This document shows positions 1 to 32,963 of a stretch of DNA of 32,963 nucleotides, one piece after another. The notes beneath the pieces were generated by a model. That model made no database searches and was not told the DNA's origin. It worked only from the letters and a program-made list of their open reading frames with translations. Both the position numbers and the translations under genes were made by a program. This DNA is from Candidatus Peregrinibacteria bacterium (GTDB lineage Bacteria; Patescibacteriota; Gracilibacteria; Peribacterales; Peribacteraceae): positions 1-32,963 of the forward strand of contig JACPYA010000055.1 of assembly GCA_016196295.1 (NCBI GenBank). Direction: 5' to 3'. Within the stretch, counting starts at the first letter, position 1. The number at the start of each line of letters is the position of its first letter.

Positions 1-41
1 GGCTTTTGTGCTGTGGCACTGCAAGCGAAGCCGATGGTTTG

Positions 42-124
42 ACCCGCCCGAACGATCTGATCGTTCGGATCGGGCGGGTTCCCCGGAGCTTGCTCCGGAA
101 GAGGGAGTCCAGAGCTTGCTCTGG
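42..124. repeat. Three consecutive hairpins upstream of dipZ
   Basis: Three inverted repeats lie in a row. Positions 42-79 have outer arms ACCCGCCC/GGGCGGGT and inner arms GAACGATC/GATCGTTC. Positions 83-98 read CCGGAGC-TT-GCTCCGG, and 109-124 read CCAGAGC-TT-GCTCTGG. The last two share the core AGCTTGCT with compensating changes in the stem, so pairing is preserved while sequence varies. They may end transcription of a gene left of the window or belong to a dispersed palindrome family. No T-tract follows, so a classical intrinsic terminator is not clear. Confidence 0.6.
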
Positions 125-180
125 GGTTCATACCAATGATTTGTTTCCTAATCAGCTAACAAGCTAATAAGCTAGACCGC

Positions 181-2070
181 ATGGATCTCACACTCTTTCT
201 TACCCTCTTCGTTGCAGGCATCTTGACCATTCTTTTGCCCTGCATCCTGCCGCTCATTCCGATCGTGCTCGGGGTCAGCATCGCCGGACGAAGCCGTTGG
301 CGTCCTCTCTTTGCCGTGCTCGGGATGCTTGTGAGCTTCGTCGGGTTCACGTTCCTGCTCCTCGTGGTGCTGAACCAGTTCGTCGAGGTGGCGGATTACA
401 TTCGCATCGGAACATACTATATTCTTCTTCTCTTCGGTCTTGGTTTCCTGACCAGCAACGCTTGGGTCCAGAGGATCGGTGCCGTACTCGGGGCCAGTTT
501 TTTCGTTTCCAAAGGACTGCTGCCGATGGGGATCGTCGCAGTTATCGGGCTGGTTGCCATGGAAATTGGGGGGATGATCGCCACCCGTCTGCAACAGATC
601 GGATCCGATCTGCAGGGCAAGGCTCGTGCGGAGTTTGGTGAAGATACGCCCCTCACCGCGTTTATTATCGGGCTCACGCTCGGTCTTGTCTGGGTGCCGT
701 GCGCCGGACCCGCGCTCGGGTTTGCCTTCACGCTCGTGCGCGAGGAGCCAGGGATTCGTGCAGCGGCTTTCCTCGGTGCGTATGGACTTGGCACGGCCGT
801 CCCGCTTCTTCTCATCGGCTACGGCGGACAGGCCGCGGTCCATTCCGTTCGGGCTCTTACGAAGTACACCGGTGTCGTGAAACAGGTCGCCGGAGCGCTC
901 CTCATCGTCACCGCGCTCGGGCTCCAATACAACTGGCTGTTCCAGCTCCAAACCTGGCTGGTCGAGAACACGAGCTTTGGAACACTCGGGACCGATCTCG
1001 AAGAAAAACTGTTCGGCGAAGACATGGACGTCGAAAATCCCATGGTTCCCACACCGCCAAATGATATTCCGCTTCCCCCGGGTTCTATGCAGCTTCCAAA
1101 ATTGCCAAAAATCACCCGCGCGCCGGAGTTTTCCGGACTCGGCCCCTGGCATAACTCAGAGCCCTTCACGCTGGAGAGCTTGCGGGGCAAGGTCATCCTC
1201 GTCGATTTCTGGACCTACAGCTGCATCAACTGCATCCGCACGCTCCCGTACCTCCGCGGGTACTGGGATCGCTACGCGAGTGGAAAGTTGAAAGTGGAAA
1301 ATGGAAAAATAACGAACGATTTTGTGTTGATTGGCGTGCACTCGCCGGAGTTCATCTTTGAAAAGAGCGAAACGAACGTGAAGGATGCGATCCGCCGTCA
1401 CGGTCTCACGTACCCGATCGCCCAGGATAATGATTTCAAGACCTGGAGAGCATTCGCCAACCGCTACTGGCCCGCGAAGTACTTAATCGATGCGAATGGC
1501 TACGTCCGGTACACGCACTTTGGAGAAGGAGCGTATGAGGAGACGGATTTGGCGATTCAGAGCTTGCTTGCGGAGATCGGAGTGAATATGGAGACCAATG
1601 AGACCAAGGAAACCAATGAGACCAAGGAATCCGGACGACGAGACCGATCCCCGGAAACATATTTGGGCTCACGAAGTTGGCCGGCGCTGGGGAATGGTGT
1701 CGATCTTGAAGCAGCCAGAGAGGGATATGATTATTACTGGCCAGCGGTCGATAAGAAATTATCCCTGCATCAGTATGCGCTTTTCGGCCGATGGCGCTTG
1801 GTGGAGGATGAGCGTCAAGTTTTAGAATCGGAAGAAGGAGAAATTCATATGCGATTCCGGGGCGCCGAAATTAACCTCGTCATGGGCATGAAAGAGGGAA
1901 GTGTACCTGCGAAGGTCGAGATTTTCGTGGATGGCAAAAAAACGAAAGATTTCACCATCGATAAGCAAGATTTGTATGAGCTCTGGAAGGGTGAATACGG
2001 AGACCACCTGATTGAGATCAAGATAAGCGGAGAGGGCGCGGAAGGTTACGCGTTTACGTTTGGGTCGTAA
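181..2070 (+). CDS. DipZ-like CcdA-thioredoxin fusion protein
   Basis: Predicted membrane thiol-disulfide protein of 629 aa that would move reducing power from the cytoplasm to an extracytoplasmic thioredoxin domain. The N-terminal half has about six hydrophobic segments with the CcdA-type cysteines in 'LPCILPLIP' (first segment) and 'VPCAGPALG'. A thioredoxin/TlpA-like domain follows, with the redox CxxC at Cys348-Cys351 in 'TYSCINCIRT'. The C-terminal ~160 residues (from 'PETYLGSRSWPA') resemble the carbohydrate-binding-like tail of DipZ proteins. Two stretches look inserted relative to the family pattern: residues 367-380 (Lys/Asn-rich, between 'YWDRYA' and 'FVLIGVHSPEF') and 470-485 (ETNETK repeat, encoded by a DNA repeat also present near 16.15 kb). 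No Shine-Dalgarno site precedes the ATG; upstream is a run of AAGCTA words. Family call is firm; the electron donor is unknown. Confidence 0.9.
   Translation: MDLTLFLTLFVAGILTILLPCILPLIPIVLGVSIAGRSRWRPLFAVLGMLVSFVGFTFLLLVVLNQFVEVADYIRIGTYYILLLFGLGFLTSNAWVQRIGAVLGASFFVSKGLLPMGIVAVIGLVAMEIGGMIATRLQQIGSDLQGKARAEFGEDTPLTAFIIGLTLGLVWVPCAGPALGFAFTLVREEPGIRAAAFLGAYGLGTAVPLLLIGYGGQAAVHSVRALTKYTGVVKQVAGALLIVTALGLQYNWLFQLQTWLVENTSFGTLGTDLEEKLFGEDMDVENPMVPTPPNDIPLPPGSMQLPKLPKITRAPEFSGLGPWHNSEPFTLESLRGKVILVDFWTYSCINCIRTLPYLRGYWDRYASGKLKVENGKITNDFVLIGVHSPEFIFEKSETNVKDAIRRHGLTYPIAQDNDFKTWRAFANRYWPAKYLIDANGYVRYTHFGEGAYEETDLAIQSLLAEIGVNMETNETKETNETKESGRRDRSPETYLGSRSWPALGNGVDLEAAREGYDYYWPAVDKKLSLHQYALFGRWRLVEDERQVLESEEGEIHMRFRGAEINLVMGMKEGSVPAKVEIFVDGKKTKDFTIDKQDLYELWKGEYGDHLIEIKISGEGAEGYAFTFGS
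1280..1312 (+). repeat. Short GGAAA-word repeat inside dipZ
   Basis: Near-tandem GTGGAAA/GTTGAAA/GTGGAAA/ATGGAAA words encode residues 367-380, between the thioredoxin helix and the 'VLIGVHSPEF' strand, where family members usually have only a few residues. It looks like a word-type repeat inserted in frame. This is inference from the remembered family pattern; no second copy is visible in the window. Confidence 0.4.
1590..1627 (+). repeat. Dispersed repeat copy inside dipZ
   Basis: 38 bp made of GAGACCAATGAGACCAAGG followed by a variant beginning AAACC. The reverse complement of 16149-16186 matches it at 36 of 38 positions. Here it is read in frame as ETNETKETNETK in the linker after the thioredoxin domain. 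Confidence 0.85.
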
Positions 2071-2084
2071 CCGGAATTAAAACC

Positions 2085-2112
2085 GTAGGCGTCGATTGCA
2101 ATCGACGCCTAC
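2085..2112. terminator. Perfect 28-bp palindrome between convergent genes
   Basis: A 28-bp perfect inverted repeat (half-site GTAGGCGTCGATTG) lies 14 bp after the dipZ stop and 19 bp before the amt stop, which converge on it. It could act as a bidirectional terminator, although no long T-run follows on either side, or as a mobile palindromic repeat. Confidence 0.6.
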
Positions 2113-2131
2113 TATGGGATACATCGATTGG

Positions 2132-3487
2132 TTAATGCGCCATCGCCGGCTCTGCCATCGACTTCTTCGTGAGGATCGATGTGGCGACAGGTGCCGGGGC
2201 AGGTCGCATCATCGGAAGATCGAGTTGTAGGTCGTACGCCGGCATGCCGTGCTCGCCGATATCCAGACCTTCCAGTTCTTCCGTGGTGCTGACGCGCAGG
2301 CCCATCACCGCCTTGATCGCATACCAACCGACAGCAGAAGCGATAGCCGTGAACGCACCGACGGCGAGGACGCCGATTGCTTGCGTGCCCAGGAGGCCCA
2401 CTCCGCCACCGTAGAAGAGCCCATCGACGGTGGAGAGGGATCCGGCCTGCGTCGCGAAGAGTCCGTATGCGAGTGTGCCCCAGATGCCGTTCGTCAGGTG
2501 GACCGCGAGCGCTCCGACCGGGTCATCGACGCGGATCTTCTCGAACCCGAAGACCGCGAGCACCGCAAGGGAGCCTGCGACCCCGCCGATGACCAGTGCT
2601 CCCGTCATCGAGACGGCATCGCAGGGCGCGGTGATGGCAACGAGCCCCGCGAGCGTGCCGTTGATGATCATGCCGAGGTCCGGTTTCTTTTGCATGTACC
2701 ACGACGTGAGCAGAGCCGTCAGCGTTCCGGCCGCCGCCGCCAGGTTCGTGGTGAGGGCGATGTGCGCGATGGCACGACCGTCCGCCGCCATGGTGCTTCC
2801 CGGGTTAAACCCGAACCATCCGAGCCAGAGGATGAGGCCCCCGAGCGTCGCGCTCGTCATGCTGTGTCCGCGGATCGTCTGCGCTTTGCCATCCATCGTG
2901 AACTTGCCGAGGCGCGGGCCAAGGATCATGGCCCCCGTCAGAGCCGCCCAGCCGCCGATGCTGTGCACGACGGTGGAACCGGCGAAGTCATGGAAACCCA
3001 TCGCGCTCAGGAAACCGCCGCCCCAGATCCAATGCCCCGCAACGGGGTAGAGCACGGCCGTCATGAGGAAGGAGAACGCGATGAACGCGGGGAACTTGAT
3101 GCGCTCCGCAACCGCTCCGGAAACGATCGTGGCTGCCGTTCCCGCAAAGACCAATTGGAAGAAGAACTTCGCCGCCATCGGCACAATCGTCCAGTCGAGC
3201 GATGCAAAAGAAGACGATCCGTTGATCAGCGACGGGAAGAATCCCGTGAGTCCTACGAGGGGATTGCCGTTACCAAACATCAGGCCAAAGCCGACTGCCC
3301 AGAAGGCGATACTGGAAATCGCGAAGACGACGTAGTTCTTCGCGAGGATGTTCACGCAGTTCTTCGCCTGGCAGAGGCCGGACTCCACGAGCGCGAAGCC
3401 GGCGTTCATGAAGAACACGAGGAACGCGGCGGCGAGCACCCAGACGGTGTCCAGAGAGACTTTGAGAGAATCGAGGGTCAGTTCCAT
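2132..3487 (-). CDS. amt: Ammonium transporter (Amt/MEP/Rh family)
   Basis: Integral membrane channel of 451 aa for ammonium/ammonia uptake, with about eleven hydrophobic segments. Visible family landmarks are 'AGFALVESG' in the first segment, '[16 protein letters not shown]' with the first pore histidine, and '[14 protein letters not shown]' with the second. I start it at the ATG giving [10 protein letters not shown]. An in-frame ATG 30 nt upstream would run through the hairpin at 3505-3523 and adds a non-conserved leader. It lies downstream of glnA on the same strand with about 57 bp between, so co-transcription for nitrogen assimilation is likely. No glnK/glnB follows in this window. A pyrimidine-rich tract, CCCCCTCATCATT, rather than a Shine-Dalgarno site, precedes the start. 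Confidence 0.94.
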
Positions 3488-3504
3488 AATGATGAGGGGG
3501 AAAG

Positions 3505-3523
3505 CGCAGGTTTTCAACCTGCG
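3505..3523. repeat. Hairpin between glnA and amt
   Basis: CGCAGGTT-TTC-AACCTGCG, an 8-bp stem with a 3-nt loop, sits between the glnA stop and the amt start. It could attenuate or process a glnA-amt transcript, or be a small dispersed palindrome. Function is not determined. Confidence 0.6.
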
Positions 3524-3544
3524 GAGAATGGAAAACTTTAACGA

Positions 3545-5041
3545 TTATGCATCAAAATATTTGAAATATTCATTCGCCGTGGGCCGCATCGCTTCGTCGG
3601 AGACTTCTCCTCGCTTCTGCGCGACGTAACTTTCCAGGAAGTTCTTGCTGAAGACTCCTTTTTTCATCAGGAAAGCGTGGTCGGCCTCCAGACAGTCGAG
3701 CGCTTCGCTTAAGTCTCCCGGCGCGTGCGGGATCTTGCTCAGTTTCTCCGCATCCATGTGGTAGAGGTTCTCCTCCGTGAACGCTCCCGGGTCGATCTGA
3801 TTCTCGATGCCATCGAGCCCTGCCATGAGCATCGCTGCGAATGCGATGTAGGGGTTACAGGTTGCATCCGGCATGCGGAATTCGACGCGCTTCGCCTTGG
3901 GATTATTGGAATACATCGGGATACGGATGGCCGCAGAACGATTGCGCGCGGAATAGATCAAGTTCACGGGAGCCTCGAAGCCCGGCACGAGTCGCTTGTA
4001 ACTGTTCGTCGTCGGGTTGCAGATGGCCGCGAGCGCTCGCGCGTGCTTGAGAAGGCCGCCGATGTAGTGGAGCGCCATCTTGCTGAGGCCCGCGTACTCA
4101 CCGCCCGCGAAGAGCGGCTTTCCTTCTTTCCAGAGGCTCTGGTGCACGTGCATCCCGGAGCCGTTGTCTCCCCAGATCGGTTTCGGCATGAAGGTCGCGA
4201 CTTTGCCGAAGCGGTGCGCGACGTTGCGCACGATGTACTTGTAGCGCATGAGCTTGTCCGCCATCACGAGGAGCTCGTCGCGTTCCATGTCGATCTCCGC
4301 TTGGCCGGCGGTCGCCACCTCGTGGTGGAAGGTCTCGATCTTGATGCCGGCCTGCTCCATCTCCCGCACCATCGCGGCGCGGATGGACTGCTGGCTGTCC
4401 ATGGGAGCGGAGGGGAAGTACCCCTCCTTGTGGCGGATTTTGTACCCATGGTTGCCGCCCTCTTCCTCGCGACCCGTATTCCAGATTGCCTCGTTTGAAT
4501 CAATCTTGTAAAACGCTCCCCCGGGCCCCTGGTCGAAGCGCACGGAGTCGAAGATGAAAAACTCCGCCTCCGGGCCGAAGTACGCGATGTCCGCGATGCC
4601 GCTCTCCTTCAAGTAGGCGACCGCGCAGTGTGCCATCGTGCGGGGACTGCTGCCATAGAACTTTCCCGTGAGCGGATCCTTTACGTCGCAGAGGAGCGAT
4701 ACCGTCGGTTCAGCCGAGAAGGTATCGAGGAAGGCCGTTGTGGGGTCTGGCACCAGGAGCATGTCGCTCTCGTGGATCGCCTGAAACCCGCGAATGGATG
4801 AACCGTCGAACCCCGCGGCGGAGTCCAGCACATCAGGAAGTTCATGGATCGGCTTGCTTGTGTGCTGGATGGTCCCCGGGACATCGACGAACGTGAAGTC
4901 CGCCACGGTGGCTTGGTGCTTCTTGGCAAAATTCAGCACATCAGTTGCCGTTTTGAGCTTTGGCGTGAAGGAGAGGTCCTCTCCTTGATGCATCGCTTTC
5001 GCATACACCGAATCTTGCAGGGAAGGAGTGAGAGTAGACAT
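3545..5041 (-). CDS. glnA: Glutamine synthetase type I
   Basis: ATP-dependent synthesis of glutamine from glutamate and ammonium in the cytoplasm, 498 aa. Landmarks in order are 'GFDGSSIRGF' (beta-grasp domain), 'FGPEAEFFIFD' (metal-binding glutamates), 'GHYF'-equivalent 'KEGYFPSAPMD', 'VATAGQAEIDM', 'KPIWGDNGSGMHVHQSLW' (ATP/metal-binding loop), 'NSYKRLVPGFEAPV' and 'RNRSAAIRIP' (glutamate binding), and 'RVEFRMPDATCNPYIAFAAMLMAG'. A GSI-beta adenylylation motif (NLYDLP-like) would lie near 'EENLYHMDAEK'; the Tyr is present but the context is diverged, so covalent control is uncertain. The gene is upstream of amt and divergent from a TrmB-family regulator that is a plausible controller. The start is preceded by ACCCCTCATCT, not a Shine-Dalgarno site. 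Confidence 0.96.
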   Translation of the reverse strand: MSTLTPSLQDSVYAKAMHQGEDLSFTPKLKTATDVLNFAKKHQATVADFTFVDVPGTIQHTSKPIHELPDVLDSAAGFDGSSIRGFQAIHESDMLLVPDPTTAFLDTFSAEPTVSLLCDVKDPLTGKFYGSSPRTMAHCAVAYLKESGIADIAYFGPEAEFFIFDSVRFDQGPGGAFYKIDSNEAIWNTGREEEGGNHGYKIRHKEGYFPSAPMDSQQSIRAAMVREMEQAGIKIETFHHEVATAGQAEIDMERDELLVMADKLMRYKYIVRNVAHRFGKVATFMPKPIWGDNGSGMHVHQSLWKEGKPLFAGGEYAGLSKMALHYIGGLLKHARALAAICNPTTNSYKRLVPGFEAPVNLIYSARNRSAAIRIPMYSNNPKAKRVEFRMPDATCNPYIAFAAMLMAGLDGIENQIDPGAFTEENLYHMDAEKLSKIPHAPGDLSEALDCLEADHAFLMKKGVFSKNFLESYVAQKRGEVSDEAMRPTANEYFKYFDA

Positions 5042-5100
5042 AGATGAGGGGTTAGTGATTAGAGATTAGTGATGAGGAAAATTAGAAAAAGATTGGTTTG

Positions 5101-5130
5101 TTTTTACCGTTTGCGAAATCAAGCGATCAA
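5101..5130 (-). promoter_or_regulatory. Candidate glnA promoter
   Basis: On the minus strand TTGATC (5130-5125), an 18-bp spacer, and TAAAAA (5106-5101), each 4/6 to sigma70 consensus. This would give a leader of roughly 50 nt that contains repeated CTAATC words (5050-5075). It is the best candidate I see in the 317-bp glnA-trmB gap; the rest of that gap holds only the trmB promoter and direct repeats listed separately. Confidence 0.35.
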
Positions 5131-5258
5131 CGAAACGGTGAACACAAGAATGAAACTGTTCCCCATTTTTACAACTGAACAGAAGTATTGATTTTGCTCT
5201 TCTATAAGCCACTTTACGGATCATCATTTCTCTTCGGTTTCGGGATACTTCCAAAGTG

Positions 5259-5288
5259 TTGTCGGAACCCATTACACATTGCTACACT
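5259..5288 (+). promoter_or_regulatory. Candidate trmB promoter
   Basis: TTGTCG (5259-5264), 18-bp spacer, TACACT (5283-5288). The predicted start of transcription near 5295 leaves about 60 nt of leader that contains the two direct repeats at 5315-5353, an arrangement that fits autoregulation. Confidence 0.45.
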
Positions 5289-5314
5289 CGGTCTCCCGTT
5301 CCCTGATCGCATGG

Positions 5315-5353
5315 TTCGAATTCCCTCACCATTAGTTCGACTTCGCTCACCAT
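5315..5353. promoter_or_regulatory. Two direct repeats, operator-like
   Basis: TTCGAATTCCCTCACCAT at 5315-5332 and TTCGACTTCGCTCACCAT at 5336-5353 match at 16 of 18 positions and are spaced 21 bp centre to centre, two helical turns. They lie immediately before the regulator's start codon, which fits a binding site for the encoded TrmB-type protein. Binding is inferred. Confidence 0.5.
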
Positions 5354-5358
5354 AAAAA

Positions 5359-6165
5359 ATGGCCAAAGATCTCATCCACATCCTCGAAGCCGTCGGTCTC
5401 GACGATAAGGAAGCGCAGCTCTACCTCGCGGGGTTGCAGCTCGGCACCGCGCCTGCATCCGACTACGCGAAGAAGGCAGGAGTAAACCGGATCACGACCT
5501 ACAACGCGCTCGAGGAATTGGTGCAGAAAGGGTACTTCACGAAGGTGAAGAAGGTACGCAGTAAGTGGTACGCGCCCGTCGCGCCGGAGTACCTGTCACT
5601 GGAGGCACGCAAATCCGCAGAGGCCCTCGACCGCGCGCTCCCGGAACTACGCTCACTGCAAGGAGCCAAGTACCGCAAGCCGCGTGTGCGCTTCTTCGAA
5701 GGATGGGAAGGCGTGCGCCACGTCTACGAGGACACGCTGACGGCAAAGTCCGAGCTCTTGAACTTCGCAAACTCGGGAGTCGTCCGCAAATTTTGGCCGA
5801 ACTACGACGAGGAGTACGTCGCTGAGCGCATGAAGCGGGGGATCGCGCTCCGAGGCATCGCGCCGAATGACGAAGTGGGACAGCGCGTGCACGGTCAGGA
5901 CAAAGAACGCCTGCGCGAGATCCGCCTGGTCTCCGCGACCGACTTCGACTTTCGCAACGAGATCAACGTCTACGATCACAAGGTCGCGATCGTTTCCTTC
6001 GGCGACGGCAAAGACATGTTCGGCGTGATCATGGAGAGCAAAGAAGTTGCCGAAACGCAGAGGCAAATTTTTGAAATGGCCTGGCGATATGCAGGTTCGA
6101 TGGCGTCCAGAGAAGAGGCGATCAAGAATGCAAAACGACAATTAATCGCCAAAACAGCAGCGTAA
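5359..6165 (+). CDS. TrmB-family transcriptional regulator
   Basis: Predicted DNA-binding regulator of 268 aa. The N-terminal ~75 residues form a TrmB-type winged helix-turn-helix: 'DDKEAQLYLAGLQLGTAPASDY' followed by the recognition region 'AGVNRITTYNALEELVQKGYF' and a basic wing 'TKVKKVRSKWY'. The remainder ('KPRVRFFEGWEGVRHVYEDTL', 'INVYDHKVAIVSFGDGKDMFGVIMESKEVAETQRQIFEMAW') matches the C-terminal effector region of short TrmB-like proteins and lacks the large maltose-binding domain of archaeal TrmB. It is divergent from glnA-amt and preceded by paired direct repeats, so it may sense nitrogen status and control them. That role is inferred from position. No Shine-Dalgarno site is seen. Confidence 0.85.
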   Translation: MAKDLIHILEAVGLDDKEAQLYLAGLQLGTAPASDYAKKAGVNRITTYNALEELVQKGYFTKVKKVRSKWYAPVAPEYLSLEARKSAEALDRALPELRSLQGAKYRKPRVRFFEGWEGVRHVYEDTLTAKSELLNFANSGVVRKFWPNYDEEYVAERMKRGIALRGIAPNDEVGQRVHGQDKERLREIRLVSATDFDFRNEINVYDHKVAIVSFGDGKDMFGVIMESKEVAETQRQIFEMAWRYAGSMASREEAIKNAKRQLIAKTAA

Positions 6166-6172
6166 CTAAGTA

Positions 6173-6200
6173 TTGACGGAAGTAAAGTTTAATTTACAAT
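6173..6200 (+). promoter_or_regulatory. Candidate promoter upstream of thyA
   Basis: TTGACG (6173-6178), 16-bp spacer, TACAAT (6195-6200), each 5/6 to sigma70 consensus. It begins 8 bp after the trmB stop and would give a ~200-nt leader before thyA. The leader holds small hairpins (GGAGT...ACTCC near 6207-6224) and two very short ORFs. Confidence 0.6.
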
Positions 6201-6247
6201 ACAAGGAGTTCATTTCCACTCCGTTACTCTTTTAAGAGGACAGTCAC

Positions 6248-6277
6248 ATGAAGTCCCAGACCTGGTCCCCATTCTAG
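6248..6277 (+). other. Possible 9-aa leader peptide
   Basis: ATG-initiated ORF encoding MKSQTWSPF, preceded at 8 nt by AAGAGG, one of the few Shine-Dalgarno-like sites in the window. It lies within the long leader between the 6173 promoter and thyA. It may be a leader peptide or chance. Confidence 0.25.
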
Positions 6278-6313
6278 AGCGCCTTTACAGGAAATATTCT
6301 ACTATGAGGCTCT

Positions 6314-6394
6314 ATGAAGCAATACCTCATCGCCTTTCTCCATCGCCCTTCCTGCTTCGCCAAGGCTTCGCAGGACAGGTCGGGCTACGGATGA
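6314..6394 (+). other. 26-aa ORF built partly from a hairpin repeat
   Basis: Starts MKQYL, like ThyA itself, and ends [13 protein letters not shown]. The latter is encoded by CCTGCTTCGCC AAGGCTTCGCAGG (6351-6374), an imperfect hairpin with CCTGC/GCAGG arms and an inner GCC-AA-GGC stem. It is probably a dispersed repeat next to a partial copy of the thyA start rather than a functional gene. Confidence 0.3.
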
Positions 6395-6407
6395 GAACAA
6401 GCGATTT

Positions 6408-7220
6408 ATGAAACAGTATTTGGATCTACTGAGGCATGTGTTGCGCAACGGCGTCCGCAAGGACGATCGGACGGGCACAGGGACTCTCTCGGTGTTTGGA
6501 TATCAGATGCGGTTCGATCTCCAGAAAGGATTTCCACTCCTTACGACGAAGAAGCTCTCGACGCGGTCGATCTTCCACGAGCTCCTCTGGTTTTTGAAAG
6601 GGGAGACGAACATCAAATACTTGAAGGACAATAATGTGACGATTTGGGATGAATGGGCAGACGAACAGGGGCACTTGGGTCCGGTCTACGGGAAGCAGTG
6701 GCGCAAGTGGGAGGGGCCGGATGGCAAAGTCTACGATCAGATCTCGTGGGTGATCGACGAGATCAAAAAGAATCCGAACTCCCGAAGGCTTGTCGTGTCT
6801 GCCTGGAATGTGCCGGATCTCGAAAAGATGGCGCTCGCCCCGTGCCACTGCCTGTTTCAGTTCTACGTAAGTGAAGGAGCGCGGCCAGGAATGGCCACGT
6901 TGAGTTGCCAGCTCTACCAGCGCAGCGCCGACATCTTCCTCGGCGTGCCCTTCAATATCGCTTCCTACGCGCTCCTCACCCACATGATCGCGCAAGTGTG
7001 CGGCCTGCAGGTCGGCGAATTTATCCACACGCTCGGCGATGCACATCTCTATCGCAATCATCTGGATCAAGCGATGACGCAATTGGAACGAACACCTCGC
7101 GCGCTTCCAACCCTGAAGCTCAATCCGAACGTACAGTCGATCTTCGATTTCGCCTACGAAGACATCGAGATCCTGAACTACGATCCGCACCCGGCGATCA
7201 AGGCGCCCATATCGGTATAA
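6408..7220 (+). CDS. thyA: Thymidylate synthase
   Basis: Converts dUMP to dTMP using methylene-tetrahydrofolate, 270 aa. Landmarks are the N-terminal '[26 protein letters not shown]' (phosphate-binding Arg), '[16 protein letters not shown]', '[22 protein letters not shown]', the active-site cysteine in '[11 protein letters not shown]', '[26 protein letters not shown]' and '[15 protein letters not shown]'. The gene is followed after 86 bp by dihydrofolate reductase, which regenerates the folate it oxidises, so the two are functionally paired. No Shine-Dalgarno site precedes the ATG; the leader may be long. Confidence 0.97.
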
Positions 7221-7285
7221 ATCCGAAATTCGAATTTCGAAATTCGAAGCGGCCTTTCGGATTTCGGATTTGGTTCTTCGAATTT
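7220..7285. repeat. Word-type inverted repeat between thyA and folA
   Basis: Tandem words AATCCGAAATTCGAATTTCG / AAATTCGAAG are followed by their complements CTTTCGGATTTCGGATTT and CTTCGAATTTT, giving several alternative stems. It is one of several intergenic elements in the window built from repeated short words in both orientations. Confidence 0.6.
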
Positions 7286-7306
7286 TCCATCTGCTAAGCT
7301 GGAGCC

Positions 7307-7807
7307 ATGATTATCAGTCTTATAGCAGCAGTTGCAGATAATGGCGTCATTGGAGGAGCAAACAAACTCCTCTGGCACCTGCCGGATGACCTGAAGCGCT
7401 TCAAGGCGCTCACGAAGGGGCACCCGGTCATCATGGGACGAAAGACCTATGAATCGATCGGTCGGCCGCTGCCGGAGCGAAAAAACATCGTGATTACCCA
7501 TCAAGATCTCACGCTTAGAGGATGCGAAGTTGTTTCATCGCTGGATGAAGCGATTGCCTCTGCAAAATCAGGAAGGCCCGAGGGAATTTTCATCATCGGA
7601 GGAGGGGAGATCTACAAGCAAGCGATGGAGATCGCAGACCGGATGTATCTCACACACGTGCATGCCTCGCCTGCGGGTGATGTCTATTTCCCGGAATTTG
7701 ATGCATCGGAATGGAACATTATCGAAGAGGAAGATCATCCCATCGATAAAGATCACGCGTATCGATTCACCTACAAAACCTACCACCGCACCAGAAGCCC
7801 TCGTTGA
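7307..7807 (+). CDS. folA: Dihydrofolate reductase
   Basis: NADPH-dependent reduction of dihydrofolate to tetrahydrofolate, 166 aa, usual length. Landmarks are 'ISLIAAVADNGVIGGANKLLWHLPDDLKRFKALT' (substrate loop with the catalytic acidic residue Asp in 'LPDDLKRF'), 'GHPVIMGRKTYESIGRPLPERKNIVIT' (NADPH binding), 'IFIIGGGEIYKQAM' and 'DRMYLTHVHA'. The gene follows thyA on the same strand, consistent with dTMP synthesis coupling. The ATG at 7307 gives the conserved N-terminus; TAAGCT ending 6 nt upstream could be a weak -10 box. Confidence 0.97.
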   Translation: MIISLIAAVADNGVIGGANKLLWHLPDDLKRFKALTKGHPVIMGRKTYESIGRPLPERKNIVITHQDLTLRGCEVVSSLDEAIASAKSGRPEGIFIIGGGEIYKQAMEIADRMYLTHVHASPAGDVYFPEFDASEWNIIEEEDHPIDKDHAYRFTYKTYHRTRSPR

Positions 7808-7930
7808 ATCAGACCTTGATGGCTTTGGTGCGGGGCAGGTCAGCGGAAGAAGCAGGGGTTCAGCGGCGCCTTATTTTTGGCTTATTTAAGACATGAATTG
7901 AGGTACTTGAAAGATCATCGAGAAAGTATT

Positions 7931-7959
7931 TGGTCAAGGACCATCGTTTTCCCGATACT
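7931..7959 (+). promoter_or_regulatory. Promoter abutting a start codon
   Basis: TGGTCA (7931-7936), 17-bp spacer, GATACT (7954-7959). The -10 box ends 9 nt before the ATG at 7969, so the transcript would begin only a few nucleotides before, or at, the start codon. Confidence 0.55.
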
Positions 7960-7968
7960 GTGATCGCT

Positions 7969-8658
7969 ATGACAGAAGTCGCAGATACCGTCGTCGAAGA
8001 CATCGTGAACGATCAGAAAGAAGGCCAGACCGTCGATCAGTTCACGCACAATGTGGAGGAGCAGGCGCGCGAGCGCACGGAGGCGCTGCGTGAGCAATTT
8101 GGCGACGCCGTGGACGGCGTTGCAGGGGACATCATGGACTCCGCAACGAGCTATTCCGATTCGAAGCGCGAGATATTAGACATTAATGCGACCGTGGGAG
8201 ATGCCCATGCGATCGGTGCGGCGGCCTACACCAATATGAGCGATCGCACCGTGACCTACGACACCTCCGCCATGGCGTATGACCTCAAAGATCCCGGGTA
8301 TTGGGAGCGCGTGAAGGAACACGAGCGGATCCACCAGGAGGAACAGGCGGGGAGTTACAATACGCAGACGGTGACATACATCGATCAAGGCGGAGAGATC
8401 GTGACGACGGATGTGGGCGCCTTCATCGAATGGCAACCAAGCTCGCGGGCCAATAAAACGTCCGATCTCACGGCGGAGTATCAGCAGCACATGGCGGATG
8501 GAGAGCGACTCGCGGCAGTTATCGGCTCGGATCGCATCGAACAAGCGCTGGCCGATGGAGACATGCAGGGTATGCAGCGAGAAATCATCGAGAAACAGCT
8601 GCCCGAGATGCTCGAACAGGACAAAATCAATGTGACGATCGGAGCGGATATTTCTTAG
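7969..8658 (+). CDS. Hypothetical protein with HExxH motif
   Basis: 229-aa protein that I cannot assign to a named family. It has no signal peptide or membrane segment. The first ~60 residues are acidic and helical ('VVEDIVNDQKEGQTVDQFTHNVEEQARERTEALREQF'), and the centre contains 'VKEHERIHQEEQAG', in which His118-Glu119-Arg-Ile-His122 fits the zinc-peptidase HExxH pattern. A third zinc ligand is not evident, so peptidase activity is uncertain. I chose the ATG at 7969 over an in-frame ATG 39 nt upstream because a promoter-like -35/-10 pair ends 9 nt before it. It stands alone between folA and the convergent folE. Confidence 0.7.
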   Translation: MTEVADTVVEDIVNDQKEGQTVDQFTHNVEEQARERTEALREQFGDAVDGVAGDIMDSATSYSDSKREILDINATVGDAHAIGAAAYTNMSDRTVTYDTSAMAYDLKDPGYWERVKEHERIHQEEQAGSYNTQTVTYIDQGGEIVTTDVGAFIEWQPSSRANKTSDLTAEYQQHMADGERLAAVIGSDRIEQALADGDMQGMQREIIEKQLPEMLEQDKINVTIGADIS

Positions 8659-8667
8659 GAATACCCT

Positions 8668-8763
8668 AAGAAACAAATAGCAAAGAAAATACCAAGCATC
8701 ATCAATCAAGGCTCGATCATTGGATATTGGCCGGGTGCCGTTTTTGTTTGTCGTTTGTTTCTT
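8668..8763. terminator. Inverted repeat between convergent genes
   Basis: Arms AAGAAACAAATAGCAAAG (8668-8685) and GTTTGTCGTTTGTTTCTT (8746-8763) pair over most of their length across a 60-nt loop. They lie between the HExxH gene and folE, which converge. The right half contains T-runs after GGGTGCCG (8734-8745). It is likely a bidirectional terminator built from A/T-rich words. Confidence 0.5.
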
Positions 8764-8769
8764 CGGTAC

Positions 8770-9315
8770 TTACGAGCGTCCTATCAGACTCAAAAATTCT
8801 TCTCTCGTGCGTTGGTCCTTCTTAAAGAGCCCCTTCACATGACTCGTGACGGCAAGGCTATGTTGTTTCTCCACCCCTCGCATCATCATGCAGAGGTGAT
8901 GTGCTTCAATGACGACGCCGATGCCCTTGGGCTTCAGCACTTTCTGCAGTGCCTCGCAGATCTGTTCTCCCATGCGTTCTTGCACCTGGAGCCTGCGCGC
9001 GAACATCTCGACGATCCGCGCGATCTTGCTGAGGCCGATCACGGACTTGTCCGGCACGTAGCCGACGTGCACCTTGCCGATGAAGGGGAGCAGGTGGTGC
9101 TCGCAGAGGCTGTAACACTCGATGTCCTTCACGATCACCATGCCCTCCGTGTCCGCCGGGTAGATCGCGCCGTTCACGATCTCCTCCAGGTCTTGGTCGT
9201 ATCCGGATGTCAGAAACTTCATCGCTTCCATCGCGCGTTCCGGGGTTTTACGCAGTCCTGGACGCTTCGGGTCCTCGCCGATGAGTTTCAGGAGCTGTTC
9301 GTAGAGATCTTTCAT
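8770..9315 (-). CDS. folE: GTP cyclohydrolase I
   Basis: Converts GTP to dihydroneopterin triphosphate, the first step of folate synthesis, 181 aa. Landmarks are '[20 protein letters not shown]', the zinc ligand region '[21 protein letters not shown]' with Cys and His ligands, '[26 protein letters not shown]', and '[17 protein letters not shown]' with the second Cys ligand and catalytic His. It is last in a minus-strand group folK-MOSC-folE, 29 bp after the MOSC gene, and has its own TATAGT box (9330-9325) ending 9 nt before the ATG. Confidence 0.96.
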
Positions 9316-9324
9316 GGGCAGTTC

Positions 9325-9330
9325 ACTATA
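9325..9330 (-). promoter_or_regulatory. -10 box abutting folE start
   Basis: TATAGT on the minus strand, 9 nt from the folE ATG. No convincing -35 element at 16-18 bp. Confidence 0.45.
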
Positions 9331-9344
9331 CCCGATTCTGCACT

Positions 9345-10199
9345 TCAGCGCATCCAGGCATAGGGTTTCGGTTTCTCCTGTCGCACGAGGACGTCGGACC
9401 CGATGCGGATGATGCCTGGCACATCGACGAGGAAATTTTCTCCCACAACGCCCTCACCTTTGCCATTGGGATACACATTTGTGATGATTTTGAGTGCTTT
9501 TTTGCGCGAGCGCGTACCTTTCTTCTGATCAACGATCGTCATTTTGCACCGTGGACTGGGGCCCACGCCGAGCAACTCGGCATCATCAATTTGAATCCGA
9601 TCCATGCCATATTCGGCAAATTTTCCTCCTCCCCGAAATACGAGATTGGGACGGACATCGGAGACCTCCAGGGGTTCATCGCCTTCTGCACGCATGTGCG
9701 CTGCGAGATCCTCTTCCACAGTTTCTGCAGAGACCCCGAGCGCTGCGGAACCATCTGCGAGACTCGCGTTCTGCCCCGTTCTGTGCCACGCATGTTTGCC
9801 GTAGGCGCGCTCGTCTTCGTGGACGAGGAGGCAATCTTGTCCCAAATACGAAGTGAACCAAGCGGAAGCCTCTGGAGCGTCGGCAATGACAGTGGCGGTG
9901 TCCTTCTTCCCCACTTTCGTCTCAAGTGGGAGGCCCTCCGGCTTCTGCAAAGGAATTTCCAGTTCCGGCATGTGCGGCGCATTCAACACGAGCATGCCGT
10001 TGCGAATGGCCGTTTGCACGAGCGCAAGGATCTCACATCCATTGTCTCGCTGCGTGAGCATCTTGAGATCATCTGTTCGAACGAGCATTCTCCTTCGATC
10101 GTATGCGAGCCCCTTCGGTGTCATCATAACTTGTTGGCCGCGCTTGTCGAAGACTTGGCCCGCGCACGATTTGACATGATAAATGATCGCGGCAACCAA
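9345..10199 (-). CDS. MOSC-domain protein (YcbX-like)
   Basis: Predicted MOSC protein of about 284 aa. The N-terminal beta-barrel reads '[13 protein letters not shown]...[13 protein letters not shown]', and the MOSC core contains '[49 protein letters not shown]', including the conserved Cys in 'SPRCKM' expected to bind sulfur or molybdenum cofactor. The family serves reductases acting on N-hydroxylated compounds, but no molybdenum-cofactor genes are visible here, so the substrate is unknown. I chose the TTG at 10199 because it gives the usual family N-terminus. An ATG at 10313 would overlap folK by 14 bp and add a low-complexity leader encoded by GGATGGA repeats. It lies between folK and folE. 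Confidence 0.8.
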
Positions 10200-10299
10200 C
10201 GTGATGCGTCTATGTTCGCGCTCCTCGGATCCATGGTCTTTGTCCGGAAGTGTCCTGGGGCGATGGAGGATGGAGGATGAAGGCATGAGGCGCAGAAGG

Positions 10300-10785
10300 T
10301 TAAAGGATGACATTTGTTTTGTGAATAGGTTCAGCGGAGGCCCCCCGAAGGAGCTCTCGAAATGAAGTATTGCCTCCAGGAAGAGGTTTCACGGGATCCA
10401 TCAATTCGACGAGCGGCTCCAGGACAAACCGTCTCTCATGCATCCGCGGATGGGGTATCGTGAGGGTTTCGGTCTGAAGAATGAGATCGTCGTAGAGGAG
10501 CACGTCGAGATCGATCGTGCGGGGGCCGAAGCGGTAGGGCGGATTCTTCTGAAGCGAGTGCTCGATGACGTCCAGGACGGCTTTCACTTCCTGCGGCCTC
10601 AAGTCCGTTCCGATCTTCGCGACGGCATTCAGGAAATCCGGCTGCGTCTCTACTTCGGCGGCCTTGGAGCGGTAGACGGAAGAGAATTGGATTTTCGGGA
10701 ATGTCTGCCGGAGCATGGTGGCGGCCTTCCGAAGATTCACTTCGGGGTGAATGTTTGAGCCGAGAGCGAGAAAAACGGTGGCCAC
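10300..10785 (-). CDS. folK: HPPK, folate pyrophosphokinase
   Basis: 2-amino-4-hydroxy-6-hydroxymethyldihydropteridine diphosphokinase, 161 aa. It transfers pyrophosphate from ATP to the pterin alcohol in folate synthesis. Landmarks are 'FLALGSNIHPEVNLRKAATML', 'SSVYRSKAAEVETQPDFLNAVAKIGTDL' and the signature 'RFGPRTIDLDVLLYDDLI', followed by 'LTIPHPRMHERRFVLEPLVEL'. The start is GTG, chosen because it gives the canonical N-terminus and lies 6 nt after a TATACT box. It is first of a minus-strand group with the MOSC protein and folE. Confidence 0.95.
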   Translation of the reverse strand: MATVFLALGSNIHPEVNLRKAATMLRQTFPKIQFSSVYRSKAAEVETQPDFLNAVAKIGTDLRPQEVKAVLDVIEHSLQKNPPYRFGPRTIDLDVLLYDDLILQTETLTIPHPRMHERRFVLEPLVELMDPVKPLPGGNTSFRELLRGASAEPIHKTNVIL

Positions 10786-10791
10786 GGAAGG

Positions 10792-10797
10792 AGTATA
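10792..10797 (-). promoter_or_regulatory. -10 box abutting folK start
   Basis: TATACT on the minus strand, 6 nt before the GTG start. It is divergent from the strong plus-strand promoter at 10808-10836. Confidence 0.5.
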
Positions 10798-10807
10798 GGG
10801 AAGGTGA

Positions 10808-10836
10808 TTGACAACTTTTCTTTACCTCGCAATACT
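10808..10836 (+). promoter_or_regulatory. Strong plus-strand promoter
   Basis: TTGACA (10808-10813, full consensus), exactly 17 bp, then AATACT (10831-10836, 4/6). It would start a transcript near 10843 that reads through a small basic ORF to the hairpins at 11198-11252. Confidence 0.65.
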
Positions 10837-10878
10837 TTGCGGTCGATCTTTCCCCCTCAACCCCTAAGAGGTGCCATC

Positions 10879-11184
10879 GTGGGAGCAAACCACGCGCGGA
10901 AGAACCGCATTGCGCGCCGAAAGCGCCAAGTGAAGAACCAGAGGACGTTCGGGGTCGCACGAATCGTTCAAGAAGCCTTTATGGCGGCTGTGAACGACAT
11001 CGGAAATGCACTTGTCGAGGCAGTTGCTTCACCTGTGCAGTGGAAGAGCGCTGGCGCAGCGCAACTGCGTGCGCTGCCAGCAGTGTTGGGGCCGCCACTG
11101 CAGTCCTGTACCAAACGACCGTTTGGACCCCTGAATGCCGCGATGCTCGCATGGAAACAGCCAGGCATGAGTCGTCTCGGCTGA
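10879..11184 (+). CDS. Small basic hypothetical protein
   Basis: Putative 101-aa protein starting at GTG, preceded at 7 nt by AAGAGG, a rare Shine-Dalgarno-like match in this window. The N-terminus is strongly basic ('ANHARKNRIARRKRQVKNQRTFG') and is followed by a helical-looking stretch 'VARIVQEAFMAAVNDIGNALVEAVASPVQ'. I recognise no family. Support comes from the consensus promoter upstream, the site before GTG, and the hairpin-T run downstream. Against it, the C-terminal third is low complexity and a minus-strand ORF overlaps. The transcript could instead be a ~380-nt structured RNA; I looked for RNase P, tmRNA and SRP signatures and did not find them. Confidence 0.4.
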   Translation: MGANHARKNRIARRKRQVKNQRTFGVARIVQEAFMAAVNDIGNALVEAVASPVQWKSAGAAQLRALPAVLGPPLQSCTKRPFGPLNAAMLAWKQPGMSRLG

Positions 11185-11197
11185 TCGACGTCTACGA

Positions 11198-11236
11198 GCG
11201 GCTTTCCCAGGGATGGGAAGGCCGCGCTTTTTATGG
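11198..11236 (+). terminator. Intrinsic terminator after the small basic ORF
   Basis: GCGGCTTTCCC (11198-11208) pairs with GGGAAGGCCGC (11215-11225) with one imperfection, followed by GCTTTTTATGG. Two further hairpins follow: GGTCGCG-TGAT-CGCGACC (11235-11252) and GCGCCC-TTCCAG-GGGCGC (11311-11328), the latter just before the end of the convergent folB. Confidence 0.55.
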
Positions 11237-11330
11237 TCGCGTGATCGCGACCTCGGATCGCAGCCACGGAGGGCTGCTCTCATTTATACAAAATTTTTGA
11301 AATAACTGGAGCGCCCTTCCAGGGGCGCGA

Positions 11331-11675
11331 TCACGGCCGCACAATTGAAATTGATACGTAATCACTGCCCGGAACCGCAAATTTTTTCACAGTCACCGTG
11401 ACAGACTGCGGTTTGTACTTCTTCTGGATCATCGCAGCGGCATCTTCGGCGAAGCGCTCGATTGTTTTCCGCTCCGTTTTTGCTATTTCTTTCAGATCCA
11501 TCGAGAGATCGAAGTAGTTGATGCTCTTTTTGACGTCGTCGGATGCGGCTGCAGCCTTGGCATTGAGTTGCATCTCGACCGAGATGAGCAGACGCTGCTC
11601 CGTTTTTCGTTCCAGCTCCGGCACGCCGATGTGGGTCCAGAGTTCTAAATCGGAAATAGCAAGAATGTCTGCCAT
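11331..11675 (-). CDS. folB: Dihydroneopterin aldolase
   Basis: 114-aa enzyme of the tunnelling-fold (FolB) family. It would convert dihydroneopterin to 6-hydroxymethyldihydropterin, the substrate of FolK. Landmarks are 'LAISDLELWTHIGVPELERKTEQRLLISVEM' (usual N-terminal 'hGV...E' pattern), 'YFDLSMDLKEIAKTERKTIERFAEDAAAMI' and the C-terminal strand 'VTVTVKKFAVPGSDYVSISIVRP'. It lies 23 bp downstream of secD on the same strand. A TAGGAT box 8 nt before its ATG may allow separate transcription. Confidence 0.85.
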   Translation of the reverse strand: MADILAISDLELWTHIGVPELERKTEQRLLISVEMQLNAKAAAASDDVKKSINYFDLSMDLKEIAKTERKTIERFAEDAAAMIQKKYKPQSVTVTVKKFAVPGSDYVSISIVRP

Positions 11676-11683
11676 GGAGTTCT

Positions 11684-11689
11684 ATCCTA
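11684..11689 (-). promoter_or_regulatory. -10 box abutting folB start
   Basis: TAGGAT on the minus strand between the secD stop and the folB ATG, 8 nt before the ATG. Any -35 would lie inside the secD 3' end. Confidence 0.35.
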
Positions 11690-11698
11690 CTCCGCGTT

Positions 11699-14131
11699 TC
11701 AGACCTGCGCTGCCGGCTTCACCCCGAAGTTGCGTGGCCGCTCCGCAAGCTTGGTTTCCGCGACTCGGCGCAAGATCCAGCGCGTGACGGTGATGGCGGT
11801 AAACATCGAGAGGACCACGCCGAGGCCGAGGGTAATGGCGAAGCCGCGGACAATGGAGGTTCCCACCATGAAGAGGATGACGCAGGTGATGAGCGTCGAG
11901 ACGTTGCCATCGCGGATGGCGGGCCACGCGTGCTGGAAGCTCGTTTCAACCGCGGTCTTCACCATCTTTCCTTTGCGCAACTCTTCTTTCATGCGTTCGA
12001 ACACGAGGACGTTCGCATCGACGGCCATGCCGAGGCTGAGGATGATACCGGCCATGCCCGCGAGCGTGAGGACGATGTAGTTGCCCGAGAAGAGGAAGAG
12101 CGGGAACTTCAGGATCACGAGGAAGAGGATGGCGTAGATGAGGAGCGCGATGTTCGCGATGATTCCGAGCAGGCGGTATACCACGATCATGTAGATCATG
12201 AGGATGATGATGCCGATGAGGGCCGCGAGGAGCGAGGTGCGAAGCGCCGCGTCACCCAGGGTTGCCTCCACCGTATGCTGACCGACGAGGTGGATAGGCG
12301 CGGGGATCGCTCCGGTGTTCAAGTCTTGCGCGAGGCTCTTCGCTTCCTCGAAGTTCTGGCTGCCCGTGATGACCGCCGTTCCTCCGATAATTTCCTGCTG
12401 GACCACCGGGGCGGAGACCAGCTCGCCGCCGACGAAGATGGCGATGCGCTTATTGACGTTCTTCTTCGTGAGTTCCTGGAATATCTTGCCTCCCTCGGCA
12501 TCGAACAGGATCTGCACGACCGGGATATTCGTCACGGGGTCGAGCGTGACGGTCGCGGCGCGGAAGTGCTTGCCGTCGAGCGTCGTGTCTTTCCACCCGG
12601 TCGGGAGCAGCGAGAAGAAGAGCGCACGCAGCGTGATGGCGTCCTCCTGAGCCTGGACATCTCCTGCCTGCAAGCGGGAGAGGAGCACGTTTGCTCGTGT
12701 CTCCGCGTCGGGTCCCGTGATCGTGAGCTCGTCGTAACTTGCCGTGTCTGGAGCGATCTTCTTCGCGCCCTCCGCGAGGATGATGTGGTACCCGAAGGAT
12801 GTCTCGACCGGCTCGCTCACTTGACGCGGCTGCAGGGCGAAGGCTGCGGCTTCGAGGGCAGGCACACCCAGCGTGCCGCGGCTGAACGTGCCCAGGCGGC
12901 CACCGTTCGCCCTGGACGGTCCGTCGGACTCCGCCTGCGCGAGGGTATGGAAATCCGCCCCTTGATCGGCTCGCGCTTTCAGGGCTTTCGCCCGCTCGAG
13001 CGCCTGCTCTTTGGTCCGCGTGATGCTGGCGGCCGCTTCGCTCGCGCCTTCGTAGGCAACGAGGATGTGGCTGGCGGTCATTTGTTCGCCGCCTTTTTCG
13101 AAGAGGCGCATAAAGAGGAGACGCGCGGAGCCGTCCGGCATCGTGACGGTCTTGAAGGTTCCCGACTCCATCGTGCGCAGCACCCCCGCAATGTTGAGCT
13201 CCATTCCGCTGTCCAGCACACGATCGTCGTGGAAGGCGTACTGCACGTTCTGCTCGGTCTTGGAGAGGAGATCGAACGCCTTCGGCGCTTCGTTGATGAC
13301 GCGACCCGTCTGGAAGCGGGGGGTGACGGCCTGCGCCATCCAGATCCCGGGAATCTCCTGCGTCGTCGCGGTGCCGTCATCATTCTGGACGGGCTGCGTG
13401 ATGACTCCTTCGCGTTCCGCCACCGGCTGTCCCGGCCGGGCGTCCCACATGCTCTCGAGGCCTTTCGGCAGTTGATCGCGGAAGAACGTGCGGCTCTCGA
13501 TGTACGCCGTCCCGAGCTCGTCGCCCAGGTCTTGGCCCAGGACCTGCAGGCTATGACCGCTGGCCGTCATCCGCTTCTTCGCGCGCGCGACGCGCGCGCG
13601 GACCTGCGTCTTGTACTCATCGCTCGCCTCCGTGTGTTCCTCTTTGAATTCCAGTTGGATGGTCTTGCCCACCGTGTTGATGCATTCCTGCGTATCAACG
13701 ACGCCCGGACACTCGACGAGCAGGTGTTTCTCGCCCGCGATGAAGGATGGCGTGATGACCGCTTCGCTGACGCCGAGTGCGTTGATGCGGCGCTCGAGGA
13801 CGGTGCGAATGGCCTCCGTCAGGTTCGTTCGCTGCTCCTCGATGCTCGCGCGCTCCGCGAGGAGAGCGTCGCGCTCCGCCCCCACGCCGCCGCTGCTTTC
13901 GAGAGTCGCGATGCGTCGATTCACATCTTCCAATTGCGCTTCGATCTCTTCCTCCGAGATGCGGAAATCCAGCTGCGTGCCGCCGATGAGGTCCAGTCCG
14001 TAATGGAGCGTGGGGGACCGCAAGAAGCCCGGAGCCCATTCTTTGGCGGAATCCGGCAATGCGATGAGCAGTGCGAAGACCCCGACGACGGCGGTCAGTG
14101 CGGGCCAGAGGAGCGAACGTTTCTGAGACAT
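11699..14131 (-). CDS. secD: SecD with embedded parvulin PPIase domain
   Basis: Protein-export membrane subunit of 810 aa, longer than a typical SecD. The N-terminal segment spans roughly residues 8-26, followed by 'LHYGLDLIGGTQLDFRI', a coiled-coil-like region (60-115), and 'RRINALGVSEAVITPSFIAGEKHLLVECPGV' of the P1 region. Residues ~350-455 form a parvulin/PpiC-like domain: 'MTASHILVAYEG', 'AKALKARADQGADFHTLAQAESDGPSRANGGRLGTFSRGTLGVPALEAAAF', 'PVETSFGYHIILAEGAKK'. SecD resumes with 'FDAEGGKIFQELTKKNVNKRIAIFVGGELVSAPVV' and five membrane segments including 'GMAVDANVLVFERMKEEL'. The isomerase would face the outside, where exported chains emerge. No secF lies in the window. It follows the SecD-like lipoprotein by 12 bp. 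Confidence 0.9.
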   Translation of the reverse strand: MSQKRSLLWPALTAVVGVFALLIALPDSAKEWAPGFLRSPTLHYGLDLIGGTQLDFRISEEEIEAQLEDVNRRIATLESSGGVGAERDALLAERASIEEQRTNLTEAIRTVLERRINALGVSEAVITPSFIAGEKHLLVECPGVVDTQECINTVGKTIQLEFKEEHTEASDEYKTQVRARVARAKKRMTASGHSLQVLGQDLGDELGTAYIESRTFFRDQLPKGLESMWDARPGQPVAEREGVITQPVQNDDGTATTQEIPGIWMAQAVTPRFQTGRVINEAPKAFDLLSKTEQNVQYAFHDDRVLDSGMELNIAGVLRTMESGTFKTVTMPDGSARLLFMRLFEKGGEQMTASHILVAYEGASEAAASITRTKEQALERAKALKARADQGADFHTLAQAESDGPSRANGGRLGTFSRGTLGVPALEAAAFALQPRQVSEPVETSFGYHIILAEGAKKIAPDTASYDELTITGPDAETRANVLLSRLQAGDVQAQEDAITLRALFFSLLPTGWKDTTLDGKHFRAATVTLDPVTNIPVVQILFDAEGGKIFQELTKKNVNKRIAIFVGGELVSAPVVQQEIIGGTAVITGSQNFEEAKSLAQDLNTGAIPAPIHLVGQHTVEATLGDAALRTSLLAALIGIIILMIYMIVVYRLLGIIANIALLIYAILFLVILKFPLFLFSGNYIVLTLAGMAGIILSLGMAVDANVLVFERMKEELRKGKMVKTAVETSFQHAWPAIRDGNVSTLITCVILFMVGTSIVRGFAITLGLGVVLSMFTAITVTRWILRRVAETKLAERPRNFGVKPAAQV

Positions 14132-14143
14132 CGAAAGAATGTG

Positions 14144-14824
14144 TTACGCGCCTGCGGGAACGAAGGTCACGTGCAGGCCGACATTGAGGTCGTCTGCGAA
14201 TATCTCCGCGAGGAGGAAGGCCGGAATGTCCGTGATGATGATGTTTTCTTTCACTTCATCGCTCTCCACGAGCAGCTTGCTCACGAGCCTGTCACGCACG
14301 AAGAGGCCGATGTACTTCCCGACGTTCTCATGGAAGATCTCCCCCATCACGGCGCGGCCTTCCTCCGTGAACTCCAGCATCACGCGTCCTTTCTCGGGGT
14401 CCGTATCCTTCCCCGCCGTCACCCATTCTAAGTGTTCCTCCGTGATGCCCGCTGCCGCAAACGATCCGTGGCCTTCCACCGTGATGTCTCCCGTGCCCTC
14501 GACCTCCTTCATGATACGCATCGTGAAGGGCGCAGTCAGTTGTTCGGTGATCGAATCCTTGATGGCGTCCGATGCCGTATCGACGACGAGAATCGTCTCT
14601 CCGTTTTCGATCGTGACTGCGAGATTGTCCGGGTCCTCGCCGATTGCCTCGAGCCTGCGCTGCACCACTCGCTTCGCGGCATCGACGAGCTGTGTGCGCA
14701 CCGTCGCATCCTCCGTATCAAACTCCAGGCGGTATCGCGCCTGCGTTCCGCTGCATCCCGCGAGGAGTGTCACGGCTCCCACGGAGAGAACCAAAGACCC
14801 GATGGTGAGACCGGGAGATTTCAT
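14144..14824 (-). CDS. Lipoprotein with SecD P1-like domain
   Basis: 226-aa predicted lipoprotein: the signal segment 'TIGSLVLSVGAVTLLAGC' has a lipobox with the acceptor Cys at residue 24. The mature part resembles the external P1 region of SecD. 'AAKRVVQRRLEAIGEDPDNLAVTIENGETILVV' parallels the 'ERRINALGV' region, and 'LEFTEEGRAVMGEIFHENVGKYIGLFVRDRLVSKLLV...FADDLNVG' parallels the neighbouring SecD's 'FDAEGGKIFQELTKKNVNKRIAIFVGGELVSAPVV...AQDLNTG'. It has no SecD membrane segments. It probably acts with the SecD encoded 12 bp downstream as a membrane-anchored accessory. The homology is by eye; the partner role is inferred. Confidence 0.8.
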   Translation of the reverse strand: MKSPGLTIGSLVLSVGAVTLLAGCSGTQARYRLEFDTEDATVRTQLVDAAKRVVQRRLEAIGEDPDNLAVTIENGETILVVDTASDAIKDSITEQLTAPFTMRIMKEVEGTGDITVEGHGSFAAAGITEEHLEWVTAGKDTDPEKGRVMLEFTEEGRAVMGEIFHENVGKYIGLFVRDRLVSKLLVESDEVKENIIITDIPAFLLAEIFADDLNVGLHVTFVPAGA

Positions 14825-14831
14825 CTGGCGC

Positions 14832-14860
14832 AGTGTACTTGAACATATTCAGCTGCACAA
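14832..14860 (-). promoter_or_regulatory. Promoter of lipoprotein-secD operon
   Basis: On the minus strand TTGTGC (14860-14855), 17-bp spacer, TACACT (14837-14832), 7 nt before the lipoprotein ATG. Good spacing with a start codon at about +1. Confidence 0.6.
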
Positions 14861-14901
14861 TCCTCCATGGGAATTTAATATGTCAATATATGGAGGAAAT
14901 C

Positions 14902-15009
14902 ACCGAAAAGACAAACAACAAAGAAAAATCCACCGGACCAATATTCCAATGACCCCGAACATTGATTCCTGACACACTGGCATTATTCTTTGTCTTTTGT
15001 CTTTTCGGT
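14902..15009. repeat. Long inverted repeat of AAGACAAA words
   Basis: Left arm 14902-14925 begins ACCGAAAAGACAAACAAC; right arm 14986-15009 ends TTTTGTCTTTTCGGT. The arms pair over nearly all of 24 nt with a 60-nt loop. It fills the gap between the secD operon promoter and the stop of the nucleotidyltransferase gene, which reads leftward into it. Confidence 0.7.
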
Positions 15010-15011
15010 TA

Positions 15012-16082
15012 TTAAGGTTCTAACCAAGTTCCTGCTCTCAGCATCTTTCCATTCAAATCAACTCCTTTTAACACGCACCCCTCATCCATGATGCAATCTC
15101 GCAGAACGCAATCCTCCAGGATGCAGTCATCGAAAATCATCGTGTCTGCGAGTGTTGAATCAATGACTTTGCTGCGGGCCCCGACGACGATGCTTCCCTT
15201 GAGCGTGGATCCTTCCACCCGGCTCTCCGGATGGACGATGGGCGGGCCGGAGACGAGGAGACGATGCGCTTCCAAGTAGGCGGGGAACGAGCCGATGTCG
15301 AGCCAGGGCTCGGTGAACGTGAAACATTCCACGGGGATACCTCTTCTCAGGAACTCCTCGAAGATCCCGCCGACGTTATCTGGATGAGACTTCGCAAAAT
15401 CGAGAAGCACGCTGAGGCAGCCTTTCGGAATAATGGAACAGCCGGTGGAGACGAGGGAAGTTTTTGCCTGAGCAGGTTTTTCTTCGAAGGCGAGGACGGC
15501 CCCCACCCCCACCCCAGCCCTCCCCCGAGGGGGGAGGGGGCTGTTTATTTTTTTGTTTATTGTTTCACTCCTCCCTTCCCCCATCGGGGGAAGGGTCGGG
15601 GATGGGGGTCCCATGCCGGAAGAGGAGGCCTTCAAGATCACGGTGCCGAACACCGAGGCCTTCGCTCTATCCTTTATATCGTACGCCGCGAGCAGGGGAG
15701 TGCCGGGGCGGTAGGCCACGAGAAAATCTTCCATCGAGAAACCGAGGTAGTTGTCGCCCGTGAGGAGGAGCAGATCCTCCGTGAGTCCCGTTTCGGAGAT
15801 CCACTTGGCCGTCGCGCCGAGCGCCCCCAGCTTGTGATCATCTTTCTTCGTGTCCTCCACGACGATCTCGAGATTCGCGCGGTTCATGCCCCTTTTCCAC
15901 GTGGAAAACCCCTCCGCGAACACGGCGTTCGTGCTGACGGTCACGGGGATTTCTGCCGGGATCTTCTCGACGAGATGGGAGAGGATCGGTTTTCCCGCGA
16001 GCGGCAGCAGCGGTTTTGCGCGGTGCTCCGTCAGCGGCCAGAGCCTGGTCGCAAATCCGCCGGCAAGGATGAAGGCTTTCAT
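15012..16082 (-). CDS. Sugar nucleotidyltransferase with in-frame insertion
   Basis: Predicted NDP-sugar pyrophosphorylase, 356 aa. It would activate a sugar phosphate with an NTP for cell-surface glycan synthesis. The N-terminus 'MKAFILAGGFATRLWPLTEHRAKPLLPLAGKPI' is the nucleotide-binding signature; 'LLLTGDNY' carries the metal-binding Asp, and 'FEEKPAQAKTSLVSTGCSIIP' the sugar-binding part. A C-terminal left-handed beta-helix-like repeat ('HPESRVEGSTLKGSIVVGARSKVIDSTLADTMIFDDC') follows. Residues ~157-194 (Pro/Arg/Gly-rich) are encoded by a hairpin-rich DNA element and interrupt the usual 'VFGTVIL...VLAFEEKP' strand pair. The start at 16082 gives the canonical N-terminus; an upstream in-frame start would read through an intergenic repeat. 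Confidence 0.88.
   Translation of the reverse strand: MKAFILAGGFATRLWPLTEHRAKPLLPLAGKPILSHLVEKIPAEIPVTVSTNAVFAEGFSTWKRGMNRANLEIVVEDTKKDDHKLGALGATAKWISETGLTEDLLLLTGDNYLGFSMEDFLVAYRPGTPLLAAYDIKDRAKASVFGTVILKASSSGMGPPSPTLPPMGEGRSETINKKINSPLPPRGRAGVGVGAVLAFEEKPAQAKTSLVSTGCSIIPKGCLSVLLDFAKSHPDNVGGIFEEFLRRGIPVECFTFTEPWLDIGSFPAYLEAHRLLVSGPPIVHPESRVEGSTLKGSIVVGARSKVIDSTLADTMIFDDCILEDCVLRDCIMDEGCVLKGVDLNGKMLRAGTWLEP
15500..15613. repeat. 114-bp palindromic element inside a CDS
   Basis: Two hairpins, CCCTCCCCC-GAG-GGGGGAGGG (15518-15538) and CCCTTCCCCC-ATC-GGGGGAAGGG (15573-15595), are bracketed by outer C-rich/G-rich arms (15500-15519 and 15596-15613) that also pair. Between the hairpins is an A/T-rich stretch of TGTTTATTTT words. 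114 bp equals 38 codons, so the reading frame of the host gene is preserved. Confidence 0.8.
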
Positions 16083-16105
16083 AGGGGGAAACCTAGGAGA
16101 CCGGA

Positions 16106-16186
16106 GAGACCAATGAGACCAAGGATAATGGATCCATAGAATACACTTCTTTGGTCTCATTGGTTTCCTTGGTTTCATTGGTCTCC
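16106..16186. repeat. Intergenic inverted copy of the dipZ repeat
   Basis: Left arm 16106-16124 is GAGACCAATGAGACCAAGG. Right arm 16149-16186 is the reverse complement of two such units and matches 36/38 of the copy inside dipZ (1590-1627). The hairpin separates two genes on the minus strand and overlaps the last base of the sugar-transferase stop region. Confidence 0.85.
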
Positions 16187-16989
16187 TACCTAAAAAACCA
16201 ATTCCATATCGTCTTCTTCGGACTGACGATCGTCACGGGGCGCCCCTCCAGCGATTCCACCCGCTCATCCCGTTCGACGATGCCAAGGACGGAGGGGAGG
16301 ATCACATACGTGATGCCCCGCTTGCGACAGGCGGAGAGAAGATTCAACGATTGTTCGAGATCGCTGCATTGAATCAAGTGCGTAATTTTTTCATCCTTCA
16401 ATGTGTCTTCCAGTTTATTGAGCTTGCCGTGGACGGGGACGCCGTGGACCTCTTTCTCCGATGTTCCGTGCCCATCGAGGATCGCGACGGGCTTGAGCGG
16501 ATTCCTATTGGCGTTCAGGGACTGGATGAGTGCCTTCGACTCCCGCGTGAGGCCGACGATGAGCGTCGGGAAGACGGGTGGATCCATCCGGAGGATGATG
16601 CGCGAAAGCTGATTGAAGAGCATGTGCCAGACCCACACGAGACCCGCGGAGATCACGAAGGCTTCCAGGAGGAGCAGGCGGCTGAAGAAATCCGTGAAGC
16701 GGAAGTAGTACGTCAGCGTCATGAGCGCGACGCCCACGAGGGAAGCGTAGGCGATGTAGAGAGCGTTACGGATGGTCATTTGATTGCGCGTGGGGTGAAA
16801 CGTGCGCGTCGTTGCGAGCACCGCGAGCCACGCGGGTGCGACGAGGATCACCGCCTCGATGTACTTCCAGAACGGAAAATCCGTCGAGAAGATGAACCCG
16901 ACACGCAGAAAATATGCGAGTGCATACGCGGCGATGAAGAGCGCGAGATCGCTGAAGAGCCAGAGCGCGAGGAGGATGCGATAACGCAT
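16186..16989 (-). CDS. Truncated polyprenyl-P sugar transferase
   Basis: 267-aa membrane protein resembling only the N-terminal half of polyprenyl glycosylphosphotransferases (WbaP/CpsE type). Four to five hydrophobic segments occur in the first ~125 residues ('LLALWLFSDLALFIAAYALAYFLRV', 'YIEAVILVAPAWLAVLATT', 'ALYIAYASLVGVALMTLTYYF', 'LLLLEAFVISAGLVWVWHMLF'). A Rossmann-like 'CoA-binding' domain follows ('PTLIVGLTRESKALIQSLNANRNPLKPVAILDGHG', 'VHGVPVHGKLNKLEDTLKDEKITHLI'). The catalytic bacterial sugar transferase domain is absent; the protein ends at 'SPKKTIWNWFFR'. It may be a regulatory half-protein or a genuine truncation; no catalytic remnant is visible downstream. The start is the ATG at 16989. 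Confidence 0.7.
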   Translation of the reverse strand: MRYRILLALWLFSDLALFIAAYALAYFLRVGFIFSTDFPFWKYIEAVILVAPAWLAVLATTRTFHPTRNQMTIRNALYIAYASLVGVALMTLTYYFRFTDFFSRLLLLEAFVISAGLVWVWHMLFNQLSRIILRMDPPVFPTLIVGLTRESKALIQSLNANRNPLKPVAILDGHGTSEKEVHGVPVHGKLNKLEDTLKDEKITHLIQCSDLEQSLNLLSACRKRGITYVILPSVLGIVERDERVESLEGRPVTIVSPKKTIWNWFFR

Positions 16990-16993
16990 TTTT

Positions 16994-17058
16994 ATCAAGA
17001 TACAAGATACAAGAGGCAAGATACAGCGGCCCCTTGTTTCTCGTATCTTGTATCTTTC
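16994..17058. repeat. Inverted repeat of AAGATACA words
   Basis: AAGATACAAGATACAAG at 16997-17013, then GGCAAGATACAG, a GC-rich loop, then CTCGTATCTTGTATCTT (17040-17056). The arms pair over about 17 nt. It lies between the metallopeptidase-like gene and the truncated sugar transferase on the minus strand and may serve as a terminator for the former. Confidence 0.65.
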
Positions 17059-17967
17059 TTATTTTTGCGCCAAGCCGCCGCGCGCGCCAAACCACACGTA
17101 CGGCAGTTTCGTTGCGTCCCATGGGACTTCTCCATTCCACGTGTGGAGTCCCGCCGCGACCGAGATGTCGCTCTGGAAGACATGGGTCTCGATCCATGCG
17201 AGTTTCGCCGCAAGCACGGAATTATTCTTTGCGCGCGCACGAAAGGCTTCCTCCTGGAGCACGAAGTACGCGATGCTCTCGGCCATATCCTCAAATGGAT
17301 CCCAGGCAGCATAGCCCGTGACGAAATCCGCTTTCTTCGCGCCGCGTTTCTGCGTGTGGGCGTCCGTCCAAGAAATCGAATAGAAGGCGACGCTCGGATC
17401 ATCTTGGTAGATCACTTCCGCGCCGTCTTTGAAGCCGCTGGGTCCCGAGAGAGCCGTGCCGCGCAGGCAGCCGAGGTCGAGCATGTGCCCGAAGATCTCG
17501 TGGATCAGGAGGGCGCGAAACTCATCGGCCGGCACATTGCCGGAGACGACGACGGAGCTCTTGCCGGCGAGGCCGCGCTGCTCCGGGTTGTCGTAGCGCA
17601 CGTAGAAATTCTTCAGTTGCTTCTGGCAGGCGGCCGGGAGGAGACGGATCACTTCATCGGCGATCGCCTTGTGCTCCTCCCGGATATCCGGGTGATCGAC
17701 CACCGGCAGATAGGGAGTTTTAACAGGAGCCGCCGCAGCCATGAGGCGGGGCGTATATCGCTTCTTCGCTTTCGCCATCTTTTTTCGCGTCCGGAGAGGG
17801 GCGCCGTGCTCATGAGAATGCTCATGATGCTCAGAAACAAGGGTCTGAGAGGCCTTCTTTTCCCTTGCGGTAGAGCTCTCCTGTGATAGGCTCAGGGCAG
17901 TGGCGAGGAATGCTCCAGAAATGCCGAGAACCGCTATTTTGCCGAGGAATAAGGGGTTTCGAGGCAT
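17059..17967 (-). CDS. Secreted HExxxH metallopeptidase-like protein
   Basis: 302-aa exported protein of unknown family. An N-terminal signal segment ('GKIAVLGISGAFLATALSLS') is followed by a His-rich linker ('EHHEHSHEHG'), a basic stretch, and a globular domain. The domain contains 'FRALLIHEIFGHMLDLG', with His156-Glu157 and His161 (HExxxH rather than HExxH), and downstream 'DPFEDMAESIAYFV', an acidic ED..E motif typical of the third-ligand helix in zinc peptidases. The His-rich linker could bind metal. Peptidase function is inferred from these motifs only. I chose the ATG at 17967 because it places the signal segment at the N-terminus. It is divergent from the rRNA methyltransferase. Confidence 0.7.
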   Translation of the reverse strand: MPRNPLFLGKIAVLGISGAFLATALSLSQESSTAREKKASQTLVSEHHEHSHEHGAPLRTRKKMAKAKKRYTPRLMAAAAPVKTPYLPVVDHPDIREEHKAIADEVIRLLPAACQKQLKNFYVRYDNPEQRGLAGKSSVVVSGNVPADEFRALLIHEIFGHMLDLGCLRGTALSGPSGFKDGAEVIYQDDPSVAFYSISWTDAHTQKRGAKKADFVTGYAAWDPFEDMAESIAYFVLQEEAFRARAKNNSVLAAKLAWIETHVFQSDISVAAGLHTWNGEVPWDATKLPYVWFGARGGLAQK

Positions 17968-17988
17968 GGGGATACGAAAGTGAGTATT

Positions 17989-17994
17989 TATACT
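17989..17994 (+). promoter_or_regulatory. -10 box for rlmD-like gene
   Basis: TATACT, 14 nt before the ATG at 18009, in a short A/T-rich divergent region. The implied leader is about 8 nt. No clear -35 at 17 bp. Confidence 0.4.
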
Positions 17995-18008
17995 ATATTT
18001 ACTGTAAA

Positions 18009-19460
18009 ATGTCAATATCAGCCCAAACTGTCAAACCAGGGCAGATCTACACCGTTTTGATCGAAAAACTGACCCACGGGGGGGCAGGCTTAAGCCATAT
18101 CGAAGGAATCCCCATTTTCATCCCAGACACCATTCCGGGCCAGCAGGTGGAGGTCGTCCTCACCAAAAATAAGGAGAGCTATTTCGAGGGGAAGGTGCAG
18201 AAGGTACTCCGGAAGGCGAAAGATGAAGTGATGCCCCGGTGCAGCCACTTCCACGATTGCGGCGGCTGCGTGTGGCAGAACCTGCCGTACAACAAGCAGA
18301 TCGACTATAAAGAGGACATCGTCCGCGAGACGCTCGCGCACCTCACTCCCATCCCCGAGGCCGATCGCAAAAATCTCCCGGGCAGAGTGCTGCGCATCAT
18401 CCCCAGCCCGCAGGTATTCCATTATCGCAATAAGCTCGAGATGAGCTTCGGCTACGAGACCATGCGTCACGAAGACAAAAACGGACGGCGCATTTACTTC
18501 GACGAGAATCCCACCATCGGGTTCCACCAGCCCGGCCAGTGGTCTACGGTGCTGCCCATCACCGATTGTCACCTCTACGATGAGCAGATCGGGATGCTCC
18601 TCTCGTCCGTGCGACGGTTCATGGAGGAGACGAAGCTCCCGGTCTATAATCCAAAGACGCAGAAGGGGATGCTCCGCAATCTCCTCCTTCGCCGCGGCGT
18701 CCAAACCGGCGAGCAGATGATTTGTTTCCTCGTCCATGCGCGCAAAAAAGATCTCGAGCCGCTGTTCCAGCACTTCATGCGGCACTTCGGCGGCCGCCCC
18801 AACCTCGCCTCGCTCCTCGTCGTCGAGCACATGGGCCTCAATGACAAGCCGGAGCACCCGAAGGTCCACACGCTCATCGGCAAACCCTACATCACCGAGC
18901 GCCTGTTCGACCTCCAGTTTGAGATCTCTCCCTTTTCCTTCTTCCAAACGAACACGCTCGCCGCCGAGAAGCTCTACCGCGCCGTCGGCGACGCCGCGGA
19001 CCTCTCGCTGCGCGATACGCTGCTGGATGTCTACTGCGGCATGGGGACGATCGGCCAATACCTCGCTCGTTTCTGCAACAAGGTCGTCGGCATCGAGAGC
19101 CATCCTTCCGCCATCGAAGACGCCCTCAAGAGCGCCGGCAAGAACAAGATCGGCAACATCAGCTTCTACAAAGGACGGGCGGAGCAAGTGCTGAAAGATC
19201 AGCTGAGGGCCGGTGCCAAGTATCAGTTCGACGTCATCGTCGTGGATCCTCCGCGCGCGGGGCTCCACCCGAAGGCGCTCGAAGCAGTGATCGAGCACGG
19301 TGCGAAAAAGATCGTCTACGTCTCGTGCAATACGGCAACGCTCGTGCGAGACCTGGGAGGACTCCTCAAGGGGGGCTATGAAGTTCGGACCGTGCAACCC
19401 GTGGATCTGTTCCCGCACACGGCGCACATCGAGAGCGTGACGCTGCTCCAGAAAAAGTAG
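18009..19460 (+). CDS. rlmD: 23S rRNA uracil-5-methyltransferase (RlmD/TrmA family)
   Basis: SAM-dependent RNA (uracil-C5)-methyltransferase, 483 aa. An N-terminal TRAM domain ('VKPGQIYTVLIEKLTHGGAGLSHIEGIPIFIPDTIPGQQVEV') is followed by the iron-sulfur cysteines in 'CSHFHDCGGCVWQ' plus a later Cys. The SAM-binding core has 'LLDVYCGMGTIGQYLA' and 'VIVVDPPRAGLHPKAL'; the catalytic Cys is in '[13 protein letters not shown]' and the general base Glu in '[11 protein letters not shown]'. The start at 18009 matches the family N-terminus; longer starts are poor. The family includes RlmC, RlmD and TrmA, so the exact target base is not settled. Its last 158 bp are duplicated near 27.8 kb. Confidence 0.92.
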   Translation: MSISAQTVKPGQIYTVLIEKLTHGGAGLSHIEGIPIFIPDTIPGQQVEVVLTKNKESYFEGKVQKVLRKAKDEVMPRCSHFHDCGGCVWQNLPYNKQIDYKEDIVRETLAHLTPIPEADRKNLPGRVLRIIPSPQVFHYRNKLEMSFGYETMRHEDKNGRRIYFDENPTIGFHQPGQWSTVLPITDCHLYDEQIGMLLSSVRRFMEETKLPVYNPKTQKGMLRNLLLRRGVQTGEQMICFLVHARKKDLEPLFQHFMRHFGGRPNLASLLVVEHMGLNDKPEHPKVHTLIGKPYITERLFDLQFEISPFSFFQTNTLAAEKLYRAVGDAADLSLRDTLLDVYCGMGTIGQYLARFCNKVVGIESHPSAIEDALKSAGKNKIGNISFYKGRAEQVLKDQLRAGAKYQFDVIVVDPPRAGLHPKALEAVIEHGAKKIVYVSCNTATLVRDLGGLLKGGYEVRTVQPVDLFPHTAHIESVTLLQKK

Positions 19461-19487
19461 GAACTTCGCTCGCGTCCGCATCGGGCG

Positions 19488-19493
19488 TAGAAT
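19488..19493 (+). promoter_or_regulatory. -10 box abutting pilD start
   Basis: TAGAAT ending 6 nt before the ATG at 19500; a weak TTCGCT (3/6) lies 17 bp upstream. Confidence 0.45.
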
Positions 19494-19499
19494 TTCCCT

Positions 19500-20234
19500 A
19501 TGTCAGTCGTGTTCTTCGCCGGACTCGGCCTCATCTTCGGAAGTTTTGGAACAGTCCTCCTCGAACGTCTGCCAAAGAAGCAGAGTCTTCTCGGTCGATC
19601 GCGCGCCATCTGTTGCAACAACATCCTCCCGCCATGGCAGCTCATTCCGGTTCTCAGTTTCGTGCTGGTTCGCGGACGCTGCGCTCACTGCGCCGCCGCC
19701 ATTCCCTGGCGCTATCCCGGAGTCGAGGTCGCGTCTGCCTTCCTCTTCGCGTTTGCGCGGCTGCATGAAGCGAGCATCGTCGATGGGTTTCTCCTGTCAC
19801 TCCTCCTGTGGTGCCTCTTCCTCATCACTCTGCTCGATGGGCAATGGGGCATCATTCCCGATAGTCTCAACATTCCCTTCGCGGTGCTCGGGGCGGGCTA
19901 CAGCCTCTCGCACGGCGTGCTCCCGTTTGTGTCCGGGGTCTTTGGATTGAGCTTCTTCGCCGTTCAGTGGCTCCTCAGCCGAGGCCGATGGGTGGGCAGC
20001 GGCGATGTGCTGCTGGGGCTCGGGGTCGGGCTCGCACTCGGCACGATCGAGAAAGTCGCCGTGGCTCTCTGGTTCAGTTATGTTCTTGCGGCCATCGTGT
20101 GCCTCGGTCTCATCGCAGGCAAACAGTGGACACGGAAGCAGCACGTTCCGTTCGGGCCCTTCCTCGCCGCGGGATTTGTCATCGCCTTCTTCGGGACCGA
20201 CACCCTCGCTCGCGTTCTCCTGGGAATCTCATGA
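19500..20234 (+). CDS. pilD: Type IV prepilin peptidase
   Basis: Membrane aspartyl protease of 244 aa that cleaves prepilin leader peptides and methylates the new N-terminus. Landmarks are 'GLIFGSFGTVLLERLP', the cytoplasmic zinc loop 'LIPVLSFVLVRGRCAHCAAAIPWRYPGVE', the first catalytic Asp region 'LITLLDGQWGIIPDSLNIP' and the second in 'GRWVGSGDVLLGLGVG' (GxGD). The usual first CxxC of the zinc loop is replaced by 'ICCNN', so zinc coordination may be altered. It is separate from, and convergent with, the minus-strand pilus operon; its stop overlaps the end of the PilM-like gene by 6 bp. Confidence 0.93.
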   Translation: MSVVFFAGLGLIFGSFGTVLLERLPKKQSLLGRSRAICCNNILPPWQLIPVLSFVLVRGRCAHCAAAIPWRYPGVEVASAFLFAFARLHEASIVDGFLLSLLLWCLFLITLLDGQWGIIPDSLNIPFAVLGAGYSLSHGVLPFVSGVFGLSFFAVQWLLSRGRWVGSGDVLLGLGVGLALGTIEKVAVALWFSYVLAAIVCLGLIAGKQWTRKQHVPFGPFLAAGFVIAFFGTDTLARVLLGIS

Positions 20235-21074
20235 AACGAAATTGATGGCGAGGTCCGAGGGACGAACGACGCTCGCGCAGGCCGCGGCCAACCACGACCC
20301 TTCTTGGAAATCGGGGAAGACGCGTTCAATGCCGAGCGACGACGCCTGTGGCATTGCTTCGAAAGAGCCTCCTGCGACGTACAGCGTATCCAGCACCAAT
20401 CCTTTCCCGCGATACTCCGTAGCCATCGATTCGACCGATCGCGAGAGCGCGTCGAGGCTCGTTCCGGTCGGCATGACGTCCTCATCAACGGGCCATCCAT
20501 GATGCACGAGACTCACGGTTACTTCCTCGGCAGACGCATGCAGCAGCAAGAACGAGGGGTGCTTCTTCGGTAGAATCCCCGCGATCGCCGCGGCGGGCGT
20601 TGTCAGTGCGCTGATGCCGACGCCGGTTTCACTGCACGCTGCTTTGTAGGCATCGAGCACGTCCCTCCGGACCGCCGCGACTGCCACTTCGATGCGATCG
20701 GGGTATTCTCGAAGCGTCTGCTCAAGCGTGTGAAGAGATTGGAACGGTTCTGGAATCGTTGAGGCAATGATGCCGTGCATGTGTGCGGCGATGTTTTTCT
20801 TTGCCAATGGAGAGAGCGTGGCGAGTTGTGTGTAGACCCGATTGGAAGGAAGAAGAGCCACGCACCGCGTGAGCGGCATGCGCGACTTCTTGATCGATCG
20901 CAATGCTGCAACGACCTTCTCTCGGTCGGGCATGCCCGTCACGTCTTCGGGTGCCGCGCTCTCAACGTGTTTCCGGAGGACGAGCGTCGTTCCCCTCTGC
21001 GTGGCCAGAGCGGCGCCAACGCCACCGTGCATGAACGAGAGGCCGGTCGTCTGTCGCGTGAAGAGCGAAAGCAT
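20229..21074 (-). CDS. PilM-like pilus assembly protein (tentative)
   Basis: 281-aa cytoplasmic protein at the distal end of the pilus operon. The fold pattern suggests a divergent actin-like PilM: N-terminal 'TTGLSFMHGGVGAALATQRG', middle 'CVALLPSNRVYTQLATL' (PilM proteins have a similar 'LP...V..r...lP' strand), 'AVAAVRRDVLDAYKAACSETGVGISALTTPAAAIAGIL' (the 'd.y...l..aGl.....d....A' pattern), 'FLLLHASAEEVTVSLVHHGWPV', and 'LYVAGGSFEAMP'. ATP-binding residues are not clear, and neither PilN nor PilO follows. I chose the ATG at 21074, 34 bp after the PilX-like gene. Confidence in the family is moderate, resting partly on position. Confidence 0.55.
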   Translation of the reverse strand: MLSLFTRQTTGLSFMHGGVGAALATQRGTTLVLRKHVESAAPEDVTGMPDREKVVAALRSIKKSRMPLTRCVALLPSNRVYTQLATLSPLAKKNIAAHMHGIIASTIPEPFQSLHTLEQTLREYPDRIEVAVAAVRRDVLDAYKAACSETGVGISALTTPAAAIAGILPKKHPSFLLLHASAEEVTVSLVHHGWPVDEDVMPTGTSLDALSRSVESMATEYRGKGLVLDTLYVAGGSFEAMPQASSLGIERVFPDFQEGSWLAAACASVVRPSDLAINFVS

Positions 21075-21108
21075 CGGATCCCAGACTACGCGAAGCGGCA
21101 CGGATGTT

Positions 21109-21519
21109 TCAATCGATTCCTTCCGTCCAGAAGAGGATGTCAGGAGCGCCTGCCTCGAGAGTCGCCTGTGTCGTGAGCTCCTTCGCCCAGCGCCCGATTG
21201 CCGCATCGACCGCGATGGTCCGCAGCGAACCTGTTCCCGAGACCACGATGGTACAACTTCCCCCGCCGACTGCTAGCGTTCCTCCCGCGTACGATGAAGA
21301 TCGTGACAGCCGCAACATCGCTTCTTCCATGCACCCGTCGGCAATGGCGGTAAGCTCCATACTTTTGCGAATTCCCTGAGCCATCGAGAGCTCGTGCATG
21401 CCACGCAGAGCGACGCTGATGCTGGTGAGGAGGGCGATGCTCCCGACGATGAGGACGGTGACGAGGAGCATCGACCCGGGACGGGCGGAGCCGACGGGGG
21501 CGGGGAATAGACGTTTCAT
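21109..21519 (-). CDS. PilX-like minor pilus component
   Basis: 136-aa protein with one N-terminal hydrophobic segment, 'GSMLLVTVLIVGSIALLTSISVAL', preceded by 'RLFPAPVGSARP'. It lacks the G-(F/L)-(S/T)-L-x-E cleavage motif of its neighbours, as PilX-like proteins often do. The rest contains 'SMELTAIADGCMEEAMLRLSRSSSYAGGTLAVGGGSCTIVVSGTGSLRTIAV', typical of PilX, including a possible Cys-Cys pair. The start overlaps the preceding pilin stop (ATGA), indicating translational coupling. Confidence 0.75.
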   Translation of the reverse strand: MKRLFPAPVGSARPGSMLLVTVLIVGSIALLTSISVALRGMHELSMAQGIRKSMELTAIADGCMEEAMLRLSRSSSYAGGTLAVGGGSCTIVVSGTGSLRTIAVDAAIGRWAKELTTQATLEAGAPDILFWTEGID

Positions 21520-22031
21520 TGCCGGAGGGAGACGGATGTTTCCAGGGACAGTGGATCTCCTGCGTCGGTCGCGGCGTACGCTCGGAGCCGGAGCTTCAAC
21601 ATGGCGGGCGCATTCGGCGCCGATAGGTTTTCGAAGCGCAGTTGATCGACGACCACCTGCGGAGAGGTGAGGGGAAGGGCGCTCGCTGCTCCGTTCTTGA
21701 TCGTGATGGCGCCATTCGCGAGCGAGAAGATGGTCGGATTCATCGCGCTTCCGCTCATGGAGAGTGACAGCGTGCCCGCATCGGCATTGAAGAGCGACGC
21801 AGATACATTGATATCCAACGCGTTGCGAATGGTGGTGGTGATTCTCTGCGCGGCAAAACGCAGCTCCTCCTGCGGCGGATGGATGGTGGAGAGTTTTTCT
21901 CTCGCTTCGAGGACTGCGAGCATGCTCCGGAGCAGTGAAACGAGGATGATCGCGGTCAAGCCCGTGTAGAGGATGAACTCGATGAGGGTGAAGCCGGGAC
22001 GATTTCTCGTTGTCGCAGATGGAACGCTCAT
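21516..22031 (-). CDS. PilW-like minor pilin
   Basis: 171-aa prepilin-like protein. The motif 'NRPGFTLIEFILYTGLTAIILVSLLRSML' carries the cleavage site after Gly and the conserved Glu at position 5, followed by a helix and a beta-rich head ('TGTL'-type repeats: 'NADAGTLSLSMSGSAMNPTIFSLANGAITIKNGAASALPLTSPQVVVDQLRFENL') that resembles PilW/GspJ-type minor pilins. The ATG overlaps the stop of the upstream beta-propeller pilin (ATGA at 22031-22028). Probably part of the initiation/tip complex. Confidence 0.82.
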   Translation of the reverse strand: MSVPSATTRNRPGFTLIEFILYTGLTAIILVSLLRSMLAVLEAREKLSTIHPPQEELRFAAQRITTTIRNALDINVSASLFNADAGTLSLSMSGSAMNPTIFSLANGAITIKNGAASALPLTSPQVVVDQLRFENLSAPNAPAMLKLRLRAYAATDAGDPLSLETSVSLRQ

Positions 22032-23896
22032 GGATAGGTGATGGTGAGATGTTCGAGGATAGGTGTCGTGCCTTGCCCCGTGAGTATTGCTTTCCACTGC
22101 ATGTAGCGAGTGCCGGTTGCCTGCGGATCCGTCACGATCGGCTGGCCGGCACTGGTCGCGTACGCGGTAGCAGTCGTTCCATCGGGCCCCACCCAGACTG
22201 CCTGCTTCAAATTCTGGAGGGAATTCGCCGTGCGGATGCGCACCGAGACGGACCCGATCCCGCTGACCGTCCAGCTCACGTCATCCCACACGGTTCCTTC
22301 GGCGCCGGAGTCGAAAGGGAACGAGGTGATAGAGCCGCGGAACGCGCGGTTTGCCGTCCCTTCGAGTATTTGCAGCGTCGAAGTGCCGTCTCGGCAGCCG
22401 GCATAGATGTAGGCGCCATCGTAGGTGACGGCATCGCACGTGTTCCCCGGGAGACCGCGGCTCTCGACCAATCCGAACGTGGAGAGCTTCACGATGCGCA
22501 GCTCATTGTCTCCATCATCGACCGTGAACACCGCGTAGCCTTCCTGCGTCTGGACCGCCATGTCGAGGACTCCAAATGCATCCAGTTGCGCCGACCCCAC
22601 GAGTCCCTCCAAGAGGCCTTCACAGTCTCCGGGTTCGTCGCCGTCGATGCGGTACTCCGCGAATTCCGCCTGCGCTCCCCCGCTGCGTCCGATGAACAAA
22701 CGATCTCCGGCAATCTGGATTTCCGTGGCATCCTCATTGCCCGACAAGTTGCAGGTTTCATGGACTGCGGCATCGAGGTGGACCGTGATGAGCTCTTGAC
22801 TGTTGTGTCCCGTGACGAGGTAGCCGTACGCGCCCCATATGGCGATGCCGTTCACGCTGGCGCCGATCTCGATGTCATTCACAACGGAGAGGTTGCCTTC
22901 GGGATTGGCGATATTCAGAACGTAGAATTCATCGCCGCTCTGCGCGCTCCTTCCCACGTACGCACGGTTCGCCGCTTCGTCGATGACGATGTCGAGGGGG
23001 TCGCTGCTTCCCGGAAGATCCCATACCGCGACGATCTGGAAATCACGCAGGCGGACGACGACTATTTCACTCACATTTCCATTCGTGAGAACGTACGCAT
23101 AGTCCCTCCCCGCCGCAAATCCTTCGCTGCTGTCTTCCAGATCGATCGCACCGCTTTGCGTGGCCTGGCCGTCGCTGATATTCGAAATGTCGTACGTCAG
23201 AAACTCCGGGGTCGTTCCCGATTGGTTGTCGAGGGCAATGTACAGCCGATCGCGGATCGGATCGGTGGCCACTTCGTTCACATGAGCCGTCCCGGGCAAA
23301 TCGATGTTGAAGAACGTGGTGGGATCCTCCAGAGACGCGGCCGCGAGGAGCTCGACCTCGCCATCCTGCACCGCCGTGACGGACGTGCTGTTGCGGTAGA
23401 AGTTCTCGAAGGTGGAGAAGAGATCACTGAGCCACTGCCCTCTTTCCCAGTGTGTGAGGTATGTCAGCAGTGAGACTTGGCGCGTCCCCCCTTCCGAAAG
23501 ATTCCAGGTGACGGCGGAGGTGATCGCGCGCGTATCCGGATCGTCGCTGCCGCCGCTCGCGACGATATCCCCGTTGCCATCGCGCCGTACGGCATCCACG
23601 CTCACGACACGGGTGAAACTCCCGAACGCATTGGATGATCCGGTGAACGCATATATGCCCGCGGACGCATCGAGCCCGTGCACCCCCACGGTGATCTGGT
23701 CGAAGTCCCGCCTCGCGATGAATCGCGACGCTTCCAGTCCTTCTGCGGCGTAGTACGCGGCAATGGTGTCGTCACGTCCGTGTCGATTCAGCTCAAAGGA
23801 TCCCAAGGAGAGTTGCACGAATGCGGCTACGATCGTCAGAACGATTCCCAGTGCAACGATGACCTCTACCAATGACTGTCCGAAATGCCTCTGCAT
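22028..23896 (-). CDS. Minor pilin with beta-propeller head
   Basis: 622-aa PilV-like prepilin with an unusually large head. The N-terminus 'GQSLVEVIVALGIVLTIVAAFVQLSL' is a prepilin helix with the conserved Glu. Residues ~60-150 look like a PilV head. From about residue 200 to 490 there are repeated blade-like strands: 'ATDPIRDRLYIALDNQ', 'GFAAGRDYAYVLTNG', 'IVIDEAANRAYVGRSA', 'GIAIWGAYGYLVTGH', 'IQIAGDRLFIGRSG', 'MAVQTQEGYAVFTVDDG', 'AVTYDGAYIYAGCRDG'. These fit a seven-bladed propeller of the LVIVD/YVTN type. A C-terminal domain ('VWDDVSWTVSGIGSVSVRIRTANSLQ...YMQWKAILTG') follows. It is likely a tip adhesin analogous in role to PilY1. It lies 9 bp after the GspH-like gene. Confidence 0.82.
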   Translation of the reverse strand: MQRHFGQSLVEVIVALGIVLTIVAAFVQLSLGSFELNRHGRDDTIAAYYAAEGLEASRFIARRDFDQITVGVHGLDASAGIYAFTGSSNAFGSFTRVVSVDAVRRDGNGDIVASGGSDDPDTRAITSAVTWNLSEGGTRQVSLLTYLTHWERGQWLSDLFSTFENFYRNSTSVTAVQDGEVELLAAASLEDPTTFFNIDLPGTAHVNEVATDPIRDRLYIALDNQSGTTPEFLTYDISNISDGQATQSGAIDLEDSSEGFAAGRDYAYVLTNGNVSEIVVVRLRDFQIVAVWDLPGSSDPLDIVIDEAANRAYVGRSAQSGDEFYVLNIANPEGNLSVVNDIEIGASVNGIAIWGAYGYLVTGHNSQELITVHLDAAVHETCNLSGNEDATEIQIAGDRLFIGRSGGAQAEFAEYRIDGDEPGDCEGLLEGLVGSAQLDAFGVLDMAVQTQEGYAVFTVDDGDNELRIVKLSTFGLVESRGLPGNTCDAVTYDGAYIYAGCRDGTSTLQILEGTANRAFRGSITSFPFDSGAEGTVWDDVSWTVSGIGSVSVRIRTANSLQNLKQAVWVGPDGTTATAYATSAGQPIVTDPQATGTRYMQWKAILTGQGTTPILEHLTITYP

Positions 23897-23905
23897 GCGG
23901 CTACT

Positions 23906-24340
23906 CTACTCGATACTCAGTTGTCCCGCATCGTTCACCGTAATGGCCGATGACCCGCCGGCTCGGTGCGTGATGGTCACGGTGCCGGCCGCGACGGGTT
24001 CCCCGGAGAGCCTGCGGAACGTCACGTCACTCAAGCCGCTGAAGACGACCGCCGAGACCGCGTGCATTTCATCGTAGGCGGGGACGCGCTCAGAATAGGA
24101 CGCTCCTGCGTACAGCACGTAGGATCCGCTCAGCAGAGCGACGCCCCACGCCGCCCCTCGCTCCTCCGTTTGCGCCCGATGCCTCGCCCGGATCATCGTG
24201 AGGAAGACGTCGTGGCCGACGACGCGCAGCGTCTCCGTTTTCTGGAACGTTCCCATGAACGGCAAGGTCGTTGCGAGCGCCCACGCGACGAGTGCGAGTA
24301 CCACCATCACTTCGATGAGACTCAATCCCGGACGGTTCAT
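23906..24340 (-). CDS. GspH/FimT-like minor pilin
   Basis: 144-aa prepilin: 'NRPGLSLIEVMVVLALVAWALATTLPFM' has the Gly-Leu cleavage site and Glu at position 5. The head contains 'GHDVFLTMIRARHRAQTEERGAAWGVALLSGSYVLYAG', the usual GspH pattern of a helix followed by 'wGv.l..g.y.ly', and ends 'GTVTITHRAGGSSAITVNDAGQLSIE', typical of FimT/GspH. It is preceded by its own -10 box and by a hairpin after pilC, so it may start a separate transcript covering the minor pilins. Confidence 0.85.
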   Translation of the reverse strand: MNRPGLSLIEVMVVLALVAWALATTLPFMGTFQKTETLRVVGHDVFLTMIRARHRAQTEERGAAWGVALLSGSYVLYAGASYSERVPAYDEMHAVSAVVFSGLSDVTFRRLSGEPVAAGTVTITHRAGGSSAITVNDAGQLSIE

Positions 24341-24346
24341 GCGGAG

Positions 24347-24352
24347 AGTGTA
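24347..24352 (-). promoter_or_regulatory. -10 box abutting minor pilin start
   Basis: TACACT on the minus strand, 6 nt before the GspH-like ATG. No good -35 at 17 bp. Confidence 0.4.
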
Positions 24353-24412
24353 GGATGGGATGGAGGTCCAGCGCAAAATCTTGCGATCATCCTCGCCAGT
24401 CTTCACAGGAGG

Positions 24413-24432
24413 CCGCGGGCGCAAGCCCGTGG
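24413..24432. terminator. GCAA-loop hairpin after pilC
   Basis: CCGCGGGC-GCAA-GCCCGTGG, an 8-bp stem including one G-T pair, 4 bp beyond the pilC stop and upstream of the minor pilin promoter. It is a possible terminator or processing site; no T-run follows. Confidence 0.45.
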
Positions 24433-24436
24433 GTGT

Positions 24437-25489
24437 CTACTGCAATCCTCCCGTCACGTTGTAGAGCGGCGTGATGATGGAAATGACGGTGAAACCGACG
24501 ATGAGTCCGATGCCGATGAGCAGCATGGGTTCCAACGCGGTCGTCAAGTTCTTCACCGCGTAGTCTACTTCGGACTCGTACGTGCTGCCGATGTAGTCCA
24601 TGGTCGTCTCGAGCGAGCCGCTTTCCTCGCCCACGGCGATGAGCGTTGTCGCCATGCTCGGGAACAGCTTACCTGTTTTGCGGATGCTCTCGGCCAGCGT
24701 GACCCCGCCGGTGACGTGAGGGATCATCTGGAAGATGGCTGCTCGAAAGACGCGATTGCGCGTGGCATGAGCAGTCGCTTCCAGGGCGGCTTTCAGGGGG
24801 AGACTGCTTTTCAGGAGCGTGGACAGCGTCGCCCCGAACTCCGCGACACCCGCGTTGATTTGGATGCGTCGAATGTACGGCAGCGAAAGCAGCAGTCGAT
24901 GAATGAGCGGCTTGGTGCGTTCGAGCGACAAGAGCGTGAGAACGACCGCTGCGGCGACGAACGTCCCAAAACCGACCCATAACCCGTACGCGCCGAAGAA
25001 CTCGGCGAGCCAGAGGATAAGGCGCGTGCTCCAGGGGAGATCCATATCCAGGGATTCGAAGATGGGAATGAGCTTGGGCAGGACGAAAATGCCGAGCGAC
25101 AGTCCCAGCCCGCCGATGGCAATGAGGACGAAGAAGGGATACATCATGGCTGCGCGGATTTTGTGCTTCAATTCCTGTGCGGCGCGCAGGTGGCGCACGA
25201 TGGCGTCGAGACTTTCCTCCAGCGTTCCCGAGAGTTCCCCCGTCCGCACGAGGTTCACCGAGAGAGGAGGGAACCGGCGCGGAGCCGTGGCCATTGCATC
25301 CGCCAACGCCCGCCCCATTTCAATATTCAAACGCACGTGCTTGATGACCGCGCGCATGCGTTTCGAGCTGTCACTCTCCGCAATCGAGAGTGCTCGCGCC
25401 AAGGGGACGCCCGCTTTCAGCATGACGCCGATGTTCCTGAGGAGGAGGATGGTCTCTTCCGCGCCGAGCGAGGTGGTGAACGGTTTCAT
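24437..25489 (-). CDS. pilC: Type IV pilus inner-membrane protein PilC
   Basis: 350-aa polytopic platform protein (GspF/PilC family). Two homologous T2SF domains are seen: 'LLLRNIGVMLKAGVPLARALSIAES...MGRALADAMATAPRRFPPLSVNLVRTGELSGTLEESLDAIVRHL' and 'FGATLSTLLKSSLPLKAALEATAHATRNRVFRAAIFQMIPHVTGGVTLAESIRKTGKLFPSMATTLIAVGEESGSLETTMDYIGSTYE', each followed by hydrophobic segments. The start at 25489 overlaps the pilB stop (ATGA), showing tight coupling with the ATPase it works with. Confidence 0.94.
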   Translation of the reverse strand: MKPFTTSLGAEETILLLRNIGVMLKAGVPLARALSIAESDSSKRMRAVIKHVRLNIEMGRALADAMATAPRRFPPLSVNLVRTGELSGTLEESLDAIVRHLRAAQELKHKIRAAMMYPFFVLIAIGGLGLSLGIFVLPKLIPIFESLDMDLPWSTRLILWLAEFFGAYGLWVGFGTFVAAAVVLTLLSLERTKPLIHRLLLSLPYIRRIQINAGVAEFGATLSTLLKSSLPLKAALEATAHATRNRVFRAAIFQMIPHVTGGVTLAESIRKTGKLFPSMATTLIAVGEESGSLETTMDYIGSTYESEVDYAVKNLTTALEPMLLIGIGLIVGFTVISIITPLYNVTGGLQ

Positions 25490-27177
25490 GACCGAATGAC
25501 ACGCAAGACATCGTGAATGGTGGTGACCCCTTGCAGCGCTTTCGCGATGCCGTCGTCCAGCATGGTTTTGCATCCCGCCTGGTGCGCGGCTTTCCGGATG
25601 ACATCCGCGCCCCCGCTCTGCAAGATCAGTGTCCTCAGGTCGTCGGTAATGGGAAGAATTTCGAAGATGCCGATCCGTCCTCGGTATCCGTTGCCATTGC
25701 AGAGCGAGCATCCTTTGCCCTGGTACAGACGAATCGTTCCTTGGGTCGGGAGCCGCTCGATGATGTCCGCCGGATACGCGCGCAGGAGGCCGTCACGATC
25801 GAGATCCACGCTCTCACGGCAACGCACGCATATTTTTCGGACGAGACGCTGCGCGATGATCACGTTGATGGTCGATGCGATGAGAAATGGCTCGGTCCCC
25901 ATATCGATGAGACGGGGAATGGCGGTCGGCGCATCGTTCGTGTGAAGCGTGGAAAGAACGAGGTGTCCTGTCATCGCGGAGTTGATGGCGATGCCGGCCG
26001 TCTCGCGATCGCGAATCTCTCCGACGAGGATGATGTTCGGATCCTGACGCACAATGGAACGAAGACCCGTCGCGAAGGTCAGGCCCGCCTTCTCGTTCAC
26101 CTGAATTTGATTTGCACCGGGGAGATCGTATTCCACGGGATCCTCGATCGTCGAAATGTTGATTTGTTCGCTCTCGAGCTGTCGCATGATCGCGTAGAGA
26201 GAAGTCGTTTTTCCCGAGCCGGTCGGTCCTGTCACGAGCATCATTCCCCAGGACCGTTCCATCTCCGTGCGGAGCACATCGCGGTCGGGTGCGGCGAGGC
26301 CCAGGGATTCCAGGGGAATCGCCTGTTCGGATGATACGAGGAGACGCATGACGATCTTCTCCCCGCGCGTCGTCGGGACGATCGACACGCGGACATCCAC
26401 ATTTTCTCCTTCGCTGTGGGTGGAGAGTTTGCCGTCCTGAGGCACGGCATGTTCGTCCGTGGCCAAGTTTGCCATCACTTTGATGCGCAGGACGACGCGC
26501 GCGTGCACCTCCATGGACATGCGAGCGGTCACGCGGAGCAACCCATCCACGCGCTCGCGCACGCTCGCTTCACGGATGTGCGGTTCAATGTGAATATCCG
26601 ATGCGCCGCTGCGGAGCGCGTGCTGCAGGAACATATCGACGAGCACGATCACCGGTGTTTCGTCTTTCCCGCCCATCCCTCTGGCTGCTTGCGTCAGGAC
26701 TGCCGCGAAACGTTGATCGAACTGCACGTCGTGTTTCGTGATGGCGCTGCGCAGGGCTTTCTCACTGGCGAGAAAGAACCGACACTGTCCTCCGAACTTT
26801 TTCCGCATGAGGCGCCGCAGCGGTCCGTTCTCGGGATGAGCCAGAGCGATGTGGATGACATCGCCCTCGCGTCGGAATGCCATTGCCCCTTGCACCTCCA
26901 TAACGCTCTGGGGGATCAGCGCCAGCACATCCTTCTCGAGGGGTTCCAGGTCCACATTCACGGATTCCCAGCCTTTTGCCCGTGCTGTGAGTTGCAGAAG
27001 CTCCTCTTCGGTCATCAATCCTTCCTTGAGCAGGAGACGCTCCAGGGTCTCCTGCGAACCTGCGCTCTGTTCGCGAAGCGCCTGGAGATGGTCTGGAGCG
27101 ACGCGCTGCGATTCGATGAGCAGTTGGGCGAAGGCCTCATCAATGGGTTGCCGGGGTTGTGTGTGTATGTCCGTCAA
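25486..27177 (-). CDS. pilB: Type IV pilus extension ATPase
   Basis: 563-aa GspE/PilB-type secretion ATPase. An N-terminal GspE_N-like domain ('LLLKEGLMTEEELLQLTARAKGWESVNVDLEPLEKDVLALIPQSV') precedes the ATPase core: 'ASDIHIEPHIREASVRERVDG' (Asp box region), Walker A 'GPTGSGKTTSLYAIM', 'INISTIEDPVEYDLPGANQIQVNEKAGLTFATGLRSIVRQDPNIILVGEIRD' (Asp box and Walker B) and 'MTGHLVLSTLHTNDAPTAIPRL' (His box). A C4 zinc site, 'CVRC...CSLC', follows. It starts at TTG, 7 nt after a TAAAAT box, and is first of the pilB-pilC pair. No pilT is seen in the window. Confidence 0.95.
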   Translation of the reverse strand: MTDIHTQPRQPIDEAFAQLLIESQRVAPDHLQALREQSAGSQETLERLLLKEGLMTEEELLQLTARAKGWESVNVDLEPLEKDVLALIPQSVMEVQGAMAFRREGDVIHIALAHPENGPLRRLMRKKFGGQCRFFLASEKALRSAITKHDVQFDQRFAAVLTQAARGMGGKDETPVIVLVDMFLQHALRSGASDIHIEPHIREASVRERVDGLLRVTARMSMEVHARVVLRIKVMANLATDEHAVPQDGKLSTHSEGENVDVRVSIVPTTRGEKIVMRLLVSSEQAIPLESLGLAAPDRDVLRTEMERSWGMMLVTGPTGSGKTTSLYAIMRQLESEQINISTIEDPVEYDLPGANQIQVNEKAGLTFATGLRSIVRQDPNIILVGEIRDRETAGIAINSAMTGHLVLSTLHTNDAPTAIPRLIDMGTEPFLIASTINVIIAQRLVRKICVRCRESVDLDRDGLLRAYPADIIERLPTQGTIRLYQGKGCSLCNGNGYRGRIGIFEILPITDDLRTLILQSGGADVIRKAAHQAGCKTMLDDGIAKALQGVTTIHDVLRVIRS

Positions 27178-27184
27178 TCCTATT

Positions 27185-27213
27185 ATTTTAGCAGAAAATG
27201 CTGTTTCCGTCCA
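27185..27213 (-). promoter_or_regulatory. pilB promoter abutting the start codon
   Basis: On the minus strand TGGACG (27213-27208, 4/6), 17-bp spacer, TAAAAT (27190-27185, 5/6), then 7 nt to the TTG start. The transcript would start at or within a nucleotide of the start codon. Confidence 0.6.
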
Positions 27214-27233
27214 TTCTATCTCATCCTCTCATT

Positions 27234-27262
27234 TCGACATCCAGATGCGCTTTAGCTAGCAT
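27234..27262 (+). promoter_or_regulatory. Pilin promoter abutting the start codon
   Basis: TCGACA (27234-27239, 5/6), 17-bp spacer, TAGCAT (27257-27262, 4/6), then 7 nt to the ATG at 27270. Divergent from the pilB promoter. Confidence 0.6.
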
Positions 27263-27269
27263 TCCTGCC

Positions 27270-27788
27270 ATGCATCACACTTCCTCCCTTTTCCGACGCG
27301 GTTTCACGCTCATCGAACTCATCATTGTCATTGCCATCATCGCCGTGATCGCCGGCGCGGTCTTCGTGTCACTTGATCCTGCGCGACGCCTCCATGCTTC
27401 GCGCAACAGCGCGCGGTGGACCGATATCACGGCTGTTGCTCAGGCGCTCAAAACATACCAAGCGGATACTAATGGGAGTTTGCCGGCAAGCCTCGATAAC
27501 GACGAGACGACCGTTCAGGTGATCGGAGAGAGCGTTGGCCTCTGCTCGGGTCTCGCGTGCACGGGTCAGAGCATCGCCGCAGCGAACTGCGGCATCACCG
27601 ACTTCGACACGGAATTGCGAACGTACCTTCAGGCAATGCCGACGGATCCGACCACCGGTTCCGCCAACGATACCCGCTACTACGTCAATGAAGATCAGTA
27701 CGGGATCGTCACCGTGGGAGCCTGCGATGCCGAGGGAGAAGGGTCAGGCGGCGGCGCTCCCGTTCCTGCCATCAAGGTGACGAACTAG
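27270..27788 (+). CDS. Type IV major pilin-like protein
   Basis: 172-aa prepilin. After the short leader 'MHHTSSLFRRG' comes 'FTLIELIIVIAIIAVIAGAVFVSL', a canonical class III signal with cleavage after Gly and Glu at position 5. The head ('DPARRLHASRNSARWTDITAVAQALKTYQADTNGSLPASLDNDETTVQVIGESVGLCSGLACTG') resembles GspG-type pseudopilins or short pilins of Gram-positive-like systems, with a possible disulfide among three to four Cys. The tail is Gly-rich and ends 'PAIKVTN'. It is the best candidate for the fibre-forming subunit, being divergent from pilB and having its own promoter. Confidence 0.88.
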   Translation: MHHTSSLFRRGFTLIELIIVIAIIAVIAGAVFVSLDPARRLHASRNSARWTDITAVAQALKTYQADTNGSLPASLDNDETTVQVIGESVGLCSGLACTGQSIAAANCGITDFDTELRTYLQAMPTDPTTGSANDTRYYVNEDQYGIVTVGACDAEGEGSGGGAPVPAIKVTN

Positions 27789-27810
27789 TCAGAGCGTCGT
27801 TGAAGGACAT

Positions 27811-27968
27811 CGAAAAAGATCGTCTGCGTCTCGTGCAATACGGCAACGCTCGCGCGAGACCTGGGAGGACTCCTCAAGGGGGGCTATGAAGTTCGGACCG
27901 TGCAACCCGTGGATCTGTTCCCGCACACGGCGCACATCGAGTCGGTGACGTTGTTGCAGAAGAAATAA
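27811..27968 (+). pseudogene. Duplicated 3' fragment of the rlmD gene
   Basis: 158 bp aligning without gaps to 19303-19460, the end of the methyltransferase gene; I count 147 identical positions. It encodes '[19 protein letters not shown]' through '[11 protein letters not shown]' and the stop. An in-frame TGA lies just upstream and there is no start, so it is a remnant. The first 131 bp differ at only two positions, both amino-acid changing. The last 27 bp differ at nine positions, all synonymous, including Ser AGC versus TCG. This uneven pattern suggests a decayed second gene copy partly overwritten by conversion. Confidence 0.88.
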
Positions 27969-28095
27969 CCCATTGAATGGAGAGCGGGCATACATGCCCG
28001 CGGAACTATCGGGAATTGGCTTCGGTCGCCCCAGGTATGGGCACTCTTGTTTGTGGAGGTTTTTGATTTCAATACGCTGGAGTACTCTTTCTTTC

Positions 28096-28560
28096 ATGCA
28101 ACGTATCAGGATTCTTTGCGTAGGGAAGATCAAAGCGAAGTGGCTGCTCGACGGATGCGAGGAATACCTGACGCGCTTGAAACCGGTGATGAAAATCACG
28201 CTTGTCGAAGTGCCGGCCAGCAAAGCGCGGACACCGGAGCTCCAGATGGCGGAAGAATCGGAACGATTGCTTCATTGGATGGAACAATATTCCGGAAATG
28301 TGTGGGTGCTGGACGAGCGAGGCGTTCGAAAATCTTCACAGGAGTTTACCGATCTCATCTCTGGCGCTCGCGATCGAGGAGAAGAACTGACCTTCGTGAT
28401 CGGCGGGGCGTATGGCCTCACGGAACCCGTTCGGAAGATGGCGAAAGGGGTGCTGCGCATCAGCGACATGACCCTCACGCATGAATTCACGCGCGCACTG
28501 CTTTTGGAACAACTCTATCGCGCGGCGGAGATTGCGAAAGGGAGTGGATATCATCATTGA
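28096..28560 (+). CDS. rlmH: 23S rRNA pseudouridine1915 N3-methyltransferase
   Basis: 154-aa SPOUT-class methyltransferase acting on the pseudouridine in helix 69 of the ribosome. Landmarks are 'IRILCVGKIKAKWLLDGCEEYLTRL', 'LVEVPASKA', 'VWVLDERGVRKSSQEFTDLI', the knot region 'LTFVIGGAYGLTEPV' and the C-terminal 'ISDMTLTHEFTRALLLEQLYRAAEIAKGSGYHH'. The start at 28096 gives the family N-terminus and follows a pyrimidine tract (CTCTTTCTTTC) rather than a Shine-Dalgarno site. Confidence 0.95.
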   Translation: MQRIRILCVGKIKAKWLLDGCEEYLTRLKPVMKITLVEVPASKARTPELQMAEESERLLHWMEQYSGNVWVLDERGVRKSSQEFTDLISGARDRGEELTFVIGGAYGLTEPVRKMAKGVLRISDMTLTHEFTRALLLEQLYRAAEIAKGSGYHH

Positions 28561-28572
28561 TCCGGCTCCCCG

Positions 28573-28602
28573 TTGTTTGATCGCTGTGCGTTTTCGTATA
28601 CT
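28573..28602 (+). promoter_or_regulatory. tRNA-Glu promoter
   Basis: TTGTTT (28573-28578), 18-bp spacer, TATACT (28597-28602), ending 12 nt before the mature tRNA 5' end. Confidence 0.55.
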
Positions 28603-28614
28603 ATGGCCGTCCCA

Positions 28615-28689
28615 GGCCCTATCGTCTAACGGTTAGGACAGCAGGTTCTCATCCTGCAAATCGGAGTTCGATTCTCCGTGGGGCTGCCA
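28615..28689 (+). tRNA. tRNA-Glu (anticodon CTC)
   Basis: 75 nt including encoded CCA. Acceptor GGCCCTA pairs with TGGGGCT (G-T at the first pair and one G-T inside). The D arm is GTCTAACGGTTAGGAC, the anticodon stem GCAGG/CCTGC with loop TTCTCAT (anticodon CTC), and the T arm CGGAG-TTCGATT-CTCCG. It reads GAG. Its 3' portion, including CCA, overlaps antisense the end of the serine recombinase gene, marking it as the likely attachment site of the element to the right. Confidence 0.95.
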
Positions 28690-30267
28690 TACTGAAATCT
28701 CCTCCTGAGTGATAAGAGTTTTTGTCTCCACAGAGCCATGAACTCTTTTTTCGAGCCGACCCCGAAGCAGTTCTGTCGAAATGATGCCTTCCCGAATCTT
28801 CTTGAATGGGATTTTGGCCTCACATTGCACAATTCCATCTATCATCGTCCATTTCGAGCCGATTGTGACGAGCACGATCCGTTTGGCGTTCGGATCGTCC
28901 TTATCAAAGAACTTCAGAGCATTTGTGGCGAACTCAAAAGTTTGCACGGTCAGATCGAGCGCCATATCCACCTTCTTCTTGTTGTCCTGAAGCAACGCAT
29001 CGTAATGGTCGCGCTGCTGCACCAGACCACCCTTCTGTTTCTTGTAATCCTCCTCGCTCAACAGTGACCGATCTCCGTTCCCTTCAGAGGCATAGAGGCG
29101 CACGAGGTCGCGTATCTGGGTTTCATATTTATCGAACTCCTTTCGCCATTCCTTTTTCTGCTGCTCCAAGAGCTTGCAATCTTCCTTCAGAAACCGCTCG
29201 CAGACTCGCGCTGCCCAGAGGACGAACCTGTGCGGCACGGTGTAGTTTGCGATGATTGCGCGGAATTGTGCGACAAGATCCTTTTCGCTAAGCGATCCTT
29301 TTTGGGAGCACTGCCCTTTCTTCTTCGTTGAGCGGTAGTACACATAGGTCTTCTTGGTGCCGTCTTTGAGCGTTGTGACCTGCACATCCGCAGTGATAGC
29401 CGACCCGCAGCATCCACACGTCATCAGCCCCGTGTAGGGCGAGTCGTGGATTTCGTTTCTCGCTTTTCCATCCCTGCCGAGAATCTTCTGCACCTTGTCG
29501 AACTCCCGCTTCGTAATCATCGGTTCGTGTGCGCCCTTGTACAACTCGCCGTCCCATTCAAAATGACCGTAGTAAAACTCATTCGAGAAAATCTTGTAGA
29601 TGGCTCCAAGAGTGATCGGGCGCTCAGGTAATTTGTCAAAAGGAGGCAGAGTCAGATGCCACTCATCCCGCGCAATCTCCCAGAGTTGTGGGACGTTGTA
29701 GGCTCCGGTGAGAAAGAGCTTCCACATCTTCTGTACGAGTGGGAAACGCATGGGATCTTTGTCGATGTAGCAAGTGCCCCGCTTGCCCGGATTGATGTTC
29801 TTATAGCCCGTCGGTGCCTTCTCAGGAAGATGGCCGAGTCTGCACTTCGTTTCCATGCCACGCTTCGCGTCGATGCCCAACTTCTCGGAATAGTATTTCG
29901 ACTGTGAGAGCATGATGCCCAGCATCATTTTTCCTTCAGGAGTATTCGTGAAGTGATAGCTTCCAAACTTCAAATCTTTGAGCTTGCCCATGTCGAGGGC
30001 ATAGAGGATCACCCCCGCATCAATGGGATTGCGGGCGAGGCGGTCAGGATGCCACACGATGATCCCATCCGCCTCGCCCTTCTGCACTCGTTGCATCATA
30101 GCCTTGAACTTCGGTCTGCCCGGCTTGTAGGCGCTGCAATCTTCCGTGATCTCATCGACGATCTCCAAAGTTCCATACTTCTCCTTCAATTCATAGAGTT
30201 GTGATTCGATGGAGAGCGCCTGCTTTTCGTCGTCGGTGGAGCGGCGACAATAAAGAAAATATTTCAT
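28633..30267 (-). CDS. Large serine recombinase (integrase)
   Basis: 544-aa site-specific recombinase. The catalytic domain has 'YFLYCRRSTDDEKQALSIESQ' with the nucleophile Ser10 and flanking Arg8/Arg9, and 'DGIIVWHPDRLARNP' with the active-site Asp-Arg...Arg. A recombinase domain ('KRGMETKCRLGHLPEKAPTGYKN', 'MWKLFLTGAYNVPQLWEIARDEW') and a zinc-ribbon ('YTGLMTCGCCGSAITAD...KGQCSQKGSL') follow, then a coiled coil ('LLEQQKKEWRKEFDKYETQIRDLV'). The last 18 residues, from 'WQPHGESNSD', and the stop are read from the antisense strand of tRNA-Glu, beginning exactly at the CCA end. The start overlaps the stop of the upstream partner (ATGA). It probably integrates and excises the element at this tRNA. 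Confidence 0.93.
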   Translation of the reverse strand: MKYFLYCRRSTDDEKQALSIESQLYELKEKYGTLEIVDEITEDCSAYKPGRPKFKAMMQRVQKGEADGIIVWHPDRLARNPIDAGVILYALDMGKLKDLKFGSYHFTNTPEGKMMLGIMLSQSKYYSEKLGIDAKRGMETKCRLGHLPEKAPTGYKNINPGKRGTCYIDKDPMRFPLVQKMWKLFLTGAYNVPQLWEIARDEWHLTLPPFDKLPERPITLGAIYKIFSNEFYYGHFEWDGELYKGAHEPMITKREFDKVQKILGRDGKARNEIHDSPYTGLMTCGCCGSAITADVQVTTLKDGTKKTYVYYRSTKKKGQCSQKGSLSEKDLVAQFRAIIANYTVPHRFVLWAARVCERFLKEDCKLLEQQKKEWRKEFDKYETQIRDLVRLYASEGNGDRSLLSEEDYKKQKGGLVQQRDHYDALLQDNKKKVDMALDLTVQTFEFATNALKFFDKDDPNAKRIVLVTIGSKWTMIDGIVQCEAKIPFKKIREGIISTELLRGRLEKRVHGSVETKTLITQEEISVWQPHGESNSDLQDENLLS

Positions 30268-30704
30268 CGAGAGGTTTTGGAAAATTTGTCATATGTGCAA
30301 CCACATGCTTTGCATCGGACACGTCTTGAATCAGCAAGGTGCAAACATCTATAGAGAAAATCTTTAGTTTTCTTCCAGGTATACGATTCATGTAATGTCC
30401 TAATTTCCTTAACAAATTTCGGCTTCAATAAAGTAAAAAGAGTAATGGCAGCAGGTGTAACAAACACCTGAAGATCATCAATAAGAAGAGCATTTGCTTT
30501 TCCCTTTTGGAAATAATCAATCATTTCTCTAAATATGGGGCTGCAAAGGTTATTTGAATTTTTGTCTATGAATACACGGGAGACAGATAATTCGTGTTCT
30601 TTTGCGTAAGCGAACAGAGACTGCTTCTGACGCTCGATACTATTTCCCTGTTGATTATTATTTTCAAAATATTTGTGACAATAAATGATGTACTTATTTT
30701 TCAT
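30264..30704 (-). CDS. Catalytically dead serine-recombinase-like partner
   Basis: 146-aa protein whose first ~90 residues follow the serine recombinase N-terminal pattern ('YIIYCHKYFENNNQQGNSIERQKQSLFAYAKEHELSVSRVFIDKNSN...FREMIDYFQKGKANALLIDDLQVF'). Every catalytic residue I can align is changed: the Arg-Arg-Ser of the partner becomes His10-Lys11-Tyr12, and 'DRLAR' becomes 'DLQVF'. The C-terminus is unrelated to recombinase DNA-binding domains and ends in a Cys cluster (Cys120, Cys131, Cys134, Cys136) that could bind metal. Its stop overlaps the start of the active recombinase (ATGA). A regulatory or directionality role by forming mixed complexes is inferred. I start it at the ATG giving 'MKNKYIIY'. 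Confidence 0.75.
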   Translation of the reverse strand: MKNKYIIYCHKYFENNNQQGNSIERQKQSLFAYAKEHELSVSRVFIDKNSNNLCSPIFREMIDYFQKGKANALLIDDLQVFVTPAAITLFTLLKPKFVKEIRTLHESYTWKKTKDFLYRCLHLADSRRVRCKACGCTYDKFSKTSR

Positions 30705-30743
30705 GGTATCAGGGGGGAAAGAATGAAACGCCCAAGCGGGCGA

Positions 30744-30841
30744 CCCTGAGTGCCCAACATCAGTCAGAGACTTTTGTCGGCAGGATCGCCCACTTGAGCG
30801 ACAACAAAAATAATCTCTGAGCGGCGATGTGGGCACTGGGG
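30744..30841. repeat. ~100-bp nested palindrome upstream of the recombinases
   Basis: The outer arms CCCTGAGTGCCCAACATC (30744-30761) and GATGTGGGCACTGGGG (30826-30841) pair with small bulges. Nested within are TCAGAGA (30764-30770) with TCTCTGA (30814-30820), and TTGTCG (30774-30779) with CGACAA (30799-30804). The loop holds GGATCGCCC, related to the GGGCGACCC just outside. It could be a recombinase binding or excision site, or a structured 5' leader RNA of the recombinase operon. Confidence 0.65.
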
Positions 30842-30872
30842 ACATTGTATAGGAAAAATGGATAGATGAAAG

Positions 30873-31181
30873 TCACTCAAAAATGACGAACATATAATCG
30901 TCTTTTGGGTTTGCTGTTGCGTATTGAATGATCTTCTCGACAGCCCTTTTCAGAGCAGGTTCGTCTTTGAGGCAATCCAGTTCTTTCAGTTGCTCGATTT
31001 CACAAGCATCAAGCACGAGATGACCGACAATCGGATCTTCAGAACCAAGTTCAAATGTGCGAATATATAAAGAACCAATACCTTCTTGGGGCAAACGATC
31101 CATCAGTAACACTCCTTCTTTGTCTTCAAAATGCAGAGGTTTACTGAAGTCATAATCGAATTGAGCGGCGAAGATTTCCAT
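30873..31181 (-). CDS. Hypothetical protein of the element
   Basis: 102-aa acidic protein, family unknown. It reads 'MEIFAAQFDYDFSKPLHFEDKEGVLLMDRLPQEGIGSLYIRTFELGSEDPIVGHLVLDACEIEQLKELDCLKDEPALKRAVEKIIQYA', with no membrane segment. The acidic composition is common in phage-type inhibitor or DNA-mimic proteins, but nothing more specific supports that. I chose the start 19 bp after the upstream gene; a start 45 nt further up would overlap that gene by 26 bp. The leader is T-rich (TTTTACCTTTTATTTTT). Confidence 0.6.
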   Translation of the reverse strand: MEIFAAQFDYDFSKPLHFEDKEGVLLMDRLPQEGIGSLYIRTFELGSEDPIVGHLVLDACEIEQLKELDCLKDEPALKRAVEKIIQYATANPKDDYMFVIFE

Positions 31182-31200
31182 AAAAATAAAAGGTAAAAAT

Positions 31201-31452
31201 TTATAAACAGTCTCTTCCGAGTTCAAATCCGTTCTCTAATCCTGCCCAATAAGTATTGAGCCACTCCTCACTGAACTCATGGGGAGGGACGTTTCTGATG
31301 ACCTTGAAAATCTCATCATTCTTCAGGAAATGGAGGTCTAAGTTGCCCTTCTCATTCTCAAAGACATGGACACTGATCCACGAAAGATTGATAGGAGAAT
31401 CTGGCTGACTCCATTTTTGAGGCCGATATGGGACGATTTTGAGCTGACGCAT
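31201..31452 (-). CDS. Hypothetical protein of the element
   Basis: 83-aa protein, family unknown, with sequence 'MRQLKIVPYRPQKWSQPDSPINLSWISVHVFENEKGNLDLHFLKNDEIFKVIRNVPPHEFSEEWLNTYWAGLENGFELG'. It is soluble and slightly acidic. It lies directly upstream of the other small gene on the same strand, so the two are likely co-transcribed. A CCTCCTCCC tract precedes the start. Confidence 0.6.
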   Translation of the reverse strand: MRQLKIVPYRPQKWSQPDSPINLSWISVHVFENEKGNLDLHFLKNDEIFKVIRNVPPHEFSEEWLNTYWAGLENGFELGRDCL

Positions 31453-31503
31453 GTCTCATGGGAGGAGGAAAATAAATTCTTGGCTGCATCGTGGTGAGAA
31501 CCT

Positions 31504-31665
31504 GTTACTTCTGTTACTAACTGGGTTTTTACTCATTCTCTTGCGGCAAGTTTGGTAACAGACTTCGGTTACTTCGAGTGCTGCTCGGTACAGAGGTAAC
31601 ACACTGCTAGTTACCAACTTTATGGCTTACGGAGGCTCTTCTCCCTCTGTGGTAACAGATGTAAC
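31504..31665. repeat. Cluster of eight GTTAC/GTAAC sites
   Basis: GTTAC at 31504, 31513, 31568 and 31610; GTAAC at 31555, 31596, 31652 and 31661. Several extend to TGTTAC or GGTAAC. Eight copies in 162 bp, spanning the end of the ATPase gene and the 174-bp gap after it, suggest iteron-like binding sites for a replication or regulatory protein of the element. Confidence 0.55.
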
Positions 31666-32963
31666 AGGCTCAGGAGAAATGAGTGACGTGGAATAGCGTT
31701 TCGCTGCTTCCTGTACAGATGACATCTTTATTTCGTAGCAGCGTTTCTTCTTACCCTCGATGTGCTTGGTCTGTGAATGTTTTGTGCAAAGTCCTAATCG
31801 TTTCAGCTTCTCGTTTATGTCCGCGACGGGCAGGATTGCGTTCTCAGCGCCTTCCAGCATCCCGTAGAGGCAGGGAAGTATTTTTTGCGTTTCGCTGTCG
31901 GCATCTTCCGACCGTCTCACGTCTCGTACCTCTTTCGCTAAAGCAATGATGGTGTCGATGAGTGATTGGCTCCCCGTCGCCTTCGCTATCGTCAAAAGAG
32001 GCCGCCATAGCTCAGCTTCTCGTCCGATGACATCTGTGACCTGTAACGAGCGGCGCGCCTCCTCCACTGCTGGGTACGAGCAGAGGGCGGTAGGATAAAG
32101 CAATGCGCGGAGATCGCTCCACTCATTGGATTCAATCTCGACCTCTTTGTTCAGGAGCACATCGTTCGTGCTCCGCAACATCACGATCTGAATACAGCGT
32201 GATGCAAGCGCTTGTTCCAAACGTTCAATGCCTCCGAGTGCCTTTGGGGAGTACGGATCATAGTTCACGACATCGAATTGCCCCTTTTTCTTTCCTGGCT
32301 CGCACTTAAATACAGACACTCCTCGTTTGTAACCGCTCCGCAGAACATCTTGTAAAGAGCGAGAGTGTTCATCTTGTGCGTTCCATAGGTGCTCGACTTC
32401 ATCGAGGCAGCAAGTCGTCCCGTTTGCATGAACAAGACGGATGACAGAAGCAGGTGAGGATGTGCTCGTTAGTAGCTCCCCGTTGAACGAGAGCAGCGCG
32501 AGCATTTGGAGTACCTTCGTTTTCCCGCTCTGGTACTCTCCGGTGATGTGGAGATATGGGAAAGCTGGAAAGAGCCGAAAGTAGTACGTTGCGATTATCC
32601 AGAGCGACAAACAATGAAAGTGACGTTCATCAGATAGCTCTACATATTCCCGCAGTTTAACATTTATGAAGTTTTGCAGATCGGCCAACGAGAACACGTC
32701 GGCTCCCTGTAAGAAGATCGACAATTGTCGTTGATCCCAACGCCTCTGCATTCCCTCAGGAGGCAATCTCGATACGGACAAACCCCTTCTTGATAATTCC
32801 TCGGTGGTACAGGGAAAGCACTCTTTCTTGGAAGAAACGACATAGTTTTTCGACTCCTGCCCCTCTTGCACGGATACAGTGAAATATGCCACTCCATTAT
32901 GGAAAGCCTGTACGGGAAAGATCCTCTGTTGATTCGCACCTTTTTCTAATGTCGAATAAAAAT
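31627..32963 (-). CDS. Partial helicase/primase-like ATPase
   Basis: The 5' part is cut by the window edge: the frame is open past the right border, so the first internal GTG/ATG should not be taken as the start. The visible ~445 residues contain a P-loop domain, 'FPYLHITGEYQSGKTKVLQMLALL' (Walker A) and 'GTTCCLDEVEHLW' (Walker B), followed by 'SLQDVLRSGYKRGVSVFKCE' and 'DVVNYDPYSPKALGGIERLEQALASRCIQIVML', the pattern of DUF3631/DUF927-type phage and plasmid primase-helicases. A C-terminal winged-helix-like region ('PVADINEKLKRLGLCTKHSQTKHIEGKKKRCYEI') follows. It probably drives replication of the excised element. The last codons (VTSVTTEG) are made of GTAAC repeats. Confidence 0.75.
   Translation of the reverse strand, partial: FYSTLEKGANQQRIFPVQAFHNGVAYFTVSVQEGQESKNYVVSSKKECFPCTTEELSRRGLSVSRLPPEGMQRRWDQRQLSIFLQGADVFSLADLQNFINVKLREYVELSDERHFHCLSLWIIATYYFRLFPAFPYLHITGEYQSGKTKVLQMLALLSFNGELLTSTSSPASVIRLVHANGTTCCLDEVEHLWNAQDEHSRSLQDVLRSGYKRGVSVFKCEPGKKKGQFDVVNYDPYSPKALGGIERLEQALASRCIQIVMLRSTNDVLLNKEVEIESNEWSDLRALLYPTALCSYPAVEEARRSLQVTDVIGREAELWRPLLTIAKATGSQSLIDTIIALAKEVRDVRRSEDADSETQKILPCLYGMLEGAENAILPVADINEKLKRLGLCTKHSQTKHIEGKKKRCYEIKMSSVQEAAKRYSTSLISPEPVTSVTTEGEEPP

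Follow-up and report, generated by a model that had tools for sequence, protein, structure and literature searches.

The window analysed here is the whole of contig C17, 32,963 bases of a draft Peribacteraceae genome, and its features are collected in Table 1. A large serine recombinase (LSR) gene ends inside a tRNA gene and is preceded by a small gene for a recombinase-like protein, a structured leader RNA with a promoter-like hexamer at its base, two accessory ORFs and a primase-like ORF. In the last of these, DUF3631 is matched weakly and below its cutoff, and the phage DNA primase family phrog_35358 is matched at E=3.2e-4.

Table 1 Features of the window discussed in the text
Feature	Position	Strand	Remarks
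tRNA-Glu(CTC)	28615..28689	+	apparent element insertion site; overlaps LSR 3' end
LSR (large serine recombinase), 544 aa	28633..30267	-	Resolvase, Recombinase and Zn ribbon domains
Small pseudo-recombinase gene, 146 aa	30264..30704	-	serine-recombinase catalytic domain, predicted to be catalytically dead, without DNA-binding domains
Structured leader RNA (model R1)	30719..30840	-	long hairpin and alternative helix; without Rfam 15 match
Leader segment L', CAGGGUCGCCCGCUUGGG	30731..30748	-	directly 3' of hairpin; 18 bp complementarity to L
Leader apical-loop segment L, CUCAAGUGGGCGAUCCUG	30781..30798	-	
-10-like hexamer TACAAT	30844..30849	-	3 nt 5' of leader base; spacing common to most of 28 class loci
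Accessory ORF, 117 aa	30873..31226	-	no known family; by eye like the ORF in the same place in L005
Accessory ORF, 83 aa	31201..31452	-	no known family
DNA primase/helicase-like ORF	31627..32961	-	runs off contig end

The active-site residues of the 544-aa LSR, which an earlier sequence-only reading of this DNA had called an active recombinase, are intact. Its C-terminus is encoded antisense to the tRNA-Glu(CTC) gene. Of 18 loci scanned, 14 have a tRNA gene at the 3' end of the LSR or close to it. Because the LSR 3' end lies inside tRNA-Glu and tRNAs stand near LSR 3' ends elsewhere, the segment looks like a tRNA-targeting integrative element that carries a primase-like gene and runs off the contig. 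No convincing second tRNA-Glu copy marking the other end of the element was found in the window or the genome, and scans of viral contigs with the window LSR and with LSRs of the type found at C82, another locus of the same genome, gave no match.

Across the class, LSR genes often end inside or beside tRNA genes (Glu, Thr, Val, Asn, Gln, Gly, Ser, Asp, Arg and Ile), as at 28633-30267 in the window and at L036, L037, L003, L006, L007, L019 and others, with the LSR C-terminus antisense to the tRNA in the window and C82. Direct copies of 15-26 bp of the tRNA 5' region occur on the far side from the LSR, 93-323 bp away (L036, 6788 and 6881; L037, 6281 and 6374; L075, 8751 and 9074). It is possible that these copies are attachment-site duplications, in which case the element would bring a whole replacement tRNA gene. 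In several class members (L008, L012, L013, L022 and L027) the LSR frame is broken by TGA only, the pattern to be expected where TGA encodes an amino acid.

The small ORF is intact, running from 30704 to 30264 on the minus strand, and its TGA overlaps the LSR ATG (30267-30265) as ATGA, just as the sequence-only reading had described. That reading had also taken the 146-aa product for an N-terminal recombinase domain, which was upheld by three approaches. Pfam Resolvase (PF00239) is the single domain above cutoff (E=5.7e-6, 26.9 bits against a gathering cutoff of 23.3), with neither the Recombinase nor the zinc-ribbon domain by which an LSR is recognised; the AlphaFold2 model (pLDDT 75.7) has the resolvase alpha/beta fold, with a long helix E at residues 110-133; and the best Foldseek matches of this model are serine integrases (TM 0.69-0.77). 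The predicted fold of the protein alone is therefore that of the recombinase catalytic domain, not an unrelated one. Identity to the adjoining LSR is 27% over 92 aa (BLASTP).

Within this fold the active site has been lost. R8, S10, R45, R68, R71 and N72 are invariant in 47 of 47 LSR N-domains, and in the small protein they are replaced by H, Y, S, V, T and P, respectively, with Q19 retained. The loss of the catalytic residues, second-site arginines included, is thus borne out, and the protein lacks the combination of Ser10 with Arg8, Arg45, Arg68 and Arg71 that defines an active serine recombinase. Taken together, alignment and structural model give good support to a folded but catalytically dead paralog of the recombinase. 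The tail, which had been described as a Cys cluster, does not hold up as a domain: VRCKACGC comprises the end of helix E and a disordered stretch (pLDDT <50 at residues 136-146), and no zinc-finger family was accepted. An origin of the tail from a zinc ribbon was rejected, since the tail did not match those of LSRs significantly. Descent of the small protein from an LSR of the C82 type was likewise rejected, with a score of just 11 bits to that clade. tblastn searches against phages and against plasmids returned one weak partial match each.

The pairing of a small gene with an LSR is found at four loci in three Peribacteraceae genera, so the pair recurs in related genomes; among 380 genomes across the phylum there was no further clear member of the small family. 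At C82, a free-standing resolvase domain lies 5' of an LSR at tRNA-Thr, and its sole catalytic change is Ser10->Thr. The small protein of G147 (MFXS01000043) carries Ser10->Ala and N72->Ser, while that of G298 (JALHMU010000021) keeps every catalytic residue and is fused to an upstream ORF. These three proteins form a clade (support 99/85), which the window protein joins at weak support (47/75) on a branch of 4.33 changes per site; its profile scores are about equal, at 58.8 bits for the small clade and 57.6 for one LSR clade. A one-residue gap relative to the compared LSRs, read from the alignments, is common to the window protein and those of G147 and G298. In three loci a conserved Cys-containing ORF (CxxC...CxxxC) without Pfam family lies 5' of the small recombinase gene (L036, 3864-4451; L005, 1851-2516; L068, 10242-11072); in G298 it is fused to the small gene, in C82 to a different small ORF, and it is missing from the window.

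The small genes of C82, G147 and G298 end 5' of the -10 box at the base of the leader and thus upstream of the LSR promoter, so co-expression on one transcript would be special to the window. The proposal of a dead paralog coupled to an active recombinase stands for the window, whereas catalytic death is not conserved (G298 is intact) and the other three loci are uncoupled. This arrangement, in which the small genes of the relatives lie beside other element genes and that of G298 is joined to one, is what would be expected if the small protein acted independently of the LSR in some other role in the element, such as replication or regulation, with adjacency a result of compact gene order. Since the small protein is homologous to the catalytic domain of the recombinase and all four loci have an adjacent LSR, we consider such an independent role quite improbable.

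The distribution also bears on the directionality role put forward in the sequence-only reading, in which the dead paralog would join the LSR tetramer and shift it from integration to excision. Excision by serine integrases requires a partner, and known directionality factors (RDFs) are very diverse (PMC5814800); no RDF was recognised in the on-contig part of the element, and the small gene adjoins the LSR. Yet the small gene is missing beside nearly all other LSRs, including the approximately 70% identical one at L109, and so does not travel with the integrase as an RDF should. Moreover, the phiC31 RDF gp3 binds the C-terminal part, or zinc domain, of its integrase (PMC5814800), whereas the small protein is a catalytic domain only, and the rest of the element beyond the contig end may encode another RDF. 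We give very little credence to a directionality factor; a protein that inhibits or stabilises, or a mere relict, would suit the observations at least as well.

Signs of constraint on the small gene come from both the relatives and the window. Between G298 and G147, dN/dS is 0.225 for the small gene and 0.032 for the LSR, and the small-gene changes fall mostly at codon position 3, a substitution pattern that shows purifying selection at the protein level in this pair. Together with the survey of loci, this indicates that the small gene is rare, accessory and fast-evolving, and selected at least in G298 and G147. In the window protein, 28 of 34 core hydrophobic positions are kept versus 5 of 13 conserved polar ones (Fisher P=0.01). 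In random sequence of the same composition, 146 codons would be open by chance with P about 2e-5, and in simulations of unconstrained change at 1 substitution per codon the ORF remained open in 0.7% of runs. These simulations also failed to reach the GC content of the window gene, which at 0.347 is flat by codon position (0.39/0.33/0.32), which sets the gene apart from its neighbours and relatives.

The long hairpin 5' of the small gene, at 30719-30840 on the minus strand, has a z of -4.9, and homologous structures precede LSRs in other genomes. Among 12 leader sequences, 22 of 41 pairs have changes on both sides, with 54 cells versus 21 in shuffles and far lower values in slid controls. Our covariance model, R1, covers just the hairpin and leaves out the L:L' pairing. 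R1 matches occur in 28 of 338 genomes of the class, and an LSR lies just downstream in 28 of the 30 loci examined, directly in 27 of them and after the small gene in the window; the two weakest class loci (E 0.0036 and 0.0054) are without an LSR. A phylum-wide search added 12 loci, the ten best of which (E<=1.7e-5) each have an LSR -2 to 45 nt downstream, and all but one of them a close -10 match; the two weakest of the 12 again lack an LSR. In total, the leader stands ahead of 38 LSR genes in Patescibacteria, 37 of them directly (loci L114-L139 and L142-L153, and the window).

The leader, of about 120 nt, comprises two covarying and mutually exclusive helices with a -10 box at the base. A -10-like hexamer lies 2-4 nt before the first R1 base in nearly all 28 class loci, and a hexamer with 5-6 matches is present in 25 of the 28 (shuffled mean 12.7, maximum 21). 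Since this hexamer stands so close ahead of R1, the leader transcript probably starts at the base of the hairpin, as judged from its promoter-like sequence. Complementarity between L and L' scores 41.5 for a leader's own pair, compared with 24.7 when partners are swapped and 17.4 when shuffled; in the 12 phylum-wide loci the values are 34.2, 22.9 and 16.6. Forcing the L:L' pairing excludes the hairpin. Its cost is small in some members, with -53.2 kcal/mol against -57.0 in the window and -56.7 against -57.1 in L122, and reaches up to 14 kcal/mol in others. A pyrimidine-rich stretch often lies 3' of the leader stem. Given that L:L' is cheap in some members and excludes the hairpin, and that a pyrimidine-rich stretch follows the stem, it is plausible from these folding models that the leader acts as an attenuator-like switch. 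We prefer alternative structures to a simple L:L' pseudoknot atop the hairpin, because the latter would have to fit 18-20 bp into a single closed loop that leaves next to no linker, and is sterically unlikely. An attachment site or an LSR operator is a less likely identity for the leader, given a -10 box at near-fixed distance from the base and covariation in both helices; nor does L/L' look like a binding site that recurs, as the window holds no other close copy of it. No family in Rfam 15 matches the leader. We regard the leader finding as stronger than that of the small protein.

Leader and LSR of the window appear to have different histories. The leader shares 82-86% nucleotide identity with the C82 and G147 leaders, but the LSR falls in a clade (support 100/98) different from that of the LSRs accompanying the other small proteins; this clade has 21 members, and in the available sequence the leader is absent from all 20 others. 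The small ORF sits directly 3' of the leader, where 27 other class loci have their LSR. With a leader of the C82/G147 type, an LSR of a leaderless clade and a small ORF in the usual place of the LSR, the window operon is, on sequence grounds, chimeric and probably arose through recombination at this point. A chimera would also account for an LSR leader controlling a small paralog. It further supports, to a degree, the view that the small gene is a relict, the remains of an older recombinase or small paralog at a join where an LSR of a new clade was placed behind an existing leader, and the tail without homology, the odd composition and the wholly lost active site fit such remains. Under this single joint reading, tail and ATGA overlap alike would be by-products of the join. 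The frame that stayed open despite strong divergence, the preferential retention of the core and the purifying selection in two relatives speak against decay, and we consider a relict, taken as this whole, a substantial possibility that nonetheless falls clearly below an even chance.

We tentatively lean towards a pseudo-recombinase that modulates the LSR, an account whose chances are close to, though short of, even. It is consistent with a fold and hydrophobic core kept while the active site was lost, with an ORF that has remained open along a very long branch (4.33 changes per site), and with homologous small genes before the LSR in C82, G147 and G298, under constraint in the last two. In addition, Tn3 res tolerates catalytically dead S10A subunits at accessory sites, where catalytic domains act via a regulatory interface (PMC9943657); a dead catalytic domain can therefore have a structural role. 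On the other side stand the graded and non-conserved catalytic loss, from all residues kept in G298 through Ser->Thr alone in C82, the odd GC content of the window gene and the close LSR relative at L109 without a small gene. Because the window LSR comes from a different clade than those at the other loci, co-evolution with the LSR is not visible, which also counts against a modulator.

As a modulator, the small protein would comprise the catalytic domain and helix E, folded, unable to cut DNA and without att-binding domains. Encoded just 5' of an active tRNA-targeting LSR gene, apparently on one leader-controlled mRNA, it would most likely pair with the LSR catalytic domain through helix-E and catalytic-domain interfaces; mixed complexes would be dead or slowed, and recombination would thereby be limited or gated. 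We infer its expression, its contact with the LSR and the inhibition or gating, as well as any effect on direction. A more ambitious model, in which integrase dosage and direction are set by two layers, a new class of bistable leader RNA controlling the LSR transcript throughout Patescibacteria and, in this lineage, a dedicated dead LSR paralog that is made from that transcript and joins the recombination complex, seems unlikely to us.

If the dead paralog acts on the LSR, a pseudo-enzyme would regulate a serine integrase in nature, and this would offer an idea for limiting integrase tools. Whatever the small protein does, the leader is a clear and testable new family of RNAs, linked throughout Patescibacteria to a single type of gene, and it raises the question of how the elements of these little-studied and mostly uncultured bacteria time integrase production. 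Leader and dead paralog together may represent a new way to control when elements move. In the open-access literature we found no report of a natural dead serine-integrase paralog, nor of an LSR leader RNA.

Several known systems resemble parts of this locus. As with phiC31 Int/gp3 and SPbeta YokA/YotN (PDB 9dxd), a small protein is encoded with an LSR and could modify LSR complexes; phiC31 gp3, however, acts on the C-terminal/zinc domain of its integrase, whereas the small protein described here is a paralog of the catalytic domain. Resolvases of the Tn3/gamma-delta type share the use of catalytic domains for a purely structural job at accessory sites, although there one full-length protein with a DNA-binding domain does both jobs, while here a separate dead gene lacks such a domain. 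Like ccrA/ccrB of cassette chromosomes, the window has two adjacent serine recombinase genes on a mobile element. Both Ccr proteins are full-size and active, whereas one of the two genes here encodes a dead catalytic domain only. Finally, the leader resembles RNA attenuators and riboswitches in being a 5' leader with two exclusive helices of similar stability and a promoter directly upstream, and differs from the known ones in belonging to no Rfam family and in having strong matches only before LSR genes of Patescibacteria.
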